A DNA stretch of 64,000 nt from Rhodospirillaceae bacterium bin65 (GTDB taxonomy: Bacteria; Pseudomonadota; Alphaproteobacteria; Bin65), in assembly GCA_002238725.1 (NCBI GenBank), contig MPMX01000010.1:1-64000 (forward strand). The letters run 5' to 3'. The notes below the pieces were generated by a model. It made no database searches. It was not told where the DNA came from and saw only the letters and a list, made by a program, of their open reading frames with translations. Below, piece after piece: positions 1-64,000 of the stretch (position 1 is the first letter of the stretch; each line of letters starts with the position of its first letter). Position numbers and translations under genes: made by a program.

Positions 1-99
1 TTCCGTAATGCTCGCGATTTTGGCGACAACGGGCCGCCTCAGCTTGAGAACGACAGCGCGCACATCGACGTTGTGGAAGGTCAGTGTCTCGGGCGTCAT
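1..99 (-). CDS. Mandelate racemase/muconate lactonizing enzyme family protein, N-terminal part only (runs off the window)
   Basis: Thirty-three codons are visible on the minus strand, starting MTPETLTFHNVDVRAVVLKL and continuing with RRPVVAKIASITE to the window edge. The pattern of a short beta strand, then A-V-x-x-x-L-x-R-P-V, is typical of the capping-domain start of enolase-superfamily enzymes (MR/MLE), which abstract a proton alpha to a carboxylate using Mg2+. The start is supported by an in-frame TAG immediately upstream and a GGAG ribosome-binding site 9 bases before the ATG. None of the catalytic barrel is inside the window, so the substrate cannot be inferred and the family call rests on the N-terminus alone. 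Confidence 0.5.
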   Translation of the reverse strand, partial: MTPETLTFHNVDVRAVVLKLRRPVVAKIASITE

Positions 100-205
100 C
101 TATTGGGACTCCATTCGGCGTTGCAGGGGGCACTCGGCGCGTGAACGCTCAATCGGTTTGCGGCATCGCCGGCCAACTTCTCAGCCAGACCAGAATACCC
201 CAGAT

Positions 206-412
206 TCACGACATGTTAGCCGGCTTGCAGGCAAAATGCCGATCGGCACACCCACTCGACGATTTTCCATCGCGCCGTGCAACCTCAGCAGTCGTGAAGA
301 CGCGCGTCCGCCAGGACGGCGCGCGCAGCCTCTTCGGCGGCCGGGAAACTGACCGCCAGCGAATGGGCCGGGTAATTCGCTCACGAAGATCGTTCGAATA
401 GGGTCGCGTCAT
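206..412 (-). pseudogene. Remnant of an IS630-family transposase (N-terminus)
   Basis: The minus-strand frame opens with MTRPYSNDLRERI, which I recognise as the usual N-terminus of IS630-family transposases. It is preceded by purine-rich GGAGAAGGAGAG. After about 13 codons the family similarity is lost. Pieces of plausible coding sequence then appear in other frames and stops follow within 70 codons, so this is a frameshifted stub. No terminal inverted repeats or TA duplication could be identified. It lies between the cut enolase-family gene and a low-GC stretch. Confidence 0.45.
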
Positions 413-648
413 TCAAGCTGCTCTCCTTCTCCGCTAGACATTTCGATTAGCACCGCCAAACCAAAGGGCTTTTCCAAGAAATATTCTATGACGGACTTCC
501 ACTAACACGTTAGCATTTCTAAAATCCGGAGTTCAAAGGGACACGATGAACGGAAGTCGAGCAAGTCGATAATGTTCACCGATAACAACCGAATATGGCG
601 CATAAATTGCGAACGAGCCAGCGTTAAATTTACTTGCGTACGCTATTC
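413..648. other. Low-GC intergenic stretch with a small hairpin at the end of the TauE/SafE gene
   Basis: No gene is visible. The stretch is clearly richer in A and T than most of the window. At its right end, about 637-654, the sequence TACGCTA TTCT TAGCGTA forms a 7 bp hairpin overlapping the stop codon of the minus-strand exporter gene. There is no T-run, so it is not a classic terminator. Confidence 0.4.
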
Positions 649-1377
649 TTAGCGTATCAACAAATAAAGTCCAACGCAACATAGCAGGCCGAGAACGACG
701 CGCCTGTATGTTGCCTCGCCGGATCGCAGGAAGAGCCGGCCACCGACCCACGCAGCCACCACAAAAACGGGCAAGAGCATCGCTGCCGTCACAAGAGCAT
801 TATATCCGATCAGGCCGGCGAACGCCATCAAGGCAGTCAGCATTATCAACGTAATCGCAAAATACCCGGTAAAGTTAGCGCGATTGGTCGCCGCTGCATC
901 CCGGCTGGAAAGAAGGTAGACCATTACCGGCGGATTCCCCAAGCTCGTCGAAGCCATCAATACGCCGGAAAACGCGCCGACGCCAATTGTAGCCCACAAT
1001 TTCTTTCCACCTCTATAACGCCATCCGGCCAAGAGAATTAAAGAAGAAATGAAAACTACAAGAGCTATAAACCTTGCAACAAGATCGGGATCGATCGAAA
1101 CCAATAACCAGCTTCCGAACGGCATAAAGATTGCCGCCGTAAAGCCCATAGGCAAAACCAGCTTCCAGTTTATTTCGCGATGAACGCCAGGAAGAAGTTG
1201 AGCTGTAACCACAATTTCCATGAGAATGACAATGGCAACCGTCTGAACGGGTCCAAACAGGATTGCAAATACCGGCGCCATGAGCATACCCGATCCGACA
1301 CCGGCAAAGCCCCGCATCAGTCCGGCGACGGCCGCAACCGCCAGGGCCACCAGAAAGTATGGCGTCAGAAATTCCAT
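649..1377 (-). CDS. TauE/SafE family membrane exporter (sulfite/organosulfonate type)
   Basis: A 242-residue, very hydrophobic protein with about eight predicted membrane helices. The first half carries the family pattern GLMRGFAGVGSGMLMAPV, where a small-residue G-x-G-S-G loop follows helix 1. This repeats weakly in the second half (STSLGNPPVMVYLL), as expected for the two-repeat TauE/SafE (COG0730) fold. Members move sulfite, sulfoacetate or other small organic anions across the inner membrane; the substrate here is unknown. The gene stands alone with no sulfur-metabolism neighbours. Its base composition is lower in GC than the genes to its right and it sits beside a transposase scar, suggesting acquisition by transfer. 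Its length is normal for the family. Confidence 0.85.
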   Translation of the reverse strand: MEFLTPYFLVALAVAAVAGLMRGFAGVGSGMLMAPVFAILFGPVQTVAIVILMEIVVTAQLLPGVHREINWKLVLPMGFTAAIFMPFGSWLLVSIDPDLVARFIALVVFISSLILLAGWRYRGGKKLWATIGVGAFSGVLMASTSLGNPPVMVYLLSSRDAAATNRANFTGYFAITLIMLTALMAFAGLIGYNALVTAAMLLPVFVVAAWVGGRLFLRSGEATYRRVVLGLLCCVGLYLLIR

Positions 1378-1755
1378 CTCACGGTCGTCTCAGAACCCGG
1401 ATCCCTATCCAATACTTTGCTCCCGCATCGACAGGGACGATGCTGACGGAAGCTCAAATTGGCAAGATCGCACTTGAAACGCCGACCCTGCAGTCAGGGG
1501 GCCTCTCTCGACCACGACGGATCCGTCTCCCCGGCCATCGATCGATCCGGACGGACATGAGTCGCCAAACCGTTCCCAGGCCTTGTCCGGCACCGGGGCG
1601 TCCTCCGTCGCCGTCCGTCCGATGGTCTCGATGCAACCTGCCCGGGGTCGCGGTCCCTCGGGTCCCCGGCGCTTGCTGGCGTCCGCCCGGCGTCGAACGC
1701 GCGACGGCGATGCCGCAACGCGTGGAATGACCCGCCCGATGCTCTCGTCGGTTCG
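1378..1755. other. Intergenic, no gene recognised
   Basis: About 380 bases between two minus-strand genes. The ORFs here are short, arginine- and proline-rich and have no recognisable motif. I see no RNA gene or clear terminator. Confidence 0.4.
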
Positions 1756-3366
1756 CTAACGCCGGTACACGCGATCCTGGATCAGGTCGCTGGCTTTCTC
1801 CGCCATCATGATGGTCGGGGCGTTGGTGTTCCCGGACGTAATCGACGGCATCGCCGAGGCGTCGACGACGCGCAGTCCCTTCATGCCGTGGACCCGGAAC
1901 TTGTTGTCGACCACCGCCAACGGGTCGTTGCCCATGCGACAACTGCTGGTCGGATGGTAGATGGTCTGGGAAATATTGCGCGCGGCCTGGAGCATTTCTT
2001 CATCGGATTGGGCCTCTGCTCCGGGCAGATGCTCGCGTCGGACGAATTCGGACAATGGCCTGGTCCCGACAAGTCGACGGGTGAACTTGAGGCCATCGAT
2101 TACCGTCTGCCGGTCGACCGATGCCGACAGATAGTTCGGCTGGATAGACGGATGGGCTGCCGGGTCCGGCGACCGGATCGCGACGCGACCGCGGCTCTCC
2201 GGCCGGAGTTGGCAGACCGACATGGTGATTCCGGAAAAAGGATGCATTTTCAGCCCCGGCTTGTCTGCGCTGAGCGGCTGAAAATGGAACTGGATGTCAG
2301 GCGTCGCCAGCTCCGGCCGGGTTCTGCAGAAAATACACACCTGGCTGGCGCCCATCGCCATCGGCCCGCGCCGGCCCACGGCATAGCGCAGGCCGATCGC
2401 GATGCGGCGCACCGGATGATTGATCTCGTCGTTGAGCGTCGGAACGTTGACCTCGTACACGGAGCGAACCTGGAGATGGTCCTGCAGGCTTTCGCCGACG
2501 CCCGGCAGGTCGCGCCGCACCGGAATTTCGAGCGATTGCAGCAGGGCGCCCGGGCCGATGCCGGCAAGCTGGAGAATCTGCGGCGAGCCGATAGCGCCGC
2601 CCGACAGGATGACCTCGCCGCCGCGGCGTACTTTTGCCTCCCGGCGCTCCTGTCCGACGCGGAACGCGATACCGGCGGCCCGTAGCATATCGCCAGGGTC
2701 GAATAGCAGGCGTTCGGCCAGCGCGTGCGTCTGCACCGTCAGGTTTCTGCGCGACCGGACCGGCCTGAGATAGGCCGTCGCCGCCGAGCAGCGTCTGCCG
2801 TTTCGCGCGGTCAACTGAAAATAGCCTGCGCCTTCCTGCTGGGCGCCGTTGAAATCGTCGTTGCGCGGAATGCCGATTTCTTCGGCAGCGGCGATCAGCG
2901 CTTCGCAGACATCACGCCGCGTCCGCATGTCGGTGACGGCGAGCGGCCCGCCCGTGCCGTGAAAAGCGTCGGCGCCGCGCTCCTGGTCCTCGGCGCGCCG
3001 GAAGTAGGGCAATACATCGTCATAGGACCAGCCCTCGTTGCCGAGCTGACGCCAGAAATCGAAATCCTCTTTCTGACCGCGAATGTAAAGCAGGCCGTTG
3101 ATCGAACTCGATCCGCCGAGCACCTTGCCGCGCGGCCAGTCCAGGCTGCGCCCGTTGAGGCCGGGATCCGGATCGGATTTGTAGCACCAGTCGGTCTTCG
3201 GATTGTGCATGGTTCTGAAATAGCCGACCGGGATATGGATCCACAGGTTGCGGTCGTTCCCGCCGGCCTCCAGCAGCAGCACGTTTTTCGACGGATCGGC
3301 GGACAGGCGGTTGGCCAGCACGCAACCGGCCGATCCGGCACCGACGATGATGTAGTCATACTCCAT
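1756..3366 (-). CDS. GMC-family FAD oxidoreductase (choline/alcohol dehydrogenase type)
   Basis: The protein is 536 residues from the chosen start MEYDYIIVGAGSAGC. The FAD-binding GxGxxG lies at residues 9-14. A second GMC signature is visible as WPRGKVLGGSSSINGL, followed by GGAIGSPQILQLAGIGP. The C-terminal motif IYHPTSSCRMG carries the catalytic histidine. Such enzymes oxidise primary alcohols, choline or polyethylene-glycol-like substrates and pass electrons to a quinone or oxygen. The frame stays open upstream to 3462, but the FAD fold begins directly at 3366, so this start was preferred; an ATG at 3399 is the alternative. It is divergent from a TRAP transporter operon, with an intergenic space of about 160 bp, so the two may handle the same compound. 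The substrate is not predictable. Confidence 0.9.
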   Translation of the reverse strand: MEYDYIIVGAGSAGCVLANRLSADPSKNVLLLEAGGNDRNLWIHIPVGYFRTMHNPKTDWCYKSDPDPGLNGRSLDWPRGKVLGGSSSINGLLYIRGQKEDFDFWRQLGNEGWSYDDVLPYFRRAEDQERGADAFHGTGGPLAVTDMRTRRDVCEALIAAAEEIGIPRNDDFNGAQQEGAGYFQLTARNGRRCSAATAYLRPVRSRRNLTVQTHALAERLLFDPGDMLRAAGIAFRVGQERREAKVRRGGEVILSGGAIGSPQILQLAGIGPGALLQSLEIPVRRDLPGVGESLQDHLQVRSVYEVNVPTLNDEINHPVRRIAIGLRYAVGRRGPMAMGASQVCIFCRTRPELATPDIQFHFQPLSADKPGLKMHPFSGITMSVCQLRPESRGRVAIRSPDPAAHPSIQPNYLSASVDRQTVIDGLKFTRRLVGTRPLSEFVRREHLPGAEAQSDEEMLQAARNISQTIYHPTSSCRMGNDPLAVVDNKFRVHGMKGLRVVDASAMPSITSGNTNAPTIMMAEKASDLIQDRVYRR

Positions 3367-3528
3367 GGCTGGCTCGAACCCGGGTTTTCGAAACGGCATG
3401 CGCCGCCATTCAACACTTGCCGCACCCAAAAAAAGAGTCAATAATGAGATTGTCAGTCTCAAACTTTGCCATTTTGGTCAAAGAATGGGTGTGGCGGCTC
3501 CAACCCGATGCATCAGGGGAAAACATCC

Positions 3529-4764
3529 ATGCAATCGATCCCGGAAAAACTGAAAGGCGTTTCGCGGCGCGACATGTTGCGGGTCTCGGGCCAGTTCGGC
3601 CTGACATCGACACTGATCGCCGCGTCCGGCCTCGCCGGCGCGATAACGGCGCCGCAACTCGCCGAAGCGGCCAATTCGACCTACAAGAAACGCTTCGCCA
3701 AGAAGTCCCGGTTCAAGCTGAAATTCGGCGCCGCGGGCTTCAACGAACGCAACCTGCTGATCGAACGGGCCGGTTGCCTCCAGTTCGTGAACGATCTGGA
3801 AGAGCGTACCGACGGCGAAATCCAGATCGAGTTCATCGGCTCGAACCAGATTTGCGGTCAGCTGAACTGCGTGACCAAGACCCAGCAGGGCATCGTCGAC
3901 ATCTTCGCTGCGTCAACCCAGAACTCGGCCGGCGGCGCGCCCTATCTGAATGTGCTGGACTACGCCTACATGTTCCCGTCGCGCGCCGCGCAGTACCACT
4001 TCCTGTATTCGCCCAAGAGCATGAAAGTTTTGCGCGAGCCGATGCGCAAGCGGCACGGCCTGGAATTCCTCTTCTCCCATGCCGAACTGCGCGGAATCCA
4101 GCTCGGCCTGAAATGGAAAGACAAGCCACTGGTCAAGAGCGTGAAGGATCTGGCCGGCACCAAGAACCGGGTGACGGGAACGCAGCTTGGGCGCATCGCG
4201 ATGAAGCTGATGAACCTGAACCCGACTCCGATCGCCTGGTCGGAAACGCTCGACGGCCTGAAACAGGGCCTGATCGACGGCGCGGAAACCTGGGCGGCGG
4301 CAGTGGCCTACGCCAACATGTCGCCGGTGGTTGCGCAATCCGTCAACCTCGAGTTCTTCTGCGGCACCGAGCACACGGCGATGAACAGCAAGACGTTCGA
4401 CAAGCTGGGCGGCGAGCTGCAGGATGCGGTGATGGAATCGGCCTATCTGACCCAGGTCCATGTCCAGGCGGCCAACGAGGCCTCCCTGGTCAACACGGTG
4501 GGTTTTTCGGATCCGCAACTACCGAACACGCTGTTCGCCAAGAACGGCGTCCGCGTCGCCTGGATGCGCGGTGCGGCGCGGAAGGAAGCCGAGGAAATGT
4601 GTTCGCCGGAGTTCCAGCCCAAGCCCTGGGAACAGTGGCGCGAACGGCTGAACAAATGGTCCGGCGGACTCGACACCTACAAGTATATCTACGACGTGGC
4701 GCGCGAAATTCCGGCCGACACGCTGGCCGAGAATGTCGAGCCGCGCCGCTGGTGGAAGGGCTAG
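3529..4764 (+). CDS. dctP: TRAP transporter substrate-binding protein (DctP family)
   Basis: A 411-residue periplasmic binding protein. The N-terminus has a twin-arginine motif (SRRDMLRVSG, residues 12-21) followed by a hydrophobic stretch and an A-rich cleavage region, so Tat export is likely. The body shows the DctP layout: EFIGSNQICGQLNCVTKTQQ for the first lobe, then the TQLGRIAMKLMNLNPTPIAW and GLIDGAETW stretches that form the ligand cleft. DctP proteins bind carboxylates or sulfonates and deliver them to a Na+-driven DctQM permease. The start at 3529 has AGGGGA about 10 bases upstream and places the Tat motif near the N-terminus; the open frame extends back to 3466. It is followed by dctQ and dctM on the same strand. 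Confidence 0.9.
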   Translation: MQSIPEKLKGVSRRDMLRVSGQFGLTSTLIAASGLAGAITAPQLAEAANSTYKKRFAKKSRFKLKFGAAGFNERNLLIERAGCLQFVNDLEERTDGEIQIEFIGSNQICGQLNCVTKTQQGIVDIFAASTQNSAGGAPYLNVLDYAYMFPSRAAQYHFLYSPKSMKVLREPMRKRHGLEFLFSHAELRGIQLGLKWKDKPLVKSVKDLAGTKNRVTGTQLGRIAMKLMNLNPTPIAWSETLDGLKQGLIDGAETWAAAVAYANMSPVVAQSVNLEFFCGTEHTAMNSKTFDKLGGELQDAVMESAYLTQVHVQAANEASLVNTVGFSDPQLPNTLFAKNGVRVAWMRGAARKEAEEMCSPEFQPKPWEQWRERLNKWSGGLDTYKYIYDVAREIPADTLAENVEPRRWWKG

Positions 4765-4989
4765 CCGACAATCCGTTCGGCGAACGCTGCCGATTTTCGA
4801 AGGGGGCGGGCTTCGGTTTCGGAGCCCGCTCCCGTTTACGGCCGGCAGCCGCGCAGCTGCCCGCGCAGTGGACATCCCGAGGGGCAGTCGGCATGATCGA
4901 TGCCCGGCAATGACAGACCGGATGCATTGCAGAGCCGGCGGGCAAAGGTATGGCGCCGGAGACAGGGCGAAGCAGCATGGGGAGAGGCG

Positions 4990-5508
4990 ATGCAGCTCTT
5001 GCGATGGATCGACGCCAAGATCGAGCGAATCATTATCCTGGTCGCCTATGTCTTCATGGCCGGAATCATCTTCGTCGAGGTTATCCGCAGATTCCTGCTG
5101 AACGAGCAGGTTGCCTGGTCCTCGACCATCCCGATCTATCTCTTCCTCTGGGTCGTCTGGATCGCCTGCGCGCATAATGTGCGAATTCGGGCACATCTCA
5201 GTTTCGATGAACTCCGCACCAAGTTATCCCAGGGCGTGCAGCTGCTCTGCCTGATGTTGGATGCGGTCCTCTGGATCGTTTTTTCGGTCATCGTCATCTA
5301 CTACACGACCAACCAGGTCCTGCTGTCCCGGGACAACTTCGCCATCGTCCAGGGGACGGACGATGTCATGCAGTGGTGGTTCTATATCGCGACGCCGTTC
5401 GCTTTCACGCTGTTGGTCGTGCGCGTTCTGCAGAATGTCGTCAAAGACATTTCCGATTACCGGAACGGTCGGCCGCTCAAGGTCCAGACCGGCATGCTCG
5501 GCGAATAG
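4990..5508 (+). CDS. dctQ: TRAP transporter small permease (DctQ family)
   Basis: A 172-residue protein with four predicted membrane helices, starting MQLLRWIDAKIERI. The conserved DctQ features FVEVIRRFLLNEQVAWS and LFLWVVWIACAHNVRIRAHL are present. In TRAP systems it partners the large permease in the inner membrane. GGAGAGG sits directly before the ATG at 4990, which fixes this start against a longer open frame beginning at 4900. The gene is 225 bp after dctP and 9 bp before dctM, the usual dctPQM order. The ligand is unknown; the neighbouring GMC oxidoreductase and IclR regulator suggest an organic acid or alcohol-derived acid. Confidence 0.9.
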   Translation: MQLLRWIDAKIERIIILVAYVFMAGIIFVEVIRRFLLNEQVAWSSTIPIYLFLWVVWIACAHNVRIRAHLSFDELRTKLSQGVQLLCLMLDAVLWIVFSVIVIYYTTNQVLLSRDNFAIVQGTDDVMQWWFYIATPFAFTLLVVRVLQNVVKDISDYRNGRPLKVQTGMLGE

Positions 5509-5517
5509 GAGGCGGGC

Positions 5518-6975
5518 ATGCAGACCTTCTGGATCATTCTGGTTTCCGGCGTCGTTACCGTCTTCTTCGCCGTCGGCGTGCCGATTTTCCTGGTGATCGG
5601 CTTCTGGGTCATCGGCGTCAGCCTGGCGATCGACTTCACGCTCGCCAATCTCGGCGTGACGCTGTTCGAAGGGCTGAACTTTTTCGGCCTCCTGGCGCTG
5701 CCGCTGTTCATTCTGACCGGCGACCTGATCAAGGGCGCCGGCATCGCCAAACGCCTCTCGGAAGTCGCCTATTCGATACTCGGCTGGCTGCGCGGCGGCC
5801 TCGGCATGGCGTCGCTCGGCGCGTGCGGCTTGTTCGCGGCGATCTCGGGTTCGAACTCGGCGACCACAGCCACCATCGGCTCGATCATGCATCCGGAAAT
5901 GACCAGGGGCGGCTACGACAGGAATTTCGCCGCCGCCACGATCGCCGCGGGCGGCACGGTCGGCATCATCATCCCGCCTTCAATCATCTTCATCGTCTAT
6001 GGCTTCCTGATGAACCTGTCGATTTCCGACCTGTTCATCGGCGGTCTGCTGCCGGGTGTGCTGATGATCGTCGCGATGCAGTTCGTTTGCTGGCTGATTT
6101 GCCAGCTGAACGGCTGGGGACATCTGATTTCGATCGATCTCCGGCGCATCGTCAAGACGGCCATCGGCGCCTGGATCGGATTCGGCGCCATCGTCCTGGT
6201 GATCTGGGGCATCTATTCCGGAAAGTTCTCGCCGACGGAGGCAGCCGGCGTGACCGCAGGATTCTGCACGCTGGTCGGCCTGATTTTCTATCCGATTTAC
6301 CGCTTCGTACACCGGAATAAGGTCGTTACCCAGGAGCAGATCGAACAGGAAGAGCGCGCGGAACTGGCGCCAGCCGACACCGCCGGACGGGGCAACCTGG
6401 AAGCCGAGCGATATTCCGACAGCACCGGCTATCTGGAGCGGATCGTGATTCCCGGTTTCTCGATCCGCGAACTACCGGATCTGGTCATGCGATCCGGCCA
6501 GATCACCGGCGTTCTCGCCCCGCTGATCGCGATCTCCGTCGTGATGCAGCAGATCCTCACTCTGCTTGGCGCCAAGGAGTTCTTCACCGGTTTCGTCGGC
6601 GGGATGGGCGGCTACTACGCCGTCCTGTTCGTCTGCATGGCAATCGTGCTCCTGGCCGGAACGATACTGGAAAGCCTGCCGAACACCATCATCTTCGCGC
6701 CCATCCTGGCGCCGATCGCCGCCCAGTTCGGCATCGACCCGATCCATTTCGCGGTCGTGTTCCTGATTGGCGACGCGATCGGCTTCATCACGCCGCCCTA
6801 TGGCCTGAATCTCTATGTCGCCAGCGGCATCACGGGCATCCCGTATTTCCGGCTGCTCTATTATACCATGCCCTACTTCATTGCGCTGTCGATCGTCTGG
6901 CTGGTGGTGGCCCTGGTGCCGGATATCTCGACCATCTTGCTCGTGCATGAAGGGGCCGGAACCTTTCAGCAATAG
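5518..6975 (+). CDS. dctM: TRAP transporter large permease (DctM family)
   Basis: A 485-residue inner-membrane protein with about twelve membrane helices. Family hallmarks are GLNFFGLLALPLFILTGDL, the SGSNSATTATIGSIMHPEM loop and IIPPSIIFIVYGFLMNLSIS in the first half, with a matching FITPPYGLNLYVASGITGI in the second half. A hydrophilic insert of about 50 residues (HRNKVVTQEQIEQEERAEL and onward) separates the halves; such cytoplasmic loops vary between members. It forms the Na+-coupled translocation path with DctQ. AGGAGG lies just before the ATG at 5518. It is the last transporter gene of the operon, followed after 23 bp by an IclR regulator on the same strand. Confidence 0.93.
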   Translation: MQTFWIILVSGVVTVFFAVGVPIFLVIGFWVIGVSLAIDFTLANLGVTLFEGLNFFGLLALPLFILTGDLIKGAGIAKRLSEVAYSILGWLRGGLGMASLGACGLFAAISGSNSATTATIGSIMHPEMTRGGYDRNFAAATIAAGGTVGIIIPPSIIFIVYGFLMNLSISDLFIGGLLPGVLMIVAMQFVCWLICQLNGWGHLISIDLRRIVKTAIGAWIGFGAIVLVIWGIYSGKFSPTEAAGVTAGFCTLVGLIFYPIYRFVHRNKVVTQEQIEQEERAELAPADTAGRGNLEAERYSDSTGYLERIVIPGFSIRELPDLVMRSGQITGVLAPLIAISVVMQQILTLLGAKEFFTGFVGGMGGYYAVLFVCMAIVLLAGTILESLPNTIIFAPILAPIAAQFGIDPIHFAVVFLIGDAIGFITPPYGLNLYVASGITGIPYFRLLYYTMPYFIALSIVWLVVALVPDISTILLVHEGAGTFQQ

Positions 6976-6998
6976 CGTAACGACCGGACAGAGGTCAG

Positions 6999-7790
6999 TT
7001 GGATAATCCGTCACCGTCGCAGCAGGATCGTCTTCCGGCCGGTCTGCGCACCCTTGCCGTCATTCAGGCGCTGCTTGATGCCGGCGTTCCGTTGACGCCG
7101 ACGGCGATCAACGACCGGCTCGCTCTGCCGAAGGCAACGATCCATCGGATTTGCCAGCGTCTTGTAGACGCCGGCTGGCTGGTGCGGGACATGGACGGAA
7201 AGCGCCTGCTGCCGGGCCGGCAGTTGCTCGTGTTCACCGGCCGCGTGGCAGTCTTTTCGCGATTTCTCCAGGCGCGGGTCGCCATCCTGCGACGCCTCTC
7301 GGAGTCGATCGGCGAGACCTGCAATATCACCATTCCGGACCGGGAGGGCATGGTCTACCTCGACCGTGTAGAGACGCGCTGGCCGTTGCGGATTCAGCTG
7401 CCGGTCGGTGTAACGGTGCCCTTCCATTGTTCCGCCAGCGGCAAGCTGTACCTGAGCACCCTCCGCAAATCACGGCAGCGCCAGATCGTCCGGTCTATGG
7501 GACTGGACAAGCTGGCCGCCAATACGATCACCGATCCGGAAACGCTGCTGGCGGCTCTGGACGAGATCAGGCGCAACCGGGTCGGCACCGACAATGAGGA
7601 ATTGGTGCACGGCATGGTGGCCGTCGCCGTTCCCATAGAGGACCGAACCGGCCGGCTGGCCGCGACCCTGGCCGTGCACGGCCCGACCCACCGCATGTCG
7701 TTCGAGGATGCACGGCAGCATGTCCCGGCGCTGCGGGAAGCCGCTGACGAACTGCGCACCCTGCTTCTCGAAGGCTGCACCGGAAGTTAG
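6999..7790 (+). CDS. IclR-family transcriptional regulator (TRAP operon)
   Basis: A 263-residue IclR-type regulator with an N-terminal winged helix-turn-helix (LTPTAINDRLALPKATIHRI) and the C-terminal ligand-binding IclR domain (RLSESIGETCNITIPDREG; GMVAVAVPIEDRTGR). The start is a TTG at 6999, preceded by AGAGG; no suitable ATG exists before the HTH. The gene follows dctM by only 23 bp on the same strand, so it probably belongs to the TRAP operon and controls it in response to the transported compound or a product. It differs clearly in sequence from the second IclR protein at 8694-9536, which belongs to the aromatic cluster. Confidence 0.85.
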   Translation: MDNPSPSQQDRLPAGLRTLAVIQALLDAGVPLTPTAINDRLALPKATIHRICQRLVDAGWLVRDMDGKRLLPGRQLLVFTGRVAVFSRFLQARVAILRRLSESIGETCNITIPDREGMVYLDRVETRWPLRIQLPVGVTVPFHCSASGKLYLSTLRKSRQRQIVRSMGLDKLAANTITDPETLLAALDEIRRNRVGTDNEELVHGMVAVAVPIEDRTGRLAATLAVHGPTHRMSFEDARQHVPALREAADELRTLLLEGCTGS

Positions 7791-7944
7791 CGCGGGTTGG
7801 CGCGAGTCCCCCAATGTCGGACGCGCTCTGGAGCCTGCCTGCTTCAGGCAGGACCGTATCCGGCGTTCGGGATGCAGTTCCGGCGCCTTGGCGGTTCGAC
7901 GGAGCGGATGAGGCATCCGGGAAGGCGCCATGTGACATCGACCG

Positions 7945-8160
7945 GGCGGTCATCCGGATCTTGAAATGCGGGCACCGGTTGATGCAGGCGCGCGGCCCTA
8001 CCGGAGTGCCGACAAGGATCAGATCGAAGGCCGTCCTGCCTTCGACGTAGGTGAATGCCCGCCCTTCGCCGGCGCCGATTTTGGCGGCGGCGCACAGCCG
8101 CTCGCCGAGGGACGGGGCGAAGGGGCGGTTATGCCAGGGCCGGTCGAAGCGCACGGTCAT
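7945..8160 (-). pseudogene. Truncated copy of the Rieske [2Fe-2S] protein gene
   Basis: From MTVRFDRPWHNRPFAPS to CPHFKIRMTAR (72 codons) this minus-strand reading closely matches the intact Rieske protein at 9533-9937; the first 16 codons differ at only one position. After KIRMTAR the similarity stops abruptly. The second half of the cluster-binding site (CAWH) and the rest of the domain are missing, replaced by unrelated sequence running into the end of the IclR gene. The first ligand pair (C-P-H) remains, but a [2Fe-2S] cluster cannot form. A short stretch upstream of the start also resembles the intact copy, so the duplication included a little 5' flank. Confidence 0.8.
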
Positions 8161-8318
8161 GCCGGCATCCCGTTACGGACTCTCCAAGCGTCGCGGCCGG
8201 GCTACGCCATCCCCACATTGCCGCCCTGGACGGAGCGGCCTGCCCAGATCGGCACGCGCGGTAAACTTCCCGGCCGGAACCGGGTTATCCGTTGACTCAC
8301 ACCAAACGGTCGGATAAT

Positions 8319-8352
8319 GTTCGATATATGGACTATTGTTCGCTATTCGAAC
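8319..8352 (+). promoter_or_regulatory. Tandem palindromic operator (IclR type) upstream of the GST-like pseudogene
   Basis: Two 15-base palindrome-like sites, GTTCGATATATGGAC (8319-8333) and GTTCGCTATTCGAAC (8338-8352), have centres 19 bp apart. The same pair with the same spacing occurs upstream of the hydroquinone dioxygenase genes (19094-19127). In both places the pair ends about 20-25 bases before the start codon. The second site is a perfect GTTCG-N5-CGAAC palindrome. The likely binder is the IclR regulator encoded at 8694-9536; this is inference. Confidence 0.6.
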
Positions 8353-8372
8353 TTAAAGAGTGAGGAACAGTT

Positions 8373-8616
8373 ATGACGAACGGCAGGATGGACTAGTCGG
8401 AACTGAAGCGATTGGTCGACGCGGCCAATGCCAGATACACCGACCCGAAGCGCAACAGAATCGTCAACGAAACGCCGGGGGAACCGCCGCGCTGCGAGGT
8501 TTACCACTTCTTTTTGTCGATGTGCTCGTACAAGGTCAGGGCTGTGCTCGACGATCCACTGGCCCAACGTGCCCCCGTCGCCGCATGTGATGGAATTCTA
8601 TGGCGAGGCCGCATAA
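8373..8616 (+). pseudogene. Glutathione S-transferase-like gene fragment with an in-frame TAG
   Basis: The plus frame starts MTNGRMD and then meets TAG at 8394-8396. It continues SELKRLVDAANARYTDPKRN and later CEVYHFFLSMCSYKVRAVLD. The stretch VYHFFLSMCSYKVRAVL is the first beta strand and glutathione-site helix typical of GST-like proteins (compare xxYHFxLSxCSxKVRxxL). Similarity ends at VLDD. A different frame then gives PNVPPSPHVMEFYGEAA and a TAA at 8616, possibly the original C-terminus after an internal deletion. A good ribosome-binding site (GAGGAACAGTT-ATG) and a tandem operator remain upstream, so this was once an expressed and regulated gene. A complete GST needs about 200 residues. 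Confidence 0.65.
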
Positions 8617-8693
8617 CCCGCGGTCAGCTCCCTCCGCCGCGCGCCCGGATCGCAGCCGTATCGTTGGGGTGGCGCCGGCTGGCCCGCAGCCGC

Positions 8694-9536
8694 CTACGGC
8701 AGCGATTCGGTCGTCTTGCGGGCGGCTTCGCGCAGCGCGGGGAGGTAGACGTCGAGCTGGCGTTGGACCGTCGTCCGGGCGGCGGCGCCGCCGATATTGA
8801 GCGCGGCGATGCAGGCGCCGGTGCGATCGTAGAGCGGCACGGAGATGGAGCGGACGCCGGCTTCCAGCTCCTCGTCAACCAGGCTGAAGCCCTGGCCGCG
8901 CACCTTGTCGATCTCGGCGCGCAGCCGGTCGGGATCGGTATTCGTGCGCGGCGCACGTTTCTCGAGGGCTGCACGCGCCAGGTAGCCGTTCACCCAGCTC
9001 GTGGGCCGATGCGCCAGCAGCACCCGGCCGAGCGATGTGCAATAGGCCGGCAGGCGGGTGCCGATACTGAGATTGACCGACATGATCCGGCTCGCCGAGA
9101 CGCGCGCAACATAGACGATCTCGTCGCCATCCAGCACGGCGGCGGAGCAGCTTTCCTGCACCGTGCGAGCGACTTCCTCCATGTAGGGCTGGGCGATATG
9201 CCACCAGCTCATCGAGGAGAGGTAGGCATAGCCGAGACGCAGGATGTGGGGCGTGAGCGAGAAGTGCTTGCCGTCCGACGCCACGAAGCCGAGGTCTTCC
9301 AGCGTCAGCAGGAAGCGCCGGGCCGCGGCCCGTGTCATTCCTGTGGCGGCGGCGACTTCGGTTAGCGTCATCGACGGTCGGGCCGGCCCGAAAGCCTGGA
9401 TCACCGCCAGGCCGCGGGCGAGCGACTGGACCCGTTCCTTGTCCGCCGCCCGCGGGGCGGCTATCCGGGATGCCGGGGCGCCGGACTGGGCGCTGGGCTG
9501 GGCGCCGGGCCGGGCGACGGTCTCCGGCGGGCTCAT
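8694..9536 (-). CDS. IclR-family regulator of PcaR/PobR type (aromatic cluster)
   Basis: A 280-residue protein. After a proline/alanine-rich N-terminal tail it has the signature of beta-ketoadipate pathway IclR regulators: VQSLARGLAVIQAFG, then the helix-turn-helix MTLTEVAAATGMTRAAARRF and GYAYLSSMSWWHIAQPYMEE. The C-terminal effector domain contains CSAAVLDGDEIVYVARV and SLVDEELEAGVRSISVPLYD. PcaR, PcaU and PobR respond to aromatic ring-cleavage intermediates. It is the last gene of the minus-strand catabolic block and overlaps the Rieske gene stop by 4 bases (ATGA), which fixes the start at 9536. It is the obvious candidate to bind the 15-base tandem palindromes at 19094-19127 and 8319-8352. 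The frame stays open further upstream but only inside the Rieske gene. Confidence 0.88.
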   Translation of the reverse strand: MSPPETVARPGAQPSAQSGAPASRIAAPRAADKERVQSLARGLAVIQAFGPARPSMTLTEVAAATGMTRAAARRFLLTLEDLGFVASDGKHFSLTPHILRLGYAYLSSMSWWHIAQPYMEEVARTVQESCSAAVLDGDEIVYVARVSASRIMSVNLSIGTRLPAYCTSLGRVLLAHRPTSWVNGYLARAALEKRAPRTNTDPDRLRAEIDKVRGQGFSLVDEELEAGVRSISVPLYDRTGACIAALNIGGAAARTTVQRQLDVYLPALREAARKTTESLP

Positions 9537-9937
9537 GCCATGGCCTCCGCCCGCTCCGGCTCGCCGATCACGATGGCGCCGCTGCGCACCGCCACCGGCA
9601 CGGCGTTTAGCGCATGTCCTTCGACCGGGCCGGAGACGCAATGGCCGTCGGCCGGCCGGAAGCAGGCATAGTGCCAGGCGCATTGGATCAGACCGTTGGA
9701 GTTGAGCAATTCGTCCGGCCGGGCGGTCATCCGGATCTTGAAATGCGGGCACTGGTTGATGTAGGCGCGCGGCCCGTCGGGCGTGCCGACGAGGATCAGA
9801 TCGAAGGCCGTCTTGCCTTCGCCGTAGGTGAATGTCCGCGCCTCGCCGGCGCCGATTTCCGCAGCGTCGCACAGGCGCTCGCCCGGCGACGGGGCGAAGG
9901 GGCGGCTATGCCAGGGCCGGTCGAAGCGCACGGTCAT
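9533..9937 (-). CDS. Rieske [2Fe-2S] ferredoxin-like protein
   Basis: A 134-residue soluble Rieske protein. The cluster ligands are seen as C-P-H in NQCPHFKIRM and C-A-W-H in LIQCAWHYACF, separated by about 20 residues. Small Rieske proteins of this kind carry electrons to oxygenases or are parts of ring-hydroxylating systems. No oxygenase or reductase partner is encoded nearby, so the role is uncertain; in this block it may supply electrons to keep the ring-cleavage iron reduced or to an oxygenase elsewhere. It lies 12 bp after livM and overlaps the IclR gene by 4 bp. A decayed paralogue of the N-terminal half lies at 7945-8160. Confidence 0.85.
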   Translation of the reverse strand: MTVRFDRPWHSRPFAPSPGERLCDAAEIGAGEARTFTYGEGKTAFDLILVGTPDGPRAYINQCPHFKIRMTARPDELLNSNGLIQCAWHYACFRPADGHCVSGPVEGHALNAVPVAVRSGAIVIGEPERAEAMA

Positions 9938-9949
9938 GGCGGCATCCCC

Positions 9950-10987
9950 TCACCGGCTTCCCGGCGGGCGGCCGTCGCGCAGATAAAGCCGCCGCTGGAC
10001 CGGGAAGAAATGCAGGTCGAAGCGGGCCGCGAGCAGGCCCCAGATGCCCTGCGGCGCCCGCAGCATGATAACGACGGCGACCAGGCCCAGGATCATCAGG
10101 TACCAGCTGCCCAGGTCGGCGAGAAATTCGCGTAGAATGAAGAAGACGATGGTGCCGACGATCGGCCCCTCGATGCGCCCGATGCCGCCGATCACCACGA
10201 TGAAGATGACATAGGCGGTCCAGTCGATCAGGCTGAAGGCGGCGTCGGGCGCTATGCGGAACTTCTGCAGATAGATCAGCGCGCCGATAAAGCCGGTGAT
10301 CGAGGCAGCCAGCACATAGACGAACAGCTTGGTGCGGAAATTGTTGACGCCCAGGCTTTCCGACGCCGCTTCGCTGTCGCGGATCGCGGTCAGCCCCAGG
10401 CCGTAGCGCGAGCGCAACAGCCAGTAGACGATGCCGGTCGAAGCCACGGCGACGGCGACGCCGATCGCGAAGACGACGAGTTCGCGCTCCGAGCGGCTGC
10501 CGGCGACCGCCTTGATAACGCCGATCGGCAGGCTCATGCCGGAACCGCCGCCGAGTTCCGACACCTGCGCAAAGCTGAGTCGGTAGACCTCCGCCGTCAC
10601 CCAGGTGCCGATGGCGAAATACGCGCCGCGCAGCCGGAACACGACGAGCGCGGTGGGGATCGCGAACAGGGCCGCCGCGACGCCGGCAAGCGGCAGGGCG
10701 AGCAGCGGATGGACGCCGAGCCAGATCGAGAAGACGAACAGCGCATAGCCGCCGAGGCCTACAAAGGCCTGCTGGCCGACCGAGACCAGCCCGGCGTAGC
10801 CGGCGAGCAGGTTCCACATCTGCGCCAGCGCCAGGAAATAGCAGAACTCCACGACCAGGCGCATTTCGGCCCGGCCGCCCCAGAAGGGCGTCGTCGCGAG
10901 GAAAACGACGCCGGCGAGCAGGACCAGCAGGCCGATGCGGCTCGTGCGGGTCGCCGTCGCGACGCGGTATTGCGCGGTTTCGGCCAT
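9950..10987 (-). CDS. livM: Branched-chain amino acid-type ABC transporter permease LivM
   Basis: A 345-residue inner-membrane permease of the LivM family with about nine or ten membrane helices. Recognisable parts are NLLAGYAGLVSVGQQAFVGL near the N-terminus and LGLTAIRDSEAASESLGVNN, the cytoplasmic EAA-like loop that contacts the ATPases, followed by FIVVIGGIGRIEGPIVGTIV. It pairs with LivH just upstream. In soil and aquatic bacteria LivKHMGF-type systems often import aromatic acids or amides rather than amino acids. Here the transporter is embedded in a hydroquinone-pathway block, which makes an aromatic substrate the better guess. Confidence 0.92.
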   Translation of the reverse strand: MAETAQYRVATATRTSRIGLLVLLAGVVFLATTPFWGGRAEMRLVVEFCYFLALAQMWNLLAGYAGLVSVGQQAFVGLGGYALFVFSIWLGVHPLLALPLAGVAAALFAIPTALVVFRLRGAYFAIGTWVTAEVYRLSFAQVSELGGGSGMSLPIGVIKAVAGSRSERELVVFAIGVAVAVASTGIVYWLLRSRYGLGLTAIRDSEAASESLGVNNFRTKLFVYVLAASITGFIGALIYLQKFRIAPDAAFSLIDWTAYVIFIVVIGGIGRIEGPIVGTIVFFILREFLADLGSWYLMILGLVAVVIMLRAPQGIWGLLAARFDLHFFPVQRRLYLRDGRPPGSR

Positions 10988-10999
10988 GGCGCCGCGGCC

Positions 11000-11866
11000 T
11001 CAGTCGACCGCCCGGGGAAACAGGCCGCGCGGCCGCACCACCAGGAGGATCAGGAATACGACATGGCCGGCCAGTTGGTCGGCACCCGGGAACAGCTTGC
11101 CGCCGACGATCTGCGAGACCCCCAGGATGATCCCGCCGGCAAGCGTGCCCCACAGGCTGCCCAGCCCGCCGATGATCACCGCTTCGAAGGCATAGATCAG
11201 CCGGCCCGGCCCGATGCTGGGATCGAAGGAGGTGCGCATGCCGAGGAACACGCCGGCAAGCGCGACGACCGCCAGCGAGATTGCCATGGCAAGCGCGAAG
11301 ATATGGCGGTTGTCGATGCCCATCAGGCGCGCCGTGTCGGCATCGTCGGAGGTCGCGCGGAAGGCGCTGCCCAGCGCGGTGCGGTAGAACAGGAACTGCA
11401 GGCCGGCGATGACGGCGATGGCGCAGGCGAAGACGATCATCGGGAACACGCCGACCGCCAGCCCCTCGACGATTTGCAGACTCGCCGTCTGAAGCGCGCC
11501 GGCTGGCAGCTTCTGGCTGTCCGCCGAGAAGATTTCCAGCAATGCGTTCTGGATGACGATGGACAGGCCGAAGGTGACGAGCAGCGGCGGCAGGATATCC
11601 GGCCCCAGGGTGAAATTGAGCAGGCCGCGCTGGAGCGCGTAACCGAAGGCGAACATCAGCGGCACGACGATCAGCAGCGCGATCAGCGGATGCATGCCGA
11701 CGCCGGTGACAATCGCCAGGCCGAGGAAACTCGACAGCACGATCAGGTCACCGTGGGCGATGTTGACCAGCCGCATGACGCCGAAGATGAGCGACAGGCC
11801 GGTGGCGAACAGCGCATAGAGCCCGCCGACCAGAACGCCCTGTATGACGGCGTTTACCCAGTCCAT
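11000..11866 (-). CDS. livH: Branched-chain amino acid-type ABC transporter permease LivH
   Basis: A 288-residue LivH-family permease. It begins MDWVNAVIQGVLVGGLYALF and shows the family stretches GVMRLVNIAHGDLIVLSSFL, ALGSAFRATSDDADTARLMG (coupling loop) and FEAVIIGGLGSLWGTLAGGI. About eight membrane helices are predicted. It forms the heterodimeric channel with LivM, whose gene starts 12 bp further on. The gap to the upstream livF gene is 16 bp, consistent with one transcript. Confidence 0.93.
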   Translation of the reverse strand: MDWVNAVIQGVLVGGLYALFATGLSLIFGVMRLVNIAHGDLIVLSSFLGLAIVTGVGMHPLIALLIVVPLMFAFGYALQRGLLNFTLGPDILPPLLVTFGLSIVIQNALLEIFSADSQKLPAGALQTASLQIVEGLAVGVFPMIVFACAIAVIAGLQFLFYRTALGSAFRATSDDADTARLMGIDNRHIFALAMAISLAVVALAGVFLGMRTSFDPSIGPGRLIYAFEAVIIGGLGSLWGTLAGGIILGVSQIVGGKLFPGADQLAGHVVFLILLVVRPRGLFPRAVD

Positions 11867-11882
11867 CGGTCGACCCCGCCCA

Positions 11883-12589
<707 letters not shown>

Positions 12590-12593
<4 letters not shown>

Positions 12594-13312
12594 TCCGCGC
12601 CGATCCCCATGTAGATTTCCTGCACCTGGTCGCTGTTCATCACGGTGTGCGGATCGCCGTCGTCGATCTTCACGCCGAAGTTGATGACGATCAGGCGGTC
12701 CACCAGGGAAAGCAGCGCGTGAACGATATGCTCGATCCAGACGATCGAGACACCGCCGGCACGGATCTCCCGAATCGTCTCTACCAAGGCGAGGCATTCC
12801 TCCTCGGTCAGTCCGCCGGCGATCTCGTCGAGCAGCAGAACCTTGGGGTCCGACGCCAGCGCGCGCGCCAGTTCGAGGCGCTTGCGCTCGAGCAGGGAAA
12901 GGCTGCCCGCCAGCGTGTTCGCCTTGGCGATCAGTCCGGTCTTTTCCAGAATTTCGGCACAGGGGCGGTAGCACTGGGATTCCGGCCGGCCGGTGCCGAA
13001 GGCCGCGCCGACCAGCAAATTCTCGAACACCGTCATGCCGACAAAGGGATGCGGGATCTGGTAGGAACGGCCGATGCCCCGGCGGCAGCGCTCATGGGCC
13101 GGCACCGCGGTAATGTCCGCCCCGTCGAACGAAACCCGCCCGGCGTCGGGCGCCAGGCCGCCGCTGATCAGGTTAAACAGCGTCGTCTTGCCGGCGCCGT
13201 TCGGCCCGATCACGCCCAGCGCCTCGCCCTCGTCGAGATGCATGTTGAGATCGTCGATTACGACCAGCGAGCCGAATGACTTGCGCGCGTTATGGAGTTC
13301 GATCTGGGGCAT
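12590..13312 (-). CDS. livG: ABC transporter ATP-binding protein LivG
   Basis: A 240-residue ATPase of the LivG subgroup. It has Walker A GPNGAGKTT, the LivG-typical RRGIGRSYQIPHPFVGMTVF, signature LSLLERKRLELARALA and Walker B VLLLDEIAGGLTEEE. The signature sequence has LSLLERKR in place of LSGGQ, which is common in LivG proteins where the L-x-x-x-x-R-K-R-L-E-x-A-R pattern is kept. It lies 75 bp downstream of the binding-protein gene, with a strong hairpin in the gap, and overlaps livF by 4 bases. Confidence 0.92.
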
Positions 13313-13330
13313 TGTTCCTTTCCACTGCCA

Positions 13331-13358
13331 CCGGGTCGGGGCAATCGCCCCGACCCGG
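13331..13358 (-). terminator. Perfect 12 bp hairpin between livK and livG
   Basis: CCGGGTCGGGGC and GCCCCGACCCGG form a 12 bp GC-rich stem around a 4-base loop, in the 75 bp gap between the binding-protein gene and livG. No T-run follows on the minus strand, so full termination is doubtful. It more likely protects the 3' end of the livK message or attenuates transcription, giving more binding protein than permease. Confidence 0.5.
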
Positions 13359-13387
13359 TACGTCCGTCCGAAAGAGCGCTTAACGGC

Positions 13388-14677
13388 CTACGAAATCGGC
13401 TCCATCTTGCCGCCCGCCGGAATGATCGGGGCGGTTTCGTTGGCGGTGATGACCAGGTCGTACTTGAACTTCTTGTCCACATAGCGCCACTGGCCGCCGA
13501 CCAGCGGGGTCTTCGACACGTTCTTGAACGGGCCACCCTTCGTCCAGTCGACCGGGCCGACGATGGTGCCGGCCTTGGTCGCGGCCAGCGCCTTCAGGTT
13601 GGCCTCGTTGTCGGTCGGATCCGCGGAGCGCTTGACGACGTCGACAGCGACCTCGAACAGCGCGTGGACGAAGCCGATGACCTGGGTCCACTGCTTCCCG
13701 GTGCCCGCTGTATAGGACTGGGCGAAGGCGCCCGCCGATTCGCCGGTGATCGACGATTTGAACGGATGGGTCGGCGTCCACCAGACCTCCGAGGAGAGGT
13801 TGTGGGCGTTCTTGCCCATGCTCTCGATCACGACGGGATAAAGCAGCGCCTTGCCGACCGACACGGCCTTGGGATTGAAGCCCTGCTGCTTGGCCTGGTT
13901 CCAGAAGGTGATGAAGTCCGGCGGGATCATCACGCCGGTGACGATCTCGGCCTTGGCCTTCTTGAACGCCGAAATGTAGTTCGAGAAGTTGTCGTTCAGG
14001 TTCTGGTAGCGGCCGGGGTCGGTCAGCGTATAGCCCTTCTTGGCGAGGACCGGCGGGAAGCCCAGCTTCTTGTCGCCCCAGGCGTTGCCGTCGCCGTCGT
14101 TGGGGAACAGGGCGCCGACGGATTTGTTGGTCGCCACCTTGGACCACATGTTGGTGAACACGGCGATCACGTCTTCCAGGCCCCAGAAGAAGTGGTAGGT
14201 CCACTTGAAGCCCTCGCCCGGCTTGCCGCCCCGGGTGAAATACCAGGGCTGCCAGGGCGCCAGCGACGAGATGCAGGGCACGTCGTTGGCCTCGCACTGG
14301 TCGCCGACCGGGTTGGTGGTCTCCGGCGTCGAGCCGACCAGGATTAGATGGACCTCGTCCTTCAGGATCAGGTCGGCGGCGACGGCAGCGGCGCGGTTCG
14401 GGTTGGACTGGCTGTCCTTCTCGATGATCTCGATAGTGTAGGTCTTGCCGCCCGATTTCACACCGCCCTTGAGCGCCTCGCGGATCTTGTCGATCACGAA
14501 GCGATCGGCCTCGCCGAACGGCGCCAGCGGCCCGGTCTTCGGGCTGACGAAGCCGATCTTGACGGTCTTCGATGCGGCCAGCGCCGCCGGGGCGCCAAGG
14601 GCCGATGCCGCCGCGGCGCCGGCACCGATCTGCAGGGCGTGACGCCGCGAAAGCGTCGTCTTGGTCGTTTCAGTCAT
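13388..14677 (-). CDS. ABC transporter substrate-binding protein, LivK/amide-urea family
   Basis: A 429-residue periplasmic binding protein (Peripla_BP_6 type). The N-terminus MTETTKTTLSRRHALQIGAG carries a twin-arginine SRRHAL motif with a following A-rich hydrophobic segment, so Tat export is likely. The mature part begins KTVKIGFVSPKTGPLAPFGE, the standard opening of this family, followed by LILVGSTPETTNPVGDQCEA. An AGGAGG ribosome-binding site precedes the ATG. The gene follows the maleylacetate reductase gene by 44 bp and leads the livGFHM genes, so it should bind the compound degraded by the block or a precursor of it. The exact ligand cannot be read from the sequence. Confidence 0.9.
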   Translation of the reverse strand: MTETTKTTLSRRHALQIGAGAAAASALGAPAALAASKTVKIGFVSPKTGPLAPFGEADRFVIDKIREALKGGVKSGGKTYTIEIIEKDSQSNPNRAAAVAADLILKDEVHLILVGSTPETTNPVGDQCEANDVPCISSLAPWQPWYFTRGGKPGEGFKWTYHFFWGLEDVIAVFTNMWSKVATNKSVGALFPNDGDGNAWGDKKLGFPPVLAKKGYTLTDPGRYQNLNDNFSNYISAFKKAKAEIVTGVMIPPDFITFWNQAKQQGFNPKAVSVGKALLYPVVIESMGKNAHNLSSEVWWTPTHPFKSSITGESAGAFAQSYTAGTGKQWTQVIGFVHALFEVAVDVVKRSADPTDNEANLKALAATKAGTIVGPVDWTKGGPFKNVSKTPLVGGQWRYVDKKFKYDLVITANETAPIIPAGGKMEPIS

Positions 14678-14721
14678 CCCGGGTTTCCTCCTGTTTTGAA
14701 GCGTATTGCGGATGGGATCGC

Positions 14722-15798
14722 TCAGGCCGCCGGCCGGCGCCCTTGGAAGGCGTCCTCCAGCAGGTTTCGGACACCGTCGCGGGTCACCGCGCGCGGGTTA
14801 TAGTAGGGGTTTTGCACCGCCAGGTCTGCCGCACGGTCCAGTCCGTCTTCCGGCATGCCGATATCCTTCAGCGCCAGCGGCGCGCCGATGGCGCCGATCA
14901 GGTCGTAGACGGCCTGCGGCGCGTTCCCGGCGTCAAGCGCCCGGCAGACCCGCGCCATGGCTGTTTCGGCAGCCGGCGCATTATAGGCCATGGCGTGGGG
15001 CAGGATGACGGTATGGGTCGGCGCGTGGCCGAGATCGAAGCTGCCGCCGACGACATGGCACAGTTTGTGGTGCAGGCCCATGCCGCCGCCGCCCAGCGCG
15101 ATGCCGCACAGCCAGGAGCCGTAGAGGGCGTATGTCCGGCCGTCCAGATCGTCCGGCGCGGCGCACACCTTGGGCAGGCCCTTGCCGAGCGCCCTAATGC
15201 CCTCCTCGGCGATCAGGGAGGTGATCGGGTTGGCGTGTTCGCCGTAAAGCGCCTCGACGGCATGGGCGATGGCGTTCATGCCGCTCGGCCCGCTGTAGGA
15301 CGGCGGCAGGGAGAGCGTGAGTTCCGGGTCGTAGATCACCGTCTTCGGCAGCATCCGCGGGTCGAGCTTCGTCGTCTTGACGCCGCCCTCGGTGAAGCCC
15401 TGGATGGTCGTCATTTCCGAGCCGGCATAGGTCGTCGGCAGGGCGAGCACCGGTTTTTCGGATTCCAGGGCAATGCCCTTGCCGAGGCCGATGGCGGTGC
15501 CACCGCCGACCGTGACGTAGCAATCGGCGTCCAGCGCAGCGGCGGTGCGCCTAGCTATGTGCACCGTCTCCATCGGCGTGTGCATGATCGCCGTGTCGTG
15601 GATCCCGGCGGCGCGGCTGCCGAGCAGCCCGGCGGCCATTTCGGCGTCGCCGCGCTGTTCGGGCGTCGAAATGACCAAAGCGCGCGATGCGCCTAGCCGT
15701 TCGACCTCTGCCGGCAGCTCCCGACGCTTGCCGGGGCCGAAAATCACCCGCGTCGGGAGGCCGGTATAGGTGAAAGGATCGATCACGCCGCGGCTCAA
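14722..15798 (-). CDS. Maleylacetate reductase (iron-containing alcohol dehydrogenase family), HapF-like
   Basis: A 358-residue enzyme predicted to reduce maleylacetate to 3-oxoadipate with NAD(P)H. It begins FTYTGLPTRVIFGPGKR, very typical of maleylacetate reductases. It shows the nucleotide-binding VTVGGGTAIGLGKGIAL, the ALPTTYAGSEMT loop and the histidine-rich metal/active-site segments SGMNAIAHAVEALYG and GGGGMGLHHKLCHVVGGSF. The gene is directly adjacent to the aldehyde dehydrogenase gene. In the hapCDEF cluster of Pseudomonas fluorescens ACB, the maleylacetate reductase likewise follows the 4-hydroxymuconic semialdehyde dehydrogenase. Here it completes conversion of hydroquinone to a beta-ketoadipate pathway intermediate. 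Confidence 0.92.
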   Translation of the reverse strand: MSRGVIDPFTYTGLPTRVIFGPGKRRELPAEVERLGASRALVISTPEQRGDAEMAAGLLGSRAAGIHDTAIMHTPMETVHIARRTAAALDADCYVTVGGGTAIGLGKGIALESEKPVLALPTTYAGSEMTTIQGFTEGGVKTTKLDPRMLPKTVIYDPELTLSLPPSYSGPSGMNAIAHAVEALYGEHANPITSLIAEEGIRALGKGLPKVCAAPDDLDGRTYALYGSWLCGIALGGGGMGLHHKLCHVVGGSFDLGHAPTHTVILPHAMAYNAPAAETAMARVCRALDAGNAPQAVYDLIGAIGAPLALKDIGMPEDGLDRAADLAVQNPYYNPRAVTRDGVRNLLEDAFQGRRPAA

Positions 15799-17313
15799 TC
15801 AACGCGGATAGTAGGGCGGGATCTGCGCATCGACATTGACCCAGACCGATTTCGGATGGGTGTATTCGCGCATGGCCTCGAAGCCCATCTCGCGGCCGTA
15901 GCCCGACTGGCCAACGCCGCCAAAGGGCGAGCCGGGATTGACCCGCTTGTAGCTGTTGATCCAGACCATGCCGGCATGCAGCGCCCCGGCCAATTTGTGG
16001 GCGCGCTTGAGGTCGGCGGTCCACAGGCCGCTGCCCAGCCCGTATTCGGTGCCGTTGGCAATTTCCAGCGCTTCGGCATCGTCCTTGAACGTCATGACGG
16101 AGACGAACGGGCCGAAAACCTCTTCCTGGCAGACTCGGTCGGCAGGCTTCGCGCGGACGATGGTGGGCCGGACATAGCAGCCGGCGGCAAGCGCCGGATC
16201 GTTTGGGGCCGCGCCGCCGGTCACGATATCTCCTCCCTCTTCCCGGGCGACTTCGCAATAGTCCAGCACGCGCTGCTGGTGCATCTTCGACGTCAGCGGC
16301 CCCATCTCGGTGGCCGGGTCGAGCGGGTTGCCCAGCCGAATCGATTCGGTGAGGCCGATGAATTTCTCCATGAAGGCGTCGGCGATGCTCTCGTGCAGCA
16401 TCAGGCGCGAGCCGGCGATGCAGGCCTGGCCCTGGTTGTGCCAGATGGCGAAGGCGCTGCCGCCGACCGCGGCCGGGATCGTCGCATCCTCGAACACGAT
16501 GTTAGCGCCTTTGCCGCCCAGTTCGAGCTGCAGCTTCTTGAGGTTGCCGGCCGACGCCTTCACGACGGTCCGCCCGGTCGCGGTCGAGCCGGTGAAGGCG
16601 ACCTTGGCGATGTTCGGGTGCTCGGAGATACGCGCGCCGGCGGTGTGACCGTAGCCCGGTACGACGTTCACCACGCCGTCCGGTATGCCGACTTCCTGCA
16701 TCAATTCCGCAATGCGCAGCGTCGATAGCGGCGTGATCTCCGAGGGCTTTATGACAATGCAGTTCCCGGCGGCGAGCGCCGGCGCCATCTTCCAACTCGT
16801 GAACATGAGCGGGAAGTTCCAGGGCACGATCTGGCCGACCACGCCGACCGGTTCGCGGGCCAGATAGTTCAGGAACCCAGCCTCGACCGGGATGACCGAG
16901 CCTTCGAACTTGTCCGCCATGCCGCCGAAATAACGGTAGGTCACGGCGGTGCGCGGTACGTCCAGGATCTGCGTGTCGCGGAACGGATGGCCGGTGTTGA
17001 GCGCTTCCAGACGGCCCAGTTCTGCCTGCTCCTCCTCAATCCGGTCGGCTAGCTTGAGCAGCAGCCGGCCCCGGTCCATCGCCGCCATCGACGACCATGC
17101 GGGAAAGGCTTTCTGCGCTGCCTCGACGGCCCGGTCGACATCGGCTGATGTCGCTTCGGCGATCGCAGTGATGACCGACCCGTCGTGCGGGTTGATCACG
17201 TCGATCGTCCCGCCCCCGATGCCGTCGACCCACTCGCCGCCAATAAACAATTTGTTGCGCAGCGATGCCGGCTTCCAGGCAGTCGGATCGTTCGAGGCGC
17301 TCATACCGTCCAT
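15799..17313 (-). CDS. Aldehyde dehydrogenase, probable 4-hydroxymuconic semialdehyde dehydrogenase (HapE-like)
   Basis: A 504-residue NAD(P)-dependent aldehyde dehydrogenase of normal length. The catalytic cysteine is C298 in WHNQGQACIAGSR and the general base is E265 in LQLELGGKGANIVF; the cofactor motif is FTGSTATG near 240-247. The start at 17313 has GGAGG eight bases upstream. Family membership alone does not give the substrate. The position between a hydroquinone dioxygenase-like pair and a maleylacetate reductase points to oxidation of 4-hydroxymuconic semialdehyde to maleylacetate. A 198 bp gap separates it from the dioxygenase large-subunit gene. Confidence 0.88.
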   Translation of the reverse strand: MDGMSASNDPTAWKPASLRNKLFIGGEWVDGIGGGTIDVINPHDGSVITAIAEATSADVDRAVEAAQKAFPAWSSMAAMDRGRLLLKLADRIEEEQAELGRLEALNTGHPFRDTQILDVPRTAVTYRYFGGMADKFEGSVIPVEAGFLNYLAREPVGVVGQIVPWNFPLMFTSWKMAPALAAGNCIVIKPSEITPLSTLRIAELMQEVGIPDGVVNVVPGYGHTAGARISEHPNIAKVAFTGSTATGRTVVKASAGNLKKLQLELGGKGANIVFEDATIPAAVGGSAFAIWHNQGQACIAGSRLMLHESIADAFMEKFIGLTESIRLGNPLDPATEMGPLTSKMHQQRVLDYCEVAREEGGDIVTGGAAPNDPALAAGCYVRPTIVRAKPADRVCQEEVFGPFVSVMTFKDDAEALEIANGTEYGLGSGLWTADLKRAHKLAGALHAGMVWINSYKRVNPGSPFGGVGQSGYGREMGFEAMREYTHPKSVWVNVDAQIPPYYPR

Positions 17314-17511
17314 GTTCTATTCCTCCCTGCGTGGCGCGGGCTGTCCGTCGAAACGGGCTGCGAGACGCGATCCCGCGGGTCACTGCCCAGCCCGTCTTCA
17401 GGATCAAGCGACCGCTTGGAACTCCTCTACACCCTGAGGAGGCTAAAGAGGAGACGCGGCTGCGCCGTAGCTAAATGGCCATCTCGAAGGGCGAAGGGCA
17501 AAAGTCGTCCG

Positions 17512-18507
17512 CTAGAACTGCACCGCGATGACCGGCGCCTCGCCGCTCTGGATCATGTCCGGGATGCGCGGGCTGGCGTTTTCCCAGACCAGCAGCATCG
17601 AGCGCTTCGGGCTGTAGCCCTGGTGCCGGATATCCGCCGGCATACAGGCGACGTCGCCCGCGCGCATGACGATGCGGCTGCGCGGCTTGCCGGTCTCCTT
17701 GTCCTTCACCTCCCAGGTGATTTCGTCGGACAGCTGGACGAACCATTCGCAGCGGTCGTTGCCGTGTTCGACCGGCAGGATGAATTCCTCCGAGGTCGGG
17801 CAGAACAGGCTCTCCTTGACCACCGAGCAGACCGACGGGTTCCAGGTCACGTCCGAGCGGGACAGGTAGTCGTACAGGTTGAACGCGGCGACCTCGTCCT
17901 CGAAGCCCGGCTCGACCTCGACCAGCGGCTGGTCGGACGAAACGTCGGCGAACATGCGGTTCTGCGGATAACCGTTCCGGTCGGTCCGGATGTCGGCGTC
18001 GCCGGGCAGGCCGACCATGCGGTTGGCGGTAACGCGGATGCGGGAGACGGCGTCGGCATTGTTGCCGTTCTTGCGGCCCCAGGGCTGGCCGGCGTCGTTC
18101 TCGCCCGGCGCGGCGAACGGGTCGTAGCCCTCGTTCGTCCAGTCGTCGACCAGGTCGCGGAACAACTCCAGCAGGTCCTCGGCCTTGAATATCTCGAGAT
18201 GGTCGCGACCATTCTCCTTGAACACCGGGTGATAGGTGCCGGCGAACATATCGACGATGCCATAATGGTTGGTCGTGCCGAACACCGGGTCGTAGCTCAG
18301 CGTGCCATAGAAAAAGCCCCAGGCGACGGTGCGCATCATCGCGCGCATGAAGCCGTCGGCCGCCATTGTGTGGGCGCCCTTGGGCCAGGAGATGGCGACG
18401 AAATACTCGTCGCGTTTGAAGGTGAAGGAGCCGGCCTCGTACGATTTGTAGCCGGTCTCGTTGGAAGCGGGGTTGATCTTGTAGTGGGTCTGCAGGGCTT
18501 CGGTCAT
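17512..18507 (-). CDS. Hydroquinone 1,2-dioxygenase-like large subunit (HapD-like)
   Basis: A 331-residue protein with a C-terminal cupin-like region. Probable metal-site residues visible there are H248 and E254 (ILPVEHGNDRCEWFVQL) and H295 (ADIRHQGYSP). I recall the length and overall pattern as those of the large subunit of two-component Fe(II) hydroquinone dioxygenases (HapD, HqdB, PnpE-type), which cleave hydroquinone between C1 and C2 to 4-hydroxymuconic semialdehyde. AGGA stands 7-8 bases before the ATG at 18507; the open frame upstream of this overlaps the small-subunit gene and is spurious. It lies 44 bp after the small-subunit gene and before the aldehyde dehydrogenase gene, matching hapCDEF order. 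The specific function rests partly on context. Confidence 0.78.
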   Translation of the reverse strand: MTEALQTHYKINPASNETGYKSYEAGSFTFKRDEYFVAISWPKGAHTMAADGFMRAMMRTVAWGFFYGTLSYDPVFGTTNHYGIVDMFAGTYHPVFKENGRDHLEIFKAEDLLELFRDLVDDWTNEGYDPFAAPGENDAGQPWGRKNGNNADAVSRIRVTANRMVGLPGDADIRTDRNGYPQNRMFADVSSDQPLVEVEPGFEDEVAAFNLYDYLSRSDVTWNPSVCSVVKESLFCPTSEEFILPVEHGNDRCEWFVQLSDEITWEVKDKETGKPRSRIVMRAGDVACMPADIRHQGYSPKRSMLLVWENASPRIPDMIQSGEAPVIAVQF

Positions 18508-18551
18508 CGGTCGGTCCTCTCGAATTCGGTGTGTTCCGGCTGTCGGCGCGA

Positions 18552-19070
18552 TCAGTTGGCCGAAAGGCTTTCGGAATGGCAGATCTCGGCCCAGCGCTCG
18601 ACCGTCGCCGGCCCCTGGATCGTCTGGGTCAGGATCACGCTGGGAGCACCGGCCTCGAAACGGTAGGCCGCGCCGCCGGGCAGCAGGGCCTGGTGGCCGC
18701 GGCGCAGCACGATGCGGCCCATTTTCCGGCCGTCGGGCGCCTCGTCCAAGACGACCGCGCCTTCGCTGTCGGGATCGACCAGACTGTCGGAATCGTCCGG
18801 TTTGACCAGGTGAATCTCCACTTCGCCATCCATGCACAGGGCGAATTCGTCGTGGGCGCAGGCATACCAGGGAGACTGCCCCTCGGCACGAACCGCCTCC
18901 ATGACATATTCAAGGTTCTTGCCGACGGCGACCCGCTCGTAGGGCGCGCTTTTGCTCGCGACGTCGAACACGTTGGAGAACACATAGTTTTTCGGGTTGT
19001 CGTCGATGGCGTCCACGCCGCCGGGCGTGAAATCGTTCAGGCCGCCGAATACGGTCTTGTATTCTGCCAC
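18552..19070 (-). CDS. Hydroquinone 1,2-dioxygenase-like small subunit (HapC-like)
   Basis: A 172-residue protein, MAEYKTVFGGLNDFTPGGVD from the chosen start. It contains HDEFALCMDGEVEIHLVKPD, GRIVLRRGHQALLPGGAAYR and PSVILTQTIQGPATVERWAE, a single cupin-like barrel. The size fits the small subunit of two-component hydroquinone dioxygenases. The start is chosen as GTG at 19070 because GGAGG lies 7 bases before it. The in-frame ATG at 19091 has no ribosome-binding site, and the GGAGGAAAG would then be inside the coding sequence. It is the first gene of the block, directly downstream of the tandem operator at 19094-19127. Confidence 0.75.
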   Translation of the reverse strand: MAEYKTVFGGLNDFTPGGVDAIDDNPKNYVFSNVFDVASKSAPYERVAVGKNLEYVMEAVRAEGQSPWYACAHDEFALCMDGEVEIHLVKPDDSDSLVDPDSEGAVVLDEAPDGRKMGRIVLRRGHQALLPGGAAYRFEAGAPSVILTQTIQGPATVERWAEICHSESLSAN

Positions 19071-19093
19071 GATCTTTCCTCCATTGGGCATTT

Positions 19094-19127
19094 GTTCGTT
19101 AGACGAACATTTGTTCTAATTACGAAC
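19094..19127 (-). promoter_or_regulatory. Tandem palindromic operator upstream of the hydroquinone dioxygenase genes
   Basis: Two sites, GTTCGTTAGACGAAC (19094-19108, a perfect palindrome extendable to TGTTCG-N5-CGAACA) and GTTCTAATTACGAAC (19113-19127, inside TTTGTTC-N7-GAACAAA), have centres 19 bp apart, i.e. on nearly the same helix face. The pair ends 23 bases before the GTG start of the small-subunit gene, where a regulator would overlap or adjoin the promoter. The same paired motif with the same pitch is found at 8319-8352. IclR regulators commonly bind such paired palindromes. Confidence 0.65.
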
Positions 19128-19459
19128 AAATACAAATTTCCGTTGCGGATGTCAACAGGAAAATTCCGGATGACGGCAAGCCGGCATTCCGTGGTTCGGC
19201 GCAAGCGCGCCCTGGCTACGACCGGTCGGTTGCACTTCCGGGAGGGTGCCGCTCCGCCTTGCCGCGCGCCGAACCACGACAGGAAAGAAAGGGAATCCGG
19301 CAGCCCGGCTGACGAGGGTAACAATTTTTTGTTTCCGGGCTTTTCCGATTTACTCAAGATGATATTGTAAGCGCCCGTAGCGTATGGCAGCGAAACGCCG
19401 GTTCCAAAGGCATCCGGCGGCGTTCATCCGCTGGATAACCGTTTTCCCAGGGAGGCAGT
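19128..19459. other. Divergent promoter region between the hydroquinone block and the peptide-type ABC operon
   Basis: This holds promoters for both directions. Apart from the operator to its left I see no gene and no further clear repeat. An A/T-rich stretch near 19325-19370 lies upstream of the plus-strand binding-protein gene and may hold its promoter; no confident -35/-10 pair was assigned. Confidence 0.4.
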
Positions 19460-21169
19460 ATGTCGTTTCTCAAACCGCGCAAAGACGATCACCCGAAAGT
19501 TCACGAAGCTTACGAGGTGATGAAAGACGGTCGAATGGACCGTCGCGAATTCGTCCGCGTCGCCGCCCTTGTGGGCGTGTCGGCCGGCGCCGCCTATGCC
19601 ATGGCAGGCATCCCGTCGCCGGCATGGGCGCTGGAGAATTCCCCGTTCCCGGCCGACGATCCGAAAGCAAAGAAGGGCGGCAAGCTCCGCGTCGGAATGC
19701 AAATTCAGAAGATGGAGGACACGGCGACCTATTCTTGGGCTGAGATGTCGAACCAGACGCGCCATATCGTCGAGCATCTGTCGATGACCGGCCCCGACAA
19801 CATCACCCGGCCGATGCTGGCGGAAAGCTGGACGGTGTCGGATGACTTGAAGACCTGGACCTTCAAGCTGCGCAAGGGCGTGATGTGGCACAATGGCGAG
19901 GAGTTCGTCGCCGATCACGTCGTCTGGAACATCAGGCGCTGGTTGCAGCCGGGACTCGGCTCGTCCAACGTCGGCCTGGCGGCTTTTGCCGCCATGCGCA
20001 AGGACAGCGGCAAGAAGGACAGTAAGGGCAAGGCCATTATGGTGGAGATCCCCGGCGCCGTCGAAGCCGTGGACAAACACACTGTGCGCTTCAATCTCAA
20101 GAAGCCGGTCCTATCGGTGCCGGAGGATTGCTACAACTATCCGACGGCGCTGATGCATCCGTCCTTCAAGAAGCCGTTCTCCAGCAACCCGATCGGCACC
20201 GGACCCTTCACGCTGACGGATCTTCAGGTGGGCAAGCAGGCGATCCTCAAGCGCGTGACCAAAATGTCGAACGGCAAGCCGTTCACGTATTGGGGCGGCG
20301 AGGTCTATCTCGACGAAATCCACTATTACAACTTCTCGAACGAGAACCAGCTCTCGGCGCTCGCCTCGGGTAGCGTGGACGCCATCTACGAGTTTACGAT
20401 CGAGCAGATGGCGTTGGCCAAGTCGCTGCCGATCAACATCATCCCGGCGCGAACGGCGCGCACCCTGTGCTGCCGGATGCAAATTTCGAAGAAGCCGTTC
20501 GACAATCACAAGCTGCGTCAGGCCATCGTCAAATCCGTGGACAACGCCAAGGTCAAGAATTTGGTCTATCCGACGGGCGGCGATGTCGGTCAGAACCATC
20601 ATGTGGCGCCGGTTCACCCGGACTATTTCGATCTGCCGGCGCTCAAGCGCGACGTGGCGGCGGCGAAGAAGCTGCTGGCCGAAGCCGGCTATCCGAACGG
20701 CATCGAAGTGACCATCGATGTCGGCAATACCGACGGTCCCTGGCACCAGACGGTGTGCGAGGCCCTGCGCGACCAGATGAAGGAAGCGGGCATCAACTTG
20801 AAGATCAACGTGATGCCGGCCTCGAAATACTGGGAGATCTGGGACACGACTCCGTTCGGCGCCACGGCCTGGACGCATCGCCCGCTCGGCACCATGGTGA
20901 TGGGTCTGGGCTACCGGACGGGGGTGCCGTGGAATGAGACCCATATGGCCAGCAAGGAGTTCGACGCCGCTCTGGACGCCGCCGAGGCGACCTTCGACGT
21001 CGAGAAGCGGAAGCCGCTGCTCGGCAAGGCGGAGAAGATCCTGCAGGATGCGGCCGTGATGGTCCTGCCGATATTCCGGCCGGTCTATACGGGGTCGTCA
21101 AAGAAGGTGCACGGCTTCCCGCCGCACCCGACGGGCTACCACCAGTTCAACAAGGTCTGGATGGGCTGA
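19460..21169 (+). CDS. ABC transporter substrate-binding protein, family 5 (dipeptide/oligopeptide/nickel type)
   Basis: A 569-residue SBP_bac_5 protein. Near residue 33 the twin-arginine motif MDRREFVRV precedes a hydrophobic A/G-rich stretch, suggesting Tat export. The mature part has the family opening GGKLRVGMQIQKMEDTATYS, then RPMLAESWTVSDDLKTWTFK and LRKGVMWHNGEEFVADHVVW, the standard cluster-C binding-protein pattern. The ribosome-binding site is GGGAGG. It heads an operon with two permease genes and one fused ATPase gene, but a strong terminator-like hairpin follows it. The ligand could be a peptide, opine, sugar or aromatic amide; nothing in the sequence decides this. Confidence 0.9.
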   Translation: MSFLKPRKDDHPKVHEAYEVMKDGRMDRREFVRVAALVGVSAGAAYAMAGIPSPAWALENSPFPADDPKAKKGGKLRVGMQIQKMEDTATYSWAEMSNQTRHIVEHLSMTGPDNITRPMLAESWTVSDDLKTWTFKLRKGVMWHNGEEFVADHVVWNIRRWLQPGLGSSNVGLAAFAAMRKDSGKKDSKGKAIMVEIPGAVEAVDKHTVRFNLKKPVLSVPEDCYNYPTALMHPSFKKPFSSNPIGTGPFTLTDLQVGKQAILKRVTKMSNGKPFTYWGGEVYLDEIHYYNFSNENQLSALASGSVDAIYEFTIEQMALAKSLPINIIPARTARTLCCRMQISKKPFDNHKLRQAIVKSVDNAKVKNLVYPTGGDVGQNHHVAPVHPDYFDLPALKRDVAAAKKLLAEAGYPNGIEVTIDVGNTDGPWHQTVCEALRDQMKEAGINLKINVMPASKYWEIWDTTPFGATAWTHRPLGTMVMGLGYRTGVPWNETHMASKEFDAALDAAEATFDVEKRKPLLGKAEKILQDAAVMVLPIFRPVYTGSSKKVHGFPPHPTGYHQFNKVWMG

Positions 21170-21185
21170 CTTCGGGAAATTTGAA

Positions 21186-21218
21186 ACGCCCCGGCCGGAA
21201 ACGGCCGGGGCGTTTTTT
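21186..21218 (+). terminator. Rho-independent terminator after the binding-protein gene
   Basis: ACGCCCCGGCCG, loop GAAA and CGGCCGGGGCGT form a perfect 12 bp stem, followed by a run of T residues ending at 21218. It lies 17 bases after the binding-protein stop and 27 bases before the permease gene. It probably lets only part of the transcripts continue, so that the binding protein is made in excess. Confidence 0.85.
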
Positions 21219-21244
21219 CCTGACTCCGGACCGGTAGGCCCTCC

Positions 21245-22195
21245 ATGTTAAAGCTGATTGCCCGGCGCCTCCTCCAGATGGTTATCATCATGGCGGTGGT
21301 GTCGTTGATCCTGTTCCTCGTCTTCGACAGCGACAAGTTCAAAAAGCAGATTGCCACCGCCGAACTCGGCGGTTTCTCCGTCGCGGCGATGTCAGACCAC
21401 GACTACCAGAAGTGGCTGAAAGACAAGGGCCTCGACGTTCCCGTCTACGAGCGCTACGCCCAATGGATCGGCGGCCTGCTGCAGGGCGATTTCGGCAAGT
21501 CGTTCGAGAAGGATGCGCCGGTCTCGAAAGTGATGGGCGAACGCCTGCTCAATACCGGCATCCTCGCCTTCTGGGTCTTCTTCCTGATGATCCCGCTATC
21601 GCTGATCTTCGGCATTGTCGCGGGGATGAAGGAGGGCTCCTTCCAGGACAGATCGGTGTCCTTCATCGCCGTCTTCACGACATCGATCCCCGAGATTGCG
21701 ACGGCGATCCTGCTCACCGTCATCATCGCGCTCGGCCTCGGCTGGCTGCCGTCGAAATCGGCCATGACCGGCGGCTGGAACTCGCTCGAACTGGTCCTGC
21801 CGGTCCTTACCCTGGTGCTCTACGACTTCGGCTATGTCGCCCGCATGACCCGAGCCTCGATGGCCGAGGTGATGACCTCGCAATATATCCGCACCGCGGT
21901 TCTGAAGGGCATTCCCTACGCCCGGGTGATCATGCGGCACGCGCTGCGCAACGCGCTGATCGCGCCGTTCACCGTGATCGTGCTGCAGCTCAACTGGCTG
22001 CTCTCCGGCGTTGTCGTGGTCGAGGTGTTCTTTCAGTACAACGGCTTCGGCAAGATGCTGCTCGAAGCCGCCCTGTTCGGCGATATCTATGTCGTCCAGG
22101 CGGCCACGCTGGTCGCGGTCTTCGTCGCCGTGCTTTCGCAAATCATTTCGGACGTCGGGTACACCTTCCTGAACCCGCGCATCCGGTTCAGCTAG
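21245..22195 (+). CDS. ABC transporter permease, DppB/OppB family
   Basis: A 316-residue inner-membrane permease starting MLKLIARRLLQMVIIMAVVS, the usual DppB start. A long periplasmic loop after helix 1 includes YERYAQWIGGLLQGDFGKSF, a family hallmark. The cytoplasmic EAA loop is seen as YIRTAVLKGIPYARVIMRHA. Six membrane helices are expected. It forms the translocation pore with the DppC-type permease encoded 9 bp downstream and is driven by the fused ATPase. Confidence 0.92.
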   Translation: MLKLIARRLLQMVIIMAVVSLILFLVFDSDKFKKQIATAELGGFSVAAMSDHDYQKWLKDKGLDVPVYERYAQWIGGLLQGDFGKSFEKDAPVSKVMGERLLNTGILAFWVFFLMIPLSLIFGIVAGMKEGSFQDRSVSFIAVFTTSIPEIATAILLTVIIALGLGWLPSKSAMTGGWNSLELVLPVLTLVLYDFGYVARMTRASMAEVMTSQYIRTAVLKGIPYARVIMRHALRNALIAPFTVIVLQLNWLLSGVVVVEVFFQYNGFGKMLLEAALFGDIYVVQAATLVAVFVAVLSQIISDVGYTFLNPRIRFS

Positions 22196-22204
22196 GAGGC
22201 GGCG

Positions 22205-23230
22205 ATGACGGATACCACCATGCCGGCGCCGCGCCTGTCGCTGACGCAGCGCCTGAAACGGCCGAGAGCGCTGATCGTCCTCAGCCTGCTCATGGTCATC
22301 CCGCTGATCGCCTATGTCATGTTCGGCGAGCCGCTCGCCAGGGCGGGAATTCGCGAAATCGTTCTGATCCCGGCGATCCCGGCAACGCTGATCCTCTATG
22401 CGCTTGCGATGGCGAGCTGGCGCGAATCCTGGGTCGCCATTCTCGGCGGCACCCTGGTGTTCTTCTGGGTCTTCGTTGCGGTTTCGGTACCGTTCCTGCC
22501 GCTGCTCGATCCGAACAAGCCGATCCGGCCGTTCGCGCCGCCGGGCACGGAGGTGGGCGACATCACCTTCTGGCTCGGCACCGATCTCAAGGGCCGGGAC
22601 ATGCTCTCCCGCATGCTGTGGGGCTGCCAGCGCGTGCTCGTCTGGGGCGTCACGGCGACGGCGGTCGCCTATGTCGTCGGCTGCATTTTCGGCCTGATCG
22701 CCGGCTATATCAGCGGCATCTGGGACGAGATCATCTCATTCATTTCGAATGTGCTGCTGTCCTTCCCGGTGATGGTGCTGTTCATCCTGATCCTGAACTA
22801 TCTCGGGCCGAGCGGCTTCAACATCGTCATCGCGGTCACCTTCGCCTCGGCGCCGGCGATCATGCGTATCGTGCGGGGCCTCGCGCTCGACAACAAGACG
22901 CGTGACTATGTCTTCGCCGCGCAGACCCGGGGCGAGCATCCGTTCCGCATCATGGTGGTTGAGCTGCTGCCCAACGTGCGCGGGCCGATCATCGTCGATG
23001 CCTGCCTGCGCCTCGGCTACACCACGGTGGCGATCACCACGCTGACGTTCCTCGGCCTCGGCCTGCAGCCGCCGGATGCGGATTGGGGCCTGATGATCAA
23101 GGAGGCGTCCAACCTAATGGTCTGGCAGTTCTCCTATATGCTGCTGATCCCGGCGCTGGCGGTGTCGAGCCTGATCCTGGGCTTCAACCTGATGGCCGAC
23201 GGCCTGCGCGAAATGAGCCTGCGCGACTAA
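22205..23230 (+). CDS. ABC transporter permease, DppC/OppC family
   Basis: A 341-residue permease. The N-terminal part is longer than usual, with two or three membrane helices before the DppC core. The core contains FWLGTDLKGRDMLSRMLWGC (the LGTDxxGRD hallmark) and the coupling loop RDYVFAAQTRGEHPFRIMVV. GGAGG precedes the ATG at 22205. The extra N-terminal helices may reflect a subfamily with a fused membrane segment. Confidence 0.9.
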   Translation: MTDTTMPAPRLSLTQRLKRPRALIVLSLLMVIPLIAYVMFGEPLARAGIREIVLIPAIPATLILYALAMASWRESWVAILGGTLVFFWVFVAVSVPFLPLLDPNKPIRPFAPPGTEVGDITFWLGTDLKGRDMLSRMLWGCQRVLVWGVTATAVAYVVGCIFGLIAGYISGIWDEIISFISNVLLSFPVMVLFILILNYLGPSGFNIVIAVTFASAPAIMRIVRGLALDNKTRDYVFAAQTRGEHPFRIMVVELLPNVRGPIIVDACLRLGYTTVAITTLTFLGLGLQPPDADWGLMIKEASNLMVWQFSYMLLIPALAVSSLILGFNLMADGLREMSLRD

Positions 23231-23245
23231 GGACTGGAGAGTGAC

Positions 23246-25324
23246 ATGAACGACGTGACTCCTGTCCTGGAGTGCAGAAACCTCAGCATTTCCTATTACG
23301 TCCGCGCCGGCGAGATTCCCGCGGTCGTGGATTTCAACCTGAAGCTGATGCCCGGCGAGGCCCACGGCATCGTCGGCGAATCCGGCTGCGGCAAGTCCAC
23401 GGTCGCGCTCGCCGTGATGAACTATATGGGCAACAACGGCGGTATCACGAACGGGGAGATCCTGTTCGAAGGGCGCGACATGCGTACCATGAGCGCGGAG
23501 GAGTTGCGCCAGATCCGCGGCTCGAAAATCTCGATGGTCTATCAGGAGCCGATGGCCTCGCTCAACCCGGCCATGCGGATCGGCGAACAGCTTGCCGAGG
23601 TGCCCCTGTACCACGAGGAGGAAACCTCGAAAGAAGCGGCCTACGACCGCGCCGCGCAGATGCTCGCCAAGGTGCGCCTGCCCGACCCGCTGCGGATCAT
23701 GAATTCCTATCCGCACCAGATTTCGGGCGGCCAGCAGCAGCGCGTGGTGATTGCCATGGCACTGCTCGCCAACCCGAGACTCTTGCTGCTGGACGAGCCG
23801 ACGACCGCCCTGGACGTGACGGTGGAGGCCGGCATCGTCGAACTGATCAAGGACATTTCCTCCGAGTTCGGCACGTCGATGATCTACATCTCGCACAATC
23901 TGGGGCTGATCCTGGAAACCTGCGACCGCCTGACCGTGATGTATTCCGGCGAAGCCGTCGAGAACGGCAGCATCACGGACGTGTTCAACAACATGCGCCA
24001 CCCCTATACGCGCGGCCTGTTCTCGTCGATCCCGCTGCCCAGCGCCGACAAGAACGCCCGGCCGCTGCTGCCGATCCGCGGCCAGCTGCCGTTGCCGCAC
24101 GAACGGCCGGACGGCTGCTATTTCGGGCCGCGCTGCGATTATTTCGAAGCGGGCCGATGCGACCAGGGGCTGATCCCGATGGAGGATACCGGCGCGGGCG
24201 AGCGTCACGCCGTGCGCTGCACCCGCTACAGCGAGATCGACTGGTCCAAGCCGCTCGAACTGCCGGACGCCGGCGATCCGGTCGAAGCGGGCGACGTGGT
24301 GCTCAACGTGCAGCAGTTGCAGAAGCACTACGAGATCGAGACCGGCGGACTGTTCCTGTCTGGCGAGAAGAAGACGGTCAAGGCCAACGAGGCGCTCGAT
24401 TTCCGCGCGCGCGAGGCCGAGACGGTCGCCATCGTCGGAGAATCCGGCTGCGGCAAGTCCACCTTCGCCAAGGTTCTGATGGGCCTGGAAGCGGCGACCG
24501 ACGGCAAAGTGACGCTGGACAATGTCGAACTGGGGCAGCTCGCGGTCCAGAAGCGCGACGCGGATACGATTTCACGCCTCCAGATGGTCTTCCAGAACCC
24601 GTTCGACACGCTGAATCCCAGCCACACCGTGGGCAATCAGATCGGACGGGTCATCCGCAAGTTCGGCGTCGAGACCGACCGGGAAAAGGTCGAGCAGCGG
24701 GTCCACGAGCTGCTGGATATCGTCAAGCTGCCGCGCGATTTCGCCAAGCGGCGGCCGCGCCAGCTCTCCGGCGGCCAGAAGCAGCGCGTCGGCATCGCCC
24801 GCGCCTTCGCCGGCGATCCGAAGGTTGTGATTGCCGACGAGCCGGTATCGGCGCTCGATGTGTCGGTCCAGGCGGCGGTGACCGGCCTGCTGATGGACAT
24901 CCAGCGCGAGAACCGCACGACGCTGTTGTTCATCAGCCATGATCTATCGGTCGTCCGCTACCTTTCCGACCGGATCGTCGTGATGTATCTCGGCCGGATC
25001 ATGGAAAAGGGCACGACCGACGAAATATTCACGCCGCCCTACCATCCCTATACCGAAGCGCTACTCTCTGCCGTGCCGATCGCCGACACCTCGGTGAAGA
25101 AGCGCAAGGTCGTGTTGACCGGCGAGTTGCCGTCGCCGGCCAATCCGCCGTCCGGCTGCGTCTTCTGTACCCGTTGCCCCTATGCCATGCCGGGCGTGTG
25201 CGATGTCACCGCGCCGCCGGTGCGCGAGTTCGCCCCGCGCCACAACATCGCCTGCCATCTCGAGCCCGAGCAGCTTACGGCGATGGAACCGGTGATCACG
25301 ATCGAGGAAGAAAAGGCAGCCTGA
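23246..25324 (+). CDS. Fused dipeptide/oligopeptide-type ABC transporter ATPase (DppD-DppF type)
   Basis: A 692-residue protein with two complete ATPase halves in one chain. Walker A GESGCGKST occurs twice, near residues 47 and 398. ABC signatures are ISGGQQQRVVIAMALLA in the first half and LSGGQKQRVGIARAFA in the second. Each half ends with an oligopeptide/dipeptide transporter C-terminal domain with clustered cysteines, PDGCYFGPRCDYFEAGRC and PPSGCVFCTRCPYAMPGVC. Such C-terminal cysteines can bind an Fe-S cluster in DppD-type ATPases. It is the last gene of the transporter operon; only a weak GC hairpin without a T-run (about 25331-25358) follows. Confidence 0.92.
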   Translation: MNDVTPVLECRNLSISYYVRAGEIPAVVDFNLKLMPGEAHGIVGESGCGKSTVALAVMNYMGNNGGITNGEILFEGRDMRTMSAEELRQIRGSKISMVYQEPMASLNPAMRIGEQLAEVPLYHEEETSKEAAYDRAAQMLAKVRLPDPLRIMNSYPHQISGGQQQRVVIAMALLANPRLLLLDEPTTALDVTVEAGIVELIKDISSEFGTSMIYISHNLGLILETCDRLTVMYSGEAVENGSITDVFNNMRHPYTRGLFSSIPLPSADKNARPLLPIRGQLPLPHERPDGCYFGPRCDYFEAGRCDQGLIPMEDTGAGERHAVRCTRYSEIDWSKPLELPDAGDPVEAGDVVLNVQQLQKHYEIETGGLFLSGEKKTVKANEALDFRAREAETVAIVGESGCGKSTFAKVLMGLEAATDGKVTLDNVELGQLAVQKRDADTISRLQMVFQNPFDTLNPSHTVGNQIGRVIRKFGVETDREKVEQRVHELLDIVKLPRDFAKRRPRQLSGGQKQRVGIARAFAGDPKVVIADEPVSALDVSVQAAVTGLLMDIQRENRTTLLFISHDLSVVRYLSDRIVVMYLGRIMEKGTTDEIFTPPYHPYTEALLSAVPIADTSVKKRKVVLTGELPSPANPPSGCVFCTRCPYAMPGVCDVTAPPVREFAPRHNIACHLEPEQLTAMEPVITIEEEKAA

Positions 25325-25429
25325 GCGGACGCCCGGCCAAAATACCGGCCGGCCGGGCGCTACCGGACCGTCTCACGCCGATTGCTTCCGCAGCGCGCCG
25401 CGCTATCATTCCGGTATGAGCGACCCGCT

Positions 25430-26416
25430 ATGAGCGACGACGACACCGAAGCGGACTGGGCGTTCGCCGAAGCCGACCGGGCCAACCCCGACGACGTCGA
25501 CTACGACCTAGACCGGGTGCTCCAGTCCATGGTGGCCTTACGCGCGGAAATCCCGGAGGACTCTTTCACAGCCGGTATTCTGGGCACCGAGCGGGCCGGC
25601 AACGGCATCGTCATCGACGAATCCGGCCTCATCCTCACGATCGGCTACCTGACCACCGAAGCCGAAACGATCTGGCTCAACACCCATAGCGGCGCTGCGG
25701 TGCCGGGCCATGCGGTGACCTACGATTTCGAGAGCGGATTCGGCCTCGTCCAGGCGCTCGGTCGGCTGGATTGCCCGGCCCTCGAATTCGGCAATTCCAG
25801 GAACCTGGGCGCCGGCTCGAAAGTCGTGGTCGCCGGGCATGGCGGATACGAGCATGCCCTGGCAGCGCGAGTCGTCGGCAAACGCGAATTCGCCGGCTAT
25901 TGGGAATATGTCCTGGACGAGGCGATCTTCACCGCGCCGGCCCATCCCAACTGGGGCGGTGCCGCTCTGATCGGGCCGGACGGCAAGCTCTACGGCGTCG
26001 GATCCCTGTTCGTGCAGAACGCGCGCGGCGGCGAGCAACGGTCCGACGGCAACATGATCGTGCCGATTGAACTGCTACCGCCGGTGCTGAGCGATCTCCA
26101 GACTTACGGCGTCTCCAAGCGCAGCGCCCGCCCGTGGCTCGGCCTCTACGCCGCCGAGGTGTCCGAACAACTCGTCATCATCGGCCTGGTCGAGGACGGC
26201 CCGGCCCACAAGGCGGGGCTGCTGCCGGGCGATATCGTGCTCCAGGTCATGGGATCGCCGGTCGGCGATCTGCCCGATTTTTTTCGCACGGTCTGGGAAA
26301 CCGGCGCAGCGGGAACCAGGGTGCCGCTGACCGTCGTGCGCGAGGGCGAGGTTTCGCAATTCTCGGTCAAGAGTATCGACCGCAGCAGCATGCTCAAGCC
26401 GCCGAAACTGCACTGA
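25430..26416 (+). CDS. Trypsin-like-fold PDZ protein (HtrA-like) without the catalytic triad
   Basis: A 328-residue protein. Residues about 35-210 follow the HtrA/trypsin-2 layout: GTERAGNGIVIDESGLILTI matches the G-S-G-x-x-I-D-x-x-G-x-I-L-T region. The catalytic histidine position reads GYL instead of NHV, the aspartate region reads ESGFGLVQ, and the serine loop reads HPNWGGAALIGPDG instead of G-N-S-G-G-P-L. So His and Ser are absent and it should not cleave peptides. A PDZ domain follows near 245-315 (GLVEDGPAHKAGLLPGDIVL). No signal peptide is visible, so it may be cytoplasmic. The start at 25430 was chosen over the longer open frame. It follows the transporter operon by 105 bp; a role as a scaffold or peptide binder is speculative. 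Confidence 0.7.
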   Translation: MSDDDTEADWAFAEADRANPDDVDYDLDRVLQSMVALRAEIPEDSFTAGILGTERAGNGIVIDESGLILTIGYLTTEAETIWLNTHSGAAVPGHAVTYDFESGFGLVQALGRLDCPALEFGNSRNLGAGSKVVVAGHGGYEHALAARVVGKREFAGYWEYVLDEAIFTAPAHPNWGGAALIGPDGKLYGVGSLFVQNARGGEQRSDGNMIVPIELLPPVLSDLQTYGVSKRSARPWLGLYAAEVSEQLVIIGLVEDGPAHKAGLLPGDIVLQVMGSPVGDLPDFFRTVWETGAAGTRVPLTVVREGEVSQFSVKSIDRSSMLKPPKLH

Positions 26417-26433
26417 AAACCGGCGCTGTCTCC

Positions 26434-26913
26434 ATGCCACCGAGAATATTCGCGGCTACGATCCTCCTCTTGTCGATCCTCCCGGCCGCTCCCGGCGCCC
26501 ACGCCTTCGATCCCCGCTGTCCCGTGGCGACCGAGGAAGTGGCCAGGGAGCTGGCGGAACGGGCGGCGGCGTTCCTGAAGTCGAATGGCGCCGCGGAGGC
26601 CCTGCCCGCCTTCACTGCACGGACCCACGGCTTCGGCGCTGGCGATCTCTACGTTTTCGTCTTCGACCTTTCCGGTACGATGCTGGCCAGCGGCGGCTGG
26701 CCGGAACATGTGGGAGCCACCGTTGTCGGGCCTGGCGGTGGCGGCCCCTATGCGCGCATCCGCAGCCTCGCCCTCTCCGGACCGGGGCGCGGCTGGGTCC
26801 ACTACAACTGGTACAGCCCCTGCACCCGATCCATGCAGCCCAAGATGACCTATGTCATCCGCGTCGGCGGCTACATCGTCGGCGTCGGGACTTATTCGAT
26901 CCCGGGCGTGTGA
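26434..26913 (+). CDS. Small periplasmic Cache-like domain protein
   Basis: A 159-residue protein with a clear signal peptide (MPPRIFAATILLLSILPAAP, cleavage probably after AHA). The mature part, starting FDPRCPVATEEVARELAERA, contains DLYVFVFDLSGTMLASGGWP and PKMTYVIRVGGYIVGVGTYS. This is the pattern of stand-alone single-Cache (sCache_2-like) domains: a long helix, then a strand with F-D-x-x-G, ending with Y-x-V-G-x-G-x-Y. Cache domains bind small molecules in the periplasm. It begins 17 bp after the PDZ protein gene and is probably cotranscribed with it. The ligand is unknown. Confidence 0.65.
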   Translation: MPPRIFAATILLLSILPAAPGAHAFDPRCPVATEEVARELAERAAAFLKSNGAAEALPAFTARTHGFGAGDLYVFVFDLSGTMLASGGWPEHVGATVVGPGGGGPYARIRSLALSGPGRGWVHYNWYSPCTRSMQPKMTYVIRVGGYIVGVGTYSIPGV

Positions 26914-26959
26914 CGGCAGGCGAATCCGAAAGCCGCAGAACGGTCGGTGCTCTCTTCGG

Positions 26960-27664
26960 TTATCGAAGCACGTCGATTGCCCCGGCCTCGACTGCGCCGC
27001 GCAAGGCGGCAAGCGCCCGGTTCGTTTCCCTCGCCAGACGCCAGATGCCGGCAAAATCGTGTGGACGGCGCAGCAGGCCGGCGAGAACCGGCAGCGCCCG
27101 GGTCCGGCCGTCAGGCATCAGGCCGGCAAGCGCCGCCCTGGGCACTGACCGGCCCGCGGGATCGCCGATGGCGCGGATCGCCGCGAAAGGGATCCCGGCG
27201 TCCCGGGCGACGGCGGCAACGGCGTGGCTCTCCATGTCGACTGCCAGGGCGCCGTAGCGGCGGAACAGCCTACGCTTGTCCAATGCCGTCATGACCAGAT
27301 CGTCGCTGCCGACGACCGCGCCGCTGTCGTAACCGCCGTCGAGCCGCATCAGGGCCTTGACCCACGGTTGGTGTGCCGGCAGCGCCTCACCGTCCGGTCC
27401 GATAACCGATGCGGCAATCACGATCACGCCGGCGCCGAGCGACGGATCGAGGCCGCCGGCGACGCCGAAACTGACAAGGCCGGAGGCGCCATGCGCCGCC
27501 ATGGCGCGCGCCGCGGCAGCCGCTTCTTCGGGCCGGCCGGCTGCTGCATGAACCATCAGCATTTCCGCGGCGCCGGACCGGCGCAAACAGCCGGTCTCCT
27601 TCGCGAGGCCGGTGACGATGCCGAGGCTGCGCGCCGTGGCGGGGTGTTCGGTCGCGGCGGTCAT
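26960..27664 (-). CDS. Nucleoside phosphorylase-superfamily protein, hopanoid-associated (HpnG-like)
   Basis: A 234-residue protein of the purine nucleoside/MTA phosphorylase fold. The phosphorylase core is seen as ASGLVSFGVAGGLDPSLGAG, the substrate-binding region as YGALAVDMESHAVAAVARDA (the V-D-M-E-S motif), and then FAAIRAIGDPAG. These match HpnG-type proteins, which remove adenine from adenosylhopane in hopanoid side-chain synthesis. No other hopanoid gene is in the window, so a general nucleosidase role cannot be excluded. The start at 27664 (MTAATEH) lies 25 bp beyond the end of the DUF1244 gene on the same strand. Confidence 0.7.
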   Translation of the reverse strand: MTAATEHPATARSLGIVTGLAKETGCLRRSGAAEMLMVHAAAGRPEEAAAAARAMAAHGASGLVSFGVAGGLDPSLGAGVIVIAASVIGPDGEALPAHQPWVKALMRLDGGYDSGAVVGSDDLVMTALDKRRLFRRYGALAVDMESHAVAAVARDAGIPFAAIRAIGDPAGRSVPRAALAGLMPDGRTRALPVLAGLLRRPHDFAGIWRLARETNRALAALRGAVEAGAIDVLR

Positions 27665-27689
27665 GGCCGGCAGAGCGACCGGGCGCCGG

Positions 27690-27992
27690 TCAGTGATCGG
27701 CGCTGGCTTGGGCAGCTTCGAAAACGGCCTTCTGCTCGGCCGTCGCTTCCTTCTGATACTTCGCCTTCCATTCGGCAAAGGGCATGCCGTAGACGATCTC
27801 GCGGGCCGCCATCTTGTCGAGGTCGAGCCCCTTCTCGTCGGCGGCGTCCTTGTACCAGTTGCTCAGGCAGTTGCGGCAGAAGCCGGCCAGGTTCATCAGG
27901 TCGATATTCTGCACGTCTGTCCGGTCGCGCAGATGGCCGACCAAGCGGCGGAAGGCGGCGGCTTCCAGTTCGGTGCGGGCGGTGTCGTCCAT
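27690..27992 (-). CDS. DUF1244 domain-containing protein
   Basis: A 100-residue all-helical protein of the DUF1244 family, common in alphaproteobacteria and of unknown function. The conserved core is MNLAGFCRNCLSNWYKDAAD, with two cysteines three residues apart, followed by MAAREIVYGMPFAEWKAKYQ. The start MDDTARTELEAAAFRRL at 27992 is preferred; the longer open frame to 28064 adds non-conserved residues. It lies 25 bp upstream of the phosphorylase gene on the same strand. Confidence 0.85.
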   Translation of the reverse strand: MDDTARTELEAAAFRRLVGHLRDRTDVQNIDLMNLAGFCRNCLSNWYKDAADEKGLDLDKMAAREIVYGMPFAEWKAKYQKEATAEQKAVFEAAQASADH

Positions 27993-28088
27993 AGTTCGGG
28001 GCTCCGGCTGGGCTCGGTTATAGAGCTGATATCGCGCCCTGCGGTGGAGAATTCCAGAGGGCAAATTCGTCCCCGCCCTGTGCCGGCC

Positions 28089-30392
28089 CTAACGGAACGC
28101 GAACACAGGGCTGCTCCAGGCCTGGAAGCCGTCCTCGGTGTAGACGCTGATCCACAGCGGGTTGTCGCCGCCGTCGGACAGCGGGATCGTCACCGTCTCC
28201 TCCATCTCGCGGACGCTCAAAGCCTCCGGCAGCCGGAAGGCTTTGACCCGCCGGGCGAGGCCGCCGGCCTCCAGTACGCTATCCTCCAGCCCGATCTCGC
28301 TCAGCGCCGCCGCCAGGGTGCCGCGGTTGGTTTCGATTTCCACCGCACCGGCGTCGCCGTCCAGCCAGACGTCGAAGCCGCCGTAGTTGCCGGTGGTGAT
28401 GGCCTCGAAGACGACCTTGCCGTCGCCCTCGGTTTCCAGCCGGCGCTCATGGTTCCAGACATTGATCTTCGCCAGCCGGCCGATCTTCGCGTGGCTGAAC
28501 CGAGCCTCGCCGCTCCACGCGCTGTCCCGGCCGCGGCCGCGATATTCGGCGCCGCTCCACAGCACGCGCAGGCGGTTGCCGAGGTCGCTGGCGCCATAGG
28601 GGCGCAGGGTCCGGACGACCGTCGTCCCGTTGCGCACCTCGATCCGCTCGATCGGCGTCTGGGCCACGACATGGAGCTTCAGCGCCGCCTCCCGGTCCGC
28701 GGTCTGCACGATATCGCCCATCATCACGGAATCGACGCGGCGGGTCGCGGCGTCGGGGTAGACTTTGGGGTCCCGGTCAAAATGCGTGCCGCCGTCGGCG
28801 AAGGCCACCTGCACGTCCATGTGCATCCGGGTCCCGGTCGTGCCGTAGGCATGGCGCCGGCGAACCGCGTCCATGATGCCGTCGCGGGTCAGTTCCTCGG
28901 CCAGAAAGCAGGTCAGCCCGCCATAGGCCCCGAACATCGAGGCGCCCGGATAGCTTGCGCCCGGCCGACCCTTGTGGCCGTCGCTGTTGCACACCACGCC
29001 GCAACGGTGGCCGAGCGCGAAACCGTCGGTCAGCAGCCATTCGAAGGTGCCCCAGGCGGAATGGATTTCCATCGCCATTTCGACGCGCGGATCGTGGGCG
29101 AAGGCCGTATTGGCATAGCGGCCGCCGACATGGGCGTAGACGAAGCAGTCCTCGTCCTCGAGCGCCTCGAACAGCAGGCGGGCGTTCGGCGCGTCGGTAT
29201 CGAGATCCGAGCGGTCGACCAGCAGCGCGTGGGAAGACCGGCGGATCTGCCGGCCTTCCTGCCGGAAATAGACGTTGCGGTCACCGCCGACCGCCGTGTT
29301 GCCCGACCATTCGTAGCCCGGAAAGGTCACGAACACGCCGGACTCGTCATGGCGTGCGGTCAGGCTGTTGATATGGGCCCAGAAGGCGTTGTTGACCTGG
29401 AAATCATTGGCCTGGTGGCTGGTGACGTCGAGCACCGCCTTGTTGCGCGCAAAGTCGAAATACTGTTCGGCGGTGGTGACGCCGATGCTCTCGCCGCTCT
29501 GGCCGTGCAGGTCGCCCCAATAGCCGCCGTAGGCGCCCTCGCGGACCATCATAGGATGGCTCTCGGCGACCACGGCGCCGGTGGCGTCGCGCACCGAAAT
29601 GCGCAGCAGGCCGGGCCGGTCGACCGTCAGCCCGTCGAACACGACCGAGCGGCTGCCCTTTTCGTAGCGGTAGCGCTCCGGCAGGCCGTTGACCGGCAGG
29701 GTGGTCTCGAAAGCGAAATCGCCCTCGGCGAGCGGCGTCGGGTTGCCCCAGGCGTCCTCGGCCTTGAGGCCGAAACGGAAGGGCTCGCCCGGCCGGCGCA
29801 GGGAGGAAAGCACGGCGCGCCAGACCGCCGGCGGCCCGGGCACGATGGCCACGCTCGGCGTGTCGACGATCGGCGTGAAATGGCCCGCGGCGCAGACGTC
29901 CGCCAGCACCTTGAACTCGAAGCCGCCCTCCGCGAAGGTCTGCATCTTCATGCCCGGCGACCCGCCCGACGTATCGCCGAAGACGATCGTGATCGTGTCG
30001 CCCTCGCTCAGATAGCCGCCGCGAACCCGGACGGTCAGCGTACGCAAGCGCGGCCGGGTGCCAGTGCCGAAGCCGGCGTATTCGAGCACGATGCGCGCGT
30101 TGCCGCTGGTCCGCGCCGAGACATAGCCGGGCGCGGCCGGATCGTCGACCTGCAGGCGGCCGAAATCGGTCATCGCCCGGAACGCGACGCGGATCGCGCC
30201 GCTATCGTCCAGGCCGTAGCGTCCGACCGTGTAGGTCAGCGTCAAGGTCTGCGCCGAGCGCACCGCCACCGGGTCCGAAGGCTCCAGCTTTGCATGGCCG
30301 AGCAGCACCGGGTCGGCGCCGGGCTGGACCGCCGGCCAGGCTTCGCCCATCAGATGTTCCGGCACCGGCCCGTCGAGCGTGTTGGTGAGCAT
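28089..30392 (-). CDS. DUF3604 family protein (PHP-like hydrolase fold)
   Basis: A 767-residue protein recognised as DUF3604. The N-terminal half looks like beta-rich domains. A PHP-like histidine-rich core follows: GGYWGDLHGQSGESIGVTTA, LDVTSHQANDFQ, FVTFPGYEWSGNTAVGGDRN, DCFVYAHVGGRYAN, MEIHSAWGTFEWLL and CGVVCNSDGHKGRPGASYPG. The repeated His/Asp pattern fits a metal-dependent hydrolase site. The natural substrate of the family is not known to me. No signal peptide is seen. The start at 30392 (MLTNTLDGPVP) has GGGAG about 11 bases upstream. It is divergent from the tct transporter genes with a palindrome between them, so it may process the imported compound. Confidence 0.8.
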   Translation of the reverse strand: MLTNTLDGPVPEHLMGEAWPAVQPGADPVLLGHAKLEPSDPVAVRSAQTLTLTYTVGRYGLDDSGAIRVAFRAMTDFGRLQVDDPAAPGYVSARTSGNARIVLEYAGFGTGTRPRLRTLTVRVRGGYLSEGDTITIVFGDTSGGSPGMKMQTFAEGGFEFKVLADVCAAGHFTPIVDTPSVAIVPGPPAVWRAVLSSLRRPGEPFRFGLKAEDAWGNPTPLAEGDFAFETTLPVNGLPERYRYEKGSRSVVFDGLTVDRPGLLRISVRDATGAVVAESHPMMVREGAYGGYWGDLHGQSGESIGVTTAEQYFDFARNKAVLDVTSHQANDFQVNNAFWAHINSLTARHDESGVFVTFPGYEWSGNTAVGGDRNVYFRQEGRQIRRSSHALLVDRSDLDTDAPNARLLFEALEDEDCFVYAHVGGRYANTAFAHDPRVEMAMEIHSAWGTFEWLLTDGFALGHRCGVVCNSDGHKGRPGASYPGASMFGAYGGLTCFLAEELTRDGIMDAVRRRHAYGTTGTRMHMDVQVAFADGGTHFDRDPKVYPDAATRRVDSVMMGDIVQTADREAALKLHVVAQTPIERIEVRNGTTVVRTLRPYGASDLGNRLRVLWSGAEYRGRGRDSAWSGEARFSHAKIGRLAKINVWNHERRLETEGDGKVVFEAITTGNYGGFDVWLDGDAGAVEIETNRGTLAAALSEIGLEDSVLEAGGLARRVKAFRLPEALSVREMEETVTIPLSDGGDNPLWISVYTEDGFQAWSSPVFAFR

Positions 30393-30502
30393 GGTTCCGG
30401 TTCTCCCGTATCCGCCAGGCCGCCAGACAGACTGCGCCGGCAACCGGTTTTCCATTTTCGCCCGCGCCTTGCGCCGCGCCAAAGCGACTCGACAGAAAGC
30501 GC

Positions 30503-30520
30503 AAAAACTATATAGTTTTT
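30503..30520. promoter_or_regulatory. Perfect 18-base A/T palindrome, candidate operator
   Basis: AAAAACTATATAGTTTTT reads the same on both strands. It lies between the divergent DUF3604 gene and tctC, 39 bases before the tctC start. The GntR-family regulator encoded at the end of the tct operon is the natural candidate to bind it. This is inference from position and symmetry only. Confidence 0.45.
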
Positions 30521-30558
30521 ATCGGTTTGTGCAGATCAAGATTCAGGGGAGGCGTATC

Positions 30559-31521
30559 ATGCCGCATCGTTCAAAGTCGCGTTCAGCAATTCTTGCGTTC
30601 AGCGCCTTTATGGCGCCGGCTGTCGCGATTGGGGGAATGGCCGCGCCGGCGGTCGCTGCCGACTATCCGAGCAAGCCGGTCACCCTCGTCATACCCTACA
30701 GGGCTGGCGGCAGCATGGAGACCATGGGCCGGGTATTCACCAAGGCGCTGGGCAAGGAGCTGGGCACCCGCGTGGTCCTCAAGACCCGGCCCGGCGCTGG
30801 CGGCGCCGTCGGCGCCCTGGAAGTCTCGAAGCAAAAGCCCGATGGCTACACCCTGCTGTTCGCCGCCTCCGTATCCCTGCTTTGGCACCCCATGACGCGG
30901 GATATCGGTTTCGGCCTCGACAGTTTCACCTATATCGCCAAGGTCACCGATTCGCAGATGGCGCTTATCGCCCGGCAGGATGCGCCGTTCAATACGCTGA
31001 AGGAACTGATCGCCCATGCGAAAAAGAAGCGGCTCAACTACGCCGACCAGGGCCCGATGCCACGCGCCTTCGTCAATTTCATCGGTTCGAAGGAAGGCGT
31101 GAGCTGGACCAGCATCCCGACCAAGGGCGGCGGCGAGATGGTGCCTTTCCTGCTTGGTGGAAAGGTGGATTTCGCCTGGAGCGGCGGTATCCACAATCGC
31201 TTCCCGAAGAAGATGAAGGTGCTGCTGTCATTCAACAGCGGGCGGCTCATCGCATCGCCCGACATTCCCTCGATGCAGGAACTCTATGGCGTATCAATGC
31301 CGAGTCCGGTCGTCATCGTCGGTCCGAAGGGCATGGATCCGGCCCTGGTGGCGAAAATCGAAGCGGCAATAAAGACAGCCGCCGCCGACAAGGCTTTCGA
31401 GGATCTGGTAACAAAGAAGCTTAAATTTCCTGCTGCCTTCGTTGGCCACAAGGCGCTGACCGCGCAAATCCAGCAGGTCATCGCTGGCATGAAACGGGTT
31501 GTCGCCGCCACCAAAAAGTGA
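30559..31521 (+). CDS. tctC: Tripartite tricarboxylate transporter substrate-binding protein (TctC family)
   Basis: A 320-residue periplasmic protein with a signal peptide ending AAPAVAADYP. The family hallmark DYPSKPVTLVIPYRAGGSME is followed by GAGGAVGALEVSKQKPDGYT and FVGPKGMDP-like C-terminal features (VVIVGPKGMDPALVAKIEAA). TctC proteins bind carboxylates for uptake by TctAB. GGGGAGG lies before the ATG at 30559; the frame open from 30379 is not coding upstream of it. Its stop overlaps the GTG start of tctB by 4 bases. Confidence 0.93.
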   Translation: MPHRSKSRSAILAFSAFMAPAVAIGGMAAPAVAADYPSKPVTLVIPYRAGGSMETMGRVFTKALGKELGTRVVLKTRPGAGGAVGALEVSKQKPDGYTLLFAASVSLLWHPMTRDIGFGLDSFTYIAKVTDSQMALIARQDAPFNTLKELIAHAKKKRLNYADQGPMPRAFVNFIGSKEGVSWTSIPTKGGGEMVPFLLGGKVDFAWSGGIHNRFPKKMKVLLSFNSGRLIASPDIPSMQELYGVSMPSPVVIVGPKGMDPALVAKIEAAIKTAAADKAFEDLVTKKLKFPAAFVGHKALTAQIQQVIAGMKRVVAATKK

Positions 31522-32057
31522 CGGACCGGACAAGCGAACCCCATTCCGGCGCCGACCCGGCGCCGGAGTCGCCCGCTCCGACGGCAGACACGTCTGCCGG
31601 CCCCGGCCCGCGGCAGGAACTTGCGGCCGGGGCGGTGCTGGCCGGACTGTCGCTGTTTGCGCTGTTCTGGCTGATCCCGAATCACACCGGAGAAGCCACC
31701 AGCGATCATGAAGTCGCGCCGGGTTTCTTCCCGCAGGTTGCAGCCGGCGCCCTGCTGGTTCTGTCGCTACTGCTGGTCGGCCACAGGCTGATCCGCTTTC
31801 GGAAGCTGCGGAGCATCCGACCGGCAACCGGCGGCTTTGCGGTCCTGACCGAAATCGCGATCCTGGCTGCCGGCACCCTGGTCGTCGCGTGGGCGCTGGG
31901 CGCGGCGGGCTATCTGGTCGTCGCGCCGGCAATGATGGCGGCCGGCCTGTTAGCCGGTGGCGAACGGCGCTGGTGGGCGATCGGGCTCGTCATCGCCGGC
32001 ATGACTGCCGCGACATGGTTCGGCGCCGACCTGCTGTTCGGCGTCCAGCTCCCGTAA
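31518..32057 (+). CDS. tctB: Tripartite tricarboxylate transporter small permease (TctB family)
   Basis: A 179-residue membrane protein starting with GTG (GTGA overlap with the tctC stop). A hydrophilic N-terminal tail of about 30 residues precedes four membrane helices. TctB hallmarks are ATSDHEVAPGFFPQVAAGAL between helices 1 and 2 and the closing FGADLLFGVQLP. TctB accompanies TctA in the inner membrane and is poorly conserved between species. Confidence 0.9.
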   Translation: MTDRTSEPHSGADPAPESPAPTADTSAGPGPRQELAAGAVLAGLSLFALFWLIPNHTGEATSDHEVAPGFFPQVAAGALLVLSLLLVGHRLIRFRKLRSIRPATGGFAVLTEIAILAAGTLVVAWALGAAGYLVVAPAMMAAGLLAGGERRWWAIGLVIAGMTAATWFGADLLFGVQLP

Positions 32058-32081
32058 TCGGGCGGCGGCGGGAGCAGCGCC

Positions 32082-33560
32082 ATGATCGAGCAGCTGATCG
32101 CCGGCTTCGGCAACGCGCTGACGGTGACCAACCTGCTGTTCATCGCCGCCGGCATCACGCTCGGCATCGTCATCGGCGTGATTCCCGGGCTGGGCAGCGT
32201 TACTGCCCTGGCGGTCCTGATCCCGATCACATTCTACATGTCGCCGCTCGCCGCCATCGCCTTCCTGGTCGGCGTCAACAAGGGGGGCACGTCCGGCGGC
32301 GCCATACCGGCAATTCTGCTCAATTCGCCCGGTACGCCGGAAGCGGCGGCGACGGCGCTCGACGGCCATCCCATGGCCAAGCGTGGCGAGGCCCAGCGCG
32401 CCCTCAAATTTGCGCTGTTTTCCTCGGTCACCGGCGACACGATCTCCGATGTCCTGCTGATCGTGCTGGTCGTCCCCTTTGCCGCGATCGCGCTGCAGTT
32501 CGGCCCGCTGGAATACACCGCGGTCCTGCTGTTCGCATTCGCCCTGCTCTCCGGGATTTCCGGCGATTCGCCGATCAAGGGTCTGATCGCCATCGCCGTC
32601 GGGGTGTTCCTTTCGACCGTCGGCCTCGATCCGGTCGACGGCTCCCAGCGCATGGTGTTCAACGAGGTCGAGCTCTTTGACGGCTTCCCCCTGTTCTCGC
32701 TCGCCGTCGGTTCGCTCGCCATGGCCTCGGTGCTGGGCCAGCTCTTCGAGCTCTGGCGCGCAAAGGGCGAGAAGCGGCTCAGCGTCGAGGAATATTCCCG
32801 GATCGAGACCCGCCTACCGGCGCGGGAGTTCTTCGGCCACTGGAAGACCATCGGGCGCTCGGCCCTGATCGGCTCCGGCGTCGGCATGCTGCCGGGGCTC
32901 GGCGTCACGCTCGCCGCTTTCCTGAGCTACGGCGCGGCGCGGCGGGCCTCGAAGGAGCCGCAGAGCTTCGGCAGGGGCAACCCGCAGGGCATCATCGCGA
33001 CCGAGGCGGCGAACAGCGCCGTCGTCGGCGCCAACCTCGTGCCGGCCATCGCGCTGGGGATTCCCGGCAACATCGCAGCGGCGCTGCTGATCGGCGCCTT
33101 CATCATCCACGGCATCGTGCCCGGCCCCTTCATGCTGACCAATCATGGCGAGCTGATCTACGCCCTGTTCGCCTCGATGCTGATGGCCAACGGCGTTCAC
33201 CTGGTGATCGGGCGGATCGGCATTCCGCTCTGGGCCCGGATTGCGCAGACGCCGCGCGCGATCATCCTGCCGCCGGTGCTCGTCATGTGCATCGTCGGTG
33301 TCTACCTGCCCAACCAGTCGATCTTCGGCGTCGGCGTGATGCTGGCCTTCGCCTGCCTCGGCCTGGCATTCCAGCGTCTCGGCTTCCCGATCGTCTGCAT
33401 GGTGATCGGCTTCCTGCTCGGCGGCATGCTGGAAAATTCGCTGCGCCAGTCCCTGCGCCTGCACCAGTCGGACCTGACGGCGTTTCTCGGCAGCCCGATC
33501 GCGCTGGTCTTCCTGGCGCTCACCCTGTTCGTCCTGCTCCGGGCCTTGCGCCGTGCCTGA
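32082..33560 (+). CDS. tctA: Tripartite tricarboxylate transporter large permease (TctA family)
   Basis: A 492-residue protein with about twelve membrane helices. Family signatures are GVIPGLGSVTALAVLIPITF, GGAIPAILLNSPGTPEAAAT and GVGMLPGLGVTLAAFLSYGA, the repeated P-G-L-G and N-x-P-G-T-P loops of TctA. A second-half motif ANSAVVGANLVPAIALGIPG is also present. It is the ion-coupled translocator that works with TctB and the TctC binding protein. It overlaps the following regulator gene by 8 bases. Confidence 0.94.
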   Translation: MIEQLIAGFGNALTVTNLLFIAAGITLGIVIGVIPGLGSVTALAVLIPITFYMSPLAAIAFLVGVNKGGTSGGAIPAILLNSPGTPEAAATALDGHPMAKRGEAQRALKFALFSSVTGDTISDVLLIVLVVPFAAIALQFGPLEYTAVLLFAFALLSGISGDSPIKGLIAIAVGVFLSTVGLDPVDGSQRMVFNEVELFDGFPLFSLAVGSLAMASVLGQLFELWRAKGEKRLSVEEYSRIETRLPAREFFGHWKTIGRSALIGSGVGMLPGLGVTLAAFLSYGAARRASKEPQSFGRGNPQGIIATEAANSAVVGANLVPAIALGIPGNIAAALLIGAFIIHGIVPGPFMLTNHGELIYALFASMLMANGVHLVIGRIGIPLWARIAQTPRAIILPPVLVMCIVGVYLPNQSIFGVGVMLAFACLGLAFQRLGFPIVCMVIGFLLGGMLENSLRQSLRLHQSDLTAFLGSPIALVFLALTLFVLLRALRRA

Positions 33561-34365
33561 CGGGCCGCCGCTGACCGACCCGGTCGAACGGGCACTCGCC
33601 GCCTATATGAACGGGACGGCAGAGCCACCGGCCCGCACCAAGCGCAGCGCCGTCCGACTGGCGGTCGCCCAGGCGATGCGCGACGGCGTGCTCAGGGACG
33701 GCGACCTGCTGCCGCCGGAGAAGCGGCTTGCGGAAATCTTCGGCGTCAGCGTTGGCACCGTGCAGGCCGCATTGCAGCAACTGCAGCAACGCGGCGAGAT
33801 CGTGCGGCGCAGCGGTTATGGCAGCCGGGTTGCGCTCGGCGACGGCTTCTCGAGCGCGATCTGGCATTTCCGCATAATCGACTGCTCGAGCGGCCGGCGC
33901 CTGGCGGTCGAGGCCGAGCGTATCTGGATCGACGAAATCGGACCCGGCCGGACGGACAGCGACGCTGCTGCCGATCCGCTGGGGTCCGTCTGGCGCGAAT
34001 TTCTCGGCAAAGACGACAGCTATATCCGAGTTCGCCGCGCCCTGACGATGTCCAACGGCGCAGCAGTCGCCGGGCGCATGGTTCTGTGCACCCGGACCGC
34101 GCCGGGGCTGCTGAAGATCGCGCCCGAGGAACTGTACGCGGTCAACATCCGCAGCTTCCTCCAGGACGAGTTCGGCGTCGCGACGGCCCGGGCAAGCACG
34201 GAAATCCACTGCGCCGATCTCGATGCAGTATGCGACCTGATTCCGGGACGCGCGCCTGCCGCGCCGGTTCTGGAGTTGCGCGCACGGGCCGTCGCGCACG
34301 ACGACAGGCCGGTCTATTTCCAGACGATCCACATCCCGTCGGAGACCTGCGCCTTCGCGTTCTGA
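33553..34365 (+). CDS. GntR-family transcriptional regulator (HutC/UTRA type)
   Basis: A 270-residue regulator. The winged helix-turn-helix is at about residues 36-95 (GDLLPPEKRLAEIFGVSVGT; VQAALQQLQQRGEIVRRSGY). The C-terminal half contains SSAIWHFRIIDCSSGRRLAV and ends with DRPVYFQTIHIPSETCAFAF, consistent with a UTRA-type effector domain. The start is GTG at 33553, overlapping the tctA stop, so it is translated as part of tctCBA. It probably represses the operon at the palindrome at 30503-30520 in the absence of substrate. Confidence 0.85.
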   Translation: MPDGPPLTDPVERALAAYMNGTAEPPARTKRSAVRLAVAQAMRDGVLRDGDLLPPEKRLAEIFGVSVGTVQAALQQLQQRGEIVRRSGYGSRVALGDGFSSAIWHFRIIDCSSGRRLAVEAERIWIDEIGPGRTDSDAAADPLGSVWREFLGKDDSYIRVRRALTMSNGAAVAGRMVLCTRTAPGLLKIAPEELYAVNIRSFLQDEFGVATARASTEIHCADLDAVCDLIPGRAPAAPVLELRARAVAHDDRPVYFQTIHIPSETCAFAF

Positions 34366-34399
34366 TCCGTCCGGCCGTTTCGGGCCGCGCGGACGCGGT

Positions 34400-35620
34400 T
34401 CAGGGCTCGAGGGTCAGGGCCACCCGGAACCCGGTCTTGCTGTTGCGGGCCTTGTATTTGCCGGACATGCGTCTCGCGCTCCGGATATCCCAGGGTATGT
34501 CGCTCCACGCGCCGCCGCGCAGCACGCGCTTCCGGCAATCGGCGCCCTTCGTCCAGGCGCTGCCGTCCGCCGGGGCGCCGCGATAGCTGGCGTGCCAGCA
34601 ATCCTGCACCCATTCGCGGACGTTGCCGTGCATGTCGTGCAGCCCGAAGGCGTTGGCCGGAAATGTGCCGACATTAGCAGTTTTCCGGCCGTCCCAGCGG
34701 CTCCCACACCCCTTGCAGTTCGCCCGGTTCCGGCCCGCGGCGGCGCCCCAGGGGAAGGCGGAACGCGTGCCGGCGCGCGCGGCATATTCCCATTCCGCTT
34801 CGGAGAGCATCCGGTAGGGCTGCCCCAGGAACTGTCGCAGCCAGCGGACGTAGGACCGCGCGTCGCGCCAGCTCACATAGATCGCCGGGCGCCGGTCGCG
34901 GCCCCAGTTGCGGTCCCCGGCCCGGTGGCCGCCGCACCCGCCCGCGTTCACGCAGGCGTCCCATTCCGCAAAGGTGATTTCAAATTTACTCACCGCGAAG
35001 CGCCGCAGAATGGTCACGCGATGGCGCGGTCCCTCGGACTCGCCGCCCATCGTAAAGCGGCCTGCCGGGACAACGACCATCTGCGGGCAGAAGCCGCAAT
35101 CCTGGAACTCTTTGCCCGCCGGCCACAGCAAGTCGAGACGCTTCTGCGCGGCCGTTTGCCGGGCTTGCTTGCCGGCCACGGGTTTCGGTTTCGCCGCTGC
35201 CCGCTCGGAAGCCGGTTTCCGTTTCGCCGGTTTCGGCGCCGCCGCCGTCTTCCCGGTGGGCCGCCAGGAGCGGGCCAGCTTGCGGGCCCTGGCGCGTTCC
35301 TGCGCCGTCATCTCGATCGCCAACGCATCGCGTTCCGCCGCCGCCAGGGCGTTTCCGCGCCCGGCGGCGAGGTCGAACCACTTGTGCGCCTCGACGTAGT
35401 TCTGCGCGACTCCGAGGCCCCAGGCATAGGCCCGGCCCAGCCCCAGCATTGCGCGGCCGTCATTCGCCCTTGCCGCGGCCTTCCATTGCGTCACCGCCTG
35501 GGCATGCCGTCCGGCCTCCCATGCGCGCTGACCCGCCTTGTAGTCCGCCCGCGCCGCGCCGGCGCCGAGCAGCATCAGCCCGGCACAGATTGCAGCCAGC
35601 AGAAACTTCCGGTCGACCAT
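34400..35620 (-). CDS. SUMF1/FGE-like-fold protein with N-terminal Sel1-type repeat and signal peptide
   Basis: A 406-residue secreted protein. A signal peptide (MVDRKFLLAAICAGLMLLGA) is followed by a short helical repeat region of Sel1/TPR type (DGRAMLGLGRAYAWGLGVAQ) and a basic A/K/P-rich linker. The C-terminal 230 residues are the SUMF1 fold: MVVVPAGRFTMGGESEGPRH, YRMLSEAEWEYAARAGTRSA, LHDMHGNVREWVQDCWHASY and LRGGAWSDIPWDIRSARRMS. In true formylglycine-generating enzymes the last segment carries two catalytic cysteines; here it has none, so sulfatase activation is not expected. It is convergent with the GntR gene. The start at 35620 gives a clean signal peptide; an ATG at 35647 is an alternative. 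Confidence 0.8.
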   Translation of the reverse strand: MVDRKFLLAAICAGLMLLGAGAARADYKAGQRAWEAGRHAQAVTQWKAAARANDGRAMLGLGRAYAWGLGVAQNYVEAHKWFDLAAGRGNALAAAERDALAIEMTAQERARARKLARSWRPTGKTAAAPKPAKRKPASERAAAKPKPVAGKQARQTAAQKRLDLLWPAGKEFQDCGFCPQMVVVPAGRFTMGGESEGPRHRVTILRRFAVSKFEITFAEWDACVNAGGCGGHRAGDRNWGRDRRPAIYVSWRDARSYVRWLRQFLGQPYRMLSEAEWEYAARAGTRSAFPWGAAAGRNRANCKGCGSRWDGRKTANVGTFPANAFGLHDMHGNVREWVQDCWHASYRGAPADGSAWTKGADCRKRVLRGGAWSDIPWDIRSARRMSGKYKARNSKTGFRVALTLEP

Positions 35621-35685
35621 CTCTCTGCCCTTCAGTCCGCCCGCCATCGTCCGATTACATCCGTCCCGGTTTCTTTACCCCTCGT

Positions 35686-36840
35686 CTACCCGGCCGCCTC
35701 GGCAGTCTCGGGCGGCGGCGGGATCGTCCACAGGGCGACCAGCCCCAGGACCGCCGCCCCGGCCGCAACGGCGAGCGCCAGGGTGTAGGTCCCCGTCCAG
35801 TCGAACAGGGCGCCAGCGACCAGCGGCGCGGTCAGGCCGGCCACACCCCAGGCGCTGAACAGCCGGCCGTAGACCCGGCCCAGGTTGGACGGGCCGTAAT
35901 ATTGCACCGTCGCCGCCGGATAGCCGCTCGCCATGCTGCCATAGGCGAAACCGATCAGCGTGAGGACGATATAGACCAGCGGCGCCGAGCCGAAGATCGC
36001 GAGCGCGCCGAGCACGGCCGCCGCCAGCACCTTCGCAATCAGCAGGACGGTGCGCGGCCGCAGGTAATCCGTGGCGAAGCCGGAGGCCAGCCGGCCGGCG
36101 CCGTTCGCCGCCGTGATCAGGCCGGTGCCGAAAGCGGCGGCCGGTGCGACCAGATCGTAGGCGTTGACGATGGCGGCGGCGTGGCCGAGCGCCATCAGGC
36201 CGGCCGTGCAGCCGCAGAAAAAGCAGAGCCACAGGCGCCAGAACGGGCCGGAGACCGCCGCGCCGCCCTTCTGGTCGTCGGGACGCGGAATCTGCGCCGG
36301 GGCGATCAGAATCGCGCTGACGATTCCCATGGCCGCAAAAATCGCCGCAAGGATCAGGAAGGTGTCCCACATGCCCCAGCGTTCGGGGCCGATGCGGAAC
36401 AGCGGCGCGAACACGACGGCGCCCAGCGCGTAGGAGGAAACCGCGATGCCGGTCGCCAGGCCGCGCCGGCTCTCCAGCGCACCGACCGCCGATTGCAGGG
36501 CCGCGCTGTAGGCGATGCCGCTGGCGAAGCCGAACAGGACGCCATACCCCAGGATGACGCCCCAAAGGCTTTCGGTCATGCCCGAGAGCAGGAGCCCCCC
36601 GGCCGCCAGCGCCGTCGTGGCGAGGGCTGGTTTGAGCGCCGTGCCCGGCCGGACCAGCACCGGAGCGAGGAACATGGTGGCGGCGAAGGCGACAGTCGCG
36701 ACCGCGAAGATGCTGCTGACCGCCGCGCGCCCGACATCGAGCGCCTCCTGGGCCGGCGCGATGAACAGGCTCCAGGCATAGAGCGAGCCGGTCATCAGGT
36801 TGAGCAACACCGCGCCGGCAAGGATGCGCAGGACCGTCAT
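35686..36840 (-). CDS. Major facilitator superfamily transporter
   Basis: A 384-residue protein with about twelve membrane helices. The first lobe reads AGAVLLNLMTGSLYAWSLFI, as in oxalate/formate antiporter (OFA)-type members. The loop after helix 2 is degenerate. The second lobe begins around FWRLWLCFFCGCTAGLMALG, and the loop GAGRLASGFATDYLRPR carries the MFS G-R-x-x-D-pattern. Substrate and direction are unknown. Its start is only about 50 bp from a promoter-like repeat (36871-36983), so that region may also drive this gene in the opposite direction. Confidence 0.8.
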   Translation of the reverse strand: MTVLRILAGAVLLNLMTGSLYAWSLFIAPAQEALDVGRAAVSSIFAVATVAFAATMFLAPVLVRPGTALKPALATTALAAGGLLLSGMTESLWGVILGYGVLFGFASGIAYSAALQSAVGALESRRGLATGIAVSSYALGAVVFAPLFRIGPERWGMWDTFLILAAIFAAMGIVSAILIAPAQIPRPDDQKGGAAVSGPFWRLWLCFFCGCTAGLMALGHAAAIVNAYDLVAPAAAFGTGLITAANGAGRLASGFATDYLRPRTVLLIAKVLAAAVLGALAIFGSAPLVYIVLTLIGFAYGSMASGYPAATVQYYGPSNLGRVYGRLFSAWGVAGLTAPLVAGALFDWTGTYTLALAVAAGAAVLGLVALWTIPPPPETAEAAG

Positions 36841-36870
36841 CGGCGGTAACCGCCCGGACAGTTGCCCGTC

Positions 36871-36983
36871 CTTCGGATGGCCTGCATTGCGTCACCCCCT
36901 CTGGACCGGTTCGCCGCCGTGTGTACACTCGCGGCAACCTCCGGGATACCCAAAAATGGAGGCGGTTCATGGCCGCTGTGGGG
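36871..36983 (+). repeat. Direct repeat copy 1 (promoter plus gene start), left of the penicillin-binding protein gene
   Basis: About 113 bases align without gaps to 40271-40383, exactly 3400 bases away. The best core is GTCACCCCCTCTGGACCGG followed by GCCGCCGTGTGTACACTC, with only a few mismatches over about 50 bases; both copies continue to ATGGCCGC. Within the core, TGGACC-N16-TACACT resembles a sigma-70 promoter, and GTGTACAC is an 8-base palindrome. Confidence 0.75.
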
Positions 36984-37130
36984 AAAGTCCGTGCCCGCAT
37001 TGGAAGCTTGCCCGGTTCCGGGTGGCGGGTCGGCAGCGCCGGACGGCGGCGGAACAAGTTCATCGCCTGCGCGGCCGCCCTCGACGAGCGCGCAAGGTCT
37101 GCATCCCGATTCGGTCCCGTGGGTCCGTAG
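36969..37130 (+). pseudogene. Short ORF resembling a decayed 5' end of the thiolase gene
   Basis: The ORF has 53 codons beginning MAAVGKVRARIG, against MAAIENVRIPYG at the start of the thiolase gene exactly 3400 bases to the right. Six of the first twelve residues match, and the upstream promoter region matches much better. Beyond that the reading is arginine-rich, without recognisable motif, and ends at 37130. I read it as a leftover gene start from the duplication that brackets the penicillin-binding protein gene; it may still be transcribed. Confidence 0.4.
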
Positions 37131-37172
37131 GCCGGTCATCCGGGTTCTTCTCAGGCGTCGCTTCGGACGATC

Positions 37173-40100
37173 ATGAACGATTCCCCCGATCAGCGGAGCG
37201 CCGGCGCCAGATTCAGGAGCATCGTCGGATTTGCTTGCGGGACCGGCCTTGTCATTTTCCTCGTCACCATCGCGGTTGCCCGGTTCGACATCGCGGCGCG
37301 ACTATACTGGCAGGCGTTCGATTACCTGGCACGACAGGCGCCATCGCATTCCGGACTTCCCTCTGCGAAGGGTCTCGCATCCCTTCTTCCGATGCCGGAG
37401 GGGTTTGCGCTTCCTGAGCTTCCCATCGCGGTCTGGGTCCCGATCGCGATCCTGGCGGGTCTCTGGAATCTTCTTGCGCTCGTCGTCTTCCGGTTCTGGA
37501 TGTTGCGCGTGCCGCTGCACCCGGTCCGGGGGCCGATCCGCCCACCCTTCGCCCTCACGCCCCTCGGCCGGCATTTCCGCCCGCCCGGCCGGCTGGCCTT
37601 CGCGATGGCCTTCATCCTGTTCTGGCCGTTGCTTGGAGCACGGGCGTTTCACGACCGTTCCGATCTTTTCCTGTCGGCGAACCCGCCGAAACCGGTCCTA
37701 CCGCAATGGGCGCTATGGCCCGGTTCCGGCCGGGCGATGGAAGGCTGGCTCGAAGCGGCAACCGTCCATGCCGCGGTAGGCGCGCTGGGCCTGGTATCGA
37801 TCGTCCTTGTCGGCGCCCTGGCACGGCGCCGCGGTCCCTTCCACCGTTATCACTGGCGCACGCAGCCGGTCGCCAAGCTGTTTGTGCCGGTTTTGCTGGC
37901 CCATCTGGCGGCGTCGGTGCTGGCGGCAGCGCTGTATCCGAATCCGCTGCACGCGCTCGTCGTTCTGTCGTCGCTGCTTGCGCTCACGGCGGCCGCTCTC
38001 CTGGGGCAGATCGCCACCCTGTCGGCCGAGGCGCGCGGGAACAGGCGCCTGGAACGAATCGACGAACTGGCGCGGGAGGGCCGCGGCGAACCGTCCGAAC
38101 TGGCGTTTCGCGAGGCGACGGTCCGGTTCCTTTCCGCCGGCGAGGCAAGCGGCAAGCGAAGCGGGAAACGGCTTCGCCGGCGCTCGCCGCACGCCCCGGG
38201 CAAAGGCAAGGGAGAGCGCCGGCCGGCCGGCCGGATCAGGCAACCCAAGAGACGGCTCCGCTACATCGCCGTATCGTTGGCCATCGCGTTGGCGGTGCCC
38301 GCGGTGCCGGTCCTCTACATCTGGTTTCGACTGCCCGACGCCGACCAGACCCGGCAAATTGCCCGATCGGTTCACTATCATGTCGAGAAGACGACGATCG
38401 CGGCACAGGGCAATGGAGGATCCCTCGTCCGTCTGCGGCTGATCGGCAACCGCTACGACTACAGCCTGAACTACAGCCGCGAGAATATTTCGGAAGATTT
38501 CTTCAATGCGGTGATCGCCAGCGAGGACAACAAGTTCGACAGGTCGACAGCCTATCGATTGCCCTACATCGTCTTCAAATTCGGCGAAGCGACGCTCTGC
38601 TACCTGGCAAAATCGACAGGCCTGCGAACACGGGACTGCGCCGGCAACAGCACGGTGCCGCAACAATTGGCCCGCAACCTTCTGTCCAGCGAATACCGGA
38701 GCATCTGGCGAAAGATCGTCGAGTTCGTCTGGGCGCTCAAGATGGAATATCATCTGGAGAACGATGAGATACTCGAATTCTATGCCAACCGCGTTTACCT
38801 GGGGAACCAGAACTACGGCGTGGAAATGGCCTCCCGTCATTACTTCGGGAAACATGCAAAAGACCTGTCGCTCGGGGAAGCCGTTGTTCTCGCGGCGGCG
38901 ATCAAGAAACCGTCCAGATGGAACTATTTCGACGACCGCTCGGGCGCCCTACAGCGTGCGAGGCTGATTCTGGAGCTCATGAAGCAGCGGGGCTACGCGC
39001 CGGCCGGCGCCGTCTTCGGCGCCGGGTTCCGCCCGCGCCGCGGCGGGGTCCGTCCCAACAAGCCCTATCTCGGGCATCTGTGGATGTGGATCGAGCCCGG
39101 CGCGAGGACAGCCCTCCGCGACCGGCCCGACGGAAAGTACAAGGTCGTAACCGCGCTGGACGCCGAGGCGCATATCTACGCCAGGGCCGAACTCGAAAAG
39201 GAAATCCGGCGCTGGCAGGACAAGGGAATTCCGGTCGGCGAAGGCGCGGTCGTCGTCATGCGTCCCGACGGCAGGGTTCTCGCCATGGTGGGCGGCGCCG
39301 GCGACGATCCGAAATCGCGCGGCACCAACCGGGCGAAGCGGACGGAAAATCTCTTTCCGCGCCCGCCGGCCTCGGCGTTCAAGCCGTTCCTATACCTGGC
39401 GGCGCTCGAGCGCGGGCTGAAGCCGGACCAACTCATCGACGCCGGTCCGGTCAGCATTCCGATCGCCGGCGGGAAGCGCTACGAACCGGCCAACCATGAC
39501 GGCGCGGTGTACCGGCGCAAGGTTCCGATGCGGGACGGCCTCGTGAAGTCGATAAACACCGCGGCGGTGCATTTGCTGCACAAGCAGGTCGGATACAAAC
39601 GCCTGTTCAATGTGCTGCGGCGGCTCGGCCTCGAAACGCGGCATCTCAAGGCGAAATGGGGCATCGCCTTGGGCCAGAGCGGCGTGCCGCTGATTGAGAT
39701 GTTGGGCGCCTACGGCGTGCTCGCCAACGGCGGACGGCGGGCGGCGCCCTACGCCATGCTCGCGATCATGCGGGAATCGGGCGACATCGTGTGGCAACGG
39801 GAGAGCCGGACGCCTCCCCGGATATTCGACCCGCGCCATGTCAGCGACCTGAACGCCATGCTCCTCGACGTGGTCCGGCACGGCACCGGACGGCCGGCCG
39901 CCCGGGACGTGTCGCAGGCGGTCCGGAAGAGGCGCGAGCGCGGCCGGGGCGACACTGCGAATTGCGGTCCGCCGTCGAGGATCTACGTCGCGGGCAAGAC
40001 CGGCACGGGCGACGAATTCACCGACGCGTGGTTCATGGGCTATACCGCTGATCTGGTCATCGGCGTCTGGTTCGGCAACGACAGGCCCAGGACGATGTCC

Positions 40101-40202
40101 GAACTCTACGGCGCGGCGGGACCGGCGCGCACGTTCAACGGCATTCTTTCCCGTTTGGCCAGATTTACCGCGGTGACCGACCCGACCTGCCCGCTGCCCT
40201 GA
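37173..40202 (+). CDS. Class A penicillin-binding protein (glycosyltransferase + transpeptidase) with extra N-terminal membrane domain
   Basis: A 1009-residue protein. Residues about 15-280 hold several hydrophobic segments (near 20-38, 84-108, 141-158, 198-217, 236-255 and 258-281). A basic cytoplasmic linker follows (about 285-363), then the usual single membrane anchor (about 364-386). The GT51 domain shows VIASEDNKF with catalytic E451, GNSTVPQQLARNL and KMEYHLENDEILEFYANRVY. The transpeptidase has S734-x-x-K737 (PASAFKPF), S793-x-N795 (VKSINTAAV) and K942-T-G (AGKTGTGDEF), so both activities look intact. It would polymerise and crosslink peptidoglycan. The canonical GT51 ASEDRxF and GGST motifs are altered to ASEDNKF and GNST. 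The gene is flanked by 113 bp direct repeats, suggesting insertion. Confidence 0.88.
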   Translation: MNDSPDQRSAGARFRSIVGFACGTGLVIFLVTIAVARFDIAARLYWQAFDYLARQAPSHSGLPSAKGLASLLPMPEGFALPELPIAVWVPIAILAGLWNLLALVVFRFWMLRVPLHPVRGPIRPPFALTPLGRHFRPPGRLAFAMAFILFWPLLGARAFHDRSDLFLSANPPKPVLPQWALWPGSGRAMEGWLEAATVHAAVGALGLVSIVLVGALARRRGPFHRYHWRTQPVAKLFVPVLLAHLAASVLAAALYPNPLHALVVLSSLLALTAAALLGQIATLSAEARGNRRLERIDELAREGRGEPSELAFREATVRFLSAGEASGKRSGKRLRRRSPHAPGKGKGERRPAGRIRQPKRRLRYIAVSLAIALAVPAVPVLYIWFRLPDADQTRQIARSVHYHVEKTTIAAQGNGGSLVRLRLIGNRYDYSLNYSRENISEDFFNAVIASEDNKFDRSTAYRLPYIVFKFGEATLCYLAKSTGLRTRDCAGNSTVPQQLARNLLSSEYRSIWRKIVEFVWALKMEYHLENDEILEFYANRVYLGNQNYGVEMASRHYFGKHAKDLSLGEAVVLAAAIKKPSRWNYFDDRSGALQRARLILELMKQRGYAPAGAVFGAGFRPRRGGVRPNKPYLGHLWMWIEPGARTALRDRPDGKYKVVTALDAEAHIYARAELEKEIRRWQDKGIPVGEGAVVVMRPDGRVLAMVGGAGDDPKSRGTNRAKRTENLFPRPPASAFKPFLYLAALERGLKPDQLIDAGPVSIPIAGGKRYEPANHDGAVYRRKVPMRDGLVKSINTAAVHLLHKQVGYKRLFNVLRRLGLETRHLKAKWGIALGQSGVPLIEMLGAYGVLANGGRRAAPYAMLAIMRESGDIVWQRESRTPPRIFDPRHVSDLNAMLLDVVRHGTGRPAARDVSQAVRKRRERGRGDTANCGPPSRIYVAGKTGTGDEFTDAWFMGYTADLVIGVWFGNDRPRTMSELYGAAGPARTFNGILSRLARFTAVTDPTCPLP

Positions 40203-40270
40203 CCGCACTATATGGCTGCAGCCGGCCAGCGGGAACGGTGCGGCAATGTCTGCACGCCGTGCAGGCTGCC

Positions 40271-40383
40271 CTTCGCAAGGCGTGCATCGCGTCACCCCCT
40301 CTGGACCGGGTTGCCGCCGTGTGTACACTCACGCCAGTGTCCGGGAAACCCGAACGAGGAGCCGCCCGATGGCCGCAATCGAG
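40271..40383 (+). repeat. Direct repeat copy 2 (promoter plus thiolase gene start)
   Basis: This is the right-hand copy of the repeat at 36871-36983, offset by exactly 3400 bases. Here it ends in the functional ATG of the thiolase gene with AGGA before it. It contains the promoter-like TGGACC-N16-TACACT and the GTGTACAC palindrome, so this copy probably drives the thiolase-ligase-AhpD genes. Confidence 0.75.
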
Positions 40384-41583
40384 AATGTCCGCATCCCCTA
40401 TGGCGCCTATTGGAGCACGCCGTTTTCCAAATGGCAGAACAGCTTCGCCGACCTGCATTCGATCAGGTTCGCCGCCCATGTCGCCAAGGAGGCGCTGGCC
40501 GAGCGGGAGATCGACCCGCAGAGTTTCGACCATGCGGTGATGGGCATCACGACGCCCCAGGAATCGAGTTTTTTCGGCTTGCCCTGGCTGATGAAGATGA
40601 TCGGCAACGACGCCGTGCCCGGCACCCAGGTCTCCCAGGCCTGCGCAACCGGCGCGCGCGTGCTCCAGACCGCCTCCTTCGAGATCGAGCGCGGCATGGG
40701 CAGCGCCTCGCTCTGCGTTGCGGCGGACCGAACGTCGAACGGCCCGGTGCTGAGCTATCCGAGCCCATCCAATCCCGGCGGCGCGCCGGATATCGAGCGT
40801 TGGCCGATCGACGGGTTCGAGGGCGATCCGCTGGGTGGTCCGCCGATGGTCGGCACGGCGGAGAACTGCGCCCGCGACTGGCAGGTCTCCACCGAGGAGC
40901 AGCACGATGTGGTGGTCCGGCGCTGGGAACAGTATGAGATGGCGCTGGAAGACGATCACGCCTTCCAGAAGGGCTATATGAAACTGCCCTTCGAAGTGCC
41001 GGACAAGCGCTTCCGCAAGACGGTCGTCGCCATCAAAAGCGACGAGGGCGTGCGGCCCTCGACGCGCGAAGGCCTGGCGCGGCTCAAGCCGGTGCAGCCG
41101 GACGGCACGGTCACCTTCGGCGGCCAGACCCATCCGGCCGACGGCAACGCCGCCGTCGTCCTGGCGACGCCGGACAAGGCGCGCGCGCTGTCGAGGGACC
41201 CGTCGATCGACATCGCGGTGCTCGGCTTCGGCATGGCGCGGACGAAGCCGCATTACATGCCGGTAGCGCCGGTGCCGGCGGCGCAGAAGGCGCTCGACAT
41301 GGCCGGCCTGACGATCGGCGACATCGATGCGGTGAAGACCCACAACCCGTTTGCCGTCAACGACGTCGTGTTCGCCCGGGAGACCGGCTTCGACGTCGAC
41401 GCAATGAACAACTACGGCTGCTCGCTGATCTTCGGCCATCCGAACGGGCCGACCGGCCTGCGCCTGGTGATCGAGCTGGTCGAGGAACTGGTGCAGCGCG
41501 GCGGCGGGCGTGGCCTGTTTACGGGCTGCGCGGCCGGCGACAGCGCGATGGCGGTCGTCGTGGAGGTGTCGCAGGCCCGATGA
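40369..41583 (+). CDS. Thiolase-family protein (acetyl-CoA acetyltransferase-like)
   Basis: A 404-residue thiolase-fold enzyme of normal length. The nucleophilic cysteine is C92 in QVSQACATGARVLQ. The second active-site region is KTHNPFAVNDVVFA, and the C-terminal loop FGHPNGPTGLRLV is followed by GRGLFTGCAAGDSAMAVVVE. Thiolases release acetyl-CoA from 3-ketoacyl-CoA or condense two acyl-CoAs. It overlaps the downstream acyl-CoA ligase gene by 4 bases (ATGA), so the two should act together, perhaps on an aryl-propanoyl-CoA after ligation. The start at 40369 has AGGA upstream; the open frame back to 40246 crosses the repeat and promoter and is not coding. Confidence 0.85.
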   Translation: MAAIENVRIPYGAYWSTPFSKWQNSFADLHSIRFAAHVAKEALAEREIDPQSFDHAVMGITTPQESSFFGLPWLMKMIGNDAVPGTQVSQACATGARVLQTASFEIERGMGSASLCVAADRTSNGPVLSYPSPSNPGGAPDIERWPIDGFEGDPLGGPPMVGTAENCARDWQVSTEEQHDVVVRRWEQYEMALEDDHAFQKGYMKLPFEVPDKRFRKTVVAIKSDEGVRPSTREGLARLKPVQPDGTVTFGGQTHPADGNAAVVLATPDKARALSRDPSIDIAVLGFGMARTKPHYMPVAPVPAAQKALDMAGLTIGDIDAVKTHNPFAVNDVVFARETGFDVDAMNNYGCSLIFGHPNGPTGLRLVIELVEELVQRGGGRGLFTGCAAGDSAMAVVVEVSQAR

Positions 41584-43475
41584 ACGACCCGCGCCCGATA
41601 CCCGACGCCGACCCGTCGACCGGCTGGACGAAGGACTGGCCCTTCACGCCGCTCCGGCTCGCCGAGCGATCGCTGGAGATCGAACGGCGCGATAACGGCG
41701 AGACGATCCTGCGCAACGCGACGCCGCTCAAGGCGTATCCGGTGCAGGTGTCCGACGACCTGCGCCAGCAGGCCGCGCGAATTCCGAGCCAAACCTTCCT
41801 GGCCCAGCGCGACGCGGACGGCGACTGGGTTCACCTGACCTATGCGGCTGCACGCGAGCAGGCCGACCGGGTCTCCCAATGGCTGCTCGACAACGGCCAC
41901 AACGGCGACAATCCGGTCGCCATCCTGAGCGACAACAGCCTGAATTTCGCGATCCTCCAACTCGGCGCGATGCAGGTCGGCATCCCGGCCATGCCGGTGT
42001 CGCCGGCCTATTCGCTCATGTCGAAGGATTTCGCCAAGGTCCGCTATGTCTGCGACAGCTTCACGCCGAGCCTGATCTATGTCGAGGATGCGGCCCTGTT
42101 CCGGCCGGCGCTGGAGGCGGTGAAGCCGGCTGCAACGGTCGTAGCGACGCGCAATGTCGAGGCCATCGCCGGCGCCATCCCGTTCGACGACCTGCTGGCC
42201 GGCGCGCCGGGCGAACCGGTCGAGCGGGCCTACGCGTCGGTGACCGGCGACAGTACCGGCAAGATCCTGCTGACCTCGGGCAGCACCGGCATGCCCAAGG
42301 GCGTCATCAACCCCCAGCGGCTGATGTGTTCGTCAGTCAACCAGATCGGCCAGGTCTGGCCGTTCCTGTACGACGAGCCGCCGGTGATCTGCGACTGGCT
42401 GCCCTGGAACCACACCTTCGCGGCGAACTTCTGTTTCAATATGGTACTGCGTTTCGGCGGCACCTACTGGATGGACGAGGGCAAGCCGGTGCCGGGCCGG
42501 TTCGAGGCGACCCTGCGCAACCTGCGCGAGGTCAGGATCAACCAGTACCTGAACGTCACCCGCGCCTACGACCTGCTGGTCCCGGCGCTCGAGGCCGACC
42601 CCGCCTTCGCCGAACACGTGCTCGGCGACTGCCGGTATCTGTTCTATGCCGGGGCCGGCATGCCCCAGGCGCTGTGGGACCGGATCGAGGCGCTGTCGAT
42701 CCGGGTGCGCGGCGCGCGCATTCCGATGATGACCTCGCTCGGCTCGACCGAGACCGGCCCGCCGGCGATCAAGGGCTACTGGCCGTGCGACCGGTCGGGC
42801 ACGGTCGGCCTGCCGATCCCCGGTCTCGAAGCCAAGCTGGCGCCTGCCGGCGGCAAGACGGAAATCCGCTTCCGCGGCCCGAACATCGCGCCGGGCTATT
42901 ACCGCAATCCGGAAAAGACCACCGAGGCGTTCGACGAAGAAGGCTTTTACAAGATCGGCGACGCCGTGAAATGGCTCGACGAGGCCGATCCGATGCAGGG
43001 CCTCAGCTTCGACGGCCGGGTGGCCGAGAATTTCAAGCTTCTGACCGGCACCTGGGTCGCAACCGGCGTGCTGCGCCTGGACGCGCTTTCCTTCCTCGGC
43101 CCGCTGGTGTCCGACGCCGCGGTAACCGGCGAGGACCGCGACGAGGTCGGCCTGCTCGGCTTCGCCAACCTAGAGGCCTGCAAGGCGGCGGTCGGCCCGC
43201 AGGCGGCGGATATGTCACCCGCCAAAATCGTCAGCCACCCGGCAGTCCACGATGCCCTGCGCGACAAGATCGCCGCCTACAACCGGGAGCATCGCGGCTC
43301 CAGCCAGCGCATCGCCCGCGTCCTGCTGATGACGGCGCCGCCCGACATCGACGCCGGCGAGATCACCGACAAGGGCTATCTCAACCAGCGCGCCATCCTG
43401 AACGCCCGCGCCGACCTGGTCGAACGGCTCTACGAGGGCGGCGGTGCGGACGTGGTGATGGCGTCGGCCGCTTGA
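41580..43475 (+). CDS. Acyl-CoA synthetase, feruloyl-CoA synthase-like
   Basis: A 631-residue adenylate-forming enzyme. ATP-binding motif LLTSGSTGMPKGVINP (A3) is near residue 225 and the A5 region is MMTSLGSTETGPPA. The acyl-binding middle part reads CDWLPWNHTFAANFCFNMVL, and FYKIGDAVKWLDE lies near the hinge. The N-terminal extension (FTPLRLAERSLEIERRDNGE) and the overall pattern are those of feruloyl-CoA synthases, which activate ferulate or related hydroxycinnamates with CoA. No enoyl-CoA hydratase/aldolase gene is adjacent; the thiolase upstream suggests a beta-oxidation-like side-chain shortening instead. A bile-acid or other aryl carboxylate cannot be excluded. Confidence 0.82.
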   Translation: MNDPRPIPDADPSTGWTKDWPFTPLRLAERSLEIERRDNGETILRNATPLKAYPVQVSDDLRQQAARIPSQTFLAQRDADGDWVHLTYAAAREQADRVSQWLLDNGHNGDNPVAILSDNSLNFAILQLGAMQVGIPAMPVSPAYSLMSKDFAKVRYVCDSFTPSLIYVEDAALFRPALEAVKPAATVVATRNVEAIAGAIPFDDLLAGAPGEPVERAYASVTGDSTGKILLTSGSTGMPKGVINPQRLMCSSVNQIGQVWPFLYDEPPVICDWLPWNHTFAANFCFNMVLRFGGTYWMDEGKPVPGRFEATLRNLREVRINQYLNVTRAYDLLVPALEADPAFAEHVLGDCRYLFYAGAGMPQALWDRIEALSIRVRGARIPMMTSLGSTETGPPAIKGYWPCDRSGTVGLPIPGLEAKLAPAGGKTEIRFRGPNIAPGYYRNPEKTTEAFDEEGFYKIGDAVKWLDEADPMQGLSFDGRVAENFKLLTGTWVATGVLRLDALSFLGPLVSDAAVTGEDRDEVGLLGFANLEACKAAVGPQAADMSPAKIVSHPAVHDALRDKIAAYNREHRGSSQRIARVLLMTAPPDIDAGEITDKGYLNQRAILNARADLVERLYEGGGADVVMASAA

Positions 43476-43506
43476 TCGCCCATCGTCCCGGCTGTAGCCT
43501 CAACCC

Positions 43507-44595
43507 ATGAACTATTTCACCACAGCCGCCTTGCCGATCCGGGCCGATCTAGCCGCCGCGCTCAATCTTGGCTGGGCGCAGATCGGGGAGACCGGCGCAT
43601 GGCTGACCGGCGCCGAGCGCGTCGCGGTGGTGCGCGAGGCCCGGGCGGCGTGGGATTGCGCGGTGTGCCGGGAGCGCAAGACGGCGCTGTCGCCCTATGC
43701 TGTCGACGGCGACCACGATGCGGCAACCTGCCTGCCCGAGTCCTGGGTCGACGTCATCCACCGGGTCGTCACCGACGCCGGGCGGCTGACGGAGAAATGG
43801 TGCCTCGAGGTCCAAGGCCGGGGCATCGCGGAAGACGAGTATATCGAGCTTGTCACCGTAACGACGATCGCGACGGTGATCGATATTTTCGCGATGGCGA
43901 CCGGGCTGCCGGCGCCGGATCTGCCGATGGCGCAGGGCGGAACCCCGGCGCGGCAACGAGAGCCGACCGCGACGCCCGGCCCCGGCTGGGTCGCCACCAT
44001 CGCCCCGGAAAACGCCAGTGCCGATTTCGCAGATTTCTACGGCAACGATTCCGGCTTCTATATCCGCAGGTCGCTCACCCTGCTGCCTGGCGAGGCGCGC
44101 AAATTCTGGTCGGTCATGAACCTGCTCTACATGCAGGACCCGCGAATCCGCGAATTGGACGGGCTGGACCGGTCGATTTCCCGGGCCCAGATGGAATTCC
44201 TCGCTTCGCGCGCTTCGATGATGCTCGACTGCTACTACTGAACCACCAGCCATGCGGCGCGGCTCAGGTTGAGCGGCACGGAAACCGGCGACGACTACGA
44301 TCTCACCGCCATCACCGAAGGCGGCGACGGCGCCATGCCGAACGGCGCCGAACTGAACGCCTTCGTCGAAGCGATTCTAGGGCGCGACCCGGCCGCGATC
44401 GCGGCGGCCCGCACGGCCGTGGTCGAGGCGATGGGCGAGGCCGCCATGGTCGACGCCGCCGCCACCATCGCCGCCTTTAACGCCTATCCACGCGCCGCCG
44501 ACGCGACCGGCATTCCGCTGGAAGACGCCAAGCGGGAAGCGACGGCGGACCTGCGCCACGAACTCGGCCTCGACGCGCTGGAAGTGGCGGCCTGA
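43507..44595 (+). CDS. AhpD-like double-domain protein, probable selenoprotein (CxxU; TGA at 44239-44241)
   Basis: Reading through one TGA gives 362 residues with two AhpD/carboxymuconolactone-decarboxylase-like halves. The first has C51-A-V-C54 (RAAWDCAVCRERKTALSP). The second reads MMLDCYY-U-TTSHAARLRL, so the TGA is codon 245, exactly the second cysteine position of the redox CxxC (C242-Y-Y-U245), and H249 of the usual CxxCxxxH pattern is kept. After the TGA the same frame continues with a normal AhpD C-terminus (ELNAFVEAILGRDPAAIAAA, VDAAATIAAFNAYPRAADAT) to TGA at 44595. A hairpin with a GGU loop follows the TGA by 25 bases. The role is probably thiol-based peroxide or disulfide reduction. 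It follows the ligase gene by 31 bp. The alternative is a gene broken by a nonsense mutation into 43507-44241 and 44269-44595. Confidence 0.8.
44242..44281 (+). promoter_or_regulatory. Candidate bacterial SECIS hairpin after the in-frame TGA
   Basis: GCTCA (44262-44266), loop GGT (44267-44269) and TGAGC (44270-44274) form a perfect apical stem. Below it, after a G/G mismatch, further pairs C44260-G44276, G44259-C44277 and G44257-C44279 extend the stem. Bacterial SECIS elements lie inside the coding region directly after the UGA and present a small apical loop with G and U; the loop here starts 25 bases after the TGA. No folding program was run. Confidence 0.55.
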
Positions 44596-44596
44596 C

Positions 44597-44711
44597 CTTT
44601 CGATACGCGGCTTCGCCGCTACTCAGCGTGAGGAGTGGGCGGTATGCCAACGAGGTTCAGTTCGAAATCAAAACCTCATCCCGAGTAGGCCCCGCAGGGG
44701 CCGTATCGAGG
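44597..44711. repeat. REP-like inverted repeat pair between convergent genes
   Basis: The left arm (44597-44634, with CTTTCGATACG, a GCGGCTTCGCCGC hairpin and CTACTCAGCGTGAGG) and the right arm (about 44674-44711, with CCTCATCCCGAGTAG, a GGCCCCGCAGGGGCC hairpin and CGTATCGAGG) are reverse complements of each other with changes. This arrangement resembles REP/BIME-type elements scattered between genes in many proteobacteria. It sits between the ends of the AhpD-like and xerC genes and may also stop transcription from both sides. Confidence 0.7.
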
Positions 44712-44758
44712 AGCCGGGACACGGGTCGCCCGGTAGCCCTGGAAATTCTCAAGACGCT

Positions 44759-45751
44759 CTAACCTTTCGCCTTCGGGTGGGCGGCGGCGTAGACGTCGAG
44801 CAGGCGCGCCGTATCGACGTCGGTATAGCGCTGGGTGGTCGACAGGCTGGCATGGCCGAGCAGTTCCTGGATCGCGCGCAGGTCACCACCCCCGGCCAGC
44901 AGGTGGGTGGCGAAGGAATGGCGCAGGGCGTGGGGAGTCGCCGTGTCCGGCAGGCCGAGCGCCGGGCGAAGCTTCCGGACCAGAAGTTGCACGATACGCG
45001 GGCTGAGGCGACCGCCCTTCTTGCCGACGAAGAGCGGTCCGCCCGGCGTGAGCGCGTAGGGGCAGAGGGAAAGATAGCGGTCCACCGCCTCGCGCACGAC
45101 CGGCAGGATCGGCAGGACGCGCTGCTTGTTGCCCTTGCCGGTGACGACCAGCGTCGGGCCGAAAGGCGCGGCGCTGCGGTTGAGGCCGAGCGCCTCGGCA
45201 ATGCGCAGGCCGCAGCCGTAGATCAAAGTCAGCACGGCGTGGTCGCGTGCCGCGATCCAGGCTTCGGAACTGTCGGTTTCCGCCATGTCCAGCAAATCGC
45301 CGGTCTCGGCGACGGTCAATGGCTTCGGCACAGCGTGAGGTAGTTTCGGCGCCCGCAGACCGGCGACCGATGGATTATGCAGTATATTCTGTTTACCCAG
45401 AAAATTATAAAAACTGCGCACGGCCGAGACGGCCCGAGCGGTCGAACGGCGCGCCTTGTCCGAGCGGGATGCGAGCCACGAACGGAAATCCGCTCCGCTT
45501 AGTCGTTCGAGCGCGGCCCGGTCGGCGCGTTCGCCGCGATGGTGGCCGAGAAACAGCAGGAAGGCGGTCAGGTCCCGCCGATAGGCCGCCACTGTATGCT
45601 CCGAGGCCCGCTTCTCGTGGCTCAACCGGGCAAGCCATTCGTGCAAATCGCGGGAAACAGCAGGATCGAAGGCCCCTTCGAAATAGGGGCCGGCGCCCGT
45701 GGGCGTCGCGGAAGGCGGCTTGGCGGCCGCTATCCTGGCAGGTTCAGCCAT
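44759..45751 (-). CDS. xerC: Tyrosine recombinase XerC
   Basis: A 330-residue site-specific recombinase that, with XerD, resolves chromosome dimers at dif. Catalytic residues visible are R183 (GCGLRIAEALGL), K206 (VVTGKGNKQRV), H274 and R277 (PHALRHSFATHLL), H300 (ELLGHASLSTTQ) and Y309 (QRYTDVDT). The N-terminal SAM-like core-binding domain covers about residues 30-130. The start at 45751 overlaps the DUF484 gene by 22 bases; the longer open frame runs wholly inside DUF484. The neighbourhood DUF484-xerC is common in proteobacteria. Confidence 0.93.
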   Translation of the reverse strand: MAEPARIAAAKPPSATPTGAGPYFEGAFDPAVSRDLHEWLARLSHEKRASEHTVAAYRRDLTAFLLFLGHHRGERADRAALERLSGADFRSWLASRSDKARRSTARAVSAVRSFYNFLGKQNILHNPSVAGLRAPKLPHAVPKPLTVAETGDLLDMAETDSSEAWIAARDHAVLTLIYGCGLRIAEALGLNRSAAPFGPTLVVTGKGNKQRVLPILPVVREAVDRYLSLCPYALTPGGPLFVGKKGGRLSPRIVQLLVRKLRPALGLPDTATPHALRHSFATHLLAGGGDLRAIQELLGHASLSTTQRYTDVDTARLLDVYAAAHPKAKG

Positions 45752-46446
45752 GCGCGCGCGGTGCTTTCGATAACGCGGGCAAGGAAGAGATAGGGCTGTC
45801 GCCAACTGCGGTCGCCGAAAGCGTCCGGGTCGCGGCTGCCGAGGGCGAGCAGACCGGCCGGCGCGCCGGCGCCGATGTGCAGCCGGATCAGCAGATCGGA
45901 TCGCACCAGCGAGGCCGCGCCGCCGTATAGCAGACGCTCGGCCCGGACGGTCTCTCGGCGCCGTTCCTTCGAGTCTGAACCGCCGAGCAGTGCGTTGACC
46001 GCGCCGCACGGCAACAGATTCACGCCGCTGCGCGTCCGGCCGTTCGGCCGTCCGTCGCCGGCCTCGATGCATAGGCCGACGGCATCGACCTCAAGCGTGA
46101 CGGCGACGTCCGTGGTGATCGCCTCGACGAATTGTTCGAAGCTGTGCGCCTCGATCAGGGCGAGACAGGCTTCGTGAATCCGCGCTTGCTGTTTGATCAG
46201 CCGGCGGGCGCCGTCGACCGCTGTGGCCTCATCCCTGCGCGCCACCGCCAAATCGCGCTGAAGGCGCTGCACCAGAAAACGGCCGAAATCGATCGGCCCA
46301 TCCTTCTCGCCGGCTCCGGCGACCGGCGGCGGCGTCAGGACGGCGGCCAGTTCCGGCCGATCGGTCAGGAAATCCGGATGATGGCGCAGCCAGTCCGCCA
46401 CGCGGTCGGCCGGCGCCGGTGGTCTGGATATTTCCGCCTTGCTCAC
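45730..46446 (-). CDS. DUF484 family protein
   Basis: A 238-residue GAF-like protein of the DUF484 family. The family opening VADWLRHHPDFLTDRPELAA is followed by a coiled region with VQRLQRDLAVARRDEATAVD and then a GAF-like domain. DUF484 genes are typically encoded next to xerC, as here (22 bp overlap). The molecular function is not established. Its length and conserved N-terminal motif are normal. Confidence 0.85.
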   Translation of the reverse strand: MSKAEISRPPAPADRVADWLRHHPDFLTDRPELAAVLTPPPVAGAGEKDGPIDFGRFLVQRLQRDLAVARRDEATAVDGARRLIKQQARIHEACLALIEAHSFEQFVEAITTDVAVTLEVDAVGLCIEAGDGRPNGRTRSGVNLLPCGAVNALLGGSDSKERRRETVRAERLLYGGAASLVRSDLLIRLHIGAGAPAGLLALGSRDPDAFGDRSWRQPYLFLARVIESTARAWLNLPG

Positions 46447-46469
46447 CGCCCCGGCTCCCGGTTACCGCC

Positions 46470-47156
46470 CTACCCGGCTTTCTCGGCCGGCGCGTCCTCC
46501 GACAGGATGGCCTGGCCGGTCTTCTCCCAGTCGGCCAGGAAGGCCGCGAGGCCCTTGTCGGTCAGCGGGTGCTGGAACAGTTGCCGGATAACAGAGGGTG
46601 GCAGTGTCGCGATATGCGCCCCCATGCGCGCCGCTTCGACGAGATGGATCGGATGGCGGATCGAGGCGACCAGGACCTCCGTTTCGATATCCGGATAGTT
46701 ATCGTAGATCTCGACGATATCGGCGACCAATTGCATGCCGTTGCTGCCGATGTCGTCGAGACGGCCGACGAAGGGCGAAATGTAGGTCGCGCCGGCCTTG
46801 GCCGCGAGAATCGCCTGGGCGGCCGAGAAGCACAGGGTGACGTTGACCTTGATATTCTCGCTGCGGAAGGTCCGGCAGGCCTTCAGCCCGTCCATCGTCA
46901 GCGGCACCTTGATCACCGTGTTGTCGGCGATCCTGGCGAGCTTCTGACCTTCCCGAACCATGGTGTGATAGTCGGTCGCCGTCACTTCGGCGCTGACATC
47001 GCCCGGAACGACCCGGCAGATTTCCCGGATGGTTTCGACGAAATCGCCGCCGCTCTTGGCGATCAGCGACGGGTTGGTCGTCACCCCATCCAGCAGGCCG
47101 GTCGCCGCAAGATCGCGAATTTCGTTCAGATCGGCGGTGTCGATGAAGAATTTCAT
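46470..47156 (-). CDS. Transaldolase / fructose-6-phosphate aldolase-like protein
   Basis: A 228-residue (beta/alpha)8 enzyme of the small transaldolase (TalC/FSA) family. It begins [20 protein letters not shown] and [13 protein letters not shown]. The Schiff-base lysine is K83 in NTVIKVPLT, and [20 protein letters not shown] is diagnostic. It transfers or cleaves three-carbon units in the pentose phosphate pathway. The start at 47156 is fixed by the strongly conserved M-K-F-F-I-D. It lies 23 bp upstream of the DUF484 gene on the same strand and is divergent from priA. Confidence 0.92.
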
Positions 47157-47314
47157 CGCTTCGTCCTGTCCTTCCGGATCGGTCCGGGTCTTGCGCCGGA
47201 CAAGCGCTGGCCGCCGGCCGGAGCCTCTGTTATCCGTCGGTCTCATGATAGACCAGCAAGTTCGGCGCGCCAAGCCGCAGACCCCTTGGCCGGCCAGTTT
47301 ACCGACCGGGCTGC

Positions 47315-49486
47315 ATGTCTAGGGCGGACCGGGTGAAAGTCCTGCTGCCGATGCCGGTCGGCAGCGGCTACGATTACCGGGTGCCGGCGGACATGGCGGT
47401 CGCGCCTGGAGATTTCGTTCGGGTCCCGCTCGGGCCGCGCCACATGACCGGCGTGGTCTGGGGCGAGGCCGACGGCGCGGTGCCGGACGACCGGCTCAAA
47501 TCGGTTCTCGCGCGGCACGATGCGCCGCCGCTCAGTGCCGCGCATCGGGGGTTCATCGACTGGATCGCCGCCTACGCCGTGGCCGCGCCGGGTTCGGTGC
47601 TGCGCATGGCCATGCCGGTGCCTGAAGCGCTCGACGCGCCAGGTCCGGTAACCGGCTACCGGATGGCGGCGGCGACACCGTCCAGAGCCCGGATCACGCC
47701 GCCGCGCCGGCGCGTACTGGAGGCTTTGGCGGGCGCCGGGACGGTCGAGGCCGGGCGGCTCCGGGCCGAGACGGGGGCGTCGGCCGCCGTCCTGACCGGC
47801 ATGGCCAGAGTCGGCCTGATCGAGACAGCGCCGGTCGCCGTCCGGCCGGATTGGCCGGCGCCGCAGCCGGACCGGACCGGCGTCGCACTGTCGGCGGATC
47901 AGCGATCGGCGGCGCAGTCGTTGGGCGAGGCAGTCGGCCGGGGTTATGCCGCTTTCCTGCTCGAAGGGGTAACCGGGTCCGGCAAGACCGAAGTCTACTT
48001 CGAAGCGATCGCCGAGGCGTTGCGTCAAGGCCTGCAGGCCATCGTCCTGCTGCCGGAGATCGCGCTTACCGCGCAATGGCTTGCCCGGTTCGAGCAGCGC
48101 TTCGGTGTCCGACCGGCGCCCTGGCATTCGGACCTGACCCGGGCCCAGCGGCGGCAGATCTGGCGCGCGGCGGCGACCGGCACGGCCCGGGTCGTCGTCG
48201 GCGCCCGCTCCGCTCTCATGCTGCCGATGCCTGCGCTCGGCCTGATCGTCGTCGACGAAGAGCACGACCAGAGCTTCAAACAGGAAGACGGCGTCGTCTA
48301 TCACGCCCGGGACATGGCGGTCGTCCGGGCGACGCTCGAAAAGGCCGCCATCGTCCTCGCCTCTGCGACACCGGCGCTGGAAACCATCGCCAATGTCGAG
48401 CGCCGCCGATACGTCCGTCTGGCGTTGCCGGAACGTCATGGCGGCGCACTGCTGCCGGTGGCCGAACTGCTCGATCTGCGCCGCGAGGCGCCGCCGCGCG
48501 GCCGCTGGCTCGCCGACCGGCTCGTAAAGGCAATGGCGGAAACGCTGGCGGCGGGCGAACAGGCCCTGCTTTATCTCAACCGCCGGGGTTATGCGCCGCT
48601 CACCCTGTGTCGCACTTGCGGCCTGCGGCTGGAGTGCCCGCATTGCTCGGCCTGGCTGGTCGAACACCGGCTGGCCGGCCGGTTGGAATGCCATCATTGC
48701 GGCCATATCAAGCCCCTGCCCCGGCTATGCCCGGAATGCAGCGCGGAAGACAGTTTCGTTCCCTGCGGACCGGGCGTCGAACGCCTGGCAGAAGAGGTTG
48801 CCGGCCTGCTGCCGAGCGCCCGCGTCCTGGTTGCGACCAGCGACACGATCCGCGGGCCGGCGGCCGCGGCGGCGCTGGTGCAGGATGTGCAGGACGGCGC
48901 GGTGGACCTCCTGATCGGCACGCAGATCCTCGCCAAGGGGCACCACTTTCCCAAACTTACCCTGGTCGGGGTGGTCGATGCCGACCTGGGCCTCGCTGGC
49001 GGAGACTTGCGGGCGGCGGAGCGGACCTGGCAGATGCTCAACCAGGTCGCCGGCCGGGCTGGGCGGGCAGAACGGCCGGGCCGCGCGATCCTGCAATCCT
49101 GGCGACCTGACCATCCAGTGCTGCGGGCAATCGCCGAGGGGGACAGGGACGGCTTCATTGCCGAGGAAATGGCCGCGCGCCAGCGCTTCGCAATGCCGCC
49201 TTACGGCCGGCTTGCTGCGATCATCGTATCGGGACGACGCGCCGAGCCGGTCCGGCAGATGGCAGAGACCCTGGCGCACCGGGCACCAGCGCAGACGGAT
49301 CTGGCGGTGCTCGGCCCGACGCCGGCGCCGCTCGCCCTGCTGCGCGGCTATTTTCGCTACCGCCTGCTGGTCAAGGCGACCCGCGCGATCAACCTGCAGG
49401 CCTATATCCGGCGCTGGCTGTCGCGAACCCCGCAGCCCGGCGGCGTCCGGATCAAGGTGGATATCGACCCGTACAGTTTTTTCTAG
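47315..49486 (+). CDS. priA: Primosomal protein N' (PriA helicase)
   Basis: A 723-residue superfamily 2 helicase that restarts stalled replication forks. The N-terminal DNA-binding part starts [20 protein letters not shown]. Helicase motifs are [12 protein letters not shown] (Walker A) and [14 protein letters not shown] (DEEH box). The zinc-binding insert shows paired cysteines in [22 protein letters not shown] and RLCPEC. The C-terminal part has [20 protein letters not shown]. The ATG at 47315 gives a usual-length N-terminus; a GTG eight codons later is an alternative. It is close to the ATP synthase genes, as in other alphaproteobacteria. Confidence 0.94.
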
Positions 49487-49739
49487 GGTTTTCCTGGCCG
49501 TGCCGCATACGGGGCGCGAGGCGCCTGAACATCGACGGCAAATCGCTGCGTCCACATTACGCAGCGCCGGTTTCTTGCCGGTCCCGAAGCCTCTATGATA
49601 GCAAAATCCGGCCTGACAAGCGGGGGTCCGGGCACGCGCTCGCCCCGGGAATTCTAAGAAAAATCACCAATTTCCATGGCAGTCTACCGCGCTCCGGCGC
49701 TGAGGGTTCGTCGCATGCCGTGGAGCGGGACATCGGATT

Positions 49740-50297
49740 TTGGCGTCTGAATCGACTGATACCAGCGGCCTCGCCGGGCGGTACGCGACGGCGCTGTACG
49801 AGATGGCGGACGAGGCGAAGCAGCTGGACGCCGCGGCCGGCGACCTGCGCGGTCTGAAGGCCCTGCTCGAGGAGAGCGACGACCTGCGACGGCTGATCCG
49901 CTCACCGTTGGTCGACCGCCAGGTCCAGACCGATGCAATGATGGCGGTTCTCGGGAAGGCCGGCATCGGCGACCTGCCCCGCCGCTTCGTCGGCGTGGTC
50001 GGGCATAATCGCCGCCTGTTCGCGCTGGGCGCCATAATCGACGCGTATCTGACCTTGCTGGCCCGGCGGCGCGGCGAAGAGACGGCCTATGTGTCGAGCG
50101 CCGCGGCGCTCAGCGACGACCAAGAGGCGCGGCTTGCCGAGTCGCTGCGCAAAGCGGTCGGGTCGAAGGTGCGCATCGAGACGGCGGTCGATCCATCATT
50201 GATCGGCGGGTTGGTGGTCCGGGTCGGATCCCGGATGATCGATTCGTCGGTCAGGACTAAATTGCAGCGCATGCAACTTGCGATGAAGGGAGCCTGA
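49740..50297 (+). CDS. atpH: ATP synthase F1 subunit delta
   Basis: A 185-residue delta subunit (OSCP), which links F1 to the peripheral stalk. It has [20 protein letters not shown] near the N-terminus and the conserved C-terminal [20 protein letters not shown]. The start codon is TTG at 49740; the first ATG would remove the conserved A-x-R-Y-A-x-A-L. It is the first gene of atpHAGDC. The 253 bp before it hold no gene and presumably contain the operon promoter. The F0 genes are not in the window, the normal split arrangement in alphaproteobacteria. Confidence 0.92.
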
Positions 50298-50301
50298 GGG
50301 C

Positions 50302-51831
<1,530 letters not shown>

Positions 51832-51888
51832 GATTTCCGGGGCGTTCGGGCCGGCCGGCGGATGAGGCCGAAAGGATAGAGTGGCGGC

Positions 51889-54229
<2,341 letters not shown>

Positions 54230-54280
54230 CCGGCCGGCCGCGGGCGAACGGGAACCACCGGGTGGAGAACGGGCTGTACG

Positions 54281-54685
54281 ATGGCGGACGAAAAAGTCGA
54301 ATTTGAACTGGTGTCGCCGGAACGGCTGCTGTCCTCCGAGGCCGCCGACATGGTCGTCGTCCCCGGCGCCGAGGGCGATTTTGGCGTCCTGCCGCGCCAT
54401 TCGCTGCTGATTTCCGGGGTGCGCACCGGTGTCATCCAGGTATGGAACGACAATGCCGTGACCGACCGCATTTTCGTGGCCGGCGGCTTCTGCGAGGTCA
54501 CCGGAGAGCGTTGCACGGTGCTGGCGGAGGAAGCGGTCCGGGTCGAGGATATCGACCGCGACGCTATCGAAGCCGAACTGAAGGATCTGCGGGAAGACGC
54601 CGACGACGCGAAAACGCCGGAGGAACGGGCCGCCGTCGAAATGCGTATCGCGACGCGCGAGGCCATGCTGGCGGCCGCTGCCTGA
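54281..54685 (+). CDS. atpC: ATP synthase F1 subunit epsilon
   Basis: A 134-residue epsilon subunit with the N-terminal beta-sandwich (KVEFELVSPERLLSSEAADM; VVPGAEGDFGVLPRHSLLIS) and a short C-terminal helical hairpin. It connects gamma to the c-ring and regulates hydrolysis. It is the last ATP synthase gene; a GC-rich hairpin-like sequence without a T-run follows the stop. Confidence 0.95.
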   Translation: MADEKVEFELVSPERLLSSEAADMVVVPGAEGDFGVLPRHSLLISGVRTGVIQVWNDNAVTDRIFVAGGFCEVTGERCTVLAEEAVRVEDIDRDAIEAELKDLREDADDAKTPEERAAVEMRIATREAMLAAAA

Positions 54686-54887
54686 ACCGCCGCCGGCTGG
54701 AACCGGCCGGGCGGCATCGAGCCGGACCGGACCGGAAATCAAACCCAAAAAGCGTCGAACGACGAACCTGCGACGGGTGGACGAGACCCGGCGCGTTACA
54801 TATATTGAATTCGGTCGATCCGGGCGGACGGAGGCCGCCAATTCATCGATTGTGGCAACGACCTGCCAACGGGTTCGAGGCAAGACG

Positions 54888-55724
54888 ATGAAACACTGGA
54901 CGCTCGACGATATAGCCTGGGAAAGGTTCGACCCGGGCAAGGTCGATCCCGATCTGGTCAAGGTGGTCAAGGCCGCCAGCCTGGTCGAGAAAAACGGTCG
55001 CGACTACGGCCGGTATCTTCAGGAAGTATTCGGGGACGACCCGGAGTTTTCCGAGGCCGCGATCCGGTGGGGCGAGGAAGAGGTCCAGCACGGCGATGCG
55101 CTGGGCCGCTGGGCCGAAATGGCCGATCCGTCCTTCGATTTTCCGGCGGCTTTCGAAGACTTTGCGGCGAAGATCAAATTGCCGGCCGGCGTCGACGCAT
55201 CCGTGCGCGGCTCCCGCGTCGGCGAACTGGTTGCCCGTTGCGTGGTCGAATGCGGCACCTCCTCCATGTATTCCGCTCTCGCCGGCGCGGCCGATGAACC
55301 GGTGCTCAAGCAGATCTGCCTCAAAATCGCGGCGGACGAACTGCGCCACTACAAGCTCTTCTACGAACATGAGAAACGCTATCTCGAGTTCGAAAGGGTC
55401 GGCCGGTTGCGCCGCTTCTGGGTGGCTCTGACCCGGGCGACCGAAATGGAAGACGACGAACTCGCCTACGCCTATTTTGCAGCCAACAGGCGCAACAGCG
55501 GGGTATACAATCGTAAGACCGCCAAACGCGAATATGCCACCAAGGTCTACGGCTATTACAAGTATCACCATGTCGAGCGCGCCATCTCGATGGTGTTCAA
55601 GGCGGCCGGCCTCAAGCCGCACGGACTAGTCAGCACGTGCCTGTCCAAATCGATCTATGCCGTCTTGAAATGGCGGACCCGGTCGCAGCGAAAGCTGCTT
55701 GCGGCCCAGGCTGGAGCCGCGTAA
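54888..55724 (+). CDS. Ferritin-like di-iron domain protein
   Basis: A 278-residue mostly helical protein. Two di-iron signatures are visible: WGEEEVQHGDALGRW (E-E-x-x-H) and IAADELRHYKLFYEH (D-E-x-R-H), the pattern of ferritin-like and acyl-ACP-desaturase-like carboxylate-bridged di-iron proteins. The C-terminal part is basic and aromatic (KVYGYYKYHHVERAISMVFK). The function is not known; oxidation of a lipid or oxygen/peroxide handling are possible. The start at 54888 has GAGG upstream; the longer frame to 54777 is less likely. It follows atpC by about 200 bp and may have its own promoter. Confidence 0.75.
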   Translation: MKHWTLDDIAWERFDPGKVDPDLVKVVKAASLVEKNGRDYGRYLQEVFGDDPEFSEAAIRWGEEEVQHGDALGRWAEMADPSFDFPAAFEDFAAKIKLPAGVDASVRGSRVGELVARCVVECGTSSMYSALAGAADEPVLKQICLKIAADELRHYKLFYEHEKRYLEFERVGRLRRFWVALTRATEMEDDELAYAYFAANRRNSGVYNRKTAKREYATKVYGYYKYHHVERAISMVFKAAGLKPHGLVSTCLSKSIYAVLKWRTRSQRKLLAAQAGAA

Positions 55725-55765
55725 CGGCGACGGATTCGACGGTTACCAGGCGAGCGCGATTCCTG

Positions 55766-56266
55766 CTATCGGCCCGCCGCCGCGGCAATAGTCGGTGCGA
55801 ATTCCGCCAATACCGCCTCGTATAGCGGTTGTTTGAAACCCACGATCAGGGCCGCCAGGCGTTCCGGCGCGGTCCACTGCCACGCGCTGAATTCTGCGTG
55901 TGCGCCGGCGATGCGGATGTCATCGTCCGCACCGTCGAAGCGCATGGCGAACCACTTCTGCGCCTGGCCGACATAGCGGCCGCGCCAGACCCTTGCGCGC
56001 AGGTCGGCCGGCAGATCGTAGCTGAGCCATCCGCTGCTTTCTGCCAGGATCGTAACACATTCGATACCGGTCTCTTCCGCCAGTTCGCGACGGGCCGCAG
56101 CCGCCGGCTCCTCGCCGGGGTCGATGCCGCCCTGGGGCATTTGCCAGGCGCCGGGCGTGTCGATCCGTTCGGCAGCGAAAATGAGGCCTTTGCGGTTCAG
56201 CAGCACGATGCCGACGCCGCGCCGGTACTCCGGACCGGGCAGGGCGGCCGGCGCGGGGCCGGTCAT
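55766..56266 (-). CDS. rppH: RNA pyrophosphohydrolase (RppH/NudH)
   Basis: A 166-residue Nudix hydrolase. The Nudix box [22 protein letters not shown] is complete (G-x5-E-x7-R-E-x2-E-E). The family-specific [20 protein letters not shown] and [15 protein letters not shown] stretches identify the RppH/Ap4A subgroup. It removes pyrophosphate from mRNA 5' ends, starting decay. It is on the same strand as ctpA, envC and gpmI, 38 bp after ctpA, a frequent alphaproteobacterial order. Confidence 0.93.
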
Positions 56267-56304
56267 GGCTGGAACACCTGTTGCAGAAATGGCCGCACCG
56301 CCGC

Positions 56305-57588
56305 CTATTCGCCGGCGTCCAGCTTTTTGTAAAGCGCGATGCCGCGCAGCAGGCCGACGGCGCGGGCCAGTTGATAATCTTCCGGCGGCGCCTTACCGGC
56401 GGCACCCGCCCGGCCTTCGTCCTGCTTCTTGCCGCCGTCCTTATTTTCAACATCCAAGGCGTTCGGCAGATCGGCCTCCCGACCGCCGCCGCGCGGCGTG
56501 AGCGCGGTCACCTTCGCTTGCTCGACGACGATATCGGGAACGATACCCTTGGCTTGGATCGAGCGGCCCGACGGTGTGTAGTAGCGGGCGGTGGTTAGCC
56601 GCATGGCGCCCTGACTACCCAGCGGAATGACGGTCTGTACCGAACCCTTGCCGAAACTCTTGGTGCCCATGAGGATGGCCCGGCGGTGATCCTGCAGGGC
56701 GCCCGCGACGATCTCTGAAGCCGAGGCGGAGCCGCCGTTGATTAGTACGACGATGGGCAGGCCGTCGGCCAGATCGCCCTTCTTGGCATTGTAGCGGCTG
56801 CTGATCTTGGCTTCGCGGCCGCGGGTAGAGACGATCTCGCCGCGGTCGAGAAAACTGTCGCTGACGTCGATCGCCTGGGACAGTAATCCGCCCGGATTGT
56901 TGCGCAGGTCGAGCACAACGCCGCGCCACGCCTTGCCGGGCTTGCGCCTGAATTCGGCCAACGCGGCATGCAGGCCGACGGTGGTCTGCTGGTTGAACGC
57001 GGTTATCCGGATATAGCCGACATTGCCGATCGTCCGGTACCGCACCGACTTGACCGTGATGATCGCCCTGACGATGCTGACGTCGAACGGATCGACGCCC
57101 TTGCGCCGGATCTTGACGGTGATTCTGGAATCGACCGGCCCGCGCATCATCTTGACCGCTTCGCGCAGGGAAATGCCGATGATCGGCTTGCCGTCGATAT
57201 GGGTGATCAGGTCATTGGCGCGGATACCGGCCTTGGCGGCGGGCGTTCCGTCGATCGGCGAGATCACTTTCACGACGCCACGCTCGGTCGTAACCTGGAT
57301 GCCCAGGCCGCCGAACTTGCCCGCCGTATCGACCTGCATTTCCTTGAAGGCTTCGGCGCTCAAATAGTTCGAATGAGGATCCAGCGCCTGAAGCATGCCG
57401 TTGATGGCCGCTTCGATGAGCTTCTTGTCCGTGACTTTCTCGACATAGCCCGAACGCACCCGTTCGAACACGGCACCGAAAAGGTCGAGATATTTGTAGG
57501 TGTCGGTTCCCTTCTCTTCCGCAGCCTGGGCCGGGACGGCGAGTGTCGCCGAAACCAGGAACAGAAAGGCGAGCGCAATGCGTTTCAT
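56305..57588 (-). CDS. ctpA: C-terminal processing protease (S41 family, CtpA)
   Basis: A 427-residue periplasmic protease with a signal peptide ([20 protein letters not shown]). A PDZ domain lies around residues 85-165 ([20 protein letters not shown]). The S41 catalytic pair is the serine in [20 protein letters not shown] and the lysine in [14 protein letters not shown]. It trims C-termini of exported proteins and often controls peptidoglycan hydrolases. It overlaps the upstream envC-like gene by 4 bases, which supports a joint role in cell-wall remodelling. The start at 57588 gives the signal peptide; the longer open frame is inside envC. Confidence 0.94.
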
Positions 57589-58835
57589 CCGTCTACCTTG
57601 CGTTTGTCCGCCGCCAGCCAGGGCTGCGGATCGATTGGGCGGCCACCCTGTCTCAATTCGAGATAAAGCCGCGCTCCCGGCAACTCCGTCTTTCCGACAA
57701 TGCCGACCGGCTCGCCGGCCAGCACCCATTGCCGGCTCACAACATCGATACGCGCCAGACCGGCGATCACCGAGTGATATCCGTCGGTATGCTCGATGAT
57801 CAAGATCGGTCCGTAACTCCGGAAAGGTCCTGCGAAGACAATTTGGCCATCGTATGGCGCTATCGCCGGCGCACCCGAGCGGGTCGCGAAGCGCAGCCCG
57901 TTGACGGCCAGGCCGAACCGGTCCTCGTCGCCGAACCGGGCGACAACGATGCCGGAAACCGGCGCGACGACCTTTCCGCGGGCCTCGCGGAAGCGGCGGA
58001 GCCGGTCGGGCCGCGTCAGCGCCGCCGCACGCACCGGCCGCTGCGGGCCGGAGCCGGTATTCTCGCGCTCCAGGTTGGTCATCAGGTCCTGCAGCGTCTG
58101 CGCCTCCCGGGTCAGCCGCTCGAGGCGGCGACGCACTTCGGCCTTTTCCTCCCGGGTTTGTGCCAGAAGGCGAATTCGCCGGCCAAGCAGCGCAGCCAGT
58201 TCCAGCCGCGTCCGGTGCAGTTGCGCTGCCTTGGCCGCCATATTTTCGCGCTGTTGCGAAACCTTCCGGCGGCGTTTGTTGTAAGTGGTCACCCTAAGGC
58301 GAAGTTCATCCGCACGGGTACGCAATTGCGGCACCAGCGAGCGCAGAACGATCGTGCTGCGGATCGCATCCTGCGCGTCGGCGAAATGCATGGCCAGCAC
58401 CCCCGGCGGGTTGCTCCGGACCCGCCGAAGCGCGCCGACGATACGCAGGAACTGCCGCTCGTTGCGACGGAATTCAGCGCTGTTGGTCCGGATCGCGTTT
58501 TCCAGCCGCGCCAGTCTCAGTTCCACGCGCAACATGGCTGCTTCCTGCATTTGCAGGCGCCGGGCGACCGAAACGACCTGTTTGCGCAGGGTGTGAACCT
58601 CCTGGACCAGCTTATCGGCGTGCCGGGCGAGCGCGGCGTCGCGGACGTGGCCCTTGCCGATCCGGCGCTCGACCTCGTTCAGCCGGTCCCACTCGTTCTG
58701 CGCTGCCACGTCGCCGGAATGAAGGACCAGCGAGGCTGGCCCGGCCGCGATGACGGCTGCCACAAACAAAGCTCCGGCCCGGTTACGCAGCGATTGTCTC
58801 CGTGCCCGCGGCGCTGTCGCCGAGCAGCGAGGCAC
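57585..58835 (-). CDS. EnvC-like murein hydrolase activator (coiled coil + degenerate LytM/M23 domain)
   Basis: A 416-residue protein. After a hydrophobic export signal, long coiled-coil helices cover about residues 50-260. The C-terminal LytM domain begins PVSGIVVARFGDEDRFGLAV and ends LYLELRQGGRPIDPQPWLA. The usual M23 zinc ligands (H-x3-D and H-x-H) are missing, which is normal for EnvC-type activators that switch on amidases at the division site rather than cut peptidoglycan. A GTG at 58835, overlapping gpmI by 53 bases, is the longest start; an internal GTG with GGAG before it, 19-20 codons in, is also possible. Confidence 0.88.
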   Translation of the reverse strand: MPRCSATAPRARRQSLRNRAGALFVAAVIAAGPASLVLHSGDVAAQNEWDRLNEVERRIGKGHVRDAALARHADKLVQEVHTLRKQVVSVARRLQMQEAAMLRVELRLARLENAIRTNSAEFRRNERQFLRIVGALRRVRSNPPGVLAMHFADAQDAIRSTIVLRSLVPQLRTRADELRLRVTTYNKRRRKVSQQRENMAAKAAQLHRTRLELAALLGRRIRLLAQTREEKAEVRRRLERLTREAQTLQDLMTNLERENTGSGPQRPVRAAALTRPDRLRRFREARGKVVAPVSGIVVARFGDEDRFGLAVNGLRFATRSGAPAIAPYDGQIVFAGPFRSYGPILIIEHTDGYHSVIAGLARIDVVSRQWVLAGEPVGIVGKTELPGARLYLELRQGGRPIDPQPWLAADKRKVDG

Positions 58836-60372
58836 CGGTCATTTCGGGAGGCTGGGCCAATCCCAGCAGTTCCAGAACCGTCGGTGCGATGTCGGCCAGC
58901 GTCCCGCTGCGCAGGGTGCGGCCGGCGGCGCCGGCGGCAAGCAGAATGGGCACCGGGTTGCGGGTGTGGGCGGTGTGAGACTGGTCGGTTTCGGGATCGG
59001 CCATCTGTTCGGCGTTGCCGTGGTCGGCCGTGATCAGCAGGGCGCCGCCCGCCGCCGCGACCGCTGCCTCCAACCGCCCAAGGCAGGTATCGACGGATTC
59101 CACCGCCTTGACGGCCGCCGGCAATATTCCGGTGTGACCGACCATATCCGCATTGGCATAGTTGACCACGATCAGGTCGAACGCGCCGCCCTCGACGGCG
59201 GCAACCAGCCGGTCCGTCAATTCCGGCGCCGACATTTCCGGCTGCAGATCGTAGGTCGCCACTTTCGGCGATGGGACGAGAATGCGCGTTTCGCCGGGGA
59301 AAGGTGCTTCACGGCCGCCGTTCAGGAAAAAGGTGACGTGCGCGTATTTCTCGGTCTCGGCGATGCGCAGCTGTCTCAGCCCGGCATCGGCGACCGCCGC
59401 CCCCGCGACATTGACCGGTACTTCCGGAGGGAACAGCGTGTCCATCCAGGCATTGTGCCCGGTGGAATATTCGCTCATGCCGAGGGCAGCGGCAAAATTC
59501 ACGACCCGAGGCCGGGCGAAACTGTCGAAATCCGGATCGAGCAATGCGCTCAGGATCTGGCGCGCCCGGTCGGCCCGGAAATTGGCCATGAAGACGCCAT
59601 CTCCGTCGTTCATGCCGCCATAACCGCCGACGGCATCCGGCCGGACGAATTCGTCGCTTTCGCCGGCAAGCGAAGCCAACTCAATGGCCCTGGTAACGGA
59701 CGCCTGCCCCGCGCCCGATTTGCCTGTGCCGTCTACCAGCGCCGCGTAGGCATCTGCCGTCCGTTCCCAGCGCTTGTCGCGATCCATCGCATAGTAGCGG
59801 CCGGTCACCGTCACAATCGGGGCCGCACCGGCAACGGCGGTTTCAAAAGCCCTGGCATGCTCTTTGGCGCTTCGCGGCGGCGTATCCCGGCCATCGAGAA
59901 AGGCATGGACGGCGACCGGGATGCCTCGCGCTGCCAGCGCTTTGGCCGCGGCCGCCATATGGTCCTGGTGCGAATGCACCCCACCCGGCGACATCAGGCC
60001 CATGACATGGGCCGTACCGCCGGAAATCCTGAGCGCATCGACAAAGTCGCCGAACGCCCGTCGCTCGGCCAGCGACCCGTCGGCCACGGCGGCGTCGATC
60101 TTCGGCAAGTCCTGCAGGACGACCCGGCCGGCGCCGATCGTCATGTGACCGACCTCGGAATTGCCCATCTGGCCGCCCGGCAGGCCGACAAAATGCTCGG
60201 AGGCTTCGCCGAGCGCGTAGGGGCATGTCGCCGTCAGCCGGTCCCAGACCGGCGTTTTCGCCCGGGCGATGGCGTTGTTCGCCGTTTCGGCGCTATGGCC
60301 CCAGCCGTCCAGGATGCACAGCACGACCGGGCGGCACGGAACGGCAGGGTGCGGGGCGGCGTCGGCGGTCAT
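58783..60372 (-). CDS. gpmI: 2,3-bisphosphoglycerate-independent phosphoglycerate mutase
   Basis: A 529-residue alkaline-phosphatase-fold enzyme of glycolysis. The phospho-serine is in QMGNSEVGHMTIGAGRVV. Metal-binding regions include VVLCILDGWG near the start, and LDGRDTPPRSAKEHA, ADMVGHTGILPA and LLITADHGNAEQM further on. It interconverts 3- and 2-phosphoglycerate using two Mn2+. The end overlaps the envC-like gene. The ATG at 60372 gives a slightly long N-terminus (TADAAPHPAVPCRPV) before the conserved V-V-L-C-I-L-D-G-W-G. Confidence 0.95.
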   Translation of the reverse strand: MTADAAPHPAVPCRPVVLCILDGWGHSAETANNAIARAKTPVWDRLTATCPYALGEASEHFVGLPGGQMGNSEVGHMTIGAGRVVLQDLPKIDAAVADGSLAERRAFGDFVDALRISGGTAHVMGLMSPGGVHSHQDHMAAAAKALAARGIPVAVHAFLDGRDTPPRSAKEHARAFETAVAGAAPIVTVTGRYYAMDRDKRWERTADAYAALVDGTGKSGAGQASVTRAIELASLAGESDEFVRPDAVGGYGGMNDGDGVFMANFRADRARQILSALLDPDFDSFARPRVVNFAAALGMSEYSTGHNAWMDTLFPPEVPVNVAGAAVADAGLRQLRIAETEKYAHVTFFLNGGREAPFPGETRILVPSPKVATYDLQPEMSAPELTDRLVAAVEGGAFDLIVVNYANADMVGHTGILPAAVKAVESVDTCLGRLEAAVAAAGGALLITADHGNAEQMADPETDQSHTAHTRNPVPILLAAGAAGRTLRSGTLADIAPTVLELLGLAQPPEMTGASLLGDSAAGTETIAA

Positions 60373-60690
60373 GGGCGGATCGGCTGGAAGGACGCGGGTT
60401 CGATCAGCGGAATGTTGGATGGCGGCGGGCGGCTGACAACCGGACCAGCGGACGCAATCCAGGCTATATGCCGCCCGTTGGCGACAATCCGGTGATCATT
60501 CCGCCCATTCTACAGGATCGGGGCGAGGATGGCGGCCGCGCTCAGCAGGTTCGCTGCCGCACCGGCAGGAGCCGCAATTGCAGACACTTCCCGATCGGCC
60601 TATGTAGAGCCTCCGCGCCGCGGCCGGCACGGACGTTTCGCCATAGTCGGATTTCCGCGATCATGGCGCCCGCCGTCGCGGCAGCATCGT
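60373..60690. other. Intergenic region between gpmI and the tRNA gene
   Basis: No gene is visible. It presumably holds the gpmI promoter (minus strand). A promoter-like TTGCAG-N17-TATGTA lies at 60578-60606 on the plus strand and could serve the tRNA, whose 5' end is 85 bases further on. Low certainty. Confidence 0.35.
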
Positions 60691-60767
60691 GGGCCCGTAG
60701 CTCAATCGGTTAGAGCCGGCCGCTCATAACGGTCTGGTTGCAGGTTCGAGTCCTGCCGGGCCCACCA
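60691..60767 (+). tRNA. tRNA with anticodon CAU (elongator Met or lysidine-type Ile2)
   Basis: A complete 77-base cloverleaf with encoded CCA. The acceptor stem is GGGCCCG/CGGGCCC, the D-arm GCTC...GAGC, the anticodon stem GGCCG/CGGTC with loop CTCATAA, and the T-arm GCAGG TTCGAGT CCTGC. The anticodon is CAT in DNA. The paired G1-C72 argues against initiator tRNA-fMet. Elongator Met and Ile2 (lysidine-modified) cannot be separated safely by eye; the G-rich acceptor stem makes Ile2 quite possible. Confidence 0.93.
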
Positions 60768-61119
60768 CTTCCGCGCCGAACACACGCCCGGCGGGCACAC
60801 ATGGCTGTGGACCGGCCATCTCCGCGCACGACAGGCATCTCCCGGAATTGGACGACGGTCGGCTTGCCGGTGTGTGCGTGTGCACGGAGCACAGTGCGCA
60901 TGGCCAAGGCTTCGCCCGATAATATTGTACTATGATTTTCAGAAAATCTTGCCAGTAATTTCAATTTTTCGACGGCATTTCCTCGAAAATTTCCACAGTA
61001 TAGTAAAATACCGGTGCATGATTTTTTCTTATTGAAACAATAGTAATACAATATTGGCCAGCCTGCCCGATCATTGCCACGTCGAGACCATGCAACTCTG
61101 CCAATGAGGGCAAGGATCG
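60768..61119. other. A/T-rich intergenic stretch
   Basis: No gene is supported; the minus-strand ORF here overlaps the tRNA. From about 60915 to 61055 the sequence is very A/T-rich for this genome. It carries an imperfect inverted repeat, ATATTGTACTA near 60920 and TAGTAATACAATAT near 61041. It could be a promoter or regulator-binding region for the small ORF and the OxyR-like gene, or the trace of a foreign segment. Confidence 0.4.
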
Positions 61120-61341
61120 ATGAGCAGTATCGTTTATGGGCACATCCAAATTTGGGAACCGGGCAAAGCGTTTCTGTCCGCCGCGCGGTCCCTTGCCGCC
61201 CGGATGGGCGAGGCGCTCCGCCGACCGACAGGCCAGGGCAAGGGGCCGCGCGAAACCTATGCCGAGATATGCCGCAGGCTCGGCCGGGATGTCCCTGCAA
61301 ACCTGCGCCGCGACCTCGGCCTCGATCCCGATGTCTTGTAA
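61120..61341 (+). CDS. Small hypothetical protein
   Basis: A 73-residue ORF starting MSSIVYGHIQIWEPGKAFLS and ending RRDLGLDPDVL. AAGG lies shortly before the ATG. The composition is not the arginine/proline-rich pattern of shadow ORFs. It looks like a helical protein with an amphipathic N-terminal half and a C-terminal helix containing ETYAEICRRLGRDVPANLRR. I do not recognise a family. It lies upstream of the OxyR-like gene on the same strand with a gap of 126 bp. Confidence 0.4.
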   Translation: MSSIVYGHIQIWEPGKAFLSAARSLAARMGEALRRPTGQGKGPRETYAEICRRLGRDVPANLRRDLGLDPDVL

Positions 61342-61467
61342 GCGCCGACTATCGAACGCCGGCAGCACGCCCCGTCCCCGCGGCGGCGGCTGCGCGGTTC
61401 CTCGATGCATCGCGCGGGCCGAGGCGGCTGTGTAGCTGCCGCTTTCCCGCCGGGAGGTGTCAACAAA

Positions 61468-62460
61468 ATGCCCGTCACTCTACGCCAACTGCGTTATTTC
61501 CAGGCTCTGGTCGAACACGGCTCTTTCTCCCGTGCGGCCCGGAGCGTTCACATTTCGCAACCCGCTCTCTCCATTCAGATCCGCGAACTCGAGACATCGC
61601 TGGGCGGCACGCTGGTCGAGCGGGAAAACCGGGGTATCATCCTCACAAGACTGGGCCGGGACGCCTTCGAGCAAACGCTCAGAATTCTCGACGAGACGTT
61701 GCTGCTCGAAACGATCGGTAAACGATTCGAGGACGGCCCGGTCCGGATTGTCCTGGGCATCCTGTCGACGCTGACCCCCTATATCCTGCCGGGAATCCTC
61801 GACCGTCTGGAAGGGTCTTCGCCGCGCATCGATCTGAACATCGTCGAGAATTCGGGCGAGAAGCTGGTGTCCGACCTGCTCGCAAGCCGCATCGATGCCG
61901 CTGTCGTCTCGATGCCGCTGGGATTGCTCGAACTCTCCGAACGAGAGCTCTTCGAGGACCGCTTCCTGCTCGCAGGCCGCGCCGACCGTCTCGCTTCGAT
62001 CCACCGTACATTGGGCGGCCAGGTGAATCCTGCCGAGCTCGGCAGGGCGGATATGGGACCGCTGCTCACCCTCGGTCCGGGCGATTGCCTGACTGCCCAG
62101 GTCTTGGGAGCCTGCCTGATGTGGCGCATCCAGGAGGTCCAACGCGGCGCCGGATCGCTGGCAACGCTTTCGCGCCTTGTCGCGAAGGGCGCCGGATTGA
62201 CCCTGCTGCCGGAAACGGCTGCGACCGCGGAGCAGGCAGCATCGCCGGAACTGCATTTGCTGCGCTTCGCGGCGCCGGAACCGTCGCGCAGCATCGGCCT
62301 CGCGCATCGGGTCGCCGCCCATGGCCAGCGCTGGATCGAAGTCCTTGCGGAAGCGGTAACGGAAACCGGGCGGACCCTCGTAAGCGAGGCGGCCTCGTCG
62401 ACCGGCGAGCGACCGGCGCGGAACGCAGCCGAACCGAACTGCCTCGATGCTGCTGCGTAA
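61468..62460 (+). CDS. oxyR: LysR-family regulator, OxyR-like, with conserved redox cysteine pair
   Basis: A 330-residue LysR regulator. The N-terminal helix-turn-helix reads TLRQLRYFQALVEHGSFSRA and VHISQPALSIQIRELETSLG. In the regulatory domain, C207 and C216 (GDCLTAQVLGACLM) are separated by eight residues, exactly as C199 and C208 in E. coli OxyR. The following SLATLSRLVAKGAGLTLLPE matches the OxyR S-L-x-T-L-x-x-x-V-x-x-G-x-G-x-T-L-L-P pattern. It should sense peroxide by disulfide formation. E. coli H198 is replaced by D206. GGGAGG precedes the ATG. No catalase or AhpC gene is adjacent; the AhpD-like gene lies 17 kb away. Confidence 0.82.
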   Translation: MPVTLRQLRYFQALVEHGSFSRAARSVHISQPALSIQIRELETSLGGTLVERENRGIILTRLGRDAFEQTLRILDETLLLETIGKRFEDGPVRIVLGILSTLTPYILPGILDRLEGSSPRIDLNIVENSGEKLVSDLLASRIDAAVVSMPLGLLELSERELFEDRFLLAGRADRLASIHRTLGGQVNPAELGRADMGPLLTLGPGDCLTAQVLGACLMWRIQEVQRGAGSLATLSRLVAKGAGLTLLPETAATAEQAASPELHLLRFAAPEPSRSIGLAHRVAAHGQRWIEVLAEAVTETGRTLVSEAASSTGERPARNAAEPNCLDAAA

Positions 62461-62532
62461 GGCCGGCCAGCCGCCGGACCGGCGGTTCAGGAAAACGATA
62501 GCGGGACGGGGCGCCGGACCGGAGGACCCCAC

Positions 62533-62640
62533 CTAGAACCGGATTCTCAGATCGCCGCGAAGCCCGAAGCTTTCGTAGCCGCGCGTGCCGATGCCGTCAT
62601 AGTGGGCTCCCAGTTTAAGGTCGAAGGCGTCGGGCCTCCG
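62533..62640 (-). pseudogene. C-terminal remnant of an outer-membrane beta-barrel protein
   Basis: The last 35 codons of a minus-strand frame read FDLKLGAHYDGIGTRGYESF then GLRGDLRIRF and a stop. Alternating polar and aromatic residues with a terminal phenylalanine are the signature of the last barrel strand recognised by the BAM machinery, as in autotransporter-type barrels. Upstream of this the frame stays open, but the residues are arginine-rich and unlike a barrel. So only the tail of the gene remains here. Confidence 0.5.
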
Positions 62641-62883
62641 CAGCGCCGGCCATGACCACGCGCGATCCGGCGCATGACGGCTATCCGCCCGACTGTTGCC
62701 AGCCGGCCGGTTCCGCGCCCGCGGCATCGCTGCCTCGATGCGCAAATCGAACCGTCGTCGTGTGCGTTGCCGCCGCCGGGCCAGCCGCCGGCTTCGATGC
62801 ACAACCGACGGTGCTATGGTGCTAGTAGTCATGTGCACGGCCGTGGATTCCGCGGCCCGGCAACACCACCGACAGGAACCCCC

Positions 62884-63729
62884 ATGCGCGATCCCGACCT
62901 CGATGCGGCATACGACATCGAAGCCTCCGTGCCGGATCTGCCGGCGATCCAGGCGCGCTACGCCGAGGCGAGCGCCGCGCTGACCGGCCTCGACAGCGCC
63001 GCGCTCGACCTCGCCTATGGCCCCGACCCCCGGCACCGGCTGGACATTCTCGCGCCGCCGGACGGCGCGCGCGCCGCCATCCTGTATTTCCACGGCGGCT
63101 ACTGGAAGGGCGGCGCCAAGGAGGGGCGGCGGTTTCCCGGCCCGGCCTGGAACGCGCGGGGCGTCGCCTGGGTGCCGGTGGAATACCGCCTGGCCCCGGC
63201 GGCGACGGTTGACGAGATCGTCGACGACGCCCGCCGCGCCGTCGCCTGGTTCCATGCCAATGCAACCGCGCACGGCTGCGACCCGGCGGCGATCCATGTC
63301 GCGGGCAATTCGGCCGGCGGGCATCTGGCCGGCATGCTGGCGGCCGTAGACTGGCAGGCCGACCGGGGCCTGCCGGCCGACGTCATCGCGTCGGCCGCGC
63401 CGGTGAGCGGCCTGTTCGACCTGGCGCCCCTGCGCCGCACCTTCGCCAACGACTGGCTCGCCCTCGACCAAGCCGGCGCGCAACGCAACAGCCCGATCCA
63501 CCGGCCGCCGCGCGCCGGGATGCCGGTCGTCGTCACCTGGGGCGGCGCGGAACCGGCGGCGTTCCGCGGCCAGTCCGAAGCCTATGCGGAAATCTGCCGG
63601 CAGGCCGGCGCCGCCGTAACGGCGATCGAATGCGCCGGCGCCGACCATTTCTCGATCATGGCCGACTGGGCCGACCCGGCGAGCGCGCTGTTCAAGGCGC
63701 TGGAGGGGAATATCGCTGGGGCTGGGTAG
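62884..63729 (+). CDS. Alpha/beta hydrolase, kynurenine formamidase-like
   Basis: A 281-residue hydrolase. The oxyanion motif H-G-G-Y-W lies in ILYFHGGYWKGGAKEGRRF, the nucleophile serine in HVAGNSAGGHLAGML, and the catalytic histidine in CAGADHFSIMADWA; the acid is probably within the following or preceding loops. The HGGxW motif and N-terminal DLDAAYDIEASVPDLPAIQA are typical of the arylformamidase/BD-FAE-like group, which hydrolyses N-formylkynurenine or small esters. No other tryptophan-degradation gene is nearby, so the substrate is open. The start at 62884 is the first Met consistent with the family; the open frame upstream is non-coding in character. Confidence 0.82.
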   Translation: MRDPDLDAAYDIEASVPDLPAIQARYAEASAALTGLDSAALDLAYGPDPRHRLDILAPPDGARAAILYFHGGYWKGGAKEGRRFPGPAWNARGVAWVPVEYRLAPAATVDEIVDDARRAVAWFHANATAHGCDPAAIHVAGNSAGGHLAGMLAAVDWQADRGLPADVIASAAPVSGLFDLAPLRRTFANDWLALDQAGAQRNSPIHRPPRAGMPVVVTWGGAEPAAFRGQSEAYAEICRQAGAAVTAIECAGADHFSIMADWADPASALFKALEGNIAGAG

Positions 63730-64000
63730 GCTCGATCGGAACCGCCGGCACGGCCGCGGCTTTCCCTTCGGCAGCTTCCCGGATCGCCATCCTTCGTTTT
63801 TGTACGAACATTCAATATTCGATTTCGGCAAATAGGGCGTAAAAACAATATCCTGGCCCGTTTTTCTCTTCTAGACAGACCGTTCCATCTTTTGCAAAAA
63901 ATCGCCGGTACAGGCGGCCGGGTCGCTGCATCGCTTCGGACAACGCATTGCACCGCAACGCTTTTCGGAGCAGCGGCGCTTCGCAACGTCATGCCGGTTG
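63730..64000. other. Right-hand end of the window, no gene recognised
   Basis: About 270 bases after the hydrolase gene. The middle part (63795-63900) is A/T-rich and promoter-like. ORFs on either strand are antisense continuations of the hydrolase or lack motifs. A gene may start beyond the edge. Confidence 0.35.

Follow-up and report, generated by a model that had tools for sequence, protein, structure and literature searches.

The window analysed here, a stretch of 64,000 nucleotides on contig C46 of the 4.29-Mb draft genome (94 contigs) of Rhodospirillaceae bacterium bin65, carries on its forward strand a gene of family NF041238 that very probably encodes a selenoprotein. Its reading frame contains a single internal stop codon, the TGA of codon 245 (LDCYY-U-TTSH when TGA is translated as selenocysteine, Sec), and ends at a second TGA (44593-44595). 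The features at this locus, and the two further copies of the gene in the same genome, are as follows.

40246-41583, forward strand: thiolase-family protein (Pfam Thiolase_N and Thiolase_C)
41580-43475, forward strand: AMP-binding acyl-CoA synthetase, whose 749 bits for NF009232 come close to the cut-off of 777
43507-44595, forward strand: selenoprotein gene, family NF041238; 362 residues with Sec245 when TGA is translated as U
43657-43761, forward strand: N-terminal C51, C54, H70 and H85, a possible metal or dithiol site
44194-44253, forward strand: AhpD-type active site E230, C242, Y244, Sec245 and H249
44239-44241, forward strand: UGA codon 245, predicted to encode selenocysteine
44262-44274, forward strand: predicted apical stem-loop of the SECIS element; 44262-44265 pair with 44271-44274 around the loop 44266-44270, in which G44267 is invariant
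Contig C86, 7081-8136: paralogue of the window gene (44-45% identity), also with a single in-frame TGA
Contig C90, 30568-31650: paralogue of the window gene (44-45% identity), also with a single in-frame TGA

The TGA lies, as originally predicted, exactly where the second cysteine of the AhpD CxxC motif would be expected. The standard list of open reading frames ends the protein at 244 amino acids, so ordinary annotation would split the gene in two, which had also been foreseen; the 118 codons said to follow the TGA are in fact 117 up to the end stop. Elsewhere in the window, positions 21777-21939 of the reverse strand match the Rfam family Cis52_sRNA (RF02647) with 57.1 bits, the gathering score being 56.

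A member of a catalogued selenoprotein family

The translated protein matches the NCBIfam model NF041238 (AhpD_rel_CFYUT, 'alkylhydroperoxidase-related (seleno)protein') with 429.7 bits, against a curated cut-off of 175, over positions 1-355 of 357, and its residues 242-246, CYYUT, agree with the motif C-x-x-U/C followed by T. According to a 2026 review (PMC13188914), this model corresponds to the CxxU family that a survey of the Sargasso Sea listed in 2005 as 'hypothetical protein 1' (PMC1088965). Taken together, the match and this correspondence make the window protein an addition to a selenoprotein family catalogued since 2005, and not the first of a new one. Our literature search found no other paper that names the model, and no biochemistry of the family. 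The double-domain form, which had been thought unusual, is the standard architecture of NF041238.

In length, CxxU motif and SECIS-bearing TGA the window protein resembles the rest of the family. It differs in falling, in a midpoint-rooted FastTree tree, within a clade (support 1.0) whose 22 members have the motif CYYUT or CFYUT and their own set of SECIS loops (AGGUU and similar). A copy from a genus-mate (contig C111 of genome G005), probably Rhodospirillaceae bacterium Spongia_Bin9 (FZLR01000045.1), is 91% identical, and that name suggests that bin65 is related to sponge symbionts. Matches to two other models stay below their cut-offs: TIGR01926 (peroxidase-related) reaches 31.6 bits over residues 222-337 (cut-off 81.8), and Pfam CMD (PF02627) reaches 13.2 bits over residues 221-254 (gathering cut-off 23). 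The selenoproteins AhpD-like 1, AhpD-like 2 and CMD of marine metagenomes (PMC2398784; PMC1088965) also have CxxU in an AhpD-type site, but the published tables treat them as separate families (COG2128/TIGR01926 and Pfam CMD), and for Pfam CMD the score of the window protein is, as noted, too low.

Conservation of the in-frame TGA

In all 31 full-length homologues from near relatives, and in each of the 50 members that score above the cut-off of NF041238 in a sample of the class (27 of 385 genomes), the gene contains exactly one internal stop codon, which is always TGA; the view that this TGA did not hit the catalytic codon by chance is thus upheld. We further scanned 84,980 species genomes, and took from named genomes the best 80 of 349 relatives, mostly from Alpha- and Gammaproteobacteria, with some labelled Beta- or Deltaproteobacteria and one Myxococcota. 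All 80 have TGA in the codon-245 column, and one (L104) has a second stop besides. These three sets overlap; judged by the 45 bases from the TGA, they comprise at least 105 distinct sequences.

It had been proposed to look for cysteine (TGC or TGT) at codon 245 of homologues. None was found among the best 80 of the 349 relatives, nor in the class sample, a phylum sample or plasmids; nor did unrelated residues turn up at this position, where TGA stands throughout. As the 2005 survey does count Cys homologues for 'hypothetical protein 1' (PMC1088965), the description of the family as Sec-only holds within what was searched, and the Cys forms of that survey may be infrequent or fall among lower-scoring relatives.

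Could the TGA instead have arisen by nonsense mutation or misassembly, or mark a pseudogene, leaving two open reading frames or a dead gene? The splitting of the gene by standard calling and the draft state of the assembly would fit such an origin. However, the same TGA recurs in all family members across many independent assemblies, which excludes a sequencing error; the frame has no other stop here, and purifying selection continues 3' of the TGA, with dN/dS of 0.12-0.28 after it against 0.13-0.21 before it. We regard this explanation as having next to no chance of being right.

A conserved stem-loop downstream of the UGA

A bacterial SECIS element is recognised as a stem-loop just 3' of the UGA with a small loop that contains G, and such an element emerges from comparison of the 105 distinct sequences. 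When the U of UGA is numbered as base 1, bases 24-27 (GCUC) form pairs with bases 33-36 (GAGC) that are kept in 97-100% of the sequences, and all 105 have G as loop base 29 (44267). Two loci, L089 and L148, show a compensatory change of pair 27/33 from C-G to U-A, which takes two changes in different codons and retains Leu and Val or Glu. Codon usage is constrained in the same region. The +8 codon is CTC in 101 of 105 sequences, although CTC makes up 25% of Leu codons across these genes, and the +9 Arg codon is never CGC, which accounts for 40% of their Arg codons; where Ser or Gly replaces this Arg, the loop G is still kept. When the 62 conserved columns whose residue is four- or sixfold degenerate are ranked by the share of their commonest codon, the top five all fall at +2 to +12, and the constraint is confined to the stretch 3' of the TGA. 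Folding of the bases after the TGA, suggested earlier as a check, gave no significant structure, the sequence of the window copy alone folding no better than its shuffles, so the case for the SECIS element is a comparative one.

Selenocysteine machinery and paralogues

The genome encodes the complete selenocysteine machinery, whose absence would have spoken against a selenoprotein: selA (551 bits), selB (396 bits), the gene for tRNA-Sec (selC; 72.6 bits against a gathering score of 47) and selD stand in a row on contig C90, all above their cut-offs. The selD gene (L161:7083-9314) is a fusion in which a pyridine nucleotide-disulfide oxidoreductase (TIGR03169, 448 bits) forms the N-terminal part and precedes selD (about 261-264 bits), an Ndh-SelD arrangement that is already known (PMC2398784).

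All three family copies of this genome (on C46, C86 and C90) contain the TGA, and the C90 paralogue lies approximately 1.4 kb from the selD match. Family copies within about 6 kb of selA are also seen in seven genomes of the class sample (G002, G003, G004, G017, G100, G132 and G235). Over the 385 genomes, selA is present in 27 of 27 that bear a family member and in 29 of 358 that do not (Fisher p = 3e-26, a value that is more a description than a test because the genomes are not independent). The sel cluster and the C90 paralogue are flanked by two MTTB-type genes, of the trimethylamine methyltransferase Pfam family (L161:1515-3131 and 11853-13421), near which we also find a gene with a GCV_T domain and a luciferase-like monooxygenase gene. 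Formate dehydrogenase was considered as the main user of selenocysteine and rejected, the sole alpha subunit above the cut-off in the genome (C14, 13787-15838) having no internal TGA, even though the machinery is present.

An open frame through a TGA does not by itself name the inserted residue, and general readthrough or a changed genetic code might place another amino acid at codon 245. Against this stand the TGA codons that terminate this gene and others here, the presence of selA in every family-bearing genome sampled, the conserved SECIS-like stem-loop and the location of the site at the catalytic Cys position of relatives, and we consider insertion of another residue very improbable. As the family, where found, is Sec-only, the support for selenocysteine comes from the conserved TGA, the SECIS element and the co-occurrence with selA, and not from Cys/Sec pairs. 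Together with the clustered sel genes, these lines uphold the prediction of a selenoprotein with a CxxU motif, and we put the probability that the gene encodes a genuine selenoprotein of family NF041238 at about 0.96, a figure derived from sequence data.

Structure and active site

The catalytic set of AhpD-type oxidoreductases, E-x11-C-x-Y-C/U-x3-H, is found intact in the window protein, with spacing identical to that of the catalytic residues E74, C86, Y88, C89 and H93 of structure 2prr (PMC4674687). E230, C242, U245 and H249 are invariant among 127 members, and Y244 is present in 126 of them. The AlphaFold model is confident (pLDDT 93, pTM 0.93), and its best matches among solved structures are AhpD-type and cover half of it (6k40: TM 0.75 on the target, Foldseek probability 1.0, E-value 0.004). 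In a sequence-profile search the C-terminal half likewise matches 6k40 (E = 3e-14) and 2prr (5e-8). The N-terminal half, when modelled alone, again finds AhpD-type structures as top matches (2prr, 3c1l and 6k40; probability 1.0, E 0.02-0.05, rmsd about 8). Profile comparison of the two domains gave no match over the active-site region, so that the two-domain description rests on models and fold matches, which make a chain of two AhpD-like domains likely.

The C-terminal half thus resembles TIGR01926 proteins and the solved 6k40, 2prr and 3c1l in sequence, fold and E-C-Y-C/U-H spacing, whereas those have Cys in place of Sec and consist of a single AhpD domain of approximately 190 residues. Sestrin2 (PMC4674687) is likewise a single chain with two AhpD-like domains, of which the active one has Cys-x-Tyr-x4-His. 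However, its active domain is the first and has a single Cys, while that of the window protein is the second and has CxxU; the two superpose poorly (rmsd 13) and have no demonstrated sequence relation.

A second set of residues lies in the N-terminal half. Nearly all members have C51, C54, H70 and H85, and where the cysteines are missing from a full-length member, the case in four (L046, L071, L072 and L073), both histidines are missing too. These four are divergent members that keep the C-terminal CxxU. Loss of the four residues together suggests that they form one common site, metal-binding or dithiol, and may reflect a single evolutionary loss.

Neighboring genes

The acyl-CoA synthetase gene and the selenoprotein gene share a strand, and 31 bases separate the end of the first from the start of the second. 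This arrangement would suit a selenoprotein that uses its AhpD fold for a special step with the thiolase and the acyl-CoA synthetase, acting on an aromatic or acyl-CoA substrate, rather than for general reduction of peroxides or disulfides, and the fold is indeed used for other reactions, as the debrominase Bmp8 (6ohi) among the fold matches illustrates. Yet among the best 80 of the 349 relatives the thiolase and CoA-ligase neighbors recur only beside the nearest one, L077, and no neighbor cluster is common to more than six of the 80 loci. Both paralogues adjoin unrelated genes, and the active site has the catalytic residues of AhpD proteins of the peroxidase type. We therefore reject a link to the CoA ligase and thiolase as a family trait, take the two genes as weak evidence for function, and consider the special step an unlikely role for the window protein. 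The double-domain form beside a feruloyl-CoA-synthase-like gene had earlier been called unusual; the double domain is the family norm, and the neighbor is confined to near relatives.

Discussion

How might this selenoprotein work? We propose that SelB and tRNA-Sec decode UGA codon 245 as selenocysteine by means of the stem-loop, the apical part of which lies 20-33 bases 3' of the UGA; on the genomic evidence, we infer that this insertion occurs in the cell. The chain would probably fold into two AhpD-like helical domains. Its redox site, Cys242-x-x-Sec245, would lie in the second, where Glu230, Tyr244 and His249 take the positions of the proton relay known from AhpD. The protein would most likely use its selenol to reduce (alkyl) hydroperoxides or an oxidised partner. 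By analogy with established AhpD chemistry, Sec245 would attack the oxidant, form a selenenylsulfide with Cys242 and be reset by a cellular dithiol; the order Cys-x-x-Sec could also mean that Cys242 is the attacking residue. We lean, by a modest degree, toward reduction of a peroxide or disulfide as the reaction of the window protein, an assignment drawn from its characterised relatives.

What this analysis adds to the catalogued family is that all members found have selenocysteine, that one genome holds three copies, one of them beside the sel cluster, that the catalytic residues match those of AhpD, and that C51, C54, H70 and H85 are lost together. A joint and rather speculative reading would be that NF041238 is a two-domain AhpD family that depends obligately on Sec and has no Cys form among the genomes of today, that the N-terminal site, metal or dithiol, serves the C-terminal CxxU, and that the family, with its several copies, some of them close to the sel genes, is a main reason why these bacteria keep the selenocysteine trait.

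In conclusion, independent lines of evidence support UGA readthrough, in alphaproteobacteria related to sponge symbionts, for an uncharacterised redox family whose gene is split by standard annotation. The co-lost N-terminal residues pose a concrete biochemical question. With selenocysteine, and never cysteine, in every member found, and with no biochemistry found in our literature search, the family offers a clean test of why some enzymes keep selenocysteine.
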